DNA from: Vulcanimicrobiia bacterium
Lineage (GTDB): Bacteria > Vulcanimicrobiota > Vulcanimicrobiia > Vulcanimicrobiales > Vulcanimicrobiaceae
Reading direction: 5' to 3'
NCBI GenBank assembly: GCA_025934645.1
Contig: JAICWY010000007.1
Location: forward strand, 1-64,000
DNA length: 64,000 nucleotides
Part shown: piece after piece, positions 1-64,000 of the stretch
Numbering within the stretch: the stretch's first letter is position 1
Layout of the letters: the number at the start of each line of letters is the position of its first letter
The notes under the pieces: model-generated
What the model was told of the DNA's origin: nothing
What the model saw: only the letters and a program-made list of their open reading frames with translations
Database searches by the model: none
Made by a program: the position numbers and the translations under genes

Positions 1-158
1 ACAAAAAGTGCCGGATCGAGTCGTGCATGGTACGTGCATATCCAAGGTACGCCTACGCGACACGTTCCTCTATGACCAAAGCCTCCAGGACAAGCGGGGA
101 AGAAGGGCGGCTGGGGATGCGGGGCGCGGGATGCGTGCCTTTTAATTGTCACTTCGAT

Positions 159-272
159 GTCATCGTGAGCGGCGCGTAGCGCTGTCGAACGGGGGCCCGG
201 GTTATGACAAGGGCTTGGGTGGCAGTAGGCCCTCGTCAAGCTCGGGCGTGGTTCGACAGGCTCAGCATGACC
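159..272. repeat. Intergenic repeat copy 1 (TGTCATCGTGAGC...CTGTCGAACG ... GTTCGACAGGCTCAGCATGACC), imperfect terminal inverted repeat
   Basis: Near-identical ~112-114 bp unit seen three times in 1-700; right end reverse-complements to resemble the left end. Confidence 0.85.
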
Positions 273-301
273 GGTGGGGAGGCTTGGCCGCAGTCGCGCC
301 G

Positions 302-339
302 CCGGCTGCGGGCACCGCCGCCGGCTACGGGCACCGCCG
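302..339. repeat. 19-bp tandem repeat x2 (CCGGCTRCGGGCACCGCCG)
   Basis: Two adjacent copies differing at one base, between repeat copies 1 and 2. Confidence 0.8.
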
Positions 340-346
340 CTTGCGT

Positions 347-458
347 TGTCATCGTGAGCGGCGCGTAGCGCTGTCGAACGGGGCCCGAGTTATGACGAGG
401 GCGGGGTGGCAGCAGGCCTCGTTAGGCTCGGCCGTGGTTCGACAGGCTCACCATGACC
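347..458. repeat. Intergenic repeat copy 2
   Basis: TGTCATCGTGAGCGGCGCGTAGCGCTGTCGAACGGGGCCCGAGTTATGACGAGGGC...GTTCGACAGGCTCACCATGACC. Confidence 0.88.
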
Positions 459-559
459 AGACGCGTGATCGGCCGCAGTCGGAGCCGTGAGGCCGGCGAA
501 GGGGCGCCCCGAGCCCTTCGATGTCAAGATGAACGGCGGGCTCCGCCCGCACCTTTCGG

Positions 560-671
560 TGTCATCGTGAGCGGCGCGTAGCGCTGTCGAACGGGGCCCG
601 AGTTATGACGAGGGCTGGGTGGCAGCAGGCCTCGTCAGGCTCGGCCGCGGTTCGACAGGCTCACCATGACC
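560..671. repeat. Intergenic repeat copy 3
   Basis: Almost identical to copy 2 over its full length. Confidence 0.88.
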
Positions 672-722
672 AAATGTGAAGTAGGCCGCAACCAGGCCTG
701 AGGTAGTCGGTACGTCCTAAAG

Positions 723-764
723 TGTTCCACGTAGAACTTCTGCCGCAATGTTCCCCGTAGAACA
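723..764. promoter_or_regulatory. Pair of parS-like sites: TGTTCCACGTAGAACT (723-738) and TGTTCCCCGTAGAACA (749-764)
   Basis: Near-palindromic 16-mers resembling parS (TGTTNCACGTGAAACA), immediately downstream of rsmG where parAB commonly sits. Confidence 0.5.
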
Positions 765-778
765 TTCGGGCTGTCGCC

Positions 779-1459
779 CTACAAGCAGAGGGGGCGCTTC
801 TCTGGTACGCCCGGGCGGCGCGGGAATCGTTGGGGGGTTGTTGTGACTTTGCGGATGAGGAGTACGCGGCGGTCGCCTTCTAGCAGAACTTCCTCGGCGA
901 GCTCCGCGCCGAGCATCGGGGCGGCGTCGGCGACGGCGTTGCGCTCGCGGCCGTCCATCTTGCCGCGCTGGAGTACTGCAAGGCCGCCGATCTTTAAAAA
1001 GGGGATGACGAGTTCCAACACCGTGGGCGCGCTCGAGACGGCTCGGGCGGTCGCGCAAGCGAAGCGTTCGCGGAGGTCCGGGTCGCGGCCGGCGAGCTCG
1101 GCACGCTGTGGAATAACCTGTCCATAAAGTTGCAGCTGCCCGAGCGCCGCCTCCAAAAAGGCGGCCTTTTTGGTCACCGACTCCACTAAAGTGACCGGAA
1201 CTCCCGTTGCAATCGCGAGGGGAATGGCCGGAAGACCGCCGCCGGAGCCCACATCGAGCAGCGGGGCATCGACGTATCGAGCTATACTCAGGCTGTCGAG
1301 AAGATGTGGAATTAATTCCGCCGGGGCCTCTGCGCCGGTCAGATTGAACTGCCGGTTTGTCTCTAAGAGAAGGTCGCCGTAATGCGCGAGCCGGTCGATC
1401 AGATCCGGCGCAACGCCGGCTTCCGAGAGGCGCGCCGCGAGATCGGCCCGCGAGTCCAA
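779..1459 (-). CDS. rsmG: 16S rRNA (guanine527-N7)-methyltransferase RsmG/GidB
   Basis: LLDVGSGGGLPAIPLAI SAM motif, RQFNLTG motif; adjacent to mnmG. Confidence 0.93.
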   Translation of the reverse strand: MDSRADLAARLSEAGVAPDLIDRLAHYGDLLLETNRQFNLTGAEAPAELIPHLLDSLSIARYVDAPLLDVGSGGGLPAIPLAIATGVPVTLVESVTKKAAFLEAALGQLQLYGQVIPQRAELAGRDPDLRERFACATARAVSSAPTVLELVIPFLKIGGLAVLQRGKMDGRERNAVADAAPMLGAELAEEVLLEGDRRVLLIRKVTTTPQRFPRRPGVPEKRPLCL

Positions 1460-1460
1460 A

Positions 1461-3329
1461 TTAGACTACCGCCGGCTGTACCGGCGGCTCCCGGTGTACG
1501 TACAGGCTCAGAATCGCGATGTCGGAAGGTGTTACGCCGGGAATCCGGCTCGCCGCCCCGAGCGTTCGGGGGCGTTGCCTCGAGAGTTTCTCGCGCGCTT
1601 CACGCGAGAGTGCGACGATCGCATCGTACTCTAGCGCCTCCGGAATGCGCACCGCCTCGCTCTTAGCAGCCTTTTCGACCGCGAGCTGTTGACGGCGGAC
1701 GTAGCCTTCGTACTTGACCTCGATTGCGACCCGCTCACCCATGTCGGGAGAAACCTCCGGCAGAAAGGGCGCAATATCACCAAACGTGAGCACCGGACGC
1801 CGCAAAGCGTCGGCTGCAGTTGCGCCTCCCTCGAATGCTTCCCCGGCAATCTGCCGAACGCCGATGCGCGTGGACTTCGCCTGGTCCATTCCTCTCATCA
1901 GCGCGCCCTGCCGCGCCTCGTATGCCGTCCACTCGGCATCCTGAACGAGGCCCACCCCTCGTCCGAGCGGCGTAAGGCGCGTGTCCGCGTTGTCGTGCCG
2001 CAAGATCATGCGGTGCTCGGCGCGTGAGGTCAGCATGCGGTACGGCTCGTCCACGCCTTTGGCGACGAGGTCGTCGATCATCACGCCGATGTAGGCATCG
2101 CTTCGCTCCAAACGCAACGGCTCACGGCCTTGCGCGGCACGCGCCGCATTGATGCCGGCGATCAACCCCTGCGCCGCCGCTTCTTCATAACCGGACGTGC
2201 CGTTGATCTGCCCGCAATGATACAACCCCGTTACGCGATGCGTCTCCAGCGTGTCGCGCAGTTCCGTCGGCGGAACCATGTCGTACTCAACCGCATAGCC
2301 CGCGCGCAACATCACGACGTCTTCCAAACCCGGAAGCGTGCGCAGCATTTCAATTTGCACTTCCGCCGGCAGCGATGTCGAAAAGCCGCCGACGTACCAC
2401 GTGGGTTCGTCCCAGCCTTCGGGTTCGATGAAGATTTGATGCGACGGATTATGCGCGAATTTCACGACTTTATCTTCGATCGAGGGACAATAGCGCGGCC
2501 CGATGCCCTCGATCAAATCCAAACCGTACAACGGCGAACGATGCAAGTTCTCGCGCACCAATTCGTGCGTGCGCGCATTGGTTTCCGTGATGTAACACGG
2601 CAGCTGCGGCCCCGCAAATTTTGCTTCGCTTGTATAAGAAAATGGAAGCGGAACCTCGCTGGGCATTTGCAACTGCATTGCAGAAATAGCAACGCTGTTG
2701 CGATCGATCCGCGGCGGCGTACCCGTCTTTAACCGCTGCGTCGGAAAGCCGAGCGAACGCAGCGCATGCGCGAGTCCGATCGCCGGCGCTTCACCGAACC
2801 GTCCTTCGGCTTGCACCACGTCGCCGCGGAAGGTTTTGCCGCCCAAGAACGTGCCGGTGGCGAGAACGACGCGGCGCGCGTAATACGCCGCACCGTCCGC
2901 GCATGTAACGCCGCGGACCTCACCAGCAGAGACGATCAGCCCCTCGACCAAGCCGCGGACGATCTGCAAATTCGGCTGGGCACGGAGCGTCTGGATCGCG
3001 AGACGCGCGTACTCCGGCTTGTCGGCTTGCGCGCGAAGCGCCCGCACCGCGGGCCCCTTCGATTCGTTCAAAAACCGCGAGTGCACCGAGCAGCGGTCGA
3101 TGATGCGCGCCATCTCGCCGCCCAGCGCGTCAATCTCGCGGACCAGCTGGCCCTTCGCGCTGCCGCCGATGGACGGATTGCAAGGAAGCGTGCAGATCCG
3201 GTCGGGATCGCCCGTGAGGAGCAGCGTCGGCACGCCGATGCGCGACGAGGCCAAAGCGGCTTCGACGCCGGCATGGCCGCCGCCGACGATGATGACGCCC
3301 GCGTCGTCCGCGCGGAGAGGCTGGTTCAC
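1461..3329 (-). CDS. mnmG: tRNA uridine-5-carboxymethylaminomethyl modification enzyme MnmG/GidA
   Basis: [24 protein letters not shown] motif, [21 protein letters not shown]. Confidence 0.97.
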
Positions 3330-3383
3330 AATGCTCTATTCTAGCAGGCCCTGGAAGGGGGCCCGCGGCGAAAAAGCATTCCA

Positions 3384-3710
3384 ATGAAACACGCTCTATC
3401 GAACGTCTGCATCGCCGTTGCGTTTACGCTCTTGCTCGGCCAAATTACCGACAAGACCACGGGCCAGCCGCTGCACGGCGTTCACCTGGACTTAAGTCAA
3501 GGCGGCGCGACTCTGCACGCCATCTCGAGCGATGACGGCCGGTTTAAAATACGCGGCGTGAAGCCCGGGACGCACACGCTGCGCTATTGGTCCGCCGATG
3601 TGCCGCCGCGCACGCTGTCCATCGCGATTCGCGGCGCAAAAACGCAGATCGGCATTACCGCCTGCAGCACCACGCTGGACTACAGCTGTGCGGGGCCCGG
3701 CGGCATGTAG
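3384..3710 (+). CDS. Small secreted protein with carboxypeptidase-regulatory-like (CnaB-type) domain
   Basis: Signal-like N-terminus; GQITDKTTGQPLHGVHLDLSQGG...DDGRFKIRGVKPGTHTLRY. Confidence 0.6.
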   Translation: MKHALSNVCIAVAFTLLLGQITDKTTGQPLHGVHLDLSQGGATLHAISSDDGRFKIRGVKPGTHTLRYWSADVPPRTLSIAIRGAKTQIGITACSTTLDYSCAGPGGM

Positions 3711-3717
3711 CGGACGG

Positions 3718-4164
3718 TTAAGCGTCGTCCCCGCTCAGCGCCGCATACACCAGACCCGCCGTAATACCGCCGGCGGTGTACAGCAAGACTGAGAGCGCGG
3801 ACGTTATGCCGTTGCGCGAGGTCGTTTCCGCCGTGAAGCCCATCGGCCCCGGAAGCACGACGGCGCCAATGCCTGCGGCCAGGCCGAGAAGCGCTCCGGT
3901 CATCAGCGCGTTTTCTTTGCCGGCCGCTACGCACGCGAAGTATGCGCCGTTGGAGATCAAGTCCGCCGCCAGCGTGGTGCCGTAGAGCGCACGGCCTTTG
4001 GGTCCATCCACCCCGAGCGACTTCATACCGCGTGCGATGCCCTGCATGCCGAGAAGATCGACGCGCGGTGCATCGGGAGTCGAGCGCCGCACGACTTCGT
4101 GCAAAACGTTCGTAACGACCGCACCGGCAGCGCCGGCAGAACTCGCTTTTAACATGGCGTTCAT
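3718..4164 (-). CDS. Hypothetical small membrane protein
   Basis: Several hydrophobic helices; start chosen at MNAMLKASSAG inside the longer ORF. Confidence 0.5.
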   Translation of the reverse strand: MNAMLKASSAGAAGAVVTNVLHEVVRRSTPDAPRVDLLGMQGIARGMKSLGVDGPKGRALYGTTLAADLISNGAYFACVAAGKENALMTGALLGLAAGIGAVVLPGPMGFTAETTSRNGITSALSVLLYTAGGITAGLVYAALSGDDA

Positions 4165-4270
4165 GAGTGCATGTGTACCCGAGAAAACGCGCGGCGCGTG
4201 TCCGTGCGCACCGTTGCCCGCTCCCCGGCACGACGAGCGTGCGCGGATCTTGCGGGTAGCATGAACCGCT

Positions 4271-4594
4271 ATGTATACATCAGATCCGATGTCGCAACGC
4301 AGCGACGATACGACCCGGAGCATGCAAGGCTCCACGCAAAACGCCGCGGAGGCTACGCGCAACGTCAGCGAACCGATGGAGCGCGGCCTTGGCAACGAAC
4401 CCGCAAACTCCCTGATCCGTACAATCTGCCTGGCGGCAGCAGGCGGCGCGATTCTAGGATCGCTCACCATGCAGATCATGGGCCGCAAACATGAATCGCT
4501 CTTCGTCGGACAATGGGCGCCGACGTTCATCGCGATCGCGCTCTGGTATCAGATCGTCAAATCACAACGACAACAGGAGCAACCGCGCTGGTAG
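4271..4594 (+). CDS. Hypothetical small membrane protein, two predicted TM helices
   Basis: ORF with TM-like stretches IRTICLAAAGGAILGSL and APTFIAIALWYQIV. Confidence 0.5.
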   Translation: MYTSDPMSQRSDDTTRSMQGSTQNAAEATRNVSEPMERGLGNEPANSLIRTICLAAAGGAILGSLTMQIMGRKHESLFVGQWAPTFIAIALWYQIVKSQRQQEQPRW

Positions 4595-4597
4595 CGC

Positions 4598-5950
4598 TTA
4601 TTTCCCGATACAGAAACGCGCGAAGATCCCGGTAAGCAATTCTTCGGTAGCGGCATCGCCCGTAATATGTCCCAGCGCGGAAAACGCGGCCTGCAAATCG
4701 CCGGAGATGAGATCGCCGGGATCTCCGCGCTCCAACGTTTCGCGCGCCGCGTGCAACGCCGTGAGCGCCTCACGCACCGCATCGAGCTCCACCAGCGACG
4801 CCAAATGCGGACGCTCCAAATCCGGCAACGCGCCGCCCCAACCGGCGTGTGCGATCGCTTCGCGAATCGCTTGCAGCGTCGCATGCTCGCGCACGCTTCC
4901 CACGACGGCATCCCGCTGCGTGTGATCCGGATGCACGCCGAGATCGGCTTTATTTAAAAACAGCACCCGCGCGCGCTGCGCGGTTTCCGCTACAATTGCG
5001 CGCGCCTCGTCACCGAGCGGCGCCGACCCATCCAACACGACGATCGCAACGCGCGCGCTCTCCAGCGCCCGGCGCGTCCGCTCGATTCCGGCCGCCTCCA
5101 AACGATCCGCATGCTCGCGAATGCCCGCGGTATCGATCAGCCGCACTTGCACGCCATCGACCGAAATCGATTCCTCAATCGTATCGCGCGTAGTGCCGGC
5201 AATCTCCGAAACCAGCGCACGATCCTCACCGAGCAGCGCATTCAAAAGCGACGACTTCCCCGCATTCGGCGGCCCGACGATCGCCACGGGCACGCCTTCG
5301 CGCACCATCCGTCCCGCTTCACCGGAACGCAGCAGCCGTTCCAACTCGCAAATCACATCACCGAGCCGCGAAATCAAGCCATCGCGATCCGGTTCGGGCA
5401 CCTCATCCGGAAAATCAATAGCGCCCGCCAGTTCTTCCAACACCTCGGCAATGCGCGCGCGCAGCTCCCGCACTTCACGCATGAGCCCCCCGCCCAGATT
5501 CGCCAGCGCCGCGCGCGCCGCCGATCGCGACTCCGCCGCAATCAAATCCGCAACCGCAGCCGCCTCGTGCAGATCGAGCTTCCCATTCAAAAACGCCCGC
5601 CGCGTAAACTCGCCGGCGGTCGCATACCGCGCCCCACACGCCACCGCCGCACGCATCACTTCCCGCGCAACGACCGGCGACCCATGCACCTGAAATTCAA
5701 CCGTATCCTCACCCGTATACGAATGCGGAGCACTCGAAAAGATCACGACTCCCTTATCGATCGCAACCCCATGCTCGTCAACAATCTCCCCATACAAAAC
5801 CCGGCGCGGCTCGATCTCTCCACGCGATCGAAAAAGGCGCCCCGCCAACGCGCGCGCCTCTTTCCCGGAAACCCTAACGATCGCAATCGCCCCCACCCCC
5901 GCCGGCGTAGCCAACGCAACGATCGTATCCCCACCACCAAACCCATTCAT
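4598..5950 (-). CDS. mnmE: tRNA modification GTPase MnmE/TrmE
   Basis: MNGFGGGDTIVALATPAGVGAIAIVRVSG, GPPNAGKSSLLNALLGEDRALVS, C-terminal CIGK; the ORF track's upstream start at 6019 runs into an inverted repeat. Confidence 0.96.
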   Translation of the reverse strand: MNGFGGGDTIVALATPAGVGAIAIVRVSGKEARALAGRLFRSRGEIEPRRVLYGEIVDEHGVAIDKGVVIFSSAPHSYTGEDTVEFQVHGSPVVAREVMRAAVACGARYATAGEFTRRAFLNGKLDLHEAAAVADLIAAESRSAARAALANLGGGLMREVRELRARIAEVLEELAGAIDFPDEVPEPDRDGLISRLGDVICELERLLRSGEAGRMVREGVPVAIVGPPNAGKSSLLNALLGEDRALVSEIAGTTRDTIEESISVDGVQVRLIDTAGIREHADRLEAAGIERTRRALESARVAIVVLDGSAPLGDEARAIVAETAQRARVLFLNKADLGVHPDHTQRDAVVGSVREHATLQAIREAIAHAGWGGALPDLERPHLASLVELDAVREALTALHAARETLERGDPGDLISGDLQAAFSALGHITGDAATEELLTGIFARFCIGK

Positions 5951-5995
5951 ACTTCTATAACTTGCGATCTTGCAGCGCGATCCCAATCTTCGCTT

Positions 5996-6157
5996 TGCGG
6001 TTTTGCGCGGGACGGCCATATGCCGCCCGGGGGCGTTTGAGAATTTTGCGAAGCCATGGATGGCGAGAGCAAAATTTCAACCGAGTAGCCCTTTTCGCAC
6101 GATGCGAAAAGGCGGACGTCCCCCGGGCGGCATATGGCCGTCCCGCGCAAAACCGCA
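5996..6157. repeat. Long intergenic inverted repeat: 38-bp perfect arms (5996-6033 / 6120-6157) flanking a nested hairpin (6091-6111)
   Basis: TGCGGTTTTGCGCGGGACGGCCATATGCCGCCCGGGGG and its exact reverse complement; inner CTTTTCGCA-CGA-TGCGAAAAG. Confidence 0.92.
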
Positions 6158-6170
6158 GAACGCAGCAACC

Positions 6171-6773
6171 TTAGCGCGGAAAGATCACAACCCGCCGCTC
6201 AGGTTCGGCGCCTTCAGATTCCGTGCGAACCATCTCATTCTCCGCCAGCGCCAAATGCACGATCTTGCGCTCCGACGGCAGCATCGGCTCGAGCTTCTGC
6301 GGCTTCTTCTCGCGAATGCACCGCTCGAGCACCGAAAGCGCCAGCGTCTTGAGTTGATCCGCGCGGCGCGCGCGATACCCCTCGGCATCGATCGTGTAAT
6401 ACCGGCGGTTATTCTTCACGCCGGCGTTCAGAATGTTGTTGAACACCAGGTTCAGCGCTTCGAGCGTATTGCCGTGGCGGCCGATCAGCATCGCGAGATC
6501 CGGCCCGGTCACTTCGAAGTACTCGCCTTCGGGACGCGGCACGTACTCGATCTCGGCGTGCGGCACGCCCATGCGCGAGAGAATCTCTTCGAGCAGATCG
6601 CGCGCGGGCTTGGCATCTTCGGGAAACTCGTGCTTGGAGCGTGACGTTCGCGGGCCGCGTCGCGGCTGCGGGGCGCGGGGGCGCCGGCCGCCGTTGCCGC
6701 CACGTCCGGGAATATCGCGATCGCGAATATCGGGCGGTTGCTGGTCTTCCAATTCGAAGTCGTCTTCGAACAT
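6171..6773 (-). CDS. jag: Jag/KhpB RNA-binding protein (KH + R3H)
   Basis: LIGRHGNTLEALNLVFNNI KH core and ERKIVHLALAENEMVRTESEGAEPERRVVIFP R3H; adjacent to yidC. Confidence 0.9.
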   Translation of the reverse strand: MFEDDFELEDQQPPDIRDRDIPGRGGNGGRRPRAPQPRRGPRTSRSKHEFPEDAKPARDLLEEILSRMGVPHAEIEYVPRPEGEYFEVTGPDLAMLIGRHGNTLEALNLVFNNILNAGVKNNRRYYTIDAEGYRARRADQLKTLALSVLERCIREKKPQKLEPMLPSERKIVHLALAENEMVRTESEGAEPERRVVIFPR

Positions 6774-6775
6774 CG

Positions 6776-7648
6776 TTATCGTTTCGCGCCTTTCTTTTTC
6801 TTTGCGGGAGTCTTCGGCGAACCGGTTTGCGCCTGCGGTTTCGCGGCGCCGTTGGGCGCGATCGCTTTTGCGGGCTTGGCATCCGCCGGGATATCGGTGA
6901 TGGCGTGTTCGTTGTCGAGCACGCTGAGCGGCTGATGGTAACGCTTGAGCAGATAGAACTGCTGCGCCATGGTGAACGCGTTGTACGAGAACCAGTACAG
7001 CACCATTGCGGACGGCCATTTCCATTGGAAGCCGAAATAGCCGAGCATCAGCGGCGAGAGTATCGCCATAAACTTTTGCGTTTGCGCTTGCTGCGGATCC
7101 GTCGACGGCATCGTCGCGTAGCGCGAGAACAAGTACATGGAGATCATGTACAGCACGAGCAGCGGAAGATCGGGCAGCGCAAGACTGCCCGCCAGAAGCG
7201 GCGCTTTCCACACCGGCAGAACCGGCAGATGCTGCGCGAACGCCGAGCCGACCCACAGCCAATGCTGATCGCTGTAGAGCTGCTTCTGCTGAATGACCGC
7301 GTAGTAGACGCTGATGATGAACGGATACTGCACGAGCATCGGCCAGCAGCCCGCAAGCGGGTTCGCGCCGTTCTTTTTGTACAGCTCCATCGTTTCTTTT
7401 TGATAGCGCTGCGGATCGCTCTTGCCGAATTTCTCTTGCATCTTTTTCAGCTGCGGCGCCAGCTGCTGCATCTTGATCATCGCCATGAACTGCTTGGTGT
7501 TGAGCGGCCAGAACAGCAGCTTCAAACCGAGCGCGAACAGCACCAAACTCCATCCGCGGTTGTGGACGACGAGATTGATGCCGCCGACGATGTAATTTAC
7601 GGCGGTAACGATGGGGTCGAGCCACGATGTGGCCAGAAGGACGTGCAA
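6776..7648 (-). CDS. yidC: Membrane protein insertase YidC
   Basis: LFWPLNTKQFMAMIKMQQLAPQLKKMQEKFG; syntenic position. Confidence 0.95.
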   Translation of the reverse strand: MHVLLATSWLDPIVTAVNYIVGGINLVVHNRGWSLVLFALGLKLLFWPLNTKQFMAMIKMQQLAPQLKKMQEKFGKSDPQRYQKETMELYKKNGANPLAGCWPMLVQYPFIISVYYAVIQQKQLYSDQHWLWVGSAFAQHLPVLPVWKAPLLAGSLALPDLPLLVLYMISMYLFSRYATMPSTDPQQAQTQKFMAILSPLMLGYFGFQWKWPSAMVLYWFSYNAFTMAQQFYLLKRYHQPLSVLDNEHAITDIPADAKPAKAIAPNGAAKPQAQTGSPKTPAKKKKGAKR

Positions 7649-7651
7649 GAT

Positions 7652-7888
7652 CTACCTTTCAGGGTGCGGATGCAGCGACTCGGGGACCGGATCGAACCCG
7701 CCCGGGTGCAAGGGATTACACTTGGCCAGGCGTCTCGCCGCGAGGATACCTCCGCGTATCAGCCCGTGTTTCGCGATGGCGGCCGCCGCGTACTCCGAGC
7801 AGCTCGGGTAGAACCGGCACGCCGGCGGCAGCAGGGGCGAGATTGCCCGTTTGTACAGTTTTAGGAGAAGGACCGCGAGCGTCTGCAT
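7652..7888 (-). CDS. yidD: Membrane protein insertion efficiency factor YidD
   Basis: [35 protein letters not shown]...[13 protein letters not shown]. Confidence 0.95.
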
Positions 7889-8208
7889 CAGGCCAAGGCT
7901 CGGGCCAGTTCGGCACACAGGGTGCGGTACGGCGCCGCGGCCGCGGAGGGCCGGGCGATAACCAGCACGCGCTGGGGCGCCTGACTGGCCAGCAGCTCGT
8001 GCAAACAGGCGCCCAGGCGGCGCCGGACGGTGTTGCGGACGACGGCTTTACCGACGGCCTTGGAAATGGTAAAGCCCACCAGCGGGCGCTTGTCGGCCGG
8101 GTGGGCATCCCCTCGAAAGATTGTCAGGTTCGCGGTGGCGACCCGCCGGCCGCGCTGACGCAGGCGCGCGAAATCCGCGGTGCGGCGCAGGCTGGCGAAG
8201 CGGCGCAT
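7888..8208 (-). CDS. rnpA: Ribonuclease P protein component
   Basis: [22 protein letters not shown]...[21 protein letters not shown]. Confidence 0.93.
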
Positions 8209-8342
8209 CAGACGGACAGGTTTTTGCGGCCCTTCTTGCGGCGCGCGTTCAGCACGCGGCGGCCGTTCTTGGTGGACATGCGCTCGAGGAAGCCGTGGAC
8301 GCGCTTGCGGCGCCGGTTATGCGGCTGGAAAGTCCGCTTCAT
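8208..8342 (-). CDS. rpmH: 50S ribosomal protein L34
   Basis: Reverse complement translates to [44 protein letters not shown]; not in the supplied ORF list (44 aa). Confidence 0.97.
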
Positions 8343-8774
8343 GGTGCTCGAAATCTCCTAAGGAAAGGTCGCCGGAACCCGTGCAAAAACGCTCGGGACG
8401 GCACAGCCACCTAGTATAGGGGCAGCTTGTCGGCCGCGTCAAGCCGCATGGCCGGATCCCATTGCTCTCCACACGTGTGGACAACATTGTGGAAATTCCC
8501 TTTGCACAGCTCGCTCGGGTTGCGCGAAACATCCCATTTGACGGCGCTTTTCGCGCTTGTCAAGCCCCGGGGATACATCGCGAAAAGCACGCGAAAAAGC
8601 GCATAAAACCGTGGGTTTCCCACCTGTGGATAAGTGGATAAAAAAGTCCGTAAAATCCGCAGGATAGAGCCCTGATTAAGCCAATTCGCGCCTTCCCACG
8701 CTCGGGCTCTGTCCACAGACTTTTGTCAGTGGGCATGGTTCGAAGCTTCTAGCGACAAGGATTGGAAAACGTAG
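8343..8774. other. Probable chromosomal replication origin (oriC)
   Basis: rpmH/dnaA divergent intergenic region with DnaA-box-like sequences: TGTGGATAA 8625-8633, AGTGGATAA 8633-8641, TGTCCACAG 8710-8718, TGTGGACAA 8476-8484, palindrome TCCACACGTGTGGA 8468-8481. Confidence 0.85.
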
Positions 8775-10139
8775 ATGGCGCTTGCGGTTGGCGACCCGGA
8801 CATCTCGAACGAACTCTGGCAATCCGCACTCGCGGCTTTGGAGCACAAATTCTCCAAGCCGATCTTCGAGATGTGGATCAAGCCGCTGCGGCTGGTCTCC
8901 CTGACCGGCAACGAGCTGCTGCTTGCAGTGCAGAACAATTTCGCGCGTGATTGGGTTGAGAACCGCCTCAAAGGCCAGATTCTGGAAGTCCTGGGCGAGA
9001 TTTTCGCGACCGAGATGCAGCTGCAGCTCGTCGTCGTGGAAAACGCGGAGCCCACGGCGGCTGCGGCGTCCGTTACCGCGCAGACGCCGGCGCGCCCGGC
9101 GGCCGATTTCCGCCCCGGTAATCTGAATTCGCGCTATACGTTTGAAGAATTCGTCATCGGCAACTCCAACCGGTTCGCGCATGCGGCCGCGCAGGCGGTT
9201 GCCGCGGCGCCGGCGCGCGCGTACAACCCGCTGTTTCTCTACGGCGGCGTCGGTCTGGGAAAAACGCATCTCATGCACGCGATCGGACATCGCGCGCTGC
9301 AAGACAATCCCGAGGCCAACGTCGTGTACGTCTCCAGCGAGAAGTTCACGAACGAATTCATCATCGCGGTTCAAAACAACAAGACGGTCGATTTTCGCAA
9401 CAAGTACCGCCTTGTGGACGTCCTCTTGATCGACGACATTCAGTTCTTGGAAGGCAAAGAGGGCACGCAAGAAGAGTTCTTCCACACCTTCAACGCACTG
9501 CATGAATCGGGACGGCAGCTCGTCATCTCCAGCGACCGTCCGCCCAAAGAGATCCAAACGCTGGAAAACCGGCTGCGATCGCGATTCGAGTGGGGACTTC
9601 TCACCGACATTCAATCGCCGGATCTGGAAACGCGCGAAGCGATTCTGCGTAAGAAGGCGGAATCCGAAAAGATTCCGGTGCCCGATGAAGTGACCTCGTT
9701 TATCGCCAAGGTCATTCCGTCGAACATCCGCGAACTCGAAGGCGCGCTCATTCGCGTAGTCGCGTTCTCCTCGCTGACGAAATCGCCAATCACGGTCGAT
9801 CTCGCCGCCGAAGTTTTGAAGAACGCCGTCGCGCAAGCTCCGCTGCGCCGCGTAACGATCGCTTCTATTAAAGAGAAGATTGCCAAAGCGCACGGGCTGA
9901 CCGTCAAAGAGATGGACAATCACCGGCGCGACCAGCGCGTCGCCGCACCGCGGCAGATCGCCATGTACGTATGCACCGAACTGACCGAATCTTCGCTGCC
10001 GCACATCGCCCGTGAGTTCAACAAGAAAGACCACACGACGGTCATGTACGCGCGCGACAAAGTCAAAGAGCAGATGCAGCGGGACGAGGCCTACCGAAAC
10101 AAAATCAGGCAACTCGTGGCGCTCTGCCAAAACGAGTAA
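8775..10139 (+). CDS. dnaA: Chromosomal replication initiator DnaA
   Basis: NPLFLYGGVGLGKTHLMHAIGH Walker A; KKDHTTVMYARDKV DnaA signature. Confidence 0.98.
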   Translation: MALAVGDPDISNELWQSALAALEHKFSKPIFEMWIKPLRLVSLTGNELLLAVQNNFARDWVENRLKGQILEVLGEIFATEMQLQLVVVENAEPTAAAASVTAQTPARPAADFRPGNLNSRYTFEEFVIGNSNRFAHAAAQAVAAAPARAYNPLFLYGGVGLGKTHLMHAIGHRALQDNPEANVVYVSSEKFTNEFIIAVQNNKTVDFRNKYRLVDVLLIDDIQFLEGKEGTQEEFFHTFNALHESGRQLVISSDRPPKEIQTLENRLRSRFEWGLLTDIQSPDLETREAILRKKAESEKIPVPDEVTSFIAKVIPSNIRELEGALIRVVAFSSLTKSPITVDLAAEVLKNAVAQAPLRRVTIASIKEKIAKAHGLTVKEMDNHRRDQRVAAPRQIAMYVCTELTESSLPHIAREFNKKDHTTVMYARDKVKEQMQRDEAYRNKIRQLVALCQNE

Positions 10140-10152
10140 AGAATGCAAAGCC

Positions 10153-10175
10153 GGCCCGGGAAATGCTCCCGGGCC
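10153..10175 (+). terminator. Stem-loop after dnaA, no clear U-tract
   Basis: GGCCCGGGA-AATGC-TCCCGGGCC perfect arms 14 nt after the dnaA stop. Confidence 0.55.
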
Positions 10176-10437
10176 GCTTCATTATATATACGCGTTGCTA
10201 TACACGCTTTTGCGCACAGGGTGGGCAAGCGTTCGTGGATAACTGCTCGGGGGCGCGGGCGCGTGGAGATGTGTATGAGACGACCCCGGACCTTGCACAC
10301 CTTATTCCGGGCGAAAACCCGCACCGTTACGAGAGAATCGGCGGTTGTTCGCAGAATACACCGCCTTACTACTAATACGGTTAGGTCTTTTTAAACTAAA
10401 GAGCGAGTAGACCGACGAAAGACGAAGTGGATAGACC

Positions 10438-11553
10438 GTGAAGTTCACCTGTAACACCAAAGATATTTCCGGAGCCGTCGGCGCGGCCAGCAAGGTCGTC
10501 AACGCGCATACCACCGTGCCGATCCTCTCCAACGTGCTGCTCACGGCCGAGGAAGGCAAGATCTCGGTCCGCGCGACGGACCTGGAACTCACGCTGCAGC
10601 ATGCCTTCCCGGCGCAAGTCGCCGAAGGCGGCAGCGTCACCATTCCGGCCAAGCTCTTCAGCAGTTATCTGGGCAATCTCCAAGCCGGCTTGCTGGAACT
10701 CACCGGCACGCCGACCCGCGCCAGCGTGAAGTGCGAACGAAGCAACTACGACTTCCATGCATTACCGGCCGATGAGTATCCGCCGCTTCCGGCGGCGCAA
10801 CGCGGGCAGAACTTCAAACTCGCGGGCAAACGCTTCCGCGAAGGCGTGAACGCCACCATCTTCGCCGCTTCGAGTGAAGAGGCGCGCGGCGCGGTGCTGA
10901 TGGGCACGCTGCTCGAACTCGAAGGCGACTCGCTGACGATGGTCGCGACCGACGGCTACCGCCTCGCACGCTATCAAACAACGCTGGAGAGCGGCGTCTC
11001 GGGCGCGGAGCGGTACATCGTGCCGTCGCGCGCACTATCCGAGGCCTCGCGCAATCTGGGCGGCACGGAGAGCGTGGAAGTGGCAGCGCTGGGTGCGCAG
11101 AGCAATCAACTCGCGTTCGGCGCCGGCGATACGTCGATCGTCGTGCGTCTCGTCGACGGGCAGTATCCGAATTACGGCCAGGTTATCCCGGCCAAGTTCG
11201 ACCGCTCGATCACGGTCAATACCGCCTCGCTCATCAGCAGCCTTCGCCGGGCCGAACTCGTCGCCGGGGATCGCGCCAGCATGGTCAAGCTCGCGGTTTC
11301 GAACCAAACGCTGATCGTCACGGCCAGTTCCGATGTATCCGGCAACGCCTACGAAGAGCTCGAAGTCGAGCAGACCGGCGAAGATCTCACCATCGCGTTC
11401 AACGCGCGCTACCTGGTCGAAATTCTCAACCACATCGACTCGGCGCAGACGGTGCTCGAATTCCTTGGGCCTCTCTCGCCGGCGGCGATCCGTCCGGTGG
11501 AACCGCCCGAGGGCGCGCAACAGCTCTACGTCCTCATGCCCCTGCGCCAATAG
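10438..11553 (+). CDS. dnaN: DNA polymerase III beta subunit (sliding clamp)
   Basis: Clamp-type sequence ending in YVLMPLRQ; position after dnaA; GTG start. Confidence 0.96.
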   Translation: MKFTCNTKDISGAVGAASKVVNAHTTVPILSNVLLTAEEGKISVRATDLELTLQHAFPAQVAEGGSVTIPAKLFSSYLGNLQAGLLELTGTPTRASVKCERSNYDFHALPADEYPPLPAAQRGQNFKLAGKRFREGVNATIFAASSEEARGAVLMGTLLELEGDSLTMVATDGYRLARYQTTLESGVSGAERYIVPSRALSEASRNLGGTESVEVAALGAQSNQLAFGAGDTSIVVRLVDGQYPNYGQVIPAKFDRSITVNTASLISSLRRAELVAGDRASMVKLAVSNQTLIVTASSDVSGNAYEELEVEQTGEDLTIAFNARYLVEILNHIDSAQTVLEFLGPLSPAAIRPVEPPEGAQQLYVLMPLRQ

Positions 11554-11630
11554 TGCTGCGGGCAGCATTCGAAGTACACGCTTCAGCGGCGGCCGTTCCG
11601 GCCGCCGTTGCTGCTGTGTAGACGTTTGCA

Positions 11631-12731
11631 ATGCTGCTAAGCACCCTGCATCTTTCCAACATGCGCAATTACGCGCAATTGGAATTGGAGCCGGCGGCCG
11701 GGTTGAATCTGTTCGTGGGGCGCAACGCGCAAGGCAAGAGTAATTTGCTCGAAGCGATCTCGTTGCTCGGCACCGGAAAATCGTTTCGCACGAGCCGAGA
11801 AAAAGATTTGATTCGCGACGGCTTCGAGATCGCGTCGATATCCGGCGAAGCGCACGTGCGCGCGGGAACGGTGCGGCTCGGCTGCACGGTTACGGCAACG
11901 CCACGCGGCACGCGCAAAATGTATGCGGTGAACGGCCGCGGCGTGCGGTACGCAAAGTTTCTCGGCAGTCTGCGCGTCGTAACATTCGTTCCGGCCGATC
12001 TGCAACTCGTGAGCGGAGCGCCGGCCGGACGGCGGTCGTTTTTGAATTCGGCGCTCGCGCAAGAGCAGAAGACGTATTATCACGAACTCGCGCGATACCA
12101 AAAAGCGCTGATGCAAAAATCGGCGCTGCTGCGCGGCGATGCAGAACCCGATGCCGATCTGTTGGCAATTTACAACGAGACGCTCGTGGAAGCGGGAACG
12201 GAACTCATGCTCGCCCGCGATCAGATCGTGCGCGCGCTCAGCGAATCGGCGGCGATGGTGCACGCGGGATGGACCGGCGGCGCCGAGCGGCTGCAGATCG
12301 CGTACGTGCCGAACGTGCCCTTCGAAGTTCCCGCGCAGGACGCGATCGCCGGCGCCTTTGCCGCGAAACTCCGCGCGTTGGCGCAGCAAGAGCGGGCGCG
12401 CCGGACGACACTCGTCGGCCCGCATCGCGACGACGTGGACCTGCAGCTCGACGGACACTCCCTCGCCGCGTACGGCTCGCAAGGACAGCAGCGCACGGCG
12501 GTACTTGCGCTCAAGGTTGCCGAATACAGCGTTATGCTCGAACGTTCCGGCGAGGCGCCGCTTTTGCTGCTAGACGACGTGCTCTCGGAATTGGATCCGG
12601 GGCGCGCGCAGGCTTTCTTGTCCGGCGTCGGCGGCTTCGAGCAGGCATTCATCACCGCGACCCATCTTCCGGAGGGCCTTAGCCAGGCCCGCGTGTGGTC
12701 CATCGACGCCGCGCAGGTCCGGCCGGCATGA
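11631..12731 (+). CDS. recF: DNA replication/repair protein RecF
   Basis: LSNMRNYAQLELEPAAGLNLFVGRNAQGKSNLLEAI; LLLDDVLSELD. Confidence 0.96.
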   Translation: MLLSTLHLSNMRNYAQLELEPAAGLNLFVGRNAQGKSNLLEAISLLGTGKSFRTSREKDLIRDGFEIASISGEAHVRAGTVRLGCTVTATPRGTRKMYAVNGRGVRYAKFLGSLRVVTFVPADLQLVSGAPAGRRSFLNSALAQEQKTYYHELARYQKALMQKSALLRGDAEPDADLLAIYNETLVEAGTELMLARDQIVRALSESAAMVHAGWTGGAERLQIAYVPNVPFEVPAQDAIAGAFAAKLRALAQQERARRTTLVGPHRDDVDLQLDGHSLAAYGSQGQQRTAVLALKVAEYSVMLERSGEAPLLLLDDVLSELDPGRAQAFLSGVGGFEQAFITATHLPEGLSQARVWSIDAAQVRPA

Positions 12732-13558
12732 GGCCGCTCAAGAACGCTCTGCGCGCCTGGGAGCCGGGTGCGGCGCTCAGCGGCGATCCCCTCACCAATA
12801 TCAAGGCAGCGTGGCCCGCCATCGTGGGCGATGAGGTCGCGGTAAATTCGCGTCCGGCCGAGATCGCCCGCGACACCCTTCTAGTGGTCACGCGGTCGAG
12901 CGCGTGGAGCCAGCAGCTCGCCTTTCTGAGCGAACAAGTACTCGAGGGTATCCGCGAACGCACGGGGATTGCGCTCGAGCGCGTGCGCTTCCGCGTCGGA
13001 CGCGTAACCGAGAACGCCGCCGCACTGCCGCGTAGAACGCGTCCGGCGCCGCGCGCGCGACTGCAGAACGCCAGACCACCGGTGCAATCGCTGGAAGCCG
13101 CTTTTGCGCGTTTCAAAGAAGACGTCGCTGCGAGCGAGCGGGCCAAAGCGGCCGCCGGGTGGAAAGAATGCACCCGGTGCGGCGTCCGGATTTCTCCGGC
13201 GTCGGGGCCGTTCTGCGTGCCGTGCGAGAACGCATCGGCGCAAGAACGGGATGCGCGCGTGGCGCGGCTACTCTTTGAAGTGCCGTGGCTCGGATATGCG
13301 GGCATCGCGCCCCTGGTCGAGGGTCTTACGCCGCAAGCTTACGAGGCGATCCGGCTGCAACTGCTTCGACGCTGGAAAGACGTGTTGGAACGCGTCCGGC
13401 GGACGGGCGGCGCGCAGCTGACGACGCGCGATCGCATGATCGCAAGTTCGTACGTGCTCCTCAAAAGTGAACTCGATCCCGAGCGGATCGCGCCTGCCGT
13501 GGTGCGCGATTTGCTGGGCGATGAATTGCACGAAATCTTCTACGGCAGCGAGAAATAA
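12728..13558 (+). CDS. DUF721/DciA-like protein with zinc-ribbon-like C-terminal extension
   Basis: N-terminus WPAIVGDEVAVNSRPAEIARDTLLVVTRSSAWSQQLAFLSEQVLEGI matches DUF721; CTRCGVRISPASGPFCVPCEN CxxC pair. Confidence 0.8.
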   Translation: MRPLKNALRAWEPGAALSGDPLTNIKAAWPAIVGDEVAVNSRPAEIARDTLLVVTRSSAWSQQLAFLSEQVLEGIRERTGIALERVRFRVGRVTENAAALPRRTRPAPRARLQNARPPVQSLEAAFARFKEDVAASERAKAAAGWKECTRCGVRISPASGPFCVPCENASAQERDARVARLLFEVPWLGYAGIAPLVEGLTPQAYEAIRLQLLRRWKDVLERVRRTGGAQLTTRDRMIASSYVLLKSELDPERIAPAVVRDLLGDELHEIFYGSEK

Positions 13559-13567
13559 CAAAACTAC

Positions 13568-15475
13568 ATGGCTGATAATTATGGTGCGGAGCAGATTGAG
13601 GTCCTCAAGGGCCTCGAAGCGGTCCGCAAGCGTCCCGGTATGTACATCGGCAACACCGCAGAGCGCGGGTTGCACCAGCTGGTGTACGAAGCGGTCGACA
13701 ACGCGGTAGACGAAGCGCTCGCCGGACACGCAAAAAACATTAAAGTCGTTCTGTACAAAGACAACTCGTGTTCCGTCGAAGACGACGGCCGCGGCATTCC
13801 GGTCGACATCCATGCCGAAGAGAAGATGCCGGCCGTCGAAGTCATCATGACGATTCTGCACGCGGGCGGTAAGTTCGGCAAAGGCGGCTACAAGGTTTCC
13901 GGCGGCCTGCACGGCGTCGGCATTTCCGTCGTGAACGCGCTCTCGTCGCAGATGACGACTCGCGTCAAACGCGACAGCAACGTCTACGAGATAAAATTCG
14001 AGCGCGGCATCACGGTGCAGAAGCTCAAAAAAGTCGGCAAGACGGCCGGCCCCGACGACAACGGCACGTTTCAATGGTTCTTGCCGGACACCGACGTGTT
14101 CGAGGTTTCGGAATTCCACTGGGACGTGCTGGCGAAGCGTTTGCGCGAGCTCGCATTCCTGAACCGCGGCCTTTCGATCACGCTGCGCGACGAGCGCCCC
14201 GAACAAGTGCGCGAGCGTACGTTCAAATTCGACGGCGGCATCATCTCGTTCGTGCAGTTCTTGAACGAGAAAAAGGATCCGATCCACTCGGATCCGATCT
14301 CCACGCACAACGAACGCGACGGCGTTGATGTCGAGGTCGCGATGCAGTGGACCGACACGTACACCGAGTTGATCTATTCGTACGCGAACAACATCAACAC
14401 GATCGAAGGCGGCATGCATTTGACCGGCTTTCGCACGGCGGTCAGCAACGCGGTCAACACGTATGCGAAGAAGCGCGGCATCCTCAAAGAGTCCGAGAGC
14501 AATCTCTCCACCGACGACTGCATGGAAGGCCTCACGGCCGTGGTTTCCGTCAAACTCGCCGAGCCGCAGTTCGAAGGGCAGACGAAGACCAAACTCGGTA
14601 ACGCGAAAGTGCGCAACATCGTGTACGGGCTCGTGAACGAGCGCATGGAGTTCTTCTTCGAGGAGAATCCCAAGTACGCGCGCGCCATCATCGATAAGTG
14701 CATGCAGGCGCAGCGCGCCCGCGAAGCGGCGAAAAAAGCGCGCGACCTCTCGCGCCGCAAGAACGCGCTCGAGGGCTCGGGACTGCCCGGCAAGCTGGTG
14801 GATTGCAAGAACAACAATCCGGCCGAGAGCGAGATCTTCTTGGTCGAGGGCGACTCGGCCGGCGGAACGGCCAAGGGCGGCCGCGACCCGAACACACAAG
14901 CGATTCTTCCGCTGCGCGGCAAGATCATCAACGTCGAGAAGGCGCGTTTGGACAAGGTGCTTTCCAACGAAGAGATCCGCACGATGATCACCGCGTTCGG
15001 CACCGGTTTCGGCGATGAGTTCGACGCCGGCAAGCTGCGCTATCACAAGATCATCATCATGACCGACGCGGATGTCGACGGCTCGCACATCCGCACGCTG
15101 CTCCTCACGTTCTTCTACCGGCAGATGAAGCCGCTGGTCGAGGAAGGCTTCGTGTACATCGCGCAGCCGCCGCTCTACGGCGTGCGCAAGGGCAAGAAGC
15201 AGTGGTACGCGTTCAGCGAGCCCGAGCTGCGCTCGATCGTCGGCGAAGACGGCAAAGACTTCGTCGTCCAGCAATACAAGGGCTTGGGCGAGATGGATGC
15301 CGAGCAGCTCGCCGTGACGACGATGGAAGTCGGAAACCGCCGCCTCAAGCAGATTACGGTGGAAGACGCGGTCGAGGCCGAGCAGATCTTCACCGATTTG
15401 ATGGGCGACAAAGTCGAACCGCGCAAACAATACATCTTCGACTTCGCGAAGAGCGTGAAGAACTTAGACCTGTAA
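13568..15475 (+). CDS. gyrB: DNA gyrase subunit B
   Basis: LKGLEAVRKRPGMYIGNT; EGDSAGGTAKGGRDP; TDADVDGSHIRTLLLTFFYR. Confidence 0.97.
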   Translation: MADNYGAEQIEVLKGLEAVRKRPGMYIGNTAERGLHQLVYEAVDNAVDEALAGHAKNIKVVLYKDNSCSVEDDGRGIPVDIHAEEKMPAVEVIMTILHAGGKFGKGGYKVSGGLHGVGISVVNALSSQMTTRVKRDSNVYEIKFERGITVQKLKKVGKTAGPDDNGTFQWFLPDTDVFEVSEFHWDVLAKRLRELAFLNRGLSITLRDERPEQVRERTFKFDGGIISFVQFLNEKKDPIHSDPISTHNERDGVDVEVAMQWTDTYTELIYSYANNINTIEGGMHLTGFRTAVSNAVNTYAKKRGILKESESNLSTDDCMEGLTAVVSVKLAEPQFEGQTKTKLGNAKVRNIVYGLVNERMEFFFEENPKYARAIIDKCMQAQRAREAAKKARDLSRRKNALEGSGLPGKLVDCKNNNPAESEIFLVEGDSAGGTAKGGRDPNTQAILPLRGKIINVEKARLDKVLSNEEIRTMITAFGTGFGDEFDAGKLRYHKIIIMTDADVDGSHIRTLLLTFFYRQMKPLVEEGFVYIAQPPLYGVRKGKKQWYAFSEPELRSIVGEDGKDFVVQQYKGLGEMDAEQLAVTTMEVGNRRLKQITVEDAVEAEQIFTDLMGDKVEPRKQYIFDFAKSVKNLDL

Positions 15476-15496
15476 TCCTTCGTTCTCCAAAGTAAA

Positions 15497-15520
15497 CCCA
15501 GGATGCGACGGCATCCTGGG
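15497..15520 (+). terminator. Stem-loop between gyrB and the TamB-like gene
   Basis: CCCAGGATGC-GACG-GCATCCTGGG perfect 10-bp arms; no U-tract. Confidence 0.5.
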
Positions 15521-15544
15521 GTATAACGCTCGGCGGAGGGACGT

Positions 15545-18500
15545 TTGCGGAGATGGTGGGGCGGCGCCCTTGCGGCGCTGGTGCTACTGGTGGTCGTGCT
15601 TGTCGTGCTGTTTCCAAGCGGCGCGGCTCGCATTACGCTTTCGACCATCGTCGGGCCGCTCACCGGCTATAACGTCCGCGTCGGCGACCTGCGGCTGCAG
15701 TCGCATCACGGTGCGCTCGTCGACGTGCACGTCTCGCGCGGCGGACAGCCGGTGCTCGACGCGCAGCGCATCGATCTCTACTACGACCCCCGCGATCTGC
15801 TTCCGGGCAGCAAGCACCGCTTCGGCATAACGGCCGTCACCATCGACCATCCGCAGATCACGATCGTCCACAACGAGAACGGCACGTACAACGTCGCGGT
15901 TCCGAAGGCCGTCGGCGGCGGCACGCGCGGGCCACAGGGGCCTTTAGCGCCGCTCGATTTCACCATCCGCGTGCGCGACGCGTCGGCCACGCTGATCGAC
16001 CAGTACCGCTATTATAAAGAAAGCCGCACGCAGCGCGTGGACGGCATCAACGCCGACGTCAGCGTCAACACGGTCACGGCCACCAAATATCTGGTGACCG
16101 GAACGCTCCAAGATAGCGGGCCGCAGCACTTCCGCATGGCGGGTACGATCGATTACGTCCGCGGGTACGCGCTGCACCACGTGAGCGTGACGGCGATTCC
16201 GATTACCACCATCGGCAACTACTTCATCAACTCACGCGCGGCGCACATTCTGGGCGGCACGGTCCGGAACTTCGATCTACGCGCATGGGCGTTCGACGTT
16301 CGCCCAAATACCTCGCCGCAGTATCATCTTGCCGGCAGCGGCTATTTGCGCGACGGGCACATCGAGGTCGCGTCGCTCGATTCGCCCATCGTCCACATCA
16401 ACGGCGGAATCACGGTGTTCGACTCCGGATTCGCGGCGCGCAAACTGACCGCGACGGTCGGCCACATTCGGATATCGTTCGCCGGCGGCATCTTCGATTT
16501 CCGCAATCCGCAGTTCCGTCTGGGCGTCGAAGGCCGCGGCGACCTGCGAAATCTCAAGGAAATCGTCAAGTTCGCGGCGGGCTTGCCGATTCGCGGCGCT
16601 TTGCGCATCCACGCGCTCATCGAAGGCGACATCGGCAGCCCCGTGCTGATGATCGGGTTCGACGGCAAACGCTTCAACTATCAAGACGTGCCGATCGACG
16701 ATCCGCGCGGCGCGGTGGCGCTGTACCGCAACAACCTCATCGTTCTGCCGTTCCACGGCTCGTTCGACGGCCTCAAGATGCACGTGCAAGGCAATCTGAT
16801 GCTGGGTCCCCAGGTGCAGAGCGAACTCGCCCTGCACGCGATTGGATCGTCCTCACGCATTCCGTACCTGGGCGCGCTGGTTCCCGATCAACCGATCGCG
16901 ACCGAAGTGTTGCTCGGCGGCACCGATTTAAAAGTCGACGCGCGCGGATACATCGTCTCGCTGGCCGATCCGCAGAACGTCAACGGCTTCTACAATATCG
17001 ACCGGTTCGGCAACGGGAGCTTCGGTCCGATTTCGATCCGCACGCCAAGCGGCGGAACGTTGGTCGCAGCGTTCTTGCAAGATCGTCCGCACGGCAACAG
17101 CGCGTTCTGGGCTTCGGCGAACGATTTGCGGCTGAACCAACCCAAGCCGATCGACATGCCGGGCGTGAATATTCCGGAACTGCCGCCAATAGACGCGCAC
17201 ATCGTCGAGGCGAACATCGCGGGCGCCGGCGCCGGGCGCGACGTCGTCATCGGCGGTTCGGCATATCTCTCGCCAGCAACGATCGTCGGCATTCCATTCA
17301 ACACGATCGCCGCGCGTTTCGCCGGACCGTTCGCCGCATCGAAGATGAGCAGCGTGCATGCCGACGGCCCGTGGGGCACGTTCGACGGGACCGGCACGTT
17401 CGGCACCAGCATCATTGCGGCGCGCGGAAACTTCTCGGGCACCCTGCAAGGCCTGCGCACGTTCATCGGCAACTTCCCGGCGCACGGCGACATCAGCGGT
17501 CCGATGGGGATCGCGATCGCGCAAAACAAGATTTACGTGCAGGCGCAGAACGCGCAGCTGCGCGGCGCCACGATCCACGGCGTCCCGATTCAATCCATCA
17601 GCGGCACCATGGCATTCGAGAACAACGTGCTGCACGTGTACTCGGCGCAAGCGCATGCGGCGGGCGGCAGCGCCGTTGCGGCCGGCACGTTTGCAACAGG
17701 GCCGTCCAAACAATCCACGCGCATGGCGCTTGCCACGACGGCGCTCGATGCCGCCACGCTGCGAGGCGCGTTCGGCGTGCCGATTGCCGGAGGCGCGCTG
17801 CAAGCAATCGGCTCGGTAGCGCCCGGCGGCGCCGTACCGGATGTGAACGCAGGTGTCGTGCTGCGTAACGGCAGTGCTGCGGGCTACGGCCCGTTCTCGG
17901 CGACCGCAGAGATCGCGATCGCATCGGATGCGTTGCACGTGAGCGAAGGCGTGGCGGGTCTGGGAACGACGATCGCAAGTGTGAACGGCGCTATCGGCGG
18001 CATTGCCGCGGGCGTACCGCAATACGACATCAACGCCGCCGTACCGGCCGGATCGATTGCGCCGCTCACCGCCCTTGCGGGGATGTCTTCGCTCAAATAT
18101 CCGATCGACGGGAGCTTTGCGGGCGACGTGCACATCGGGGGGAGCGGCGCGAATCCCGCGGTGCGCGGCCGCGTGGCCGTGCCGGTGGGCGAGATCAACG
18201 GCCTGGGGTTCCAGGACGCGCACGCGACGATCTCCGCGAGCCGCGCCGGCGTGTCGGCGCGCGACGGCAACGTACAGGTGGGAACGACGAACGCAAAATT
18301 TTCGGCGACGCTCGCGCGCGACGAGGCGGCGTTCTCGATGCAATCGCAAGGCGCCGATCTTACCGACTTCAACGATTTCTTCGATACGGGCGACACACTC
18401 GCGGGCAAAGGGCCGCTCAGCATCTCGTTCGCGCACTTCGACGATCGAACGTACACGTCGGGCAACATCGACATTCTGGGATTGCGCTACCGCCGCTTCC

Positions 18501-20785
18501 CGATCGGCGACACGATTGCGAACTGGACGAGTTTCCGCAATCAAGTGCGCGGCCAGATCGCGGTCGGCGGCGACCACGGGCGTCTGGATGCTAGCGGTAC
18601 GATCGGTTTCGCGCAAAGCGCGCAGCTCGCGCAAGTCGTTTCGCATTCGCGTTATAACATCGACGCGCAGCTCAAAGCGTTCGATCTCACGACATGGCTG
18701 CCGGCGCTCGGCTTTCCGCAAGTGCCCATCACGGGACGCGTGAACGGCAACGCGCACATTCAGGGTTCGTATCCGCATTTGGGAATGTCGGGGCAAGCCT
18801 CGCTCTATAACGGCACCATCGGACCCGCAACGCTCGAACGCGCCGAGGTTTCCGCGCAAACCGCGCCGGGCGGACGCATCCAAATCACCCATCTGGCGTT
18901 CGATCTGCCCGCGCTTAGCGCAACAGGCAGCGGCAGCTTCGGCCTCGAACCGGCCTCGCCGCTGGCGCTGCAGATGCACGCGACGACGAACGATTTGCCG
19001 CGTCTGGTCGCGCAGGTTTCCAAAAAGCCGCTAAGCGTGACGGGACGTATCGAGTCCACGCTGAGCATCGGCGGCACGTTCAAGTCGCCGACGTTCATCG
19101 CCGGCATCGACGCGACGAACCTGAACGCGTACGGCGTGAAGATTCCCTCGTTCATCGGTCAAGTGCAGCTGCACCGCAAGAACATCGTCGTGCGCAACGC
19201 GGAAGTGTTCTTCCCGTCCGGCAGCGCGACGATCGCGGGATCGCTGCCGCTGCAATTGCAGCCGTTCGCGTTCGGCCCGCTCGACGCGCCGATCGCCATG
19301 GATCTCACGGCGACGAATTTGGATCTGGCGACTTTCCAATCACTGATGGGCAGCGGCACGAAACTCGGCGGCACCATCGCCGGCCACATCGGCATCTCCG
19401 GCAGCGTGCGCGATCCGCGCGTGTACGGCCAACTCTCTGCGAGCAATGCGTCGTACGTCAGTCCGCTGGAAATCACGCCGATCACGCACACTGTCGCGCA
19501 GCTCACGTTCGAAGGCACGCACGCCTCGCTGGACCGCGCGCACGCGCAGCTCGGCAGCGGCACGCTCGACGGCTCCGGCACCCTCAATTTCGGCGGCGGC
19601 CTGCAGGGCGGTCCGCTCGGTTATGCGATCTCGCTGCGCACCAAAGGCGCGCAGATCGACATGCCGGCGTTCGGTTCGGGCACGTTCGATTCGCAGCTCG
19701 CGCTCTCACGGACGCCGGGGCAAACCGCTCAGCTCAAAGGCAAGGTCCTGGTTCGCGATGCGATCGTGCCGTTCAACGCGTTTCTGAAGTTCGGCGGCGG
19801 CGGTGCGGGCACAAACGCCGGACCGCCGTTCAACCTGGCGTTCGATCTGGGCATCACGGCGGGCAAGAACGTCCGCGTGCGCGGCGGCGGCGCGGGGATT
19901 TTCGGCCTGGATATCTCCGGCGAGGGCGCGGCGCACTTGGGCGGCACCCTGCTCGGCGGCCCGTCGCTGGACGGCCAGTTCAACTCCGCCGGCGGCACGC
20001 TGACCTATATCGACCACGTCTTCAAAGTGCAGACGGGCCGCGTAACGTTCAACCCGGCGAACGGCGTCATCCCCGATGTCTATGCGGTCGCAACGACGCA
20101 CGTGACCAATCCGGATCCGAACATTCAGCGCAACCCGACGGGCTCGGTCGACATCACCGCCACCGTGACCGGGCCGGTGACGAGCCCGAAGATTGCCTTC
20201 GAATCCAGCCCGGGCGGCTACAACCAGCAGCAGATCCTGGCGTTGCTCTTGCCGCTGGGCGGCCTGGCGGGGCCGATTCAGTTCACCGACACGGGCGTGA
20301 TCTTGCCCGGCTCAGCCGCGGGCACGCAGATTCTGGGGGCGGGCGGCCTGCCGAACGTGTTCGAGCGCCGCCAGAATGGCACACTGACGGTGGGCCAGGA
20401 AGCCTTCAATATTTTGAACGCCCAGTTCGCCAGCGGCATCCTCGCGCCGGTAGAGAGCGCGCTCGGCAGCTCGCTCGGCTTCTCGGACGTGAACCTGACC
20501 CTCGATTACACCGGCGCGGTCGGGGTGAATCTGCGGCGCCTGCTGGGCGGAAACGTCTACGCGCTCTACGGCACGACGTTCACCGTGCCGATCCGGCAGA
20601 CGTTCGGTGTGAGCTATTCGCCGAACGCCTTTACCTCGGCGCAGTTCACGATGTTCGTGCAACAGGGCCCGACGCCGCTCTTTCAAACCCCCGGTGCGAG
20701 CGCCTCGGGGAACCTGCGCGTGACGGCAGGACAGGCAATCCAGGGCAACAGCGGCTTCACGTTCCTGTTCCAAAGGCTCTTTTAA
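15545..20785 (+). CDS. Translocation/assembly module TamB-like (AsmA/DUF490) protein
   Basis: 1746 aa, N-terminal TM anchor, repetitive beta-rich sequence, C-terminal DUF490-like region, directly upstream of bamA. Confidence 0.85.
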   Translation: MRRWWGGALAALVLLVVVLVVLFPSGAARITLSTIVGPLTGYNVRVGDLRLQSHHGALVDVHVSRGGQPVLDAQRIDLYYDPRDLLPGSKHRFGITAVTIDHPQITIVHNENGTYNVAVPKAVGGGTRGPQGPLAPLDFTIRVRDASATLIDQYRYYKESRTQRVDGINADVSVNTVTATKYLVTGTLQDSGPQHFRMAGTIDYVRGYALHHVSVTAIPITTIGNYFINSRAAHILGGTVRNFDLRAWAFDVRPNTSPQYHLAGSGYLRDGHIEVASLDSPIVHINGGITVFDSGFAARKLTATVGHIRISFAGGIFDFRNPQFRLGVEGRGDLRNLKEIVKFAAGLPIRGALRIHALIEGDIGSPVLMIGFDGKRFNYQDVPIDDPRGAVALYRNNLIVLPFHGSFDGLKMHVQGNLMLGPQVQSELALHAIGSSSRIPYLGALVPDQPIATEVLLGGTDLKVDARGYIVSLADPQNVNGFYNIDRFGNGSFGPISIRTPSGGTLVAAFLQDRPHGNSAFWASANDLRLNQPKPIDMPGVNIPELPPIDAHIVEANIAGAGAGRDVVIGGSAYLSPATIVGIPFNTIAARFAGPFAASKMSSVHADGPWGTFDGTGTFGTSIIAARGNFSGTLQGLRTFIGNFPAHGDISGPMGIAIAQNKIYVQAQNAQLRGATIHGVPIQSISGTMAFENNVLHVYSAQAHAAGGSAVAAGTFATGPSKQSTRMALATTALDAATLRGAFGVPIAGGALQAIGSVAPGGAVPDVNAGVVLRNGSAAGYGPFSATAEIAIASDALHVSEGVAGLGTTIASVNGAIGGIAAGVPQYDINAAVPAGSIAPLTALAGMSSLKYPIDGSFAGDVHIGGSGANPAVRGRVAVPVGEINGLGFQDAHATISASRAGVSARDGNVQVGTTNAKFSATLARDEAAFSMQSQGADLTDFNDFFDTGDTLAGKGPLSISFAHFDDRTYTSGNIDILGLRYRRFPIGDTIANWTSFRNQVRGQIAVGGDHGRLDASGTIGFAQSAQLAQVVSHSRYNIDAQLKAFDLTTWLPALGFPQVPITGRVNGNAHIQGSYPHLGMSGQASLYNGTIGPATLERAEVSAQTAPGGRIQITHLAFDLPALSATGSGSFGLEPASPLALQMHATTNDLPRLVAQVSKKPLSVTGRIESTLSIGGTFKSPTFIAGIDATNLNAYGVKIPSFIGQVQLHRKNIVVRNAEVFFPSGSATIAGSLPLQLQPFAFGPLDAPIAMDLTATNLDLATFQSLMGSGTKLGGTIAGHIGISGSVRDPRVYGQLSASNASYVSPLEITPITHTVAQLTFEGTHASLDRAHAQLGSGTLDGSGTLNFGGGLQGGPLGYAISLRTKGAQIDMPAFGSGTFDSQLALSRTPGQTAQLKGKVLVRDAIVPFNAFLKFGGGGAGTNAGPPFNLAFDLGITAGKNVRVRGGGAGIFGLDISGEGAAHLGGTLLGGPSLDGQFNSAGGTLTYIDHVFKVQTGRVTFNPANGVIPDVYAVATTHVTNPDPNIQRNPTGSVDITATVTGPVTSPKIAFESSPGGYNQQQILALLLPLGGLAGPIQFTDTGVILPGSAAGTQILGAGGLPNVFERRQNGTLTVGQEAFNILNAQFASGILAPVESALGSSLGFSDVNLTLDYTGAVGVNLRRLLGGNVYALYGTTFTVPIRQTFGVSYSPNAFTSAQFTMFVQQGPTPLFQTPGASASGNLRVTAGQAIQGNSGFTFLFQRLF

Positions 20786-20923
20786 TGAACGTTTGTCATG
20801 CAAGGACCCAATGCCGGAGCCTCGAACAGGCCTCGCGGGTCGAAACGGCGCGCACTATGGGCGCGTTACAGTGCTGACGCCACGAGCGTTGGACCATCGA
20901 ACTCTCATAGGGAAAGATTTTTG

Positions 20924-23209
20924 ATGACCTCAAGCCTCGGGCGTGCGCGCGGCGCACTCCACCGGTGCGTTGGACTCGTCCTCGCACTCGCTACGATCTT
21001 GACGCTGATCTCGCCGGTTCCGGCACTCTCAGCGTCTGCGCCGAAGATCGTCTCCGTCGACGTGTCCGGCAACGTACACGTTCCAACGCAAACGATCATG
21101 GCGGTCGTGCAAGCCCGTCCGGGCCAGCCCTACGATCCCGCGGTCGTGCAAGGCGATCTGCAGCGCATCTTCGCGCTCGGTTATTTCGCCGATCAGGCCG
21201 CGCCGCTGATTCGTCAACGTCCGGGCGGCGTCGCGATCACGTATCGCGTCATCGAAAATCCCGTCATCACGAAGATCTCGTTTACCGGGAACACGCACGT
21301 GCCGGCCGACACGATGCTGGCGCTGATGGACACGTCCGTCGGCCAGGTGCTCAACACCGGCACGCTGCGTCAGGACTTCCTGAAGATCAATTCTTATTAC
21401 GACCGCATCGGTTACGGCGGTCAGCTCCCCTCGCATGTGAAGAATTTGAACATCGATCCGAAGACGGGCGCGCTCACGATCGACATTCAAGAGGGCCTGG
21501 TGATCTCGGGCATCGAGCTCGCCGGCGATCCCATTCTGCCGCCGAGCGTCATCGAACCCGCGCTCGCCGCCAAACCGGGCGTCGAGTTTTCCGAGCAGAT
21601 GTCGCAAACGGACGGCGACGCCGTACAGAAGCTGTACGAGAAGTACAATTTGCTGATCGGCAGCTTCGATGAAGGCATCGATCCCGCGTCGATCGACGAG
21701 AAGGCCGGCACCGCCAAGGTGAAGGTCGACGTGTACGTCGCGCGCGTGGGTCTGGTGCAGATCACCGGCAACACGAAGACCAAAGATCAGGTCGTCCGCA
21801 GGCTGCTGTTCGAACGTCCCGGCATGCTGCTCACCAAAAACGGCGTGCAGCGCGACGTCGAGCGGCTCAACAACACGGGCTTCTTCGCGAAGGTCGACGT
21901 CAATCCGAAACCCTGTCCGGAAGCGATGACGAAAAAAGATCCGGGCTGCGTGGTGCTCGATTGGGTCGTCACCGAGCAGAAGACCGCGGCGGCTTCGGTC
22001 GGCGCCGGTTACTCGGGCGGCATCACGGGACAAGGCTTGTACGGCACGATCGGCTATAGCGACAACAATCTGCACGGCACGGGCAACGCGGTTTCGCTGC
22101 AGCTCGAACGCGGCGCGCGCAGCTACGTCACGCAGGCGCAGGTCACGATTCCGTACGTCGGCAACACGCCGCAGTCGCAGCGCTACAGCTTGAGCGCGTC
22201 GGTGTTCGGAAACGGCACCACCTACTTCTATCCGGTGTACACGACGGCCATCGGCGCCTCGGCGATCGCCTCGCCGGCTCCGGGCGTTACGCCCGCGCCG
22301 ATTCCGGTCACGCTGCTGCCATCCGGTAACGCGCAGCTTCTCTCCGGCATCGTTTCGACGAGCACCGCGAAGTCTGTCGGCGCGAACATCAGCGTCGGCC
22401 GCCGCATGACGGATTACGTCACCGCGAGCGTCGGCGTCGGTGCGCAGCGCGTTACGAACAGCACCACGGTTCCCTCGCCGTACTTCTTCCAAGGCGCGCA
22501 GCCGAACATTGTCGTCGGTCCGACGCCGGGTCCACTGCAGAACCTGAACAACAACTCCGGCAGCTTCGGCATCACCGCGTCATCGATTGCGAACATCAAC
22601 ACCGGCACGCCGTATACGCTCAACACGGTGACGCTGGGCCTCGCGACCGATCCGGCGACGAATCTGGACGACATCTTCAATCCGCGCCGCGGTCAGACGG
22701 CTTCTATTCAGGAGCTGATCTCCTCGCCGTCGTTCGGCTCGAACTTCCGCTTCACGCAGACCACGGTCGACCTGGCGAAGTTCTTGCCGGTGCTCAAATC
22801 CGCAACGCTCGGCCTTCACGGACAAGCGCGCGCGGCAACCGGCGCGATTCCGCCGAGTTACCTGTTTACGTTCTCGGATCAGCAGCTTCGCGGATACGAT
22901 AGCGTGTTCTACGGAACCGATACGCTGCTGGGCCAGATCGAGCTGCGCTATCCGCTCACGGCCGATCGCAAGTTCGGTATTGCGATCTTCAGCGATCAGG
23001 GCGGATTCCGGGTGCGCGGCGCGCAGCCGCTTCTCGATCCGTACACGAACCGCATCATCGGTTATCCGGGCAACTGGGCTTGGCGCGGCGACTACGGCAT
23101 CGGCTTACGTTTCGACGTGCCGCAATTGGGCTTGCACACGATCCGCATCGACTTTGCGAAGGGCTCGAACGGCACGCACACCAGCTTCGGCATCGGCCAA
23201 AGCTTCTAA
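20924..23209 (+). CDS. bamA: Outer-membrane assembly protein BamA (POTRA + Omp85 barrel)
   Basis: IVSVDVSGNVHVPTQTIMAVVQARPGQPYD POTRA; repeated POTRA-like units; C-terminal beta-barrel ending in F. Confidence 0.9.
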   Translation: MTSSLGRARGALHRCVGLVLALATILTLISPVPALSASAPKIVSVDVSGNVHVPTQTIMAVVQARPGQPYDPAVVQGDLQRIFALGYFADQAAPLIRQRPGGVAITYRVIENPVITKISFTGNTHVPADTMLALMDTSVGQVLNTGTLRQDFLKINSYYDRIGYGGQLPSHVKNLNIDPKTGALTIDIQEGLVISGIELAGDPILPPSVIEPALAAKPGVEFSEQMSQTDGDAVQKLYEKYNLLIGSFDEGIDPASIDEKAGTAKVKVDVYVARVGLVQITGNTKTKDQVVRRLLFERPGMLLTKNGVQRDVERLNNTGFFAKVDVNPKPCPEAMTKKDPGCVVLDWVVTEQKTAAASVGAGYSGGITGQGLYGTIGYSDNNLHGTGNAVSLQLERGARSYVTQAQVTIPYVGNTPQSQRYSLSASVFGNGTTYFYPVYTTAIGASAIASPAPGVTPAPIPVTLLPSGNAQLLSGIVSTSTAKSVGANISVGRRMTDYVTASVGVGAQRVTNSTTVPSPYFFQGAQPNIVVGPTPGPLQNLNNNSGSFGITASSIANINTGTPYTLNTVTLGLATDPATNLDDIFNPRRGQTASIQELISSPSFGSNFRFTQTTVDLAKFLPVLKSATLGLHGQARAATGAIPPSYLFTFSDQQLRGYDSVFYGTDTLLGQIELRYPLTADRKFGIAIFSDQGGFRVRGAQPLLDPYTNRIIGYPGNWAWRGDYGIGLRFDVPQLGLHTIRIDFAKGSNGTHTSFGIGQSF

Positions 23210-23218
23210 TAAGGATCC

Positions 23219-24025
23219 ATGAACATTCGGAAAACCTATCGTCTCCTGGCGGCAGTTGCGGCGCTTGCGTTGATCGCGGCGCCGTCCGCCATTGCCGCGG
23301 ACCTCACGGGCGTCGGCTTCATCGATCAGGCCGCCATCGGCGCGCTTCCGCAGTTCCAAAAAGCGAATCAGCAGGTCGCGCAATATAAATCGCAGCTCGA
23401 CTCGCAGTTCGCCGCGCAGATGAAACACGCGAAGAATCCGTCGGATCAACAGCGCATCGCGGCGCAATTCCAGCAGAAGTTTCTGGACAAACAGCGTGAA
23501 GTGCTCGGGCCGCTCTTCGGCCGCGCGCAGACCGCGATCGCGCAAGTCAGCGCGAACCAAAAACTCGGCGTGGTGGTCGACAAGCGTATCGTCGTGTACG
23601 GCGGACAAGACATCACCAAGAACGTCATGGACTTGGTGAACGGCCCGGGCGCCGTGGTGCCGCCCAGCGCGACGCCTCCGCCGGCGACGATCGGCTACGT
23701 CGATCAAAGTCAGCTCGAGAACGTTCCGAAGATCAAACAAGCCAACGACAATTTCACCAAGTACGCGAGCGATCAGCGCGCCAATGCCATGAAGCAGATG
23801 CAGGGCGCGAAGAACGATCAGAAACAGCAGCAGCAGATCTTCCAGAGCTACCAAAAATCGCTGAGCGATCAGCAGCACAAACTGCTCGATCCGCTGGTTC
23901 AGCAGACGCGCGACGCGATCTCCAAAGTCGCCTCGCAAAAGGGTCTGATTCTCATCGTCGATCGCTCGGACGTCATCTATGGGGGTACGGACATCACGTC
24001 GGATGTCCAAAATGCGCTCAAGTAA
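23219..24025 (+). CDS. OmpH/Skp-like periplasmic chaperone, two tandem Skp modules
   Basis: Two modules each ending VVYGGQDITKNV / VIYGGTDITSDV; signal peptide. Confidence 0.82.
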   Translation: MNIRKTYRLLAAVAALALIAAPSAIAADLTGVGFIDQAAIGALPQFQKANQQVAQYKSQLDSQFAAQMKHAKNPSDQQRIAAQFQQKFLDKQREVLGPLFGRAQTAIAQVSANQKLGVVVDKRIVVYGGQDITKNVMDLVNGPGAVVPPSATPPPATIGYVDQSQLENVPKIKQANDNFTKYASDQRANAMKQMQGAKNDQKQQQQIFQSYQKSLSDQQHKLLDPLVQQTRDAISKVASQKGLILIVDRSDVIYGGTDITSDVQNALK

Positions 24026-25310
24026 ACTGGCCGTGCTCGCGTTTGCCGCGCTCGCCGTCGCCGGCTGCGCGCACCAGCCGAGCGCCGACGATCCGAAGGT
24101 TCGCGGCATCGGTTACGTGCGCGTCACGGACGTGCTCAAGAAGCACCCGCTCTATCCGCAGCTATCGCAGATCCAGGACGCCATCGACGGCCTGGGTCTG
24201 AAGTCGCTGGGGCCGAACGCGGTTCCGCGCACGCAGGCTCAAATAGCGCAGCAGACCAAAGAACTCAACCGCGAGCTGCAGCAAGCGCAGGATCGCGCGA
24301 ACGGCATCCTGCGCCAAAAACAGCAAGACTACGCGCAGCGCGAACAAGCCGCTATACGGGCCGCACTGGGCGCCGCGGGCGCGGGCACCAACGGCAGTCA
24401 GCCGGTGCAGCAGATGCAGAACGTTTCGTCCGCGCAAGCGCAGCAAGTCGCCGCGCAAGCCAATGCCGATTTTAACGCCTACCAGCAAGGCGTGATCGCG
24501 CAAGACAACGCGGCGGTGCAGCAGATCAGCAAACAGCTGAGCGACCGCGCCGATCGCGAGTACCGGCAACGGGCCACGCAGTTGCAAGAGAAAGAATCGC
24601 AGCTTTCGCTGGAACTCTCGCAGCAAGACGCTTCCAAGCGTTTGGATCTGCGGATGAAGCTTAACAGCCTCGCGCTTCCGGACGCCCAGCGCAAACAATA
24701 CCGCGATCAGCTCGCCGGGCTCGACAAGAACGAGGCGGCGATTGTGGCAGCGCAGCGCGAGAAAGATCAAAAGGCGCTCGCGGATTATCAGAAGCAGCTG
24801 CAAGAGCAGACGCGCGCGCAGATTACCGCGCAGGCGCAGAAGATCCACGACGCGACGCGGTCGAAGCTGGCTTCACGTCACAACGAGGTTTCACAGCAAG
24901 TCGCCTCGCAGATGCAAGGCCTGCAGCCGCAAGCGATCCCTTCGAATCTGCCGGCGGCTACGCGCGACAAACTCGCGCAAATCGATCGGCAGTACAAGGA
25001 CGCCTTTAAAGCGGACGCCCAGAAGACGATACAGCAGTATCAGTCGACGAAAGCCGATCTGGACGCGCAGTATCAGGCGCTGCAGAGCGCCGACGGCACG
25101 GCGAGCGTCTCTGCCAGCAAAGAACTCGCGCAATTGCAGAAGCAGCGCGACGATCTCTACAACAAAATGGTCGATCAGATCAAACGCGACGCCGGGACGG
25201 TGGCGGCAAAGCGCGGATTGCAAGTCGTGTTCATGAACATCGAGGGCGCCGGCGGCGGCATCGATCTCACGGACGACGTTGAAAAGGATATCGAGAGTTT
25301 ACATCAGTGA
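24003..25310 (+). CDS. OmpH/Skp-like lipoprotein with long coiled coil
   Basis: Lipobox LAVAGC; C-terminus KRGLQVVFMNIEGAGGGIDLTDDVEKDIE; start could be 24003 or 24012. Confidence 0.72.
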   Translation: MSKMRSSKLAVLAFAALAVAGCAHQPSADDPKVRGIGYVRVTDVLKKHPLYPQLSQIQDAIDGLGLKSLGPNAVPRTQAQIAQQTKELNRELQQAQDRANGILRQKQQDYAQREQAAIRAALGAAGAGTNGSQPVQQMQNVSSAQAQQVAAQANADFNAYQQGVIAQDNAAVQQISKQLSDRADREYRQRATQLQEKESQLSLELSQQDASKRLDLRMKLNSLALPDAQRKQYRDQLAGLDKNEAAIVAAQREKDQKALADYQKQLQEQTRAQITAQAQKIHDATRSKLASRHNEVSQQVASQMQGLQPQAIPSNLPAATRDKLAQIDRQYKDAFKADAQKTIQQYQSTKADLDAQYQALQSADGTASVSASKELAQLQKQRDDLYNKMVDQIKRDAGTVAAKRGLQVVFMNIEGAGGGIDLTDDVEKDIESLHQ

Positions 25311-25717
25311 AAAAGAGCAACATGATCCTCGCCGCGGTTGCGGCCGCAGCCCTGGCCGGATGCTCGGGGCAAAACACGTCCATCGGTCTCATCGACGTGC
25401 AGCGACTGGCCGCGAACTGGCCGCAATACCAAACGGTGCAGAATCAGCTGCTTTCGGACGAGCGCGGCATCGAAGGCGGTAGGGGTTCGCAGGCGCAAAA
25501 GGCGCAGCAAGTGCAGCAGCTGCAAGCGAAGTATTCGCGGCTCTCGCAGCAGCTCGTGCAGCAAATCCGCGACGCGGCAAGCAAAGTGGCGCAGCAGAAG
25601 AACCTCAAACTGGTCGTCACCAAAGAGTTCGTGACGTACGGCGGCACCGACATTACTCCCGACGTCGAGAAATCGCTCGGCATCACCGAAACGGCATCGC
25701 CCTCGCCCTCGCCGTAA
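25307..25717 (+). CDS. OmpH/Skp-like lipoprotein
   Basis: Lipobox AALAGC; IGLIDVQRL...KNLKLVVTKEFVTYGGTDITPDVEKSLG. Confidence 0.78.
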   Translation: MKKSNMILAAVAAAALAGCSGQNTSIGLIDVQRLAANWPQYQTVQNQLLSDERGIEGGRGSQAQKAQQVQQLQAKYSRLSQQLVQQIRDAASKVAQQKNLKLVVTKEFVTYGGTDITPDVEKSLGITETASPSPSP

Positions 25718-25718
25718 C

Positions 25719-26741
25719 ATGCTCGGCACGCTTGCGGATCTAGCCGAACGCGTCGGCGGCAAAGCCGCAGGCGATGGTGCGCTGCCGATCGCCCGCATTG
25801 CCGCGATCGACGAGGCGGGCCCCGACGCGCTGACGTTTGCAACCACGCCGGCGTATCTGCAAGCCGCGCTCAAATCGAACGCCGGCGCGGTCCTCGTGGA
25901 CGAAGCGTTGGTGGAAAGCGATGCGGAGCAGCGCAAAGCCCTTATCGTCGTCCCGAGCGCGCGCATCGCGCTCATGCAGCTGCTGCGCGCGTTCGATCGT
26001 CCGCGCCGCCGCGGCCCGTACCGCCATCCCAGCGCGTGGATAGACGAAAGCGCCGAGATCGGCCCGCACGCGTATATCGGCCCGCACGTCGTCGTATGCG
26101 CGCACGCGCGCATCGGTGAGAATGCGACGATTGAAGCCAGCGCGTACATCGGCGAAGGCGCGCAGATCGGCACCGACGCGCTCATCATGCCGCAGGTCCG
26201 GATCATGGACGGTTCCGTCGTCGGCGATCGCGCGATTTTGCATCCGGGCGCGACGATCGGAAGCGAGGGCTTCGGCTACGTCTTCATCGACGGACACTTC
26301 GAGCGCATTCCGCAAGTCGGCAACGTCGTGCTCGGTCACGACGTGGAGATCGGCGCGAACACGTGCGTCGATCGCGCTCAGACGGGCAGCACGCAGATCG
26401 GCGACGGCACGAAGATCGACAACCTTTGCCAGATAGGCCACAACTGCCGGATCGGCCGCAACACGGGGATCGCGGCACAAACCGGCCTTGCCGGGAGCAC
26501 GGTTCTGGGCGACTATGTGCTGGTCGGCGGACAGGCCGGATTCAAAGGCCATATCACAATCGGATCTCGCGCGAAGATCGGCGCGGGCAGCGCCGTGTGG
26601 GGCGACGTGCCCGACGACGCGTTCGTGAGCGGGCGCCCGGCGCGTCCGCACAAGGACGAACTCCGGCGAGAGGTCATGGTTCGCAACCTGCCTAAGCTGG
26701 TTGCCCGTGTCGACGCCTTGGAAAAAACGCACGGCGAGTAA
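25719..26741 (+). CDS. lpxD: UDP-3-O-acylglucosamine N-acyltransferase LpxD
   Basis: Hexapeptide repeats; GSEGFGYVFIDGHFERIPQVGNVVLGHDVEIGANTCVDRA. Confidence 0.95.
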   Translation: MLGTLADLAERVGGKAAGDGALPIARIAAIDEAGPDALTFATTPAYLQAALKSNAGAVLVDEALVESDAEQRKALIVVPSARIALMQLLRAFDRPRRRGPYRHPSAWIDESAEIGPHAYIGPHVVVCAHARIGENATIEASAYIGEGAQIGTDALIMPQVRIMDGSVVGDRAILHPGATIGSEGFGYVFIDGHFERIPQVGNVVLGHDVEIGANTCVDRAQTGSTQIGDGTKIDNLCQIGHNCRIGRNTGIAAQTGLAGSTVLGDYVLVGGQAGFKGHITIGSRAKIGAGSAVWGDVPDDAFVSGRPARPHKDELRREVMVRNLPKLVARVDALEKTHGE

Positions 26742-26759
26742 CGCGGCCCTCCGGATCGC

Positions 26760-27599
26760 ATGAGCTATCAAACTACACTGCGCGACCGCTTCGTCTTTGA
26801 AGGCGTCGGTCTGCACACCGGCGCGCCTTGCCGCATCGACGTCCTGCCGGCCCCGCCCAATGCGGGGCTGCGCTTCGTTGCCGGCGGCGTCGAAATTCCC
26901 GCGCTTGCCGAATACGTCGTGGAAACGGCGCGCGCCACGGTGCTCGGACGCAACGGCGTGACGATTTCGACCGTCGAACATGTGCTTGCGGCGCTGTTCG
27001 GCATGGGCGTAAGCAACGCCGAGATCCGGGTCGAGGGTCCGGAGATTCCGGTTGCCGACGGCAGCGCGAAGCTGTTCGTGGACGCGATCGAGCGCGCCGG
27101 CGTTGCGCCGCAGAACGAAGTGCGCGACAGTTTCGTCCCCGTTGCCCCTTCATTCGTGCGCGACGGAGATCGATCGGTTATCGTGCTTCCTTCCGCGCAC
27201 TTCCGCGTACGGTTCATCGCCGATTTCGCGCCGCCGATCGGCACGCAGTATTTCGACGGCGAGATGACGCCCGAGCTGTTCCGCGAGGAGATCGCCTCCG
27301 CGCGCACGTTCGGCTATTTGCACGAAGTGGAAGCGTTGCTCGAGCGCGGTCTTGCCAAAGGCGGCACGCTGGAAAACGCGCTGGTCTTCGCGCCGGACGG
27401 CCCGATGCAAGAGATGCGCTGGGAGAACGAGCCGGTGCGCCACAAAGTCCTCGACCTGCTGGGCGACTTCGCGCTGCTCGGCGCTTATCCGCAATGCGAG
27501 ATCGTCGCGATCAAGAGCGGACATAAATTGCACTGCATCGCGACGAACGAGCTGCGCCGGCAATTCGGCTCGGCGCTGCCTTCGGCGAAAGTACAATAA
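26760..27599 (+). CDS. lpxC: UDP-3-O-acyl-N-acetylglucosamine deacetylase LpxC
   Basis: FEGVGLHTGAPCRIDVLPAP, STVEHVLAALFGMGVSNA, RHKVLDLLGDFALLG. Confidence 0.95.
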   Translation: MSYQTTLRDRFVFEGVGLHTGAPCRIDVLPAPPNAGLRFVAGGVEIPALAEYVVETARATVLGRNGVTISTVEHVLAALFGMGVSNAEIRVEGPEIPVADGSAKLFVDAIERAGVAPQNEVRDSFVPVAPSFVRDGDRSVIVLPSAHFRVRFIADFAPPIGTQYFDGEMTPELFREEIASARTFGYLHEVEALLERGLAKGGTLENALVFAPDGPMQEMRWENEPVRHKVLDLLGDFALLGAYPQCEIVAIKSGHKLHCIATNELRRQFGSALPSAKVQ

Positions 27600-28073
27600 T
27601 TGGCTGAACTCGACATCCGGCAGATCATGGAGATTCTGCCGCATCGCTATCCGATTTTGCTGGTCGATCGCATCACGTCGCTCGAACCCGGCGTCCGCGC
27701 GATCGGCTATAAGAACATTACGAACAACGAGCCGGTGTTTACCGGACATTTTCCGGGCAATCCGCTGCTGCCGGGCGTGTACATGATCGAAGCGCTCGCG
27801 CAGCTGGGCGGCTGCGTCGTGCTCGAACCGGGCGAATTCTCGCGAAAAACGCCGTATTTGGCGGGAATCGACGCGGCGAAATTCCGCCGTCCCGTCGTGC
27901 CGGGCGATAAGTTCGTGATGGACGTCACGCTGACCAAGCACAAGCGCAACATCGGCTGGGTTCACGCGGAAGGGCGCGTCGACGATCAGTTCGTCGTTTC
28001 CGCAGAACTCATGTTCTCGATCGCCTCCGATCCGCGTTTGTTCGGGTTCGACGCAACGGTACTGCACGCCTGA
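27600..28073 (+). CDS. fabZ: 3-hydroxyacyl-ACP dehydratase FabZ
   Basis: IMEILPHRYPILLVDRITSLEPG; GHFPGNPLLPGVYMIEALAQLGG. Confidence 0.95.
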   Translation: MAELDIRQIMEILPHRYPILLVDRITSLEPGVRAIGYKNITNNEPVFTGHFPGNPLLPGVYMIEALAQLGGCVVLEPGEFSRKTPYLAGIDAAKFRRPVVPGDKFVMDVTLTKHKRNIGWVHAEGRVDDQFVVSAELMFSIASDPRLFGFDATVLHA

Positions 28074-28843
28074 TGATCCACCCCACCGCAATCGTTCATC
28101 CCAATGCAAAATTGGATCGGGGCGTCGAGATTGGGCCGTATTGCATTGTCGGCGAGAATGTGAGCGTCGGGCGCGGCACGGTGCTGCAAGCGCACGTGGT
28201 CGTGAACGGCTGGACGAGCATCGGCGAAGACTGCCAGATCTATCCGTTCGCCACGATCGGCGCCGCCTCGCAGGATAAAAAATACGTCGGCGAGCGCGCG
28301 TACACGCGCATCGGCAGCCGCACGATCATCCGCGAATACGTTTCGATCCAGCGCGCCACCGGCGAGGATCAAGTTACCGCCGTAGGCGACGATTGTCTGC
28401 TGCTTGCGTACACGCACGTCGCGCACAACTGCATTTTGGGCAACGGCATCACGATGAGCAATCTCGCGCAGCTTGCGGGACACTGCGTCATCGAGGACAA
28501 CGCGCTCATCGGCGGCATGGCCGGTCTGCATCAATTCACGCGCGTCGGACGCTATGCGTTCGTGGGCGGCGACTCCAAAGTGACGCGCGACGTGCCGCCG
28601 TTCTTTTTGGTGGAAGGCAACCCGGCCACGCCCTACGGGTTGAACAGCGTGGGCTTGCGGCGCGCGAACTTCAGCGAAGAAGAGCGCGCGGAGATCAAAA
28701 AGTTCTACAAACTGCTGAACGGCTCGAAGCTCAAACTCTCCGAAGCGATCGAGGCGATGAAGGCCGAGGTTTCCACCGAATCCGGCCGGCACATTCTCGA
28801 GTTTCTGGAAGGTGATTCCCAGCGCGGCATTCTGCTGAAGTGA
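28073..28843 (+). CDS. lpxA: UDP-N-acetylglucosamine O-acyltransferase LpxA
   Basis: IHPTAIVHPNAKLDRGVEIGPYCIVGENV; hexapeptide repeats; C-terminal helical domain. Confidence 0.95.
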   Translation: MIHPTAIVHPNAKLDRGVEIGPYCIVGENVSVGRGTVLQAHVVVNGWTSIGEDCQIYPFATIGAASQDKKYVGERAYTRIGSRTIIREYVSIQRATGEDQVTAVGDDCLLLAYTHVAHNCILGNGITMSNLAQLAGHCVIEDNALIGGMAGLHQFTRVGRYAFVGGDSKVTRDVPPFFLVEGNPATPYGLNSVGLRRANFSEEERAEIKKFYKLLNGSKLKLSEAIEAMKAEVSTESGRHILEFLEGDSQRGILLK

Positions 28844-29962
28844 ATGCGGTATTTTTTATCGTCCGGGGAAGCGTCGGGTGAGCTGGCGGCGACGCTGATC
28901 GCGCAGGCGATCCGCGGCATCGATCCGCAAGCGGAGTTTGAAGGCATCGGCGCCGCGCGCATGCGCGACGCCGGTGTCGCATTATGGCGCGACCACAGCG
29001 GCTGGGCCAGCATGGGTCCCCTCGCCGCGATTCCGCGCATTCCAAAACTGCTGCTCACGATGTTCGTCACTGCGGGCCATATCGTTCGCAGCAAACCCGA
29101 CATCGTTATTTTGGTGGACTTCGGCGCGTTCAACGTGCGGCTTGCGAAGCGTTTGCGCGCGATCGGCTATAAAGGCCCGATTCTCGACATCTTTCCACCG
29201 GCGACCTGGCTGGACCGCGAGCGTACCGCACGCGATGTAAGCGCCGTTGCGATGCCGCTTACCGCGTTCGCGCACCAACGCGATTTCTACCGTTCGCACG
29301 ATTTGCCCATCGCCTACTTCGGCCATCCGCTTGCATCGCAGTACACGATGCGCGCTGCGCGTCCCACGCCCCCCGCCGCCGGCGGAACGGTCGCGCTGCT
29401 GCCGGGAAGCCGCCGCGGCGAACTGCGTTATCACGCCCCCGCGCTGTTCGCGGCGTTTCGCGAACTGCGAGCGCGCCGGCCGCAGCTGCGCGGCGTGATT
29501 GGCGCTGCGGACGATCGCGGCGAGGCGTTTCTGCGCGAGTGCGCGCAGCGCGAAGGCGTGGGCGACGTGACGTTCGCGCGCGGGACGCTGCCGGCGATCG
29601 CGGATGCGGATGCGGCGTGGGTTGCATCGGGAACAGCGGTGCTGGAATGCGCCCTCTCCGGCGTGCCGGCGGTCGCGCTGTACATCATCAGCCCTGCGCT
29701 GGTGCAACACGCGCGCCGCGTCTATTCCGGAAAATACGTGACGCTTCCGAATCTGGTCCTGGATCGCGAAGTCGTTCCTGAGCTCTTACAAGATGCCGCG
29801 ACGCCGCATGCGCTTGCGCAAGCGATGGACGCGGTGCTCGCCGAACCGCAACGCCAATACGAAGAGTTTGCGGCACTTCGCGAGGCACTCGGTCCGCCGG
29901 ACGCGCTGGAAAAAATCGCCGGGTTCGCGGTGCAGCTTGCCAAGGAGCGAGTCCCGTGCTGA
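28844..29962 (+). CDS. lpxB: Lipid-A-disaccharide synthase LpxB
   Basis: SSGEASGELAATLIAQAIRGIDPQAEFEGIGAARM; VALLPGSRRGEL. Confidence 0.92.
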   Translation: MRYFLSSGEASGELAATLIAQAIRGIDPQAEFEGIGAARMRDAGVALWRDHSGWASMGPLAAIPRIPKLLLTMFVTAGHIVRSKPDIVILVDFGAFNVRLAKRLRAIGYKGPILDIFPPATWLDRERTARDVSAVAMPLTAFAHQRDFYRSHDLPIAYFGHPLASQYTMRAARPTPPAAGGTVALLPGSRRGELRYHAPALFAAFRELRARRPQLRGVIGAADDRGEAFLRECAQREGVGDVTFARGTLPAIADADAAWVASGTAVLECALSGVPAVALYIISPALVQHARRVYSGKYVTLPNLVLDREVVPELLQDAATPHALAQAMDAVLAEPQRQYEEFAALREALGPPDALEKIAGFAVQLAKERVPC

Positions 29963-30672
29963 TCTATCACACATCGGATTTGCACGACCACCGCGGATTC
30001 GTTCCGCGGCTGCGCGAGCTGCGGAAAGCTGCACCGGGGCTGCTGTTCGATTGCGGCGATTCGCTGCGCGGCAGTCAAACCGTGTATCACCGCCGCGAGC
30101 CGATCCTGGGCGAGATCGATGCGGCGGGGTACGACGCGCAAGCAATGGGCAACCGCGAGTTCCACTACTTGTTCGGCTTTGTGCGTGCACGCGCCGCGCA
30201 GATGCGTCATCCGTTCGTTTGTTCGAATCTCGTCGACACGAAGAACCGCGAGCTGCCGTTCCGGCGATCGCTGGTGATACCGTACGGCGGAACGCGCGTG
30301 CACCTGATCGGGTTGCTGATCATGCAATATCCCGTGGGCAGTCCGTGGGAGCGCGTTTTCGGCTGGCGTTTCCTCGATCCGTTCGAAACGGTGCGCGAAT
30401 TGTCCGCAGAGATCCCGCAAGACGAGCCGCTCGTCGTGCTTTCGCACCTCGGTTTGTCGCTGGATCGCAAACTGGCGGCGGCCGTACCGCGCATCGATCT
30501 GCTGCTCGGCGGCCACAGCCACGATACCCTGCACGTGCCCGAGCGCGTAGGCAACGTGCCGATCGTGCACGCGGGCCCGTACGGCAAATACGTCTCGCGC
30601 ACGCAGCTCGAGCGCGCGGGCGATCGCTGGAGCATCGCGGATTTCGCGCTGTTGCCGTTGTTGGAATCGTGA
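29956..30672 (+). CDS. Calcineurin-like metallophosphoesterase (5'-nucleotidase-type motifs)
   Basis: YHTSDLHDHRG, FDCGDSLRGS, AMGNREFHYL, LGGHSHDTLH. Confidence 0.82.
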   Translation: MLIYHTSDLHDHRGFVPRLRELRKAAPGLLFDCGDSLRGSQTVYHRREPILGEIDAAGYDAQAMGNREFHYLFGFVRARAAQMRHPFVCSNLVDTKNRELPFRRSLVIPYGGTRVHLIGLLIMQYPVGSPWERVFGWRFLDPFETVRELSAEIPQDEPLVVLSHLGLSLDRKLAAAVPRIDLLLGGHSHDTLHVPERVGNVPIVHAGPYGKYVSRTQLERAGDRWSIADFALLPLLES

Positions 30673-31817
30673 GCCGCGCGCTCTTCGTTTCCAACGGCCA
30701 CGGCGAGATCGCCATCGCCGCGCGCATTGCCGGCGAAACGCGCGGCGTCACGTGCGACCATCTCGCGCTGGTCGGCGGCGCGCACGGCAGCGGTGGGACT
30801 TTGCATGACGTCGGCCCGCGCAAAGGTATGCCGAGCGGCGGTCTCATTGCGATGGGTAACGTCCGCAACATCGCGCGCGACGTTTCGTCGGGCCTGATCG
30901 CGCACACGCTCGCGCAGCTGAAGTTTCTTCGAAGCTCGCGCGGTGCGTACGACGCGGCCGTGGCCGTCGGCGACGTGTTCGCGCTGATCATGACCCTGCA
31001 GGCGCGTGCGCGAGCGACGATCTTCGTCGGCACGGCCAAGAGCGTGCATCATGCGAAATACGGTCCGGTGGAGCGGCGTTTCATCGCGAAATCGCAGCGC
31101 GTGTTCGTGCGCGATGAAGCGACTGCGGCCTCGTTGCGCGCGCACGGCATCGACGCGCGGGCGGCAAACGTGATTGTCGATTTATACAGCGGTGCTGCTC
31201 CGGCAATCGATACGCCGTTCGCGCCGCGTCTGGCGATCTTCCCCGGAAGCCGCGAAGCGGCGTATGCAGATGCCGCCGCGCTCTGCGCCATCGTGCGCGA
31301 ACTTGGTTCGCGCTTCGCGCATCTTGGCGCGATGCTTTCCGTTGCGCCGGCGTTGGATCCGCAGCACATGGCGCAAACCTTGCGCGCTGCCGGATGGCGT
31401 GTGGACGAACGCGACGACGCGCTGCAGCCGTTCTCGCTGTTCATCGGCGAGCGCGAAATCGTGCGCGCCTGGCGCGGTCCGCTCGGTTCGATGCTGAACG
31501 GGGCGCAGCTCGTGTTGGGTCAAGCCGGTACCGCGAATGAAGCGGCGGCTGCGGCCGGCATTCCGGTCGTCGCCTACGAACCATCGAGCGGCGGAAAACG
31601 CGCGTGGTATCGCGCGCGCCAAGCGGGATTGCTGGGCGGCGCGCTGCTCATTGCCGGGGGCGGCGTACACGATGCCGCGCAGGCCGTGGAAGCGTTGCTC
31701 CACGATGCACCGCGCCGCGCGCGCATGGGAACCATCGGGCGCGATCGGATGGGGCCGCCCGGCGGCGCCGCGGCGATCGCGCGCCAAATCGAAATGCTCG
31801 CGGGAGCGCGCGCGTGA
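30669..31817 (+). CDS. Lipid-A-disaccharide synthase-related protein (LpxB-like paralog)
   Basis: ALFVSNGHGEIAIAARIAG; FPGSREAAYADA; GQAGTANEAAAAAGIPVVAYEP; GTG start overlapping upstream stop. Confidence 0.8.
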   Translation: MSRALFVSNGHGEIAIAARIAGETRGVTCDHLALVGGAHGSGGTLHDVGPRKGMPSGGLIAMGNVRNIARDVSSGLIAHTLAQLKFLRSSRGAYDAAVAVGDVFALIMTLQARARATIFVGTAKSVHHAKYGPVERRFIAKSQRVFVRDEATAASLRAHGIDARAANVIVDLYSGAAPAIDTPFAPRLAIFPGSREAAYADAAALCAIVRELGSRFAHLGAMLSVAPALDPQHMAQTLRAAGWRVDERDDALQPFSLFIGEREIVRAWRGPLGSMLNGAQLVLGQAGTANEAAAAAGIPVVAYEPSSGGKRAWYRARQAGLLGGALLIAGGGVHDAAQAVEALLHDAPRRARMGTIGRDRMGPPGGAAAIARQIEMLAGARA

Positions 31818-33010
31818 AGCGGCTGCTGCCCGCCGCTTTCGCGGTCACCTATTTCGTGGTGCCGCTCTTTCCGCCGTTCATCACGCTCACCGCCGTGACG
31901 ATTCCCGGCGTCTCACTCGTGCCGGCATGGTTCGCGATCGCGCTGCTCGCGCTTATGGCGCTGTTTGCAATCTACGCGACAGTGCTGCTGCTGCGTCCGC
32001 CCATTCAAAAGCCGCCCACGCTCGCGCCGCTGCTCGCGTGGTTCGCTGCGGTCGTGATCGCCGGATTGCTCGGCTTCGATCCCACGGCAGGCATGCTCTT
32101 CAACGGCATCTTCGGACTCGGCGTGATCTGGCATCTGACGCTCATGCGCTATTATCGCGAACCCGGCGTCGCGCGCGCGATTTATTGGAGTTACATGGTC
32201 TCGGGCGGGCTCGCTTCGCTCGCCGCGATCGTCATGGTTGCCGCACGCATTCCGGCGAATCAATACGCCATCGGGCACGGGCGCGCGATCGGTACGTTCA
32301 TTCTTCCGGGAGAACTTGCGGGCTACCTGATCATCTTTCTGCCGATTGCGTTTGCCGTTGCGCGCATCACGCGCGAGCGAGCGCTGCGGATAACGGCATG
32401 GTCGGCGCTCGCGCTTGGCGCCGCGGCGTTCGTCCTGACATTTTCGCGCGCGGGCTGGATGGGACTGGCGGCCGCGATCGCGTTCTACGCGTTCATGAGC
32501 GGGCGCGTGCGGCGGCGCTATGCACCGCTGTTTTTGCTGGCCGGCCTTGCGGCTGTGCTGGTCGTCTTTAACGCGCATCACAATCCCGCGGAGAACTACA
32601 CGCGCCTTTCGATCTGGCAGGCCGGCGTGGAGATCGTGCGGCGCTTTCCGCTCACCGGCGTCGGCCCGTTCGATTTCGCGCGCATCTATCCGCTCGTGCG
32701 CCTGCCCGACGGCGATGCGCAGGCGTTCCACGCGCACAGCTTTCTGCTGACGATCTTCGCCGAGACCGGGCTGCTCGGGCTTGCGGCGACTTTAGCGGTG
32801 TGGTGGCGCTTCGGATCGGCGTTCTACGAGCGCTTCCGCGCGGCGAAACCCGCCAATGCGACGCTGGCGCTGGCGATTGCAGCGGGACTTGCGGGAACGT
32901 GGGTGCAAGGCCTTATCGATACGGTGAGTGTGGTGATATTCGGATTATGGCTTCCGTCGATGGCGCTTGCACTGGTTGCCGCCGTGGACGGGCTCGGAGA
33001 GGCGGAATGA
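31814..33010 (+). CDS. O-antigen ligase/polymerase-like membrane protein
   Basis: Polytopic; VLTFSRAGWMGLAAAIA and RLSIWQAGVEIVRRFPLTGVGPFDFARIYP...HAHSFLLTIFAETGLLGL. Confidence 0.82.
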   Translation: MKRLLPAAFAVTYFVVPLFPPFITLTAVTIPGVSLVPAWFAIALLALMALFAIYATVLLLRPPIQKPPTLAPLLAWFAAVVIAGLLGFDPTAGMLFNGIFGLGVIWHLTLMRYYREPGVARAIYWSYMVSGGLASLAAIVMVAARIPANQYAIGHGRAIGTFILPGELAGYLIIFLPIAFAVARITRERALRITAWSALALGAAAFVLTFSRAGWMGLAAAIAFYAFMSGRVRRRYAPLFLLAGLAAVLVVFNAHHNPAENYTRLSIWQAGVEIVRRFPLTGVGPFDFARIYPLVRLPDGDAQAFHAHSFLLTIFAETGLLGLAATLAVWWRFGSAFYERFRAAKPANATLALAIAAGLAGTWVQGLIDTVSVVIFGLWLPSMALALVAAVDGLGEAE

Positions 33011-33558
33011 GGCGGCGCGCGATCGCGGCGCTGGCGTTGCTCGCATTGGCGGCCGGCTGCAATCCGCAGCCGCAGCACGGCGCGCAGGCGACGCCGACGC
33101 CTTCCATAGGGCCCTCCTCGCTGCCGCCGCTGAAGATCACCGGATACAGCGGGCCTGGGAATCCGGTCACGATCACGCAGCAGACGGGGAACCGCAAGGA
33201 GTATCAGCTCGTTGCAAAATCGCTGACGAGCCGCTCCACGCAGAGCGTCGGCCAAGCAACATTTCAGCAAGCCGCGGTAACGTTCTACGGCAAAGACGGC
33301 ACGACGCTGGTCGCGCACGCGCCCATCGCGCGGATCGACGAGAAGCACCGCGACGTCGTCATGACCGGCGGCGTGCGCGCGACGACCGGCAGCGGCATGA
33401 CGCTCACGTGCGATCGCCTGACCTACGATCAGCAGACGAGTTTGCTGCACGGCGAGGGCAACGTGCGGATTACGGGGATGCAGGGCGGCCAGCAACAGGT
33501 GTTGACCGGAAACACGTTCACGTCGGACGTGAAGCTTACGAATATGGTGATGAAATAG
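33007..33558 (+). CDS. lptC: LPS export periplasmic protein LptC-like (lipoprotein)
   Basis: Lipobox LALAAGC; LptC/OstA-like repeats; upstream of lptB. Confidence 0.7.
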   Translation: MRRRAIAALALLALAAGCNPQPQHGAQATPTPSIGPSSLPPLKITGYSGPGNPVTITQQTGNRKEYQLVAKSLTSRSTQSVGQATFQQAAVTFYGKDGTTLVAHAPIARIDEKHRDVVMTGGVRATTGSGMTLTCDRLTYDQQTSLLHGEGNVRITGMQGGQQQVLTGNTFTSDVKLTNMVMK

Positions 33559-33560
33559 CG

Positions 33561-34304
33561 ATGCGCGCGCCACACGAGATAAAATTGCGCGGTTTGGTCA
33601 AGCGTTACGGCGAACGCGCCGTGGTGAACGGCGTGAGCGCGGAAGTGCGCACCGGCGAGATCGTCGGGTTGCTGGGGCCGAACGGCGCGGGCAAGACCAC
33701 GACGTTCTACATGGTAGTCGGTTTAGTGAAACCGGACGGCGGCACGGTTCTGCTCGAGACGCAGAACGGCGAGATCGATCTTACGGCGTCGCCCATGTAT
33801 ATGCGCTCGCGGCGCGGCCTGGGCTATCTCGCGCAGGAGAACTCGATCTTCCGCAAGCTTTCGGTGGGCGACAACATCCGCTTGATCTGGGAGATGCACG
33901 GCGTGCCGCGCGAAGAACAAGAAGAGCGCCTCCCGCCGCTGCTCGAGGAATTCGGGCTGCTCAAATTCATCGATGCGCGCGGCGACAGTCTCTCGGGCGG
34001 CGAGCGCCGGCGCGTGGAGATCGCGCGCGCGATCGCCACGGAGCCAGCCTTCCTGCTGCTGGACGAGCCGTTCACCGGCATCGATCCGATCGCCGTCTCC
34101 GACATTCAAGCGATGATCCGCCAACTGCGCGACCGCGGCCTGGGCGTGCTCATTACGGATCACCAGGTGCGCGAAACGCTGGCGATCGTGGATCGCGCGT
34201 ATATTTTGAACAACGGTAAAATCGAGGTCTCCGGAACCGCGCACGACGTGCTCGAAAGTCCGATCGCGCGCAAATTCTATCTGGGCGAAAGCTTCCGCCT
34301 TTGA
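33561..34304 (+). CDS. lptB: LPS export ABC transporter ATPase LptB
   Basis: GLLGPNGAGKTTTFYMVVGLVKPDGG; LGYLAQENSIFRKLSV; DSLSGGERRRVEIARAIA; ITDHQVRETL. Confidence 0.96.
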   Translation: MRAPHEIKLRGLVKRYGERAVVNGVSAEVRTGEIVGLLGPNGAGKTTTFYMVVGLVKPDGGTVLLETQNGEIDLTASPMYMRSRRGLGYLAQENSIFRKLSVGDNIRLIWEMHGVPREEQEERLPPLLEEFGLLKFIDARGDSLSGGERRRVEIARAIATEPAFLLLDEPFTGIDPIAVSDIQAMIRQLRDRGLGVLITDHQVRETLAIVDRAYILNNGKIEVSGTAHDVLESPIARKFYLGESFRL

Positions 34305-35413
34305 AACTTTCGGGCATCAAGATTTTGGACCGGTACATGCTCGCGGAGCTGGTCGGTCCGTTTCTCTTCGGTCTCTCGGCGTTCACGCTGATCTTCGCGG
34401 CTACGCAGATCATCAACATCGGCCGCTTGGTCTCCGAGACGCACGCACCGCTTTGGGCGGCCATCGACGTCTTTTTGTGGCAGTTGCCGGCGATGGTGGT
34501 GCTGACGATTCCGATGGCGCTGCTGCTCGGGACGCTGCTGGCCATGCAGCGGCTCTCGGGCGAGAGTGAGATCACGGCAATGAAAGCGGGCGGCGTCACG
34601 TTCCTGCGCATCGTCGCCCCGGTGCTCGCCGTGGGCTTCGCGCTCTCGTTCGTGACGCTCGTGCTGCAAGAAGCAGTCGTGCCTTACGCGCAAACGCAGT
34701 TCACCATTATCCAGAATACGGTCATTAACAAGACGAGCGCGTTCGCAAGCGACTTGAACGTCTCGGCGCCGCTGCCGGGCGGCGGCAGCCAAACCACGTT
34801 CGCGAAGGCGTGCACGCAGAATTGCCAATCGCTGCTCGGCGTCACGCTCATTCAATACGATCGCGGCGGCAACCCGATTCAAATCGTGTTCGCGCAGCAG
34901 GCAGTCTTTCAAGCGGAGAAGTGGATCTTGGAAGGCGCGCGCATCTACCGGTTCCAGTCGAACGGCAGCGGCGTCACGACCTCGAACATCAGCACGTTGC
35001 AGGTCGAGTTGGGAGAGCGGCCAACCGATATCGCAAAGCGCGCTGCGAACAACAATCCGGAGAACATGAGCCGTTCCCAAATCGCCCAGATCATCCGCTC
35101 GGGACAGCTGAGCGCGGGAGAGCTGCGGAAGTACACGATGGCCTACCAGGAAAAACTGGCCACGCCTTTCGCGTGTTTCGTCTTCACGCTGCTCGCGATT
35201 CCGTTCGGCATCCGCTCGCACCGCGGCGGCCCGAATATGAGCGTGGGCTTCGGTCTGGCCGTGCTGATCGTATTCATCTATTACATCGTGCAGACGGTGT
35301 TCTCGTACGCAGGCGAGGCATTCTTGCCGCTTGCGGCGCTCGCCGCGTGGATGCCGAACATCATCTTCACGATCATCGGCGGACGCCGCCTCTACCGGGC
35401 GGCGATGGTCTGA
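34301..35413 (+). CDS. LptF/LptG family permease
   Basis: LDRYMLAELVGPFLFGLSAFTLIF; ...GESEITAMKAGGVTFLRI. Confidence 0.9.
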   Translation: MKLSGIKILDRYMLAELVGPFLFGLSAFTLIFAATQIINIGRLVSETHAPLWAAIDVFLWQLPAMVVLTIPMALLLGTLLAMQRLSGESEITAMKAGGVTFLRIVAPVLAVGFALSFVTLVLQEAVVPYAQTQFTIIQNTVINKTSAFASDLNVSAPLPGGGSQTTFAKACTQNCQSLLGVTLIQYDRGGNPIQIVFAQQAVFQAEKWILEGARIYRFQSNGSGVTTSNISTLQVELGERPTDIAKRAANNNPENMSRSQIAQIIRSGQLSAGELRKYTMAYQEKLATPFACFVFTLLAIPFGIRSHRGGPNMSVGFGLAVLIVFIYYIVQTVFSYAGEAFLPLAALAAWMPNIIFTIIGGRRLYRAAMV

Positions 35414-36378
35414 TGCACGATATTGCAGGCTTCTTGCGCGGCGTCGGCATCGTGATCCTCATCACGGTGATTGCGGGCATCATTGCGTACATCGGCGATC
35501 GCGTCGGTCATCAAGTAGGACGCAAGCGTCTGACGATCTTCAACATCCGCCCCCGCTATACGTCGACGATCATCGCCGTCGGGACAGGCATGCTGATCGC
35601 GCTGGTGATCACGCTCGTCGCGATCTTCGCCTCGAATCAAGTCCAGACGGCGTTCTTCCGCCTGAACGAAATCAACGCGGAGATCGAAAAAGCGCAGGCG
35701 CACGCGCGCGAGCTCGAGCAGAAGGTCAATAACGCGCAGCTCGTCGTCAACGTCGATCAGCTCATGAGCACGCAGGTCGGACGCATTCCCGTAAACTCCC
35801 CGGCGGGCTTGCGAAAAGACATCGTGCAAAATTTTTATTCGCAAACCGTTACGCAAGTGAATCGCCAATACGCGCGGCCACCGTTCGATCTCAAAAAATT
35901 CGTGCCGCCCTCCAACGTGCAGAAGATGCTGGGCGCGCTTTCCGACAGTCCGCAGATGCAGGCGTGGGTGGCGCAGAGCGACGTGCTGCTGATCGCGACC
36001 GCGGATCAGAATCTGTACATCGGCGATTCCATCCATTTCGGCATCACGCCGGTGCCCGATCGCTTGCTGGTTCAAGGCGGCCGCCCCATCGCGTCGATCT
36101 CCATTCCGGGCGGCAAAAACGCGAGCGCGGACCTCGCGCTCACCCAACTGCTCGGCACGTGGGTGCCGCGTCAGATGTACGTGCAGTTCGGCATGCCCGA
36201 GCAGTTCTCGGCCAACGTGCGGCCGCTGCAGATGATGCCGAATCTCACCGAGATGCGGAAAATGCTCGCGTCAGGCGGCGGCACCTATATCATGACGGCT
36301 TTTGCCGCGGCCGACATCTATCCGCACACGTTCTTCGTGCCGGTGGCCGTGACGCTGCAGAAGGCGCCTTCGGAATGA
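35413..36378 (+). CDS. DUF3084-like membrane protein
   Basis: Two N-terminal TM helices with GRKRLTIFNIRPRYTSTIIAVGTG between them, then a coiled coil. Confidence 0.75.
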   Translation: MHDIAGFLRGVGIVILITVIAGIIAYIGDRVGHQVGRKRLTIFNIRPRYTSTIIAVGTGMLIALVITLVAIFASNQVQTAFFRLNEINAEIEKAQAHARELEQKVNNAQLVVNVDQLMSTQVGRIPVNSPAGLRKDIVQNFYSQTVTQVNRQYARPPFDLKKFVPPSNVQKMLGALSDSPQMQAWVAQSDVLLIATADQNLYIGDSIHFGITPVPDRLLVQGGRPIASISIPGGKNASADLALTQLLGTWVPRQMYVQFGMPEQFSANVRPLQMMPNLTEMRKMLASGGGTYIMTAFAAADIYPHTFFVPVAVTLQKAPSE

Positions 36379-36776
36379 TGGGCGCGGTCCTGGGCATCGA
36401 CCCCGGGACGCGCAAGGTCGGCTACGCGATCGTGCTGGACGCGGATTCGCCGGCCGCCGCGCTGGGAATCGAGCCCATCGAGACGCTGCTGGAGCGCTTG
36501 AAGCCCCTGCTCGCGCTGCACCCGATCCGCGCGGTCGCGCTCGGAGGCGGCACCAATGCCGCGGTCTTGGCATCGCGCTTGGAGACCGTAGGCGTTCCGA
36601 TCCATATCATCGACGAAACCGATACAACCTACCGCGCCCGGGCGCTATACTTTGAGGAGAACCCGCCTCGAGGGTGGCGGCGGCTGATTCCTTTGGGCCT
36701 GCAGCTGCCCCCAAGACCCATCGATGATTACGCCGCATTGCTCATCGCCCGGCGCTACATCGCCCTGGGGACCTGA
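36375..36776 (+). CDS. YqgF/RuvC-fold nuclease-like protein
   Basis: VLGIDPGTRKVGYAIV; IIDETDTTYRARALYFEENPPRGWRRLIP; DDYAALLIARRY. Confidence 0.75.
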   Translation: MMGAVLGIDPGTRKVGYAIVLDADSPAAALGIEPIETLLERLKPLLALHPIRAVALGGGTNAAVLASRLETVGVPIHIIDETDTTYRARALYFEENPPRGWRRLIPLGLQLPPRPIDDYAALLIARRYIALGT

Positions 36777-36791
36777 GCAGCCGCCGGCGTA

Positions 36792-36819
36792 TGAAACCCT
36801 CCCGGCAAATGGCCGATAG
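36792..36819 (+). promoter_or_regulatory. Candidate sigma-28-like promoter (TGAAACCC-N12-GCCGATAG)
   Basis: -10 differs by one base from GCCGATAA; upstream of ORF 36855. Confidence 0.25.
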
Positions 36820-36854
36820 TAGAAAGTGCCCTTGCTCGCGGGTATGGAGGAGGT

Positions 36855-38000
36855 ATGGTCCGGTTGCCTCGCGTCGCAGCTCTCGCAGTGCTCGTTGCAG
36901 CGCTGTGTTGCGGCATGCGCGCGGCCGCCTCGCCGGTTCCCTCCGCGCACCTGGAAATCGCGCGCGTCTTCAATCCGCAATCTGAATCGCTTCTCGCGCC
37001 GCTGCTTGCGCCGCTCTACGCGCCCGGCCGCGAGCTCTCGTTCATCTCACAAGCCCTCTTCAACATCGCGTTCGCGCCGGCGCCGCTGCCTGCGCGCGTG
37101 TACCAACCGGGCCATGTAAATTTGAACGGCATCGCACCGATGCGCACGTTCACCGCTCCGCCGCTTACCGCATACATTCCGTCGCCCGCGACGCAAGCGC
37201 CGCTTGCGGCAGCATCGGCTTTGCCCGAGCGATACGCCGTCCCGCAAGCGGAAATTGCCGGACCGATCGCCATCCCTGCGAACGTGCCGCAAGTCCGTTT
37301 CGGCGCGTACGCGCCGTACGCGCCGGCACTCAAGGCGATGACCGCGAACGTAAAAATTCCCGTCCGCGTCGGCGGCGTGCACTTCTCGGGCATCGTAAGC
37401 GGATCGCAGACGCAAAGCTCGCATACCGACGCGGTCCGCGCGGTGCAGCTATGCGGAACGGTGGATGAAGGCTCGGCGTGCCCGTACCTGCACGAATCAA
37501 AAGCGCAAAGCGTCGTAGCGGGAACCGATTTCACCGTGCGCACCGGCGATCGTAACCTGAATCTGCAGATCTCCGGCAGCGTGGAGCAACTCTCCAACGG
37601 CGATGCGCAAATCTTCCCGTACGTGCCGCTCGATCCGGAAGAATCATTCGATGCGACCGCGCACGGCGCGGCGGGCGTGCCGGAGAACGCCATGCTGCAG
37701 TATCCCGGCGTCACCGCGCTCGTGAAACACGCGGTCGATGCGAAGGTCGCCGTGCCGCTCACGCAGCGCGTCACGCTGGGTCTTCAATACGATACCTCGC
37801 ATTATCAAGGCGATTACGGAGCGCTCGTGCAAGGACTCGACGCGCGTAAGGATACATATCTGGGCAACGTGACATACCAGCTGCCCAATTCGAGCGCGAT
37901 CACGCTTTCGACGCGCCTGTACCGCTATCAAGATGGTCTGGCGCAAAATTTCAACCTCACGCAGACCCGCACCGATCTGAACTTCACGGTGAAATTCTGA
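36855..38000 (+). CDS. Secreted/outer-membrane hypothetical protein (beta-rich C-terminus)
   Basis: Signal peptide; alternating beta-like C-terminus ending in TRTDLNFTVKF. Confidence 0.6.
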   Translation: MVRLPRVAALAVLVAALCCGMRAAASPVPSAHLEIARVFNPQSESLLAPLLAPLYAPGRELSFISQALFNIAFAPAPLPARVYQPGHVNLNGIAPMRTFTAPPLTAYIPSPATQAPLAAASALPERYAVPQAEIAGPIAIPANVPQVRFGAYAPYAPALKAMTANVKIPVRVGGVHFSGIVSGSQTQSSHTDAVRAVQLCGTVDEGSACPYLHESKAQSVVAGTDFTVRTGDRNLNLQISGSVEQLSNGDAQIFPYVPLDPEESFDATAHGAAGVPENAMLQYPGVTALVKHAVDAKVAVPLTQRVTLGLQYDTSHYQGDYGALVQGLDARKDTYLGNVTYQLPNSSAITLSTRLYRYQDGLAQNFNLTQTRTDLNFTVKF

Positions 38001-38035
38001 TCGAAGCCCGGCGCCGTGCCGGCGTTTACGCGATC

Positions 38036-38836
38036 TTGGCGGCGGCCGTAGCGTTGCTGGTTGCCGCGCTCGGCTACGTGCAGTACGGCTCCGATGCGAT
38101 CTTTTCGTCCGCCGGCACAAGGCATTCGCTCCCCGCGCAGATTCCCGCCGCCGCCGGTTTGCGCGTCTACCGGCAGATCGACCGCATCGCGCCCGCGCCG
38201 TACGTGCACATGATGATTGCGCGCGCCGAATTCGATCGCGGCGACGTGGCCGCGGCGCAAAACGAAGCGTTCCGCCTGCCGCCGTCTTCGGCGCGTGCGG
38301 ATCTGTTGGGACGGATCGCGCGAGCGCGCGGCGATCATGCGCTGGCGCAGCGCTATTTTATTGCGGCCGATGATGTGTTCGCAATCGGCGACGAAGTCGA
38401 CGATCTCGCGAAGCGCGATCCGGCACGGGCCTATCGGGTGCAAGATTTATTCGTGCAGCGTTTACAGCGCACTGCTACGCACCCCGACGCGCTCGCCGAA
38501 GCGTATTGGCGCCTCGGCGTGCTGGCCTCGAAGACCGCGCGACCGGCGCTCGCGATGCAGCATTACCTGCAAGCCGTTTCCCTCTCGCCGCTCTCGGCAA
38601 AGTACCTCATTGCCGCCGGATTCCAGTCGTACGATCTGCACGAGTACGCGCCCGCGCGAACGTATTTCGTACGCGCCGTTGCCGTAGATCCGGCGAGCGC
38701 GGATGCGTATGCGGGCGCGGGAATGGCCGAGTTCAAACTTGGAAACCGAGCGGCGGCGCAGCGCTACGCCGAGCGCAGCCGCAGCTACGACCCGCATTCG
38801 CATCCGCTCGCCACACTCGACAACCTTCTGAAATGA
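38036..38836 (+). CDS. TPR-like repeat protein with N-terminal TM anchor
   Basis: AEAYWRLGVLASKTARPALAMQHYLQAVSLSP / YAPARTYFVRAVAVDPASADAYAGAGMAEFKLGN; start uncertain. Confidence 0.65.
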   Translation: MAAAVALLVAALGYVQYGSDAIFSSAGTRHSLPAQIPAAAGLRVYRQIDRIAPAPYVHMMIARAEFDRGDVAAAQNEAFRLPPSSARADLLGRIARARGDHALAQRYFIAADDVFAIGDEVDDLAKRDPARAYRVQDLFVQRLQRTATHPDALAEAYWRLGVLASKTARPALAMQHYLQAVSLSPLSAKYLIAAGFQSYDLHEYAPARTYFVRAVAVDPASADAYAGAGMAEFKLGNRAAAQRYAERSRSYDPHSHPLATLDNLLK

Positions 38837-39855
38837 GCGTCGCGCTGGACATGCAGCTCGCGCTGGGAACGGCGACGGGCATCGGCGAGTATGCGCGCGG
38901 TCTCGCCGGCGCCCTGCAAGCGCAAGGCGAATCCATCGTAGAACTCTGCGAGCCGCGCTTGGATCCGTGGCGATTCGATCGCCGAGTGCTTTGGGATCAG
39001 ATCCTGCTGCCGCGTGCCGCGCGCGCCAGCGGCGCACAGTTGCTGCACTGCCTGTCGGGAACGATGCCGCTGCGTCTGCGCATGCCCGCCATTGTAACCG
39101 TGCACGACGTTGCATGGCTCAAAGTGCAACGCCATACGCGTGCGTATGCGCGATACTACTTCGGCGCATTCTCCGTCGCGCGTTATCGCGCGGCCCGCGC
39201 AATTGTCGTCGATTCGGCATTCTCGCGCGACGAGCTGCTGAACGCGATCGACGTCCCGCAGGAACGCGTTCACGTCGTGTATCCGGGCGTCGCGCAAGAC
39301 TTCTGCAGCATCGTGCGCGCACCGTCGGAAGAGCCGCTGATTCTCGTGCCGGGCACCGTGGAGCGGCGCAAGAATCTCGAAGTGCTGATTCGCGCGCTTC
39401 CCGCTTTGCCGGGTGTGCGGCTCGTTTCGGTGGGCCCGTTCACGCCCTACCGCGAGGAGTGCGAGCGTTTTGCGCGCGATGCCGGCGTTGCGGATCGCGT
39501 GGAATTCCGCGGCTACGTTCCGCGATCCGAACTGTTGCAGCTGTACGCGCGCTGCGCGCTGGTTGCGGTCCCGTCGCGGTACGAAGGCTTCGGATACGCC
39601 GCGGCGCAGGCACTGTGCGCAGGTGCGCCGCTGATCGTTTCGGATCGCGCATCGTTGCCCGAAGTCGTGAACGGCGCCGCGCCGGCGATCTGTGCCGATG
39701 ACGACAGCGCTTGGGCAGGCGAAATCGGCAAATTGCTTCAGAATGCGGCGGAGTCGCGGTCGCGCGCCGACGCGGCGCGGCAAGTTGCGACGAAGCGCTA
39801 TGCGTGGCATACTGCGGCGGCGCGCATGCGCGAATTGTACGCAGCCGGCACGTAG
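38833..39855 (+). CDS. Glycosyltransferase family 1/4
   Basis: GIGEYARGL; VTVHDVAWL; VPSRYEGFGYAAAQALCAGAPLIVSDRASLPEV. Confidence 0.9.
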   Translation: MSVALDMQLALGTATGIGEYARGLAGALQAQGESIVELCEPRLDPWRFDRRVLWDQILLPRAARASGAQLLHCLSGTMPLRLRMPAIVTVHDVAWLKVQRHTRAYARYYFGAFSVARYRAARAIVVDSAFSRDELLNAIDVPQERVHVVYPGVAQDFCSIVRAPSEEPLILVPGTVERRKNLEVLIRALPALPGVRLVSVGPFTPYREECERFARDAGVADRVEFRGYVPRSELLQLYARCALVAVPSRYEGFGYAAAQALCAGAPLIVSDRASLPEVVNGAAPAICADDDSAWAGEIGKLLQNAAESRSRADAARQVATKRYAWHTAAARMRELYAAGT

Positions 39856-39860
39856 GACCT

Positions 39861-41519
39861 TTAGTAGATCGGTGAACCCGGTGCGCCGGGGGCGACGCTG
39901 CCGTCGTCGGGCGCGAAGACTAAGCGCAGCGGATAGCTCGAACCGCTGTCCGGTATCGTTTGAATCGCGACGCGCACGAAGCCGTGTGCCGGAACCACGT
40001 ACTGCCGCACCTTGTACCGCGAGAACGGCGGTACTTGATGCGATTGAATGAGCACTCCGTCGATCAGATACGTGCCGGTAGCGCGCCCGCCGCGCGGGTT
40101 TTCGTAGATGGCGATCGGCTGCGGCGCCGCCGTCGGGTTCTGCACTTTGATCACGAACGATTGCAGCACGCCGTAGTCGCCGGCGAGCGCTTCGCCTTGC
40201 ATCAGATTCGGCAGCGGAATTTGACCGATGGGCAATTCCAAATACGGATCCGTCGTATTCCACAGCGCGCTGTAGTGGAACTCCGGAATTTTGTAGACGC
40301 CGCGCGCGTGCGGGTGGTCGCCGGAAAGCAGCTCGGTGCTCGCGAGCGATTCGTCCGGCGGCGAAGTCGCGTCTTGCGCGAACAGCGTCAAGTGTACGGT
40401 GCTGCCGTTCAGCACACGCAGTTGCAGCAAGCTGGCGACGACGTTTTTCGCAGGCAGCGGCTGCTCCGCCAGATTGATCGCCGTGCTTCCCGGAATCACG
40501 AGCACGCGGCCCTCGTTCTGCACCAAGTGCTGCAAGAAACGGAGCGTCGCTTCGTGGCCCGTGAGCATTTCGTTCGGATCGGGTCCGCCCGCGCCGGTGA
40601 TGAATTGCACGATCGCCGGTTCGGGGGAGAGATTTTGCGCGCGCAGCACGATGCGCCGGTCCGGTTGCCCGGGCGGATTGTAATGGAAGTACAAAAAGCG
40701 CGACGGCTGCGAGTGCTGCAGATCCTGTGCGAAGAGCACGCCGTTTTCGGTGAGCTTCTCCGGGAAATCGCTCACCATCAGTGAGTCCGGCATGATCTTA
40801 GGCGCAGCCATGTTCTCGACGCGTACCCGCGTTGCGCCCTCAACGGTGAAGTACTGATCGCCCTGAAGCAAGATCGGGACGGTTACCGACGCGATATCAT
40901 CCTGCGCGAGCGGTTTGTCGTAACGGATCTCGTCGATGGAGGCCGCAACTTGTGCGCCCGGGCGCGGCTGCACCAGGCGCATCGCTTCGGCGTACGCCTG
41001 TTCTTTGATGAAGTCCGGGCTCGCAGGGTCGCCGGTGATGCGGATAGCGGCTTCCGCCGGAATCGTGCCCGCGTAGTACGCCACGCGCACGGGGATGCTC
41101 GCGCTTACGCCGCGCTGGTCGGTAACCGTCAGCGTGGTAGCGCCGGGCGCTTTGCCCGTGATGGTGATCGTTTGTGCCGCCTGATCGACCCCGACATCGG
41201 CAAGTGCGGGGTTGGCGATCGCCGCGGTAATCGTCCCCAGCACGGAACTGAGCCGCAACGTCTGCTCCGCTCCGACGGCAACGAACGCCGCCGCCGGCTG
41301 CACCGCGATGGGGGGCTGCGTCGGCGCGGGCGTAGGACTGAGCGCGGGCGCGGGCGAGATGCTTGGGCCGGGCGAGGGCAGCGCCGTCGCTTGCGGCGCC
41401 GGTGCCGGCGGATTGGGTGACGCGGGCGGCGCAGGCGGATTGACCTGCGCGCCCAGCGGGCCGAGGCAAAGCAGAAGAGCCGCCGCCGGGACGGCGGCCC
41501 AGAGCGCAGCGCGTTTCAC
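39861..41519 (-). CDS. Large secreted protein with Pro/Ala-rich N-terminus and pilus-assembly-N-like (BIg-type) domain
   Basis: Signal peptide; AALPSPGPSISPAPALSPTPAPTQPP; VGAEQTLRLSSVLGTITAAIANPALADVGVDQAAQTITITGKAPGATTLTVTDQRG. Confidence 0.6.
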   Translation of the reverse strand: MKRAALWAAVPAAALLLCLGPLGAQVNPPAPPASPNPPAPAPQATALPSPGPSISPAPALSPTPAPTQPPIAVQPAAAFVAVGAEQTLRLSSVLGTITAAIANPALADVGVDQAAQTITITGKAPGATTLTVTDQRGVSASIPVRVAYYAGTIPAEAAIRITGDPASPDFIKEQAYAEAMRLVQPRPGAQVAASIDEIRYDKPLAQDDIASVTVPILLQGDQYFTVEGATRVRVENMAAPKIMPDSLMVSDFPEKLTENGVLFAQDLQHSQPSRFLYFHYNPPGQPDRRIVLRAQNLSPEPAIVQFITGAGGPDPNEMLTGHEATLRFLQHLVQNEGRVLVIPGSTAINLAEQPLPAKNVVASLLQLRVLNGSTVHLTLFAQDATSPPDESLASTELLSGDHPHARGVYKIPEFHYSALWNTTDPYLELPIGQIPLPNLMQGEALAGDYGVLQSFVIKVQNPTAAPQPIAIYENPRGGRATGTYLIDGVLIQSHQVPPFSRYKVRQYVVPAHGFVRVAIQTIPDSGSSYPLRLVFAPDDGSVAPGAPGSPIY

Positions 41520-41522
41520 GCG

Positions 41523-43217
41523 CTAGGCGATTTTGGCTTCTTGACGGCTCACCGCGGAGGCGAGCAACGTTTTATAGCCGACACTCGGAAACAGCACGGT
41601 GACCAGGTCTTTTTCGGCCCGCTCGACGGTGCCCTGTCCGAATTTCGGATGAAAGACGATGTCGGTGATGCGAAAGCCGCCCGGCGCGATGGTAACCTCG
41701 CCGTGCACCATGGTTGCGGGCCGGCGTGCCGCAGCGGCCGCTGCGCGCAAGCAGTTGTCACAAGCGCCGCAGTTCCCGGTATCGTAGTCCTCGCCGAAGT
41801 AGTTCAGGATGAACTTGCGCCGGCACGAGGTCGTTTCCGCGTACTGCAGCATCATCGCGAGCTTGCTCTGATCGTACGATTTCTTCGTTTCGTAGCTCGC
41901 CAGATTCAGCACGAGATCGCGGTTCTTGCGCGCACCTTCGGTAAGGCTGTACTTCGAGCGGCTAATCGTTTCGATGAAGCCGCCCTTTTTGAGCAGCGCC
42001 AGAATGACTTTGAGTTTGGTGAGCGGCAGTTGCAGAATTTTGCGAAGATCCGTCATCGAGACGCCGCCTTCTTGAGCGCCGAAAATCTCGAGCGTACCGA
42101 AGACTTTCTGCACTTCCTCGATGTCCGGGTATTTGCCCGTGAGGAAGTAGTTCTGCACGCGCGTGTCGCTCATGCGGTAAATAAGCGTGCAGCGTGAGGG
42201 TAAACCGTCGCGGCCTGCGCGGCCGGCCTCCTGCGTGTACGCTTCTACCGAGCCCGGCAGATCGTAATGCACCACGAAGCGGATGTTCGGCTTGTCGATG
42301 CCTAGGCCGAACGCATTCGTCGCGACGACGGCACGGATGTGCTCGTCCATGAACAGTTCGTGCACCGAGGTACGGTCTTGCTTTTGCAATTTCGAGTGAT
42401 AGACGGCGGCCGGAATATCCAGGTGGTCTTGCAGATATTTCTGCACTTCCAGCGCGTTTTTGATCGTCGCCGTGTAGATGATACCCGTTCCTTCCAACTC
42501 GTCGCTCAGGAACAGGTTTTTCAAAATTTTAAGTTTGTCCGATTCTTTTTCCGCGCGGCGGACGTCGTAGATCAGGTTCGGGCGGTCGAATCCCTTGACG
42601 ATCGGCTTGACCGACGGAATGCCGAGCTGATGCAGAATGTCTTCGCGGACGGCAGGCGTCGCGGTTGCGGTCAGCGCGAGGACCGTCGGATGCCCGAGGC
42701 GTTCGATGACGTGTCCGAGCGCGAGATACGCCGGCCGGAAATCGTGGCCCCACTGGCTGATGCAGTGCGCTTCATCGACGACGAAGAGCGGAACTTCAAT
42801 CGAGCGCAGCAGCTGCGTGAACGTTTCGTCTTCCAGCTTCTCCGGCGTGACGAACACGATCTTGATGTTCCGTGCGCGGATGCGTTCGATGGCGGCGGCT
42901 TCTTGATCTTCCGAAAGCGTAGAGTTCAGCGCGACGACTTCGTTGATGCCGAGCTCCCGCAGCATGTCGAGCTGATCTTTCATCAGCGCGATCAGCGGAC
43001 TCACGACGACGGTCGTACCGGGGAGCAGCAACGCGGGCAACTGGTAGGTCAGACTCTTGCCCGCTCCCGTAGCCAAAATCGCGAGCGTGTCTTGACCCGC
43101 GACGACGCGGCTGACGACCTCTTCCTGACCCGGTTGAAATGACTCGAAACCGAACTTCTCACGAAGCGCAGCCCGCAAATTCACGACACTACCTCGTTCC
43201 ATCGCCATGGCAGACAC
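41523..43217 (-). CDS. recQ: RecQ-family ATP-dependent DNA helicase with C-terminal Tudor-like domain
   Basis: FGFESFQPGQEEVV, LATGAGKSLTYQLPALL, VDEAHCISQWGHDFRPAY, CRRKFILNYFGEDYDTGNCGACDNC; C-term DIVFHPKFGQGTVERAEKDLVTVLFPSVGYKTLLASA. Confidence 0.93.
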   Translation of the reverse strand: MSAMAMERGSVVNLRAALREKFGFESFQPGQEEVVSRVVAGQDTLAILATGAGKSLTYQLPALLLPGTTVVVSPLIALMKDQLDMLRELGINEVVALNSTLSEDQEAAAIERIRARNIKIVFVTPEKLEDETFTQLLRSIEVPLFVVDEAHCISQWGHDFRPAYLALGHVIERLGHPTVLALTATATPAVREDILHQLGIPSVKPIVKGFDRPNLIYDVRRAEKESDKLKILKNLFLSDELEGTGIIYTATIKNALEVQKYLQDHLDIPAAVYHSKLQKQDRTSVHELFMDEHIRAVVATNAFGLGIDKPNIRFVVHYDLPGSVEAYTQEAGRAGRDGLPSRCTLIYRMSDTRVQNYFLTGKYPDIEEVQKVFGTLEIFGAQEGGVSMTDLRKILQLPLTKLKVILALLKKGGFIETISRSKYSLTEGARKNRDLVLNLASYETKKSYDQSKLAMMLQYAETTSCRRKFILNYFGEDYDTGNCGACDNCLRAAAAAARRPATMVHGEVTIAPGGFRITDIVFHPKFGQGTVERAEKDLVTVLFPSVGYKTLLASAVSRQEAKIA

Positions 43218-43311
43218 ACGTGCACCCCTTTAGTAAAACTCTAAAGAAGCACCGCACGAAGAGTATACCCTCCGGCAGGCGCGCCGAAACGCGGAAAAGT
43301 AACTACTTCAG

Positions 43312-44919
43312 GTGTCCCTGTATCGTACCTGGCGTCCCAAGACCTTCGCCGATTTGGTCGGCCAAGATGCGGTAGTCCGCACGCTGACCAGCGCCATCGA
43401 AGGCGGTAAACTCGCCCACGCCTATCTTTTTTCAGGTCCGCGCGGCTCGGGCAAAACATCCGCTGCAAAGATTCTCGCGCGCTGCATCGAGTGCGTGAAC
43501 GGTCCCACCGCAACGCCGGATAACACATGCGAGAATTGTCGTGCGATTCTTTCCGGAACCGCATTGGACGTGCTCGAGATCGACGCGGCCAGCAATCGCG
43601 GCATCGACGAGATCCGCGCCCTGCGCGACGCGGTAAAGTTTGCGCCGTCGACGATGCGCATGAAAGTGTACATCATCGATGAAGCGCACATGCTCACCAA
43701 AGAAGGCGCGAACGCCTTTCTGAAGACGCTGGAGGAGCCGCCTGCCCACGCCGTCTTCATCCTTGCGACGACCGAGCCCGAGAAGCTTCCGGTCACGATT
43801 CTCTCGCGGTGTCAGCGGTACGCGTTCCGGCGCATCGCCATTCCGGTGATGATCGAGCGCATGCGCGAGATCGCGAGCGCGGAAGGGATTCAGATCGGCG
43901 AGAGCGCCCTCTCCGCGATCGCGTATCGCGCCGACGGCGGGCTTCGAGACGCGCTGACCATGCTGGAGCAGGCGGCGGCGTTTGCCGAGGGCGAGATCAC
44001 GCCGGCCACGATCGATCTCGCGTTCGGAGCTACAGGCCGCAATTATGCGGGCTCGCTGATCGACCGCATCATCGCGCGCGATGCGAACGCCCTGCTGCGG
44101 GTGATCGACGATGCCAGCGACGCCGGCACGGATATGCAGGTGTTGATCCGCAGCTTGATCGGCGAATTCCGTAATCTGCTGGTCGCGCGCATCGATCCGC
44201 AACTGCTCTCGCGCGATTTGGCGCCGGAGGATGCGCAAACCGCGGTTTTGCGCGCCAAACAGCTGGCGCAGGCGCAGATCGTGCGCGCGTTGCGCCTGCT
44301 TAGCGACGCGCTCGCAACGGCACGTTCTTCGGGCAATCCGCGGCTCGAATTGGAAACGGCGCTGCTGCGCTACGTGCTCGTAAGCGAAGACACGACGCTC
44401 GACGCGCTGGCCTCGAGGGTGGCGGCACTGGAAGAGGGGGGGCGGCGTGAAGTTGCTGTGCCGGAACCCGTTGTCGAGCGTGAGCCGGTGGTTGAGCGGG
44501 AGCCGGTGGTTGCGCCTGAGCCGGTTGCGAAAAGCGAGGCCGGGGCCGTCACTATCCAGAAAGTACGCGCTGCGTGGCAATCGATTCGCACGCGCGTCGA
44601 AAGCGAACGCGCTTCGCTGCGCGCGCAGCTCTCGCGCGCGGTTCCCGAAGCGATCGACGGCAACGCGGTCGTCATCAAACTACCGAACAGTTTGATGGCC
44701 GACATCATGAAAGATAATGCGAAACTCGTGGAGTCGGCGATGAGCGAAGTGCTCGGCGCCAATCTCAAAGCGAGTTTCCGCGTCGACGGCGCCGCGGCGC
44801 CGCGCGGCAAAGGCGCAGCCGCTTCATCGACTGCCGCAACGGTTGCAGCCGTAACCGAAGCGATGCCGCAAGAAGATCCCGACGAGCTCTTTTCTTACTT
44901 GAACGAACGGATTAAGTAG
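43312..44919 (+). CDS. dnaX: DNA polymerase III gamma/tau subunit
   Basis: SLYRTWRPKTFADLVGQDAVVRTL; AYLFSGPRGSGKTSAAKILA; GTG start. Confidence 0.96.
   Translation: MSLYRTWRPKTFADLVGQDAVVRTLTSAIEGGKLAHAYLFSGPRGSGKTSAAKILARCIECVNGPTATPDNTCENCRAILSGTALDVLEIDAASNRGIDEIRALRDAVKFAPSTMRMKVYIIDEAHMLTKEGANAFLKTLEEPPAHAVFILATTEPEKLPVTILSRCQRYAFRRIAIPVMIERMREIASAEGIQIGESALSAIAYRADGGLRDALTMLEQAAAFAEGEITPATIDLAFGATGRNYAGSLIDRIIARDANALLRVIDDASDAGTDMQVLIRSLIGEFRNLLVARIDPQLLSRDLAPEDAQTAVLRAKQLAQAQIVRALRLLSDALATARSSGNPRLELETALLRYVLVSEDTTLDALASRVAALEEGGRREVAVPEPVVEREPVVEREPVVAPEPVAKSEAGAVTIQKVRAAWQSIRTRVESERASLRAQLSRAVPEAIDGNAVVIKLPNSLMADIMKDNAKLVESAMSEVLGANLKASFRVDGAAAPRGKGAAASSTAATVAAVTEAMPQEDPDELFSYLNERIK
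44467..44527 (+). repeat. In-frame tandem repeat in the dnaX linker ((E-R/P)EPVV units)
   Basis: EPVVEREPVVEREPVVAPEPV. Confidence 0.7.
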
Positions 44920-44920
44920 C

Positions 44921-45229
44921 ATGAACCAAGCGCAGTTGATGGCGCAGATGCGCAAGATGCAGCAAGAGATGGCCAAGGCTCAGGACGAACTCGCGACCAC
45001 GGTGGTCACGGGCGTAGCGTCGGGCGAAAGCGTGAAGGTCGAGATGACCTGCGATCACCGCGTGAAAAGCGTGGCGATTTCCAAAGAAGCCGTGGATCCG
45101 GACGATGTCGAGACGCTGGAAGATCTGCTGGTCGTCGCGCTCAACGACGCGCTTGCAAAAGTCGAGGAGACGACGCAGAGCCGCATGGGGCGGCTGACCG
45201 GCGGCATGAAAATTCCCGGCTTGATGTAA
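44921..45229 (+). CDS. YbaB/EbfC nucleoid-associated protein
   Basis: LMAQMRKMQQEMAKAQDELATTVV; VKVEMTCDHRVKSVAIS; between dnaX and recR. Confidence 0.93.
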   Translation: MNQAQLMAQMRKMQQEMAKAQDELATTVVTGVASGESVKVEMTCDHRVKSVAISKEAVDPDDVETLEDLLVVALNDALAKVEETTQSRMGRLTGGMKIPGLM

Positions 45230-45232
45230 CGC

Positions 45233-45844
45233 GTGCCGACCTCTTCGGGTTCGATCGCTGGGCCCGTCCAAGCCCTGATCAACGAGTTCTCCAAACTGCC
45301 CACGATCGGCCCGAAAACGGCTGCGCGTTTGGTCTTCTATCTGCTCAACCGTCCGCGCAATGAAGCGCAGTCACTGGCGGAAGCGATTCTCGCGGTCAAA
45401 GATCGCGTTCGTCTCTGCTCTATCTGCTTTTCGATCACGGAAGAGGATCCGTGCGCGATCTGCAGTGACGAACGCCGCGATGCGCGCACGCTTTGCGTCG
45501 TAGCGGAAGCGAAGGATATCTTCGCGCTCGAGCGGACGTCGGCATACAAAGGACGCTATCACGTCCTGGGCGGCGTGATCTCGCCGATGGACGGCATCGG
45601 CCCGGCGCAACTGCGCGTGAAAGAACTGGTCGATCGGATCGGATCCGAGCATCCTCACGAAATCGTGATCGCGACCAATCCCAATGCCGAAGGTGAAGCG
45701 ACTGCGCTCTATTTGTCGCGATTGATCACGCCGCTCGGCGTTTCAGTCACCCGGCTTGCATACGGCCTGCCGATCGGCGGCGATCTGGATTATGCCGATG
45801 AGGTGACGCTCGCAAAAGCGATCGAGGGGCGGCGCGCTCTCTAG
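45233..45844 (+). CDS. recR: Recombination mediator RecR
   Basis: INEFSKLPTIGPKTAARLVFYLL; CSICFSITEEDPCAIC; TNPNAEGEATALYL. Confidence 0.97.
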   Translation: MPTSSGSIAGPVQALINEFSKLPTIGPKTAARLVFYLLNRPRNEAQSLAEAILAVKDRVRLCSICFSITEEDPCAICSDERRDARTLCVVAEAKDIFALERTSAYKGRYHVLGGVISPMDGIGPAQLRVKELVDRIGSEHPHEIVIATNPNAEGEATALYLSRLITPLGVSVTRLAYGLPIGGDLDYADEVTLAKAIEGRRAL

Positions 45845-45882
45845 CCCGGCGAGGAAGTGACGACGTCCGCTCGAGGTTGAGC

Positions 45883-45911
45883 GTTTGTAAAGGTATCCCG
45901 TCTTTACAAAC
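45883..45911. promoter_or_regulatory. 10-bp perfect inverted repeat (GTTTGTAAAG-N9-CTTTACAAAC), operator- or 5'UTR-hairpin-like
   Basis: Perfect arms immediately upstream of a GGAGG ribosome-binding site and ATG 45927. Confidence 0.6.
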
Positions 45912-45926
45912 ACTGGAGGCCTATCA

Positions 45927-46685
45927 ATGAAACGCTTCACACCTCTGCTCGCGGCGGCTGCGCTCGCTGCGGCGGGCGCGCTGGCCGGCACGGCTCACGC
46001 CTCTGCCGCGACGTGTCCCACGCAAGAGAGCTTTTTCGGAACCATCACGCGGGTGAGCGGAAACATGCTCAACGTGACGACGGAGAACGGACACGGCGCG
46101 ATCGTGCGCGTCGACAGCGGCGCGCGCATAAACGCAAACGGCTTTGCGCTCCGGTCGGGGACGTTCTTGGGCGCGTACGGCTGCGTGACGCCGAACGGCG
46201 TCTTTCACGCGAGCGAACTGACGCTATCCGGCAGCGCGTCTGCATATCACGAAACCTTGAGCGGCGTCGTGGATCGCGTTCAGAGCGGGCGCCTGATCGT
46301 CCGCCAAAACGGTCACGGCTACGGCTCTTGGTACGTGCCGGATGCCGAAGACTTCTCGCGCGGCCAAACCGTAACGGGCGTTGGCATGATCGCGCGCAGC
46401 GGCGAGTTCTATCCGCAGACCGTCAACGGCCGCAGCGTCGCATTCGATGCGGACAACGACAGCAATGCCGCCGCGGCAACGCGCGCTTCGCGCACCATCA
46501 CCCTGACGGGTGTCGTACAGCGCGTTCGCGCGGGATCGCTCCTGATGTGGGAACCGGCGCAGAATCACAGCGGCACGTGGGTCGTCTCGGGTGCTAGCCG
46601 CTTCCGCGTCGGACAGCGCCTGGTTGGAACAGGCACGGAGGACACGTCCGGCCGTTTCTATCCGGCCAGCATTCAGGTCCGCTAG
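45927..46685 (+). CDS. Secreted protein with three DUF5666-like beta repeats
   Basis: Signal peptide; FFGTITRVSGNMLNV / LSGVVDRVQSGRLIV / LTGVVQRVRAGSLLM repeated motif. Confidence 0.6.
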   Translation: MKRFTPLLAAAALAAAGALAGTAHASAATCPTQESFFGTITRVSGNMLNVTTENGHGAIVRVDSGARINANGFALRSGTFLGAYGCVTPNGVFHASELTLSGSASAYHETLSGVVDRVQSGRLIVRQNGHGYGSWYVPDAEDFSRGQTVTGVGMIARSGEFYPQTVNGRSVAFDADNDSNAAAATRASRTITLTGVVQRVRAGSLLMWEPAQNHSGTWVVSGASRFRVGQRLVGTGTEDTSGRFYPASIQVR

Positions 46686-46717
46686 ACGCCTGTCTAACTT
46701 TCTGATACAAAGTTAAT

Positions 46718-47323
46718 ATGACCGACCTTGAACGAGCCCTAGCCGATATCGCGGAAGTCCGCGAGCGGCTGGGGCACGTCCAGCGGTTCAAAGGCTATTC
46801 CGGCTTTGCCGCGGCGATGTCGGGCGCGTTCGCCGTGGCGGCCGGCGTTTTGCAATTAGCGGTCGTGCCGCGCGTCGCGAACGCGCACGAAGGTCATCTC
46901 TACTTCGCGATTTGGTTCGCCTGTTGTGCCGCCTCGATCTTGATCAATTACGGCGCGATAGCGCACTGGTACGTCAACGATGCCAGCGCGCGCGATCGCT
47001 GGCAGACGGCGACGGTCGGCCTTGCGATCCTTCCTGCGCTCGTGCTCGGCGCGAGCCTCTCCTTTGCACTGCTGCGCGCGAACTTGTACGCGTTCATGCC
47101 CGGCGTGTGGTTCGGGTGTTACGGCGTCGGTCTGCTTGCATCGCGGACGATGCTGCCGCGCAACGTCGTGTTTATCGCCGCCGCGTTTATGCTCGCCGGC
47201 ATGGGCTTACTCTTCGTACCGGCCGGGATCGCGCTCGCGTGGTGGATTCTTCCGTGCGGATTCGGACTCGGGCAGCTCGCGATCGGCGCGTGCATCATGC
47301 GCGAACGGACGGTGCGCCGGTGA
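46718..47323 (+). CDS. Polytopic membrane protein paired with downstream regulator
   Basis: Multiple TM helices; overlaps start of HTH gene. Confidence 0.65.
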   Translation: MTDLERALADIAEVRERLGHVQRFKGYSGFAAAMSGAFAVAAGVLQLAVVPRVANAHEGHLYFAIWFACCAASILINYGAIAHWYVNDASARDRWQTATVGLAILPALVLGASLSFALLRANLYAFMPGVWFGCYGVGLLASRTMLPRNVVFIAAAFMLAGMGLLFVPAGIALAWWILPCGFGLGQLAIGACIMRERTVRR

Positions 47324-47694
47324 GTTCCAAACCATCCTACGCGCTCAGCGGCCTGGACAAAGTCTTTCACGAGCGCGGCCGGTTGGCGATCTGCAGCGCG
47401 CTCATCGCCAATACCGAAGGGCTTTCGTTCACGCAATTGCTGGAAGCATGCGATCTTACCGACGGTAATTTGAACCGCCATCTGCACGCGCTCGCCGAGA
47501 TGGGCATCGTTACGATGCAGCGCATCACCGGCAAAGGCCGCCCGCAGACCATCGTGCGCATTACTCGCGAAGGCAGCGAACGTTTTCTGAACTACATCGA
47601 CGAGTTGGAAGGCGTCGTTCGCGAGGTTCAGCGCGCGCGCAAACGCAAAGGATCGCCCGGCCGGACAGTTCCGGCCTCTTCAACCTCGCAGTAG
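47320..47694 (+). CDS. Winged-helix transcriptional regulator (MarR/HTH_34-like)
   Basis: RLAICSALIANTEGLSFTQLLEACDLTDGNLNRHLHALAEMGIVTMQR; GTG start. Confidence 0.85.
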   Translation: MSSKPSYALSGLDKVFHERGRLAICSALIANTEGLSFTQLLEACDLTDGNLNRHLHALAEMGIVTMQRITGKGRPQTIVRITREGSERFLNYIDELEGVVREVQRARKRKGSPGRTVPASSTSQ

Positions 47695-48266
47695 ACGCCC
47701 ATCACGTTGTCGCGTTTCTGCGCGACGTAGAGCAGCACGTCGTTGTCCTGCTCGCCCGTCGCAATATCGTACGTCGTAGTGACGCAGCGCCCGATGGTAT
47801 CGCTCACGCGCAACACCGCGCCTCCGATCTCGAGAACCGCGCCCATGAGATCGGGTTCCCGGTACGCGAAGCCCGCGGCAGCCTTCGCGTAGAGATTCGG
47901 ACGCCACCGCAACGGATCCAGCGGAATTTCCAATGCCGCTTCAACCTCGGAAATCCAGCGGTCGAAGATCAGCGAAACGGGCGCGGCGTCGAAATAATGC
48001 GTGTCGGCGTCTTGCAGCGCCAAGGTGACGCCCCGGGCGGCAGCCATTCCGGCTGCTGCCGACGCATCGCTCGTCGTGTGCAGCAGGTTGTGCTCTTTGC
48101 CGCGGTAGGTCTTGCCTTGACGGGCATGCCCGGCTTGCACGAACAGCGCGCCGGCGCGGTCACCGGGAATACCGTCCCGTTCGACCCGCGCGCTTTGCAG
48201 CGGTTCCGCGGCTAAGCTCTTTACCGGATACCGCCACACGGCGGCCAGCTGACCCAGCAACTCCAT
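47628..48266 (-). CDS. MOSC domain-containing protein
   Basis: YPVKSLAAEPLQSARVERDGIPGDRAGALF; C-terminal VRPGDPLRL. Confidence 0.85.
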   Translation of the reverse strand: MELLGQLAAVWRYPVKSLAAEPLQSARVERDGIPGDRAGALFVQAGHARQGKTYRGKEHNLLHTTSDASAAAGMAAARGVTLALQDADTHYFDAAPVSLIFDRWISEVEAALEIPLDPLRWRPNLYAKAAAGFAYREPDLMGAVLEIGGAVLRVSDTIGRCVTTTYDIATGEQDNDVLLYVAQKRDNVMGVYCEVEEAGTVRPGDPLRLRAR

Positions 48267-48316
48267 GCTCCAAGAGTACCATAGGAGCGCTTCCCGCTCC
48301 TCAAGAATGGCGGCGC

Positions 48317-49273
48317 ATGAGTGCGTCTTCCGAAGCCGCGCAGCTTCGTCCGCTCAGTATCGGCGAGATTTTCGATCGCGCGATAACCCTGTACGCGCGC
48401 AATTTCGTGCTCTTCACGATCGTCATGCTGGTCGCGGTGCTTCCGTTCGGCGTTTTCGAATATTACGCGGACAAGGGCAATGCGCAAACGTACACGCAAA
48501 TTCTGCAAGCCGCGCAGCATCCCGGAACGCACAAGAAATCGACGGCCGACGCGCTCCAAGTGTCGCCCGAAGATTCACTCGCGCTCCTAGGCGCGCTGCT
48601 CATTTCTTTGCTGCTGGCTCCCGCAGCGATTGCGGCGTCGGCGTTCGCCGTTTGGAAGATGTCGAAGGGGGAGCGGCCGACGTGGCAGGCCTGCTATGCC
48701 GATGCATTCGGTAAATTCGGCGAACTTTTCGGCGTTTCGTTCTGCACCGGTCTCATCGGATTTGGGGCCGCCTTTGTAGGCATGTTCGTCCTGATGATCC
48801 CCGTTGTTCTCGGCGCACTTATGTACGCGTCCGCTCCGGCGGCCGGAATCGCGCTTTTCGTGGTGAGCGGCTTGCTGGGCGTTGCGTGGTTTATCGGCAT
48901 CCTGGTGCTCGCACTCGCCATTGCCTTTGCGTTCTGCGGCGTGGGCGTGGAGAATTTGGGCCTAGGCGCGGCCATCGGGCACGCTTTCGGCCGGATATTC
49001 AACCGGCGGGAGATCGGCAAAGCGGTACTCGTTGCGCTGGCAATCGGCGCCGCCAACATCGGCTTGAGCTTCATTGCGATATCGGCGGAAATGTTGCTCG
49101 TTTGGCTCGTGCACTCCAGCGCGGTGGATGCACTCGTGCAAACCGCCATAGCGCTGATTAATTACTCATTCCTCGCGGTGCTCGTGAGCGTCTATTACGT
49201 CGACGCGCGCGTCCGGCAAGAGGGCTTGGACGTGCACGAAGCGCTGGACAACCTGCAGCCGCAAGCGACGTGA
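48317..49273 (+). CDS. Polytopic membrane protein (DUF7544/GDPD-membrane-like)
   Basis: LRPLSIGEIFDRAITLYARNFVLFTIVML; multiple TMs. Confidence 0.7.
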   Translation: MSASSEAAQLRPLSIGEIFDRAITLYARNFVLFTIVMLVAVLPFGVFEYYADKGNAQTYTQILQAAQHPGTHKKSTADALQVSPEDSLALLGALLISLLLAPAAIAASAFAVWKMSKGERPTWQACYADAFGKFGELFGVSFCTGLIGFGAAFVGMFVLMIPVVLGALMYASAPAAGIALFVVSGLLGVAWFIGILVLALAIAFAFCGVGVENLGLGAAIGHAFGRIFNRREIGKAVLVALAIGAANIGLSFIAISAEMLLVWLVHSSAVDALVQTAIALINYSFLAVLVSVYYVDARVRQEGLDVHEALDNLQPQAT

Positions 49274-49920
49274 ACGGCCTTCCGCCGTTCGGATCTTCCA
49301 TTCCGCGGGCGGATCCGCAGCATGCGGCGCGTGCAATTCTTTCACAAGCCCGCTTCCGGATCGCGAGCGCTGCACCGGTCCGCCGCACATGGTGGGATGC
49401 AGTTCGCGAATGGCTCGGAGCGCGCTGGCACGACTTCATGCACGCGCTGTTCGGACGCGTGCACATCGGCGCCCCCGGGCCGGCGTTCGGGGACGTGCTG
49501 TTAATCGCATTGGTGCTCGTGGTGATCGTCGTGCTGGTGCGTCTGCTCATGGGCGCGGTACGCATCGGTACGGCAAAGACCGCGTATGCGGCCGCGCAGA
49601 ACGCTCCCGATGCGGGAGTGCTTCACGAATTGAGTTTGACGGCGGCTGCGCGCGGCGATTATTCGCTCGCGATCGTCCTGCTGTTCCGCGCTGCGCTCGC
49701 TGCGCTCGACGTCCAAGGCGTCGTCCACGACGAGCCCAGCCGCACCGTGAACGAATGCCGCCGCGCGGTTCGTGCGAAAGCGCCTCCGCTCGCTGAAGCG
49801 TTTGACGCGATCGCCCGTCCGTTTACCGCGGTGCTCTACGCGGAGCAGCCGGTGACCGAAGGGCAGTGGCGATCGGCGTTACAAGCGTTTGCGCGGTTTC
49901 CGCAGGCCGCCGATGCGTAA
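49270..49920 (+). CDS. DUF4129-like protein
   Basis: Central TM and ARGDYSLAIVLLFRAALAALDVQGVVHDEPSRTVNE; gene context. Confidence 0.75.
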   Translation: MNGLPPFGSSIPRADPQHAARAILSQARFRIASAAPVRRTWWDAVREWLGARWHDFMHALFGRVHIGAPGPAFGDVLLIALVLVVIVVLVRLLMGAVRIGTAKTAYAAAQNAPDAGVLHELSLTAAARGDYSLAIVLLFRAALAALDVQGVVHDEPSRTVNECRRAVRAKAPPLAEAFDAIARPFTAVLYAEQPVTEGQWRSALQAFARFPQAADA

Positions 49921-50980
49921 AGCGGATGTCATCATCGCGGGAGTTGCTATCCTGCTGCTTGCATTGCTGACGGCACTGCGCAACGGCGCTCACGCGCCGC
50001 CCTCGCAGCCGTCAACGTTCGATACGGGCGCGAACGGTTACGCGGCATTGTACGATTTGCTAAGAGTGGAACGGCTGAATGCCGGACGCTTCGAAGATCC
50101 GATCGGAACGCTGCCGCCGAACTCCGCAACGCTGGTGCTCGCGGGAAGCGGCGCGTTCGCCGCTGCGGTGCATAACGAACAGGGCGAACGCGCGTTGGAC
50201 TCGTGGGTGCGCCGCGGCGGTACGCTGGTGATTGCAGATCCGTACGCGATGTCGCGCGCGCTCGGGTTGCGGCCCGCGAGAATAAGGCGCGAAAACGACG
50301 CGATTCTGGCGGGCGGGTGCGGTTATCATGCCGCAGCGGCGATGCAAGTCGGGGCGCGGCTTGCCGCGACGTATGCCGCCTCGTGTACGCCGCAACGCAA
50401 AACGCTTTTGCAAGCGGGTGGACGCGCGGCGGCGATCGCGTACCGCCGCGGAAAAGGCACGGTCGTTGCAATCGCCGCGCCGTCCATATTTGACAATACG
50501 CATTTAGCGCTGCGGGATAATGCCGCATTCGCCTACGGTCTGTTCGCCGAAAGCCGCAATGTGCTCTTCGACGAGCGGATCTACGGGTATGCCGCGGGAC
50601 GATCGTTCGGCGAGGTCATCGGCTGGCCGGTACGGACCGCGATCGCGATTTCAATCGCGGCGCTGCTCCTTGCGCTCGTCGGCAGCAACGTGCCTTTCGC
50701 GCCGCCGTTGGAAGCAGCGCCGCCGGACGAGCGCGATACGTCCGCGTACATCGCATCATTGGCACGCATGCTCGAACGCGGCGGCGCATCGGATGCCGTC
50801 ATCAAGCGGCTCGCGGATTCGGCGAATACAATCCTGCGTTCGCGCGGCGCCCGCGATGCAGAAGCGGCGCAGATCGCCACGGAATTAGTGCAGTTGCAGA
50901 TTTCATCGGGCCCACGCGCCGCAGCGCGCCTGCTGCGAGCGGGGCGCCTCTACGCCCGCGTGCGAAAGGATTACGCATGA
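49913..50980 (+). CDS. DUF4350-like protein
   Basis: FDTGANGYAALYDLLR; LDSWVRRGGTLVIADPYAMSRALGL; context. Confidence 0.75.
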   Translation: MRKADVIIAGVAILLLALLTALRNGAHAPPSQPSTFDTGANGYAALYDLLRVERLNAGRFEDPIGTLPPNSATLVLAGSGAFAAAVHNEQGERALDSWVRRGGTLVIADPYAMSRALGLRPARIRRENDAILAGGCGYHAAAAMQVGARLAATYAASCTPQRKTLLQAGGRAAAIAYRRGKGTVVAIAAPSIFDNTHLALRDNAAFAYGLFAESRNVLFDERIYGYAAGRSFGEVIGWPVRTAIAISIAALLLALVGSNVPFAPPLEAAPPDERDTSAYIASLARMLERGGASDAVIKRLADSANTILRSRGARDAEAAQIATELVQLQISSGPRAAARLLRAGRLYARVRKDYA

Positions 50981-51945
50981 TCGTCACCTCCGCCAAGGAT
51001 CTCGCGACGCGCATCGATGCGGCGATGCGTGAGGTCATCGTCGACGGCGAGCGCATCACGTTCGCGCTGCTGGTCGCACTCTTCGCCCGCGGGCACGCGC
51101 TGATCGAAGGCGTTCCCGGAACGGGCAAAACGCTCGCGGTGCGCGCGCTCTCCGCGCTGCTCGGCGCGCAGTATAGGCGCATACAATTTACGCCGGATCT
51201 GCTGCCGGCCGACATTCTCGGCACGACCGTCTTCAATCCGCAGAGCGCCGAGTTTTCCATGCGCCCCGGGCCGATCGTCACCAACGTGCTCTTGGCCGAC
51301 GAAATCAACCGTACGCCGCCGAAAACGCAGTCCGCGCTGCTGGAAGCGATGGAAGAAGCGCGCATCACGATCGACGGCTCGCCGGTGACGCTGCCGCAAC
51401 CGTTCTTCGTATGCGCGACGCAAAATCCGATCGAATACGAAGGCACGTATCCGCTTCCGGAAGCGCAGCTCGACCGCTTCTTGGTGAAGATCGACGCGTC
51501 GTATCCGGCCCAGAATGCAGAATTGGATTTGCTCGCGCGCGTCGCCGGCGGATTCGATGCGCGGGGGATCGATCACACGACGCTGGCCCCGGTTAGCGGC
51601 CCCGAGGAGATTTTGAGCGTACAGCAAGGCGTACGCACCGTCCACGTCTCCGCCGCGGTGCAGCGCTACATCTACGACGTCGTTTCCGCGACCCGAGGCG
51701 ACCGGCAGTTGAGCTTGGGTGCGAGTCCCCGCGCCGGCGTTTCGCTTTTATTCGCGGCGCAGGCCGCGGCCGCGATCGACGGCCGCGCGTACGCCACGCC
51801 CGACGATGTAAAAGACGTCGCGCCGCTCGTGCTGCCGCACCGCCTTATCCTGCAGCCGCAGGCCGAAATCGACGGCACGCGGGCGCGCGAGGTGCTCGAT
51901 CGCGTCATGCTGACGGTTCCCGTGCCGCGTGAATCGCCTGCATAA
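50977..51945 (+). CDS. MoxR-family AAA+ ATPase
   Basis: LIEGVPGTGKTLAVRALS; LPADILGTTVFNPQSAEF; LLADEINRTPPKTQSALLEAMEE. Confidence 0.95.
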   Translation: MIVTSAKDLATRIDAAMREVIVDGERITFALLVALFARGHALIEGVPGTGKTLAVRALSALLGAQYRRIQFTPDLLPADILGTTVFNPQSAEFSMRPGPIVTNVLLADEINRTPPKTQSALLEAMEEARITIDGSPVTLPQPFFVCATQNPIEYEGTYPLPEAQLDRFLVKIDASYPAQNAELDLLARVAGGFDARGIDHTTLAPVSGPEEILSVQQGVRTVHVSAAVQRYIYDVVSATRGDRQLSLGASPRAGVSLLFAAQAAAAIDGRAYATPDDVKDVAPLVLPHRLILQPQAEIDGTRAREVLDRVMLTVPVPRESPA

Positions 51946-53269
51946 AGTTTTTCTGCGCGCGTGGTTGGGACCGCGCGCGTACTGGGCGCTCGCCGCGATC
52001 GCGGCAGCTTTTGCTGCGGGCGCTCTCGCCGGTCCGCTGCTCTGGATAGCGTTCGCGGCGTCGGCGCTCTTTCTCGCCGCCTTCGCGGCGGATGCCGCCA
52101 TCGGCCCTTCGCGCTCGCAGATCGAGATCGAACGGTTGGAGCCGGATCCGTTTGCGCTGCGCTCTCCGGCAGAACTGCGCTATCGCATTCGCAACGCCGA
52201 TCCGCGCGCAGTGCGCGCCGGCATCATCGAGGGTCCTTGCGCGCTGCTGCGTTTCGACGTCGATGAAACAACTGCGTCCGTTGCCGGAAAGAGCGAGGCA
52301 ATCATTGCATCTCCGGTTACTCCGGTCGCACGCGGAACGCTCCAGCTTGGCGAGCTGTTCGTGTGGTACGAAAATGCGATCGGTCTTATCCGGCGCCGGA
52401 TGCGCGTGCCGGCCGGCGGTGAAGTGCGCGTGTATCCCGATCTTTCGGCGGTGGAACGGTACGGCACGCTCAACGCGCGCAACCGCATTATCGAAGCGGG
52501 ATTGCGCCGCCTGCGTCTTCGCGGTGCGGGCACCGAGCTGGAAAGCGTGCGCGATTGGAGCGACGGCGATCCGTTCCGAGCGATCAATTGGAAAGCCACG
52601 GCACGCCGCGGACGCGTCATGGTTACGCAATACGAGGTCGAACGCAGCCAGAACGTCATGATTTTGCTCGATGCGGGCCGGTTGATGACGCCGCGCGTGG
52701 ACGAGCAGCGCAAGTTCGATTACGCCGTAACGGCGGCGATGTCGGTTGCGTCGGTTGCTGCGCTCGCGAACGACAAGGTCGGCGTGGTCGCGTTCGCCGG
52801 CGCGATTCTGCGGGCGTGCGCGCCGCGCGCGACCGGCGGTTCCCTCGCGCGCGTTGCAGCTGAAATTCACGACGTCGAACCGCGCTTCGAAGAGTCGGAT
52901 TATGCGCAGGCGTTCGCGTACGTGCGTACGCACGTGCGTAAGCGCAGCCTCATCGTCTTTTTCACCGACATGGTGGACCCGGTCGCGCAGAGCACCGTGC
53001 TCGCGCAGATCCGGCTGCTCTCGCGCCGTCATCTGGTCGTGTGCGCCTTCATGAACGATGCCGCGATCGATCGCGCTTTAGCCGCCGAGCCCCGAACGAC
53101 TACCGGCGTTTACGCCGCGGGCGTCGCGCTGGAACTGCAAGAAGAACGGCGCACGGCCTCCGCCGTGCTTACGCGGCTCGGCGTGCGCGTTATCGACGTG
53201 CCGGCGCGGGAGCTGACGACGGCGCTAATCGATCAGTATCTGCAGATAAAGCAGCGCGGTTTGCTGTAG
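51929..53269 (+). CDS. DUF58 domain-containing protein
   Basis: RDWSDGDPFRAINWKATARRGRVMVTQYEVERSQNVMILLDAGRLM. Confidence 0.92.
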   Translation: MNRLHKVFLRAWLGPRAYWALAAIAAAFAAGALAGPLLWIAFAASALFLAAFAADAAIGPSRSQIEIERLEPDPFALRSPAELRYRIRNADPRAVRAGIIEGPCALLRFDVDETTASVAGKSEAIIASPVTPVARGTLQLGELFVWYENAIGLIRRRMRVPAGGEVRVYPDLSAVERYGTLNARNRIIEAGLRRLRLRGAGTELESVRDWSDGDPFRAINWKATARRGRVMVTQYEVERSQNVMILLDAGRLMTPRVDEQRKFDYAVTAAMSVASVAALANDKVGVVAFAGAILRACAPRATGGSLARVAAEIHDVEPRFEESDYAQAFAYVRTHVRKRSLIVFFTDMVDPVAQSTVLAQIRLLSRRHLVVCAFMNDAAIDRALAAEPRTTTGVYAAGVALELQEERRTASAVLTRLGVRVIDVPARELTTALIDQYLQIKQRGLL

Positions 53270-54227
53270 CGCGGCCGGCCAGCGTGAAATACGCGAGCAG
53301 CAAAATACCGGTCGCAATGCCTACGCCGGCGCGCACGTTCATCGCATAGCGCAGTGGGGAGAAGAAGCCCTCGATCGTTCCGGCAAGGCAGAGCATCGCC
53401 GCGACGCCCGCGATTAATACACCGGCGCGGCGTCCTGCGATCGCAATCGAATCCCGCCGCCGCAAGCGCCCGGGGAAGAGCACGCCGGCAGCGATGAGGA
53501 GTCCGGCGCCGCCCGCAATTTGGATCGCCGTCAATTCGATGAAGCCGTGCGGCGCGATCGTGGCCCAAAAATCCGGGCCGAAGCCGGCTTGCGCGAAAAG
53601 TGCACCGAGCGCGCCCAGCATAAGCGCGTTAAAGACGATCAGATAAATCGTGCCCGCCCCCAGCGTCACGATTCCCGCGGCAAACGCCGCAACGGCCACC
53701 CGAATATTGTTCGTGATGATGAACGACGACATCGCTGCCGATTCGCTGCTTCCGAACGCGAAGTTCGAATCGTGCAGGCTCTTCGTGATATGCGCCGGCA
53801 CGATCGCTTCGGGCAGCAGTGCGTAAGCGTCCGCCGGATTGCGCGACACGATTGCGTACGCGGCCAGTGCCCAAAGAATCGTGAGCGCGACGCAGACGCC
53901 GATAGCGATCCACGAACGGCGCACTTCAGCCGGGAAGGTGCGCGCGAAAAATATCCACGCGCGCCCGCGCCAGCTCTCGACGCTGCCGCCGTACACGTAC
54001 GCATGCGCGCGCGCCGTGAGCCGGTTCAAATAGTGCAGCAGTTGCGCGTCGAAATGATGGCCTTGCGCATACGCAAGATCGGAAGTGACCCAGCGGTACA
54101 GCCGGCCGAGCCTGAAGAGTTCGTCCGCGTCGAGGCCGCGCAAGCCTGCGCGTCCCGCCCGGGCGAGGAGCGCTTCCAAGTCGTTCCACGCGCCCCCGCG
54201 CGCCTTCACGAACTCCCGCTGCTTCAC
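53190..54227 (-). CDS. Stage II sporulation protein M (SpoIIM)-family membrane protein
   Basis: FIITNNIRVAVAAFAAGIVTLGAGTIYLIVFNALMLGALGALFAQAG...IAPHGFIELTAIQIAGGAGL. Confidence 0.88.
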   Translation of the reverse strand: MKQREFVKARGGAWNDLEALLARAGRAGLRGLDADELFRLGRLYRWVTSDLAYAQGHHFDAQLLHYLNRLTARAHAYVYGGSVESWRGRAWIFFARTFPAEVRRSWIAIGVCVALTILWALAAYAIVSRNPADAYALLPEAIVPAHITKSLHDSNFAFGSSESAAMSSFIITNNIRVAVAAFAAGIVTLGAGTIYLIVFNALMLGALGALFAQAGFGPDFWATIAPHGFIELTAIQIAGGAGLLIAAGVLFPGRLRRRDSIAIAGRRAGVLIAGVAAMLCLAGTIEGFFSPLRYAMNVRAGVGIATGILLLAYFTLAGRATANRAALSADTDRLAPSSAPAPARR

Positions 54228-54269
54228 GCGGCTGGAGTTCGCCGGGTGCGAGCCGAATCGCTTTTACAC

Positions 54270-55022
54270 ATGGACCGCAGCGTGAGCGTACGGACCCCGG
54301 AAAGCATCGCGTTTTCGTACGAACTCGCCGGGCTGGGCAGCCGCTTTTTGGCTTTGGCGATCGACGTCGCGATTCAAACGCTCATCGTCGTCGGCATCTT
54401 TTGGGCTATCGCCGCGGCCGGTGCCGGTGCCGGCTCGCACGTCCGGACGGGTGCCCCGGGTGCCTCGCGCGGGGCAACGTCGCTGGGGATCGCGATCGTC
54501 GTCGCGATTTTGTTCCTGATCTATTTCGGCTACTTCATGTTGTTCGAGGCATTTTGGAACGGGCAGACGCCGGGAAAGAAGGCGCTGCACATTCGCGTCG
54601 TGCGCGACGGCGGTTATGCGGCGGATTTCGGAAGCTGCGCGATACGCAATCTGGTGCGCGTGGGCGAGATGGCTTTGGGCTTTTATGCGGTGAGCGCTAT
54701 CGTTGCGCTTCTCTCGCCGGAGAACAAGCGGCTCGGCGATCTCGCGGCCGGGACGATCGTCGTGCGCGAGGATCGCGCGCCCTCGCTCGCAGGACTTATT
54801 GCGGCGCAGGAGCGCGCAGGCGCGCAAAGCGGCGCGCCGTCATTGCTCTCGCCGGAAGAACATGCCTTGGTCGACCGCTACGTGTCGCGCCGCGACGGCA
54901 TGATGCCCTCGCACCGCGCGCTGCTAGCCGCGCAGATCGCCGCGCGCGTGCGTCCGCGCATCTCGCGCGATCTGCAGGCACTCGACGACGACGAATTGCT
55001 GACGCAGCTTAGCGGTTGGTGA
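54270..55022 (+). CDS. RDD family membrane protein
   Basis: GLGSRFLALAIDVAIQTLIV; EAFWNGQTPGKKALHIRVVRDGG; NKRLGDLAAGTIVVRE. Confidence 0.92.
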   Translation: MDRSVSVRTPESIAFSYELAGLGSRFLALAIDVAIQTLIVVGIFWAIAAAGAGAGSHVRTGAPGASRGATSLGIAIVVAILFLIYFGYFMLFEAFWNGQTPGKKALHIRVVRDGGYAADFGSCAIRNLVRVGEMALGFYAVSAIVALLSPENKRLGDLAAGTIVVREDRAPSLAGLIAAQERAGAQSGAPSLLSPEEHALVDRYVSRRDGMMPSHRALLAAQIAARVRPRISRDLQALDDDELLTQLSGW

Positions 55023-55995
55023 CCCGGCGCAGCAGATCGCGCGCGAAGGTCATCGCTTCGTTCTTCGTCTGCTCGTAGATCGATTTGGCTTGGCCGGCGC
55101 TCATGTGCCGGCCCTGTTCGTAATAGAACGCGACGCCCTCGCCTACCACGATCGTGCCCGCGTATGCGATCGCGCCTTTGATGGCAATGCCGGCTACCGG
55201 AATGAAGCCGGAGAGTTCGCGCGCGAGCGAACGCCAACCGAAGCCGCCGCCGATGACCGGAAGCAGCTGCCACATGCGCTGCACGTCCGGATCTTTGCCA
55301 TAGGTCGCCTCGACGTGCAGCATGAGCATCATCTGAATGCCCGTGATCGCCATCATGTCGCCGGCCGAGGCGAACACGCCCATCACCAGGCCCACGACGG
55401 GAATGTGATCCACAACGGCGCTTGCCAGCGCAACCTTTAACGCGTTGTTCGCCGCATCGCGGGTGAGCTTCGCCGCGACACTCTCGCGCAGTGCCGGCAA
55501 ACGGCGTCCGACCGCGATCTCGACACCCTTGCAGCATTCGACGATGTGCGGGAACACGCGGCCGCGCAGCGCTTCGCGCGAGATCGACGCCACGGTGTAT
55601 TCCGCAAACGTGCCGCGCGCCGGCGCCGACGAGGGGCCCGAAGTTTGCGCCGCTTCGTCGACTGTGATCGCGATGATCGGCAGATTGAGCGCGCGCAGCG
55701 GCTGCATCGTCGTTCCCGACACGTCGCCGCCGCGGCCTAAGAAGAGTACCAGGCGCGCTTCCTGCGTGATCGTGGGTTGCGCCATTCCCGGCACGATCGT
55801 TTCCAAACACGCTGCCGCGTCGAGCGGCATTCCTTCCACGTTGTTTCCGTCGAGCAGAAACGCGCGCATCTCGGCTACCAGCGCCGGATCGCCGCACAGA
55901 TAGAACCGGAACGGTTTGCGGGTATTCGCGTGAACCGTTCTTACGTCGATTCCCTTGCGGACGAGGCGGAGAATATCGCCGGTAGCCGTTGCCAT
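55009..55995 (-). CDS. DUF697/YcjF-like membrane protein
   Basis: C-terminal ALASAVVDHIPVVGLVMGVFASAGDMMAITGIQMMLMLHVEATYG. Confidence 0.6.
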   Translation of the reverse strand: MATATGDILRLVRKGIDVRTVHANTRKPFRFYLCGDPALVAEMRAFLLDGNNVEGMPLDAAACLETIVPGMAQPTITQEARLVLFLGRGGDVSGTTMQPLRALNLPIIAITVDEAAQTSGPSSAPARGTFAEYTVASISREALRGRVFPHIVECCKGVEIAVGRRLPALRESVAAKLTRDAANNALKVALASAVVDHIPVVGLVMGVFASAGDMMAITGIQMMLMLHVEATYGKDPDVQRMWQLLPVIGGGFGWRSLARELSGFIPVAGIAIKGAIAYAGTIVVGEGVAFYYEQGRHMSAGQAKSIYEQTKNEAMTFARDLLRRVTNR

Positions 55996-55999
55996 GCTG

Positions 56000-58075
56000 T
56001 TACCTCGAGCTTCGGAGTGAGATGCCTGCGTTGGTGGGGTTCTGTCCCGGCGGCGGACCGCTCGGGTGTTTTTCCTTCGCCGGATCGTCCGTGTAATCCA
56101 GATAGATCAGGCCCATGAAGATCTCGAGTGCTTCGGCGTGCATGCCCTTCGCGTTCGCAACGTCGATGACCCCGCGGTGCGACTCGTGCGCTTCGCGGAT
56201 GATGTCTTGCGGCGAGGTGCGCAGATCGGCGGCCACGATCGAGGCGGCCGTCAGATCGCCCGGCGCGACGTTGTCGTGCAGCATGTCGATGTACGAGAGA
56301 TCGTCCACGTTCCAGCGCACGTTGATCGCTTTTTGCAGTGTCGAATAGCGCTGCGGCGAGGTGCCGACGCCGAGCATGGTGATCCGCGCCGAGAGCTGAC
56401 GCGCGCGGGCCATGTTGTACAGCTGATTCGCCTGCGATGCGGAGACGGCGGCTTGTCCCAGTGAGGCTTGCGCTTTCTGCATGTACGGAACGAGTGCGTT
56501 GTAATCGATCTCCGAGATGTCGTTGAAGTAGTTCAACTGCACTTGTCCCAGCCGCTTGATGAACGCGTCGAGATCGCCCAGACCTTCGTCGAGTTGCATT
56601 GCCGAAGCGCGTCCGGCATCGACCGCCCGCACCATGTCACCGTCGGCCTGCGAGAGCTGCGAGAGCATCTCGGGATAAGACGGAAAGACTGCGACCGAAT
56701 CCGACGGGATCGGCGAGGTCTTGAGCGGCGCCTGCATCTCCGAGAGAATCGCGGCGTTTTCTGCCAGCAGGCCGTTGGGTTTGTTCGTGCGCGGATCGAC
56801 TGTGCCGACTTGCTCGATCGCGGCGGTCATGTTCTGCAGCGCGCTGTTCACCGAACGGGACATGCCCGAAAGGCTGCGCTGCACCGCTTCGAGGCGCGAT
56901 CCGTGCTTGACTTCGATGCGGCTGAAATCCGGAAGCTCGTAGCTGATCGTGTCGAGCCGCTGTTTGAGCGAGTTCAGCTGGCTGTGCCCCTGATCGTGGC
57001 GCGCGCCGATTTGCGCTTGCGCCTGATTCTGCACGTCTTGCGCGGCCTTCATCTTCTGGTCGAGCGCCGTGAGATTGGGGTGGGTCAAATCGACTTTGCG
57101 CACTTCCATGGCGCGCAACGCCTCGATACGCTGTTGCGCGGCGGCTTTGACTTGGGGTGAAGAGCTCTGTGCGAGCTCGCCCAGCGTCTGCGCGCTCTTG
57201 TTCGTAAGTCCGAGCGCCAGCTGCGCTTGGCCCAGGCCCAGCAGCGCCTGCGGATTGTTGGGATCTTTCTTCAGGATATCGGTGAGCTCGATGCCCGCGA
57301 CGTTGTACCGCGCTTCGTCCAGATCGTGAAGGGCCCAAACCAGGCGTTCTTGCGAAGTGGTCTTGGTCGGATCCAGTTCGGAATAGCCCAGCAAGTGCGA
57401 AACGCGCGCGCCGGAGCCGGGGTGGTCTTGAAAGTACTTCGTCACCAGATCGTTGTGCTCGCCCTCCAGCGCGCCCAGATGCTGTTGCATCGTGAGCATC
57501 GCTTCGGGGTCGAAGCCGCCGCGCGACATCAGAAGCAAGCCGTACTGGTCGGCTTGCAGTTCGTCGGTGCGCGAGATCTTCGCGAGGGCGCCCGCTTGCA
57601 GAATATTTCCGAAGTTGTAGATGAACGGCGAGAACAGCGAAGCAATTCCGAAGAGCAGATTGAGCAGCTGCGATTTATTCTGCATCGTCACTGCGTGCCG
57701 GCGCTCGATATGTCCCGTTTCGTGGCCGATGACGCCGGCCAGTTCGTCGTCGGACTGCACGAAGTCGAGCAGTCCCTCGTTCACGTAGACGAAACCGCCC
57801 AGTGTCGAGAACGCGTTGATGTCGTCCTCGTTCAAAATTTTGATGCTATAAGGAACGTCCTTACGCGCGGTTTGCGCCCAGAGCTTGCTTGAAACGCTCT
57901 GCACCCACTGATTGAGCAGCGGGTCGGTTTCCACGACGCTGCTCTCGACGATCTGCTGATCGTACGCGCGGCCCATCTCCACTTCGCTCTGCGTCGAGAG
58001 CGCCAGCGCCGGAGACGGACAGATCGCGCCGAGCAGTGAAACGATGACGGCGATCGGGATGATGCGACGAAGCAT
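56000..58075 (-). CDS. M48-family metalloprotease (BepA-like) with long C-terminal extension
   Basis: GVIGHETGHIERRHAVTMQNKSQ zinc motif; signal peptide; TPR-like region. Confidence 0.88.
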   Translation of the reverse strand: MLRRIIPIAVIVSLLGAICPSPALALSTQSEVEMGRAYDQQIVESSVVETDPLLNQWVQSVSSKLWAQTARKDVPYSIKILNEDDINAFSTLGGFVYVNEGLLDFVQSDDELAGVIGHETGHIERRHAVTMQNKSQLLNLLFGIASLFSPFIYNFGNILQAGALAKISRTDELQADQYGLLLMSRGGFDPEAMLTMQQHLGALEGEHNDLVTKYFQDHPGSGARVSHLLGYSELDPTKTTSQERLVWALHDLDEARYNVAGIELTDILKKDPNNPQALLGLGQAQLALGLTNKSAQTLGELAQSSSPQVKAAAQQRIEALRAMEVRKVDLTHPNLTALDQKMKAAQDVQNQAQAQIGARHDQGHSQLNSLKQRLDTISYELPDFSRIEVKHGSRLEAVQRSLSGMSRSVNSALQNMTAAIEQVGTVDPRTNKPNGLLAENAAILSEMQAPLKTSPIPSDSVAVFPSYPEMLSQLSQADGDMVRAVDAGRASAMQLDEGLGDLDAFIKRLGQVQLNYFNDISEIDYNALVPYMQKAQASLGQAAVSASQANQLYNMARARQLSARITMLGVGTSPQRYSTLQKAINVRWNVDDLSYIDMLHDNVAPGDLTAASIVAADLRTSPQDIIREAHESHRGVIDVANAKGMHAEALEIFMGLIYLDYTDDPAKEKHPSGPPPGQNPTNAGISLRSSR

Positions 58076-58176
58076 AACGGTCAATCTTCCTTACCCGCCC
58101 AAGCGGGCCGGTGTTACACGGAGCACCCATAACAACGTGGGCGGCTCCCTCTATGTTACCTAAAATGTGTACGATA

Positions 58177-58185
58177 TGTGGATAA
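58177..58185 (-). promoter_or_regulatory. DnaA box (TTATCCACA on the minus strand) upstream of the min operon
   Basis: Exact TGTGGATAA in the BepA/minC divergent intergenic region. Confidence 0.6.
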
Positions 58186-58240
58186 GCAAAAGAACTTGTG
58201 AAGCGCCTGTGGAGTTCGCAGGGCCGCCCGCCGGGCGTTC

Positions 58241-59098
58241 GTGAAGCGCGCCTCGACGATGGCGGTATTGCGCGGCAAAGGCCTGGGTTTGGAGATCGCG
58301 CTGGGAGGATGCGATTTCGAGGACGCTCTGGCCGAACTGCAAGGCAAGCTCGACGAGCGGCCGGGATTTTATTCCGGCACGCCGGCCACCGCTGCGCTCG
58401 GCGCGGGCAGCATCTCGGAAGAGCAGCTCTCGCGCTTGCGCGGCGTCCTCGACGAACACGGTATCGCCCTCGACGGGCTAAGCGGCGGACTTCATCTCGA
58501 ACCGCTCGCGCAGGCCGGCGGGTTGCGGTTCACGCCCGTTGCGGACGATGGCGGCGAGGAGCTTGCGCGGCGGCGCGCGCTGCGTCCGAAACGCGAAGTG
58601 CAACTTTCGGACGCGGCGCGGTCTCTCGTCGCCGACTTTGCGGGAGCGCGGTCCGACATCGCCGATCGCCGCCGGCGCGGCGAGGCGAGCGTACGCCGGG
58701 TTACTTCCGCGGAAGCGCGTAAGCCGGAAACACCGCCGCCCGCGCCGGCTCCGGCGGGACCGAGCACGCTCTACCACACCGGTACGCTGCGCGGCGGCCA
58801 AGCGCTGCATCATGCCGGCAACATCGTGGTCATCGGCGACGTAAATCCGGGCGCGGAATTAATCGCGACGGGCGACATCGTCGTGTTCGGCGCGTTGCGC
58901 GGCGTGGCGCACGCCGGCGCACAAGGCGATGCGCAAGCGCGCGTGCACGCGATCGAACTTGCGCCGACGCAACTGCGCATCTCCACGTTTATCGCGGCCG
59001 ATGCGGGAGATCGCAAACAAACGCCGATACATCCAGAAACGGCGCGCGTTCAAAACGATCGCATCGTCATTTTTCCACGGGAGAGCACCAAAGCATGA
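58241..59098 (+). CDS. minC: Septum site-determining protein MinC
   Basis: C-terminal VVIGDVNPGAELIATGDIVVFGALRGVAHAGAQGD. Confidence 0.93.
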   Translation: MKRASTMAVLRGKGLGLEIALGGCDFEDALAELQGKLDERPGFYSGTPATAALGAGSISEEQLSRLRGVLDEHGIALDGLSGGLHLEPLAQAGGLRFTPVADDGGEELARRRALRPKREVQLSDAARSLVADFAGARSDIADRRRRGEASVRRVTSAEARKPETPPPAPAPAGPSTLYHTGTLRGGQALHHAGNIVVIGDVNPGAELIATGDIVVFGALRGVAHAGAQGDAQARVHAIELAPTQLRISTFIAADAGDRKQTPIHPETARVQNDRIVIFPRESTKA

Positions 59099-59886
59099 GC
59101 GCTCGCAAGATCGTCTTTACCTCGGGCAAAGGCGGCGTCGGCAAAACCACCACCACGGTGAACGTCGGCGCGGCGCTGGCCAAACGCGGACATCGCGTCA
59201 TTTTGGTCGACGCCGATATCGGGCTGCGCAATCTGGATCTCGTGCTCGGATTGGAAAAGCGCATCGTGTTCGATATCGTCGAAGTCGTGGAAGAACGCTG
59301 CCAGCTGCGCCAGGCATTGATCAAAGACAAACGCTTTGAATCGCTCTCGATTCTGCCGGCCGCGCAAACGCGCGACAAAGACGCCGTTACCGAAGATCAG
59401 ATGCGCAAAGTCATGGACGATCTGGCGGAGATGGCGGATTACGTGTTGATCGATTGCCCGGCGGGCATCGAAGGCGGTTTCCGGAACGCGATCGCCGGCG
59501 CAAGCGAAGCGGTCGTCGTGACGACGCCCGAGGTGAGCGCGATTCGCGACGCCGATCGGGTGATCGGAAAACTGAGCGATCGCAGCCTGCCGATGCGCCT
59601 CATCGTCAACCGGATCCGCCCTGAAATGGTGCGCACCGGCGACATGCTTTCGGTCGACGACGTCTGTGAAATCCTTTCCGCCGAATTGCTGGGCATCGTG
59701 CCCGACGACGAAGAGATTATCGACACCACGAACAGAGGCGAGCCCGTCGTGCTCGACGAGACGACGCGACTGCGCGTGATCTACGACAAAATCGCGCGCC
59801 GCCTCGAAGGCGAGCTCGTACCCTTCACCAATCTCGACACCACCGGATTCTTCGGACGCCTTTTCGGCGCGCTGAAAGCAGGCTAA
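59095..59886 (+). CDS. minD: Septum site-determining ATPase MinD (copy 1)
   Basis: SGKGGVGKTTTTVNVGAALAKRG; GLRNLDLVLGLE; amphipathic C-term GFFGRLFGALKAG. Confidence 0.95.
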   Translation: MSARKIVFTSGKGGVGKTTTTVNVGAALAKRGHRVILVDADIGLRNLDLVLGLEKRIVFDIVEVVEERCQLRQALIKDKRFESLSILPAAQTRDKDAVTEDQMRKVMDDLAEMADYVLIDCPAGIEGGFRNAIAGASEAVVVTTPEVSAIRDADRVIGKLSDRSLPMRLIVNRIRPEMVRTGDMLSVDDVCEILSAELLGIVPDDEEIIDTTNRGEPVVLDETTRLRVIYDKIARRLEGELVPFTNLDTTGFFGRLFGALKAG

Positions 59887-59887
59887 C

Positions 59888-60721
59888 ATGCATCAACTCA
59901 AGTCCGACGCGCAGCCGGCGCCCGTCTCCCTGGGACGCGCAATCGTCATTACTTCCGGCAAGGGCGGCGTCGGCAAAACGACGACGACGGCGAATCTGGG
60001 CACGGCGCTCGCGCGCCGCGGCGCAAGCGTCGCCCTGGTAGACGCAGATGTCGGCCTGCGAAATCTCGACATTGTGCTCGGCCTGGAGAGCCGGGTAAAG
60101 CACCACGTGCTCGACGTGCTCGAAGAGCAGGTCACGCTCGACGAAGCGCTGGTGCGCGACAAAAATTCGCCGACGCTGCATTTGCTTGCGGCGGCGCAGA
60201 CGCGCGAGAAAGACGACGTCGACACGGACAAGATGCGCGCGCTGGTGCAAAAACTTCGCGAGCGGTTCGAATACGTGCTGATCGACTGCCCCGCCGGGAT
60301 CGAGATGGGCTTCAAGAACGCCGTCGCGGGCGCGCAGGAAGCGATCGTCGTGTGCACGCCGGAAGTCTCCGCCGTTCGCGACGTCGATCGGGTTGTCGGT
60401 TTGCTCGGCAATGCGTTCTCGCCGCAGCTGATCATCAATCGCGTGCGTCCGCAACTCGTGAAGAAAGGCAAGATGCTTTCGGTCGAGGATGTGAACTCGA
60501 TCCTACGCTTGCCGCTGCTCGGAGTAATCGCCGACGAACCCGACGTCATCGTCTCGACGAACAAAGGCGAACCGCTCGCGCTGCGTTCGGATTCGCGCAC
60601 GGCGGCCGCCTATCACGCGATTGCCGCTCGCGTCGCCGGTGAAGACGTGCCCGCGCCGACGGTCACGCAAAAGGAATCGTTGATGGATCGGCTGGGAGCC
60701 CTGTTCGGAGGTCGCCGCTAA
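59888..60721 (+). CDS. minD: Septum site-determining ATPase MinD (copy 2)
   Basis: SGKGGVGKTTTTANLGTALARRG; GLRNLDIVLGLE; C-term SLMDRLGALFGGRR. Confidence 0.95.
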   Translation: MHQLKSDAQPAPVSLGRAIVITSGKGGVGKTTTTANLGTALARRGASVALVDADVGLRNLDIVLGLESRVKHHVLDVLEEQVTLDEALVRDKNSPTLHLLAAAQTREKDDVDTDKMRALVQKLRERFEYVLIDCPAGIEMGFKNAVAGAQEAIVVCTPEVSAVRDVDRVVGLLGNAFSPQLIINRVRPQLVKKGKMLSVEDVNSILRLPLLGVIADEPDVIVSTNKGEPLALRSDSRTAAAYHAIAARVAGEDVPAPTVTQKESLMDRLGALFGGRR

Positions 60722-60725
60722 CCAC

Positions 60726-61085
60726 ATGGTCGAGTTTTTCAACCGTATTTTCGGCCGTCAAAACTCCGGTGCGACCGCGAAGGAGCGGCTGCGCCTGGTG
60801 CTCATGTCCGATCATCTCTCGCTCGCGCCGGAAATGATCGAGGCGATGAAGCGCGATCTGCTGGACGTCATTTCGAAATACGTGCAGCTCGATCGCGATA
60901 AAGTCGACGTGCACTTCGAGAACCAGGACGACGCCTTGGCAATGCTCGCAAACATTCCGATCACCGGCGTCAACCGCAACAGCGGCCCGAAGGACGACTC
61001 CGGCACGGGCTCCACGCCTCCGCAATCCGGCTCGACGTCAAAGAAAAAGCGCAAGTCGACGAACACCCCCGCGGCTGCGACCTAA
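60726..61085 (+). CDS. minE: Cell division topological specificity factor MinE
   Basis: FFNRIFGRQNSGATAKERLRLVLMSDH; MKRDLLDVISKYVQLDRDKVDVHFE. Confidence 0.93.
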   Translation: MVEFFNRIFGRQNSGATAKERLRLVLMSDHLSLAPEMIEAMKRDLLDVISKYVQLDRDKVDVHFENQDDALAMLANIPITGVNRNSGPKDDSGTGSTPPQSGSTSKKKRKSTNTPAAAT

Positions 61086-61116
61086 CTTTCGCACCGCCCC
61101 GCAGTGCGAACACCCC

Positions 61117-61152
61117 ACGCGCTCCGTCTGCCCACGGAGCGCGTTTTTTTTA
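61117..61152 (+). terminator. Rho-independent terminator of the min operon
   Basis: ACGCGCTCCGT-CTGCCC-ACGGAGCGCGT followed by TTTTTTT. Confidence 0.95.
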
Positions 61153-61256
61153 ACCACGCGCACGGCGGTCATCGTTGCGCAGACGTAAAGAATCGCCGGG
61201 CAAGTAACGCCTGCTTGACAGGGGGTTGGCGCCGAAACCGCCGATAACCGGGGGAG

Positions 61257-62390
61257 ATGGCCACCCTTGCGCTGCCTTATGAGACGCGGCGGTATCTCCG
61301 CAACGTAAATTGGTACTTGATTGCTGCGGCTGCGGCGATCACGGTGTTCGGCGTGTTTGCCATTCAATCGGCGAATCTGCACAGTCCCGAGGCGGCCGCC
61401 GAGTACAAGAAGCAGATTTTCTACGGAATCATCGGCGTCGGCGCGATGATTCTCTTCGCGCGGATCGACTACCGGAATTTCCAGCGCTGGGCGCCCTGGC
61501 TCTACGGCGCGAACTTGCTGATCTTGGCATTCGTCCTCAAGGGCGGCCACAATGCGCTCGGCGCCCAGCGGTGGATCTCGCTCGGGCCGCTCGGCACGTT
61601 TCAACCCTCGGAGCCGGCAAAGCTGATTTTGGCAGTCTTCATCGCGTGGGGCCTGTGCCGCTGGCCGTTCCACCGCATTGAAGACATGATGCGGCCCCTC
61701 GTCGCATTTGCCGTTCCGGCATTGCTCATCGTGAAGCAGCCCGACCTGGGCACGACGCTCGTCATGCTGAGCATTCTCTCGACGCAGCTCTTTTTCGGAT
61801 TGGAGAAGCTGCGCTATTTCGTCCTGTACGCGCTGGGCATCGTCGGCGTCGCAGCATTCACGGTGGGCACGAACTTCATCTTAAAGCCGTTTCAGAAGGC
61901 GCGTCTGCTGGTCTTCATCAATCCGAAAGGCGATCCGCAAGGCGCCGGCTACAACTTGAATCAATCCAAAATCGCGATCGGCAGCGGCGAATGGTTCGGA
62001 CGCGGACTACATCACGGCACGCAGACGCAGCTCAATTTCGTGCCGGAGCATTCTCGGGATTTTATCTTCACGGTTGTCGGTGAAGAGCTTGGTTTTCTTG
62101 GCGCGCTCGTGCTGCTGGGCGGCTATATCTTTCTTCTGTACGGCGGCATTCAATCGATGCTGGCGGCCCGCGACCGGTTCGGATTTTTGCTCGCGAGCGG
62201 CATCGTCGGCATGTTCGCGTTCCACATCATCGTCAACGTCGGGATGACGATTGGCATTATGCCCATTACCGGCATTCCACTGCCGTTTATGTCGTACGGC
62301 GGCTCGGCCATCATCACAAACTTCATCGCGCTGGGCATTCTGCTGAACATCTACGCTCAGCGGGATCGCGGCATGCTCGGCAACGCGTAG
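61257..62390 (+). CDS. rodA: Rod shape-determining protein RodA (SEDS family)
   Basis: NALGAQRWISLGPLGTFQPSEPAKL; GIMPITGIPLPFMSYGGSAIITNFIALGILLNI. Confidence 0.94.
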   Translation: MATLALPYETRRYLRNVNWYLIAAAAAITVFGVFAIQSANLHSPEAAAEYKKQIFYGIIGVGAMILFARIDYRNFQRWAPWLYGANLLILAFVLKGGHNALGAQRWISLGPLGTFQPSEPAKLILAVFIAWGLCRWPFHRIEDMMRPLVAFAVPALLIVKQPDLGTTLVMLSILSTQLFFGLEKLRYFVLYALGIVGVAAFTVGTNFILKPFQKARLLVFINPKGDPQGAGYNLNQSKIAIGSGEWFGRGLHHGTQTQLNFVPEHSRDFIFTVVGEELGFLGALVLLGGYIFLLYGGIQSMLAARDRFGFLLASGIVGMFAFHIIVNVGMTIGIMPITGIPLPFMSYGGSAIITNFIALGILLNIYAQRDRGMLGNA

Positions 62391-62992
62391 ATCAAGCCGA
62401 AACCCAAATCCGCGATAGCGTGAAAGCGCGCGTGCTCGTCGAAGATGCGGCGGTGCACCGGCGTGTGGTACAGGATGTAACAGGTTCCCGCATCGCGCTG
62501 CGCGAGCCGCTCCGCGACGCGTTCGAGCGTCGCCTCGCCGAACGGGTTATACAGATACACCACCAGATCGCCCGGTGGAAAGGCGTACGCGCCGGCATCG
62601 CCGTGCACGATCCGCAAATCTTTGCACGGGATGTCCGGCTTGGCTCGGCGCCAGCGCACGAGGTTGTCGCGGGCGGTTTCGCAGAGCGCCGGCGAGACTT
62701 CGACGCCGATCGCTTGACGGAACGGGCGCGTACTGGCAAGCAAAACGACGCGCCCCATTCCCGCGCCGATGTCGACGAACGTAAAGCCGTTTACGGGCAT
62801 GGGGAGCGCATCGAGCATGCTTTCAAATTGCGCGACGGGCGTCGGTTCGTAGTGCGTGGCGTCTTCGAGCGCATCGCCGATTGCGTGGGGATCCAATTCG
62901 CCCAGAAAAATCAACGCTTCCGTTACGACACCGTGCTGCGCGTCGAAGCGCTGCCCCGCGCGCCGGCCGGAAGAGACGCGAAACGGATTCAT
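62357..62992 (-). CDS. Class I SAM-dependent methyltransferase
   Basis: FTFVDIGAGMGRVVLLASTRPFRQAIGVEVSPAL; start uncertain. Confidence 0.8.
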   Translation of the reverse strand: MNPFRVSSGRRAGQRFDAQHGVVTEALIFLGELDPHAIGDALEDATHYEPTPVAQFESMLDALPMPVNGFTFVDIGAGMGRVVLLASTRPFRQAIGVEVSPALCETARDNLVRWRRAKPDIPCKDLRIVHGDAGAYAFPPGDLVVYLYNPFGEATLERVAERLAQRDAGTCYILYHTPVHRRIFDEHARFHAIADLGFGLIYALPSMPRSR

Positions 62993-62994
62993 CG

Positions 62995-64000
62995 GTGAAG
63001 CGGCGTTACAAACAAGGCGATTGGTTTCGCGTGACGCTCGGCGGCGAGCATGACGCTATCGGCGTGATCGCGCGCATGTGCCGCTCGCGGTTGTTCGGAT
63101 ATTTCTTTGCCGTCGCCGCCGGTGCCGAAGTTACGCCCGGTAAATTAACGGCGCTGCGCGCGCACGATGCGATTGCGTGCGCACTGTTCGGCGGCGCGGG
63201 ACTCGAGGAGGCGCGTTGGCGCGTGGTTGCCACGTCGCTGCCGTTCGACCCGGCGGCCTGGCCGTTCCCGCACTTTGCCTCGCGCGGCGTCTTCGGACGC
63301 ACGTGGAGCGCGGTCACGTACGATCCGGAAACGATGAGCGTCGCTTCCCGTACTGCGCTCACCATGGAGCAAGCGGCGCATCTGCCGGACGCGCGCTTCG
63401 CGGTCCCTGAGGAGCTGGAAGCGCTGCTTCGCTTGCGGCTTGCGGAAGAGACGCCCGAGGTGCCGCTCAGCGTGTATGAAGTGCGTGCACCCGTTGACGC
63501 GCAGAGTTTAAACATTCTGGCACGCGGCGGACGCGTGCAATTTTCGGAAATGCTTCTCGGGAGCGATCTCGATACGCTCGCGGCGTTCATCGCCGCGCAT
63601 CCCGGCGTAGAATTACGCGTGCACAGCATCGCGAATTTCGATCTGCGGACGCTTAAACGGTTTGGCGCAGTCCGTTCGCTCGTACTCGATGTCCCGAGCG
63701 CGGTGAACGTGGAAGCGCTCGCAGAACTGCACGCGCTCGAATCGTTCAAAATCGGCGCGATGGATACACGGACGCCGCTGGAAGCGCTGGCTGAATTGCC
63801 GCAGCTTCACCGGCTGGAATTGCACGGCGCGAATGCCGGCGTAAGCATCGCGGAAAGGGTGACGCGTTTGGATTCACTCGCGCTCTACGCTACGCCGCCT
63901 GTCCGATTGGAACGCATGCAAAGCGCTCCGCGTCTGCGTTCGCTGGTGCTCTCCCACGCCGCGGCAGATGTAGCCGCGGTTGCAGCGATGCCTGCGCTCG
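62995..64000 (+). CDS. Imm26-like N-terminal domain fused to leucine-rich-like region (truncated at window edge)
   Basis: Open frame from GTG 62995 to the window end: VKRRYKQGDWFRVTLGGEHDAIGVIARMCRSRLFGYFFAVAAGAE...; later LEALAELPQLHRLELHG, LRSLVLSHAAADVAAVAAMPAL; not in the ORF list because there is no stop. Confidence 0.6.
   Translation, partial: MKRRYKQGDWFRVTLGGEHDAIGVIARMCRSRLFGYFFAVAAGAEVTPGKLTALRAHDAIACALFGGAGLEEARWRVVATSLPFDPAAWPFPHFASRGVFGRTWSAVTYDPETMSVASRTALTMEQAAHLPDARFAVPEELEALLRLRLAEETPEVPLSVYEVRAPVDAQSLNILARGGRVQFSEMLLGSDLDTLAAFIAAHPGVELRVHSIANFDLRTLKRFGAVRSLVLDVPSAVNVEALAELHALESFKIGAMDTRTPLEALAELPQLHRLELHGANAGVSIAERVTRLDSLALYATPPVRLERMQSAPRLRSLVLSHAAADVAAVAAMPAL

Follow-up and report, generated by a model that had tools for sequence, protein, structure and literature searches.

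We report a min operon that carries two consecutive, diverged minD genes in the order minC-minD1-minD2-minE, an arrangement that recurs across a bacterial class. The operon occupies positions 58241-61085 of the window, the 64,000-nucleotide stretch of DNA analyzed here, which comes from a Candidatus Eremiobacterota (Vulcanimicrobiota, WPS-2) genome (2.64 Mb, 84.8% complete; the window is on contig 45). In Min systems, MinD-ATP dimers bind the membrane through a C-terminal helix and recruit MinC, and MinE releases them. With a probability of about 0.65, we consider that the operon encodes one Min system for positioning of the division site, in which two specialized MinD ATPases, denoted D1 and D2, have one MinC and one MinE in common. 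Both MinDs are fully equipped, and only one copy of each partner accompanies them; the simplest reading is therefore a single pattern-forming system in which two MinD species take part.

With minC, minD and minE in one locus, the window contains a MinCDE system (Table 1). The four genes have the same direction and nearly touch: the minC stop codon overlaps the minD1 start, minD1 and minD2 are separated by 1 nt (median of 5 nt across the loci of the class), and minD2 and minE by 4 nt. A strong terminator-like hairpin closes the operon, with rodA next downstream. Upstream of minC is a divergent gene for an M48 peptidase with a BepA-like N-terminal part (positions 56000-58084); this gene adjoins minC across the class but not in the loci of other classes. 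The open reading frames of the two MinDs lie exactly where an earlier, sequence-only reading of this DNA had placed them, and the motifs and tails that it quoted are correct.

Table 1. Features of the min operon in the window
Feature	Positions	Strand	Description	Profile match
minC	58241..59098	+	N-terminal MinC domain and C-terminal beta-helix domain	PF05209 31.6 bits, PF03775 104.8 bits
minD1 (D1)	59095..59886	+	MinD ATPase, 263 aa, deviant Walker A, short predicted C-terminal helix	TIGR01968 370.8 bits
minD2 (D2)	59888..60721	+	Second MinD ATPase, 277 aa, short predicted C-terminal helix	TIGR01968 354.6 bits
minE	60726..61085	+	N-terminal membrane helix, anti-MinCD segment, dimerisation domain, basic C-terminal tail	PF03776 76.8 bits, TIGR01215 80 bits
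Terminator-like hairpin	61117..61144	+	11 pairs, T run; consensus match only	

Bacterial MinDs were identified by a whole-protein score above the curated TIGR01968 cut-off of 212.9 bits, which both D1 and D2 exceed by a wide margin. The two proteins of the window are 54% identical to each other, and D1 shows 80-85% identity to its closest named relatives, most of them from Candidatus Eremiobacterota. The AlphaFold2 monomer models (mean pLDDT of 88.2 for D1 and 88.7 for D2) have MinDs as their nearest PDB structures (6riq, 3r9j, 4v02 and 3q9l for D1; 6riq, 4v02, 3r9j and 3q9l for D2). FlhG/FleN and ParA/Soj belong to the same ATPase superfamily, but D1 and D2 reach far higher scores as MinDs, and their structural neighbors are MinDs too. 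The tails of both proteins combine a moderate hydrophobic moment with a predicted helix, modeled at low pLDDT, and these C-terminal helices are putative amphipathic membrane-targeting elements.

The phyletic spread of the pair was assessed in a survey that covered, for each other genome of the phylum, a single region surrounding its best MinD. The order C-D1-D2, nearly always followed by E, was found in 106 of the 107 class loci (106 genomes, one with two operons), and the sole locus lacking D2 is a 3.2 kb contig that ends just past D1. Together with the window and four genomes in which a profile search recovered D1 and D2 pieces, the tandem pair is present in 110 of 117 class genomes, including a single-contig one (G118). 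In the seven remaining genomes, the locus is missing or incomplete, and none has a demonstrable lone MinD. The cluster is present only in part in two of these (G034 and G069), whereas minC, minD and minE are all absent together from the other five (G022, G047, G049, G067 and G100), so the absence looks like missing contigs. One bin (G097) contains two complete minC-D1-D2-E operons on two contigs (L173 and L174), perhaps two strains binned together.

The possibility that the pair is an artefact, that is, a mis-assembly or a tandem in which one copy is decaying, can draw on the five genomes that lack the entire locus and on an apparent frameshift that splits minD2 in G060 (locus L139; also L055), the only retrieved class locus with a visibly broken minD2. 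We regard it as negligible: the pair recurs across the class, in many independent assemblies, the five empty genomes lack all three min genes at once as missing contigs would give, and the dN/dS values of both copies are well below 1. The sequence-only reading had proposed tandem, divergent MinD paralogs in one operon, and had allowed that a duplication confined to one assembly, or pseudogene-like decay of one copy in relatives, would speak against it; the pair proves to be lineage-wide, apparently functional and, in both copies, under purifying selection.

Outside the class, single MinDs prevail. The order is C-D-E in each of the 13 other-class loci of the phylum that were examined, and a search with the D2 profile gave exactly one MinD in all 22 other-class genomes where it detected any. 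Beyond the phylum, no tandem minD was found in 20 Bacillota loci or in the 371 records of a plasmid collection that gave a MinD-like match, always at a single place. One MinD per system is the usual condition, not a strict definition, of MinCDE; the class has two, and the rest of the phylum one.

In a maximum-likelihood tree, D1 and D2 form separate clades (support of 100/98 and 100/99, respectively) with the same first splits: a distant family, then a second family, then the family of the window. These matching splits of fully supported clades imply that the pair predates the ancestor of the class. Approximately unbiased (AU) tests reject neither a sister relationship of D1 and D2 (p 0.32) nor the alternative in which D1 groups with the phylum's single MinDs (p 0.40); D2 may thus have originated by duplication within the lineage or by early acquisition.

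Within one genome, D1 and D2 are 50.6-61% identical (mean 56.7), and orthologs average 73% identity for D1 and 69% for D2. Median pairwise dN/dS is 0.205 for D1, 0.273 for D2, 0.43 for MinC and 0.40 for MinE, rough values given the high synonymous divergence in these pairs; D2 evolves faster than D1. No sign of gene conversion between the two genes was seen across the class. Simple dosage redundancy, with interchangeable MinDs and no division of labor, would be compatible with the retention of all catalytic residues in both copies, but appears quite improbable for proteins of the same genome that are only about 57% identical, differ at many fixed paralog-specific positions and show neither gene conversion nor loss. 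Because neither copy has been seen to be lost across the class, each presumably does something that the other cannot.

We analyzed residue conservation in 107 D1 and 105 D2 sequences, numbered as in E. coli MinD through alignment with 3q9l, 6riq and 4v03. K11, K16, D38, D40, R44, E53, D120, D152, M193 and N222 are present in 100% of both sets, and N45, D154 and D198 in 96-100%. Thus, both proteins have the deviant Walker A motif with the signature lysine, the switch residues and the catalytic aspartates that characterize MinD, and the residues for ATP binding and for catalysis across the dimer are kept in both copies, as are, for the most part, those for contact with MinE and MinC. These conserved residues would allow homodimers and heterodimers equally. 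Mixed D1-D2 dimers are chemically possible, given that D1 and D2 agree in the signature lysine and the switch residues.

Separate D1 and D2 homodimers could compete for MinE as two coupled oscillators, in which MinC is carried by D1 and the main role of D2 is to tune the pattern or to serve as a sink for MinE. The complete active site and short predicted C-terminal helix of each copy would suit such an arrangement, and the divergence at residue 159 and at residues 56-62 could bar mixed dimers or alter the affinity for MinC. The Walker A and switch I residues, however, are identical in D1 and D2, and a heterodimer would predict a shared operon and strict co-retention just as well, so we consider this arrangement rather unlikely. 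An obligate D1-D2 heteromer is a similarly tentative proposal: its ATP-sandwich dimer would be asymmetric, with MinC recruited on one side and the other side tuned to MinE. If true, this would be a naturally asymmetric Min oscillator.

The partners of the two MinDs are not duplicated. Among class genomes with a match, 103 of 108 have one match to MinE and 107 of 110 have one match to MinC (MinC_C); the exceptions are fragments, the two operons of G097, and single additional copies of MinE and of MinC located on other contigs. Because nearly every class genome has one of each, the two MinDs share MinC and MinE, and the separate MinC and MinE partners suggested in the sequence-only reading, taken as duplicated copies, are not supported. 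D2 could have a separate partner outside the operon.

In E. coli, S148, D154 and I159 of MinD are named in a review as a shared contact for the RSGQ motif of MinC and for the contact helix of MinE (PMC6803595). D154 is found in 98-100% of both D1 and D2, and S148 in 97% of D1 and 82% of D2. Residue 159 of D1 is Lys in the order of the window and Met in the other family of the class, whereas in D2 it is always Leu, as in nearly all single MinDs of the phylum. The MinC motif differs between the same two groups: residues 184-187 of the window's MinC (58790-58801) read RGGQ instead of RSGQ, as do 89 of the 90 MinCs of its order, and the other family has RSGQ. Few differences between these groups are fixed, among them five in D1, including position 159, and MinE also differs at residue 30 (R30/H30). 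On the branch leading to the order of the window, K159 of D1, the change from RSGQ to RGGQ in MinC and that from R30 to His in MinE became fixed or nearly so, while residue 159 of D2 stayed Leu. Because D1 residue 159 and the MinC motif changed on the same branch and D2 residue 159 did not, these substitutions hint that D1 is the main MinC partner. The co-change was seen on one tree branch, and one genome (G035) breaks the pattern. A firm claim of D1-MinC co-evolution is weakened by clostridial MinDs with K159, which are mostly paired with an RSGQ MinC.

MinE has an Arg/Lys-rich C-terminal tail, possibly for contact with the membrane or DNA. At least six K/R in a 10-residue stretch past residue 75 were found in 96 of 100 class MinEs and in 13 of 13 other-class MinEs of the phylum (class and other-class loci L117-L236). 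The window's MinE has five in this stretch and clostridial MinEs have 2-4; shuffled sequences reach at least six in about 4% of cases.

Paralog-specific residues mark both copies. Asp 219, Leu 235 and Arg 244 are near-fixed in D1. In D2, Leu 61 is near-fixed, a class-specific His replaces Asp at residue 59 in 99% of the sequences, and residue 57 is mostly basic (R/K), compared with Val in D1 and other MinDs. D2 also has an N-terminal extension of ~13 residues before the first strand (positions 59888-59932 in the window), which is absent from D1 and other MinDs; it is poorly conserved and, in relatives, often Ala/Pro-rich. Its faster evolution, its own fixed changes (H59 and R/K57) and this extension might indicate that D2 was recruited to place cargo other than the Z-ring, such as pili or photosynthetic intracytoplasmic membranes, sharing only MinE with D1; in Haloferax volcanii, MinD2 modulates cell shape and motility (PMC11588486). 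Such a role seems improbable, as D2 is never found outside the minC-minE operon, which holds no further conserved partner gene.

Under the preferred reading of one Min system with two specialized MinDs, the second minD would have arisen or been acquired beside the first at a time preceding the last common ancestor of the class (Eremiobacteriia/Vulcanimicrobiia), and the two would have been retained from then on. D1 and D2 would each bind ATP and dimerize, most likely as D1-D2 heterodimers, either alongside homodimers or in their place, and their C-terminal helices would insert in the membrane. MinC would be carried mainly through D1, the shared MinE would release both D1 and D2, and one pattern would result, its period or length scale set by the mix of D1 and D2. 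The dimer composition, the preference of D1 for MinC, the oscillation and the division of labor are all inferred.

In the Min oscillator as studied to date, all interactions fall to one MinD homodimer. A class that has retained two diverged MinDs next to one MinC and one MinE amounts to a natural experiment: the two ATPases may have divided MinC binding, the response to MinE and membrane affinity between them. In these little-studied soil and polar bacteria, the division site is probably placed by a two-MinD version of the Min system. The question can already be addressed, as purified Min proteins lend themselves well to study and one member of the class is in culture. This member, Vulcanimicrobium alpinum, grows as rods and filaments with a width of 0.5-0.7 um and lengths of up to 92 um (PMC9758169).

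We found no description of a tandem minD in a min operon in the open-access literature searched. For duplicated minD, only the Haloferax MinDs were retrieved, and for Eremiobacterota with MinD, nothing relevant. We conclude that the class operon is a variant of the MinCDE system, with a two-MinD arrangement for which no published mention was found. Haloferax volcanii (PMC11588486, PMC11621097) provides a likeness, with several MinD homologs per cell in separate roles, but these are archaeal proteins studied for shape and motility, whereas D1 and D2 are bacterial MinDs within a complete min operon. In other classes of the phylum and in Clostridium (loci L097-L116), minC-minD-minE operons have the same gene neighbors as that of the window, and their MinDs are 53-65% identical to D1, but each encodes one MinD only. 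With the MinCDE system of E. coli and other Gram-negative bacteria, the class operon has in common the three families, the minC-minD-minE order, the ATPase and switch residues, most of the MinE/MinC contact residues, and a C-terminal helix, here predicted, on MinD; it differs in its two diverged MinDs, in the RGGQ motif of the window's MinC in place of RSGQ, and in the basic C-terminal tail of MinE.
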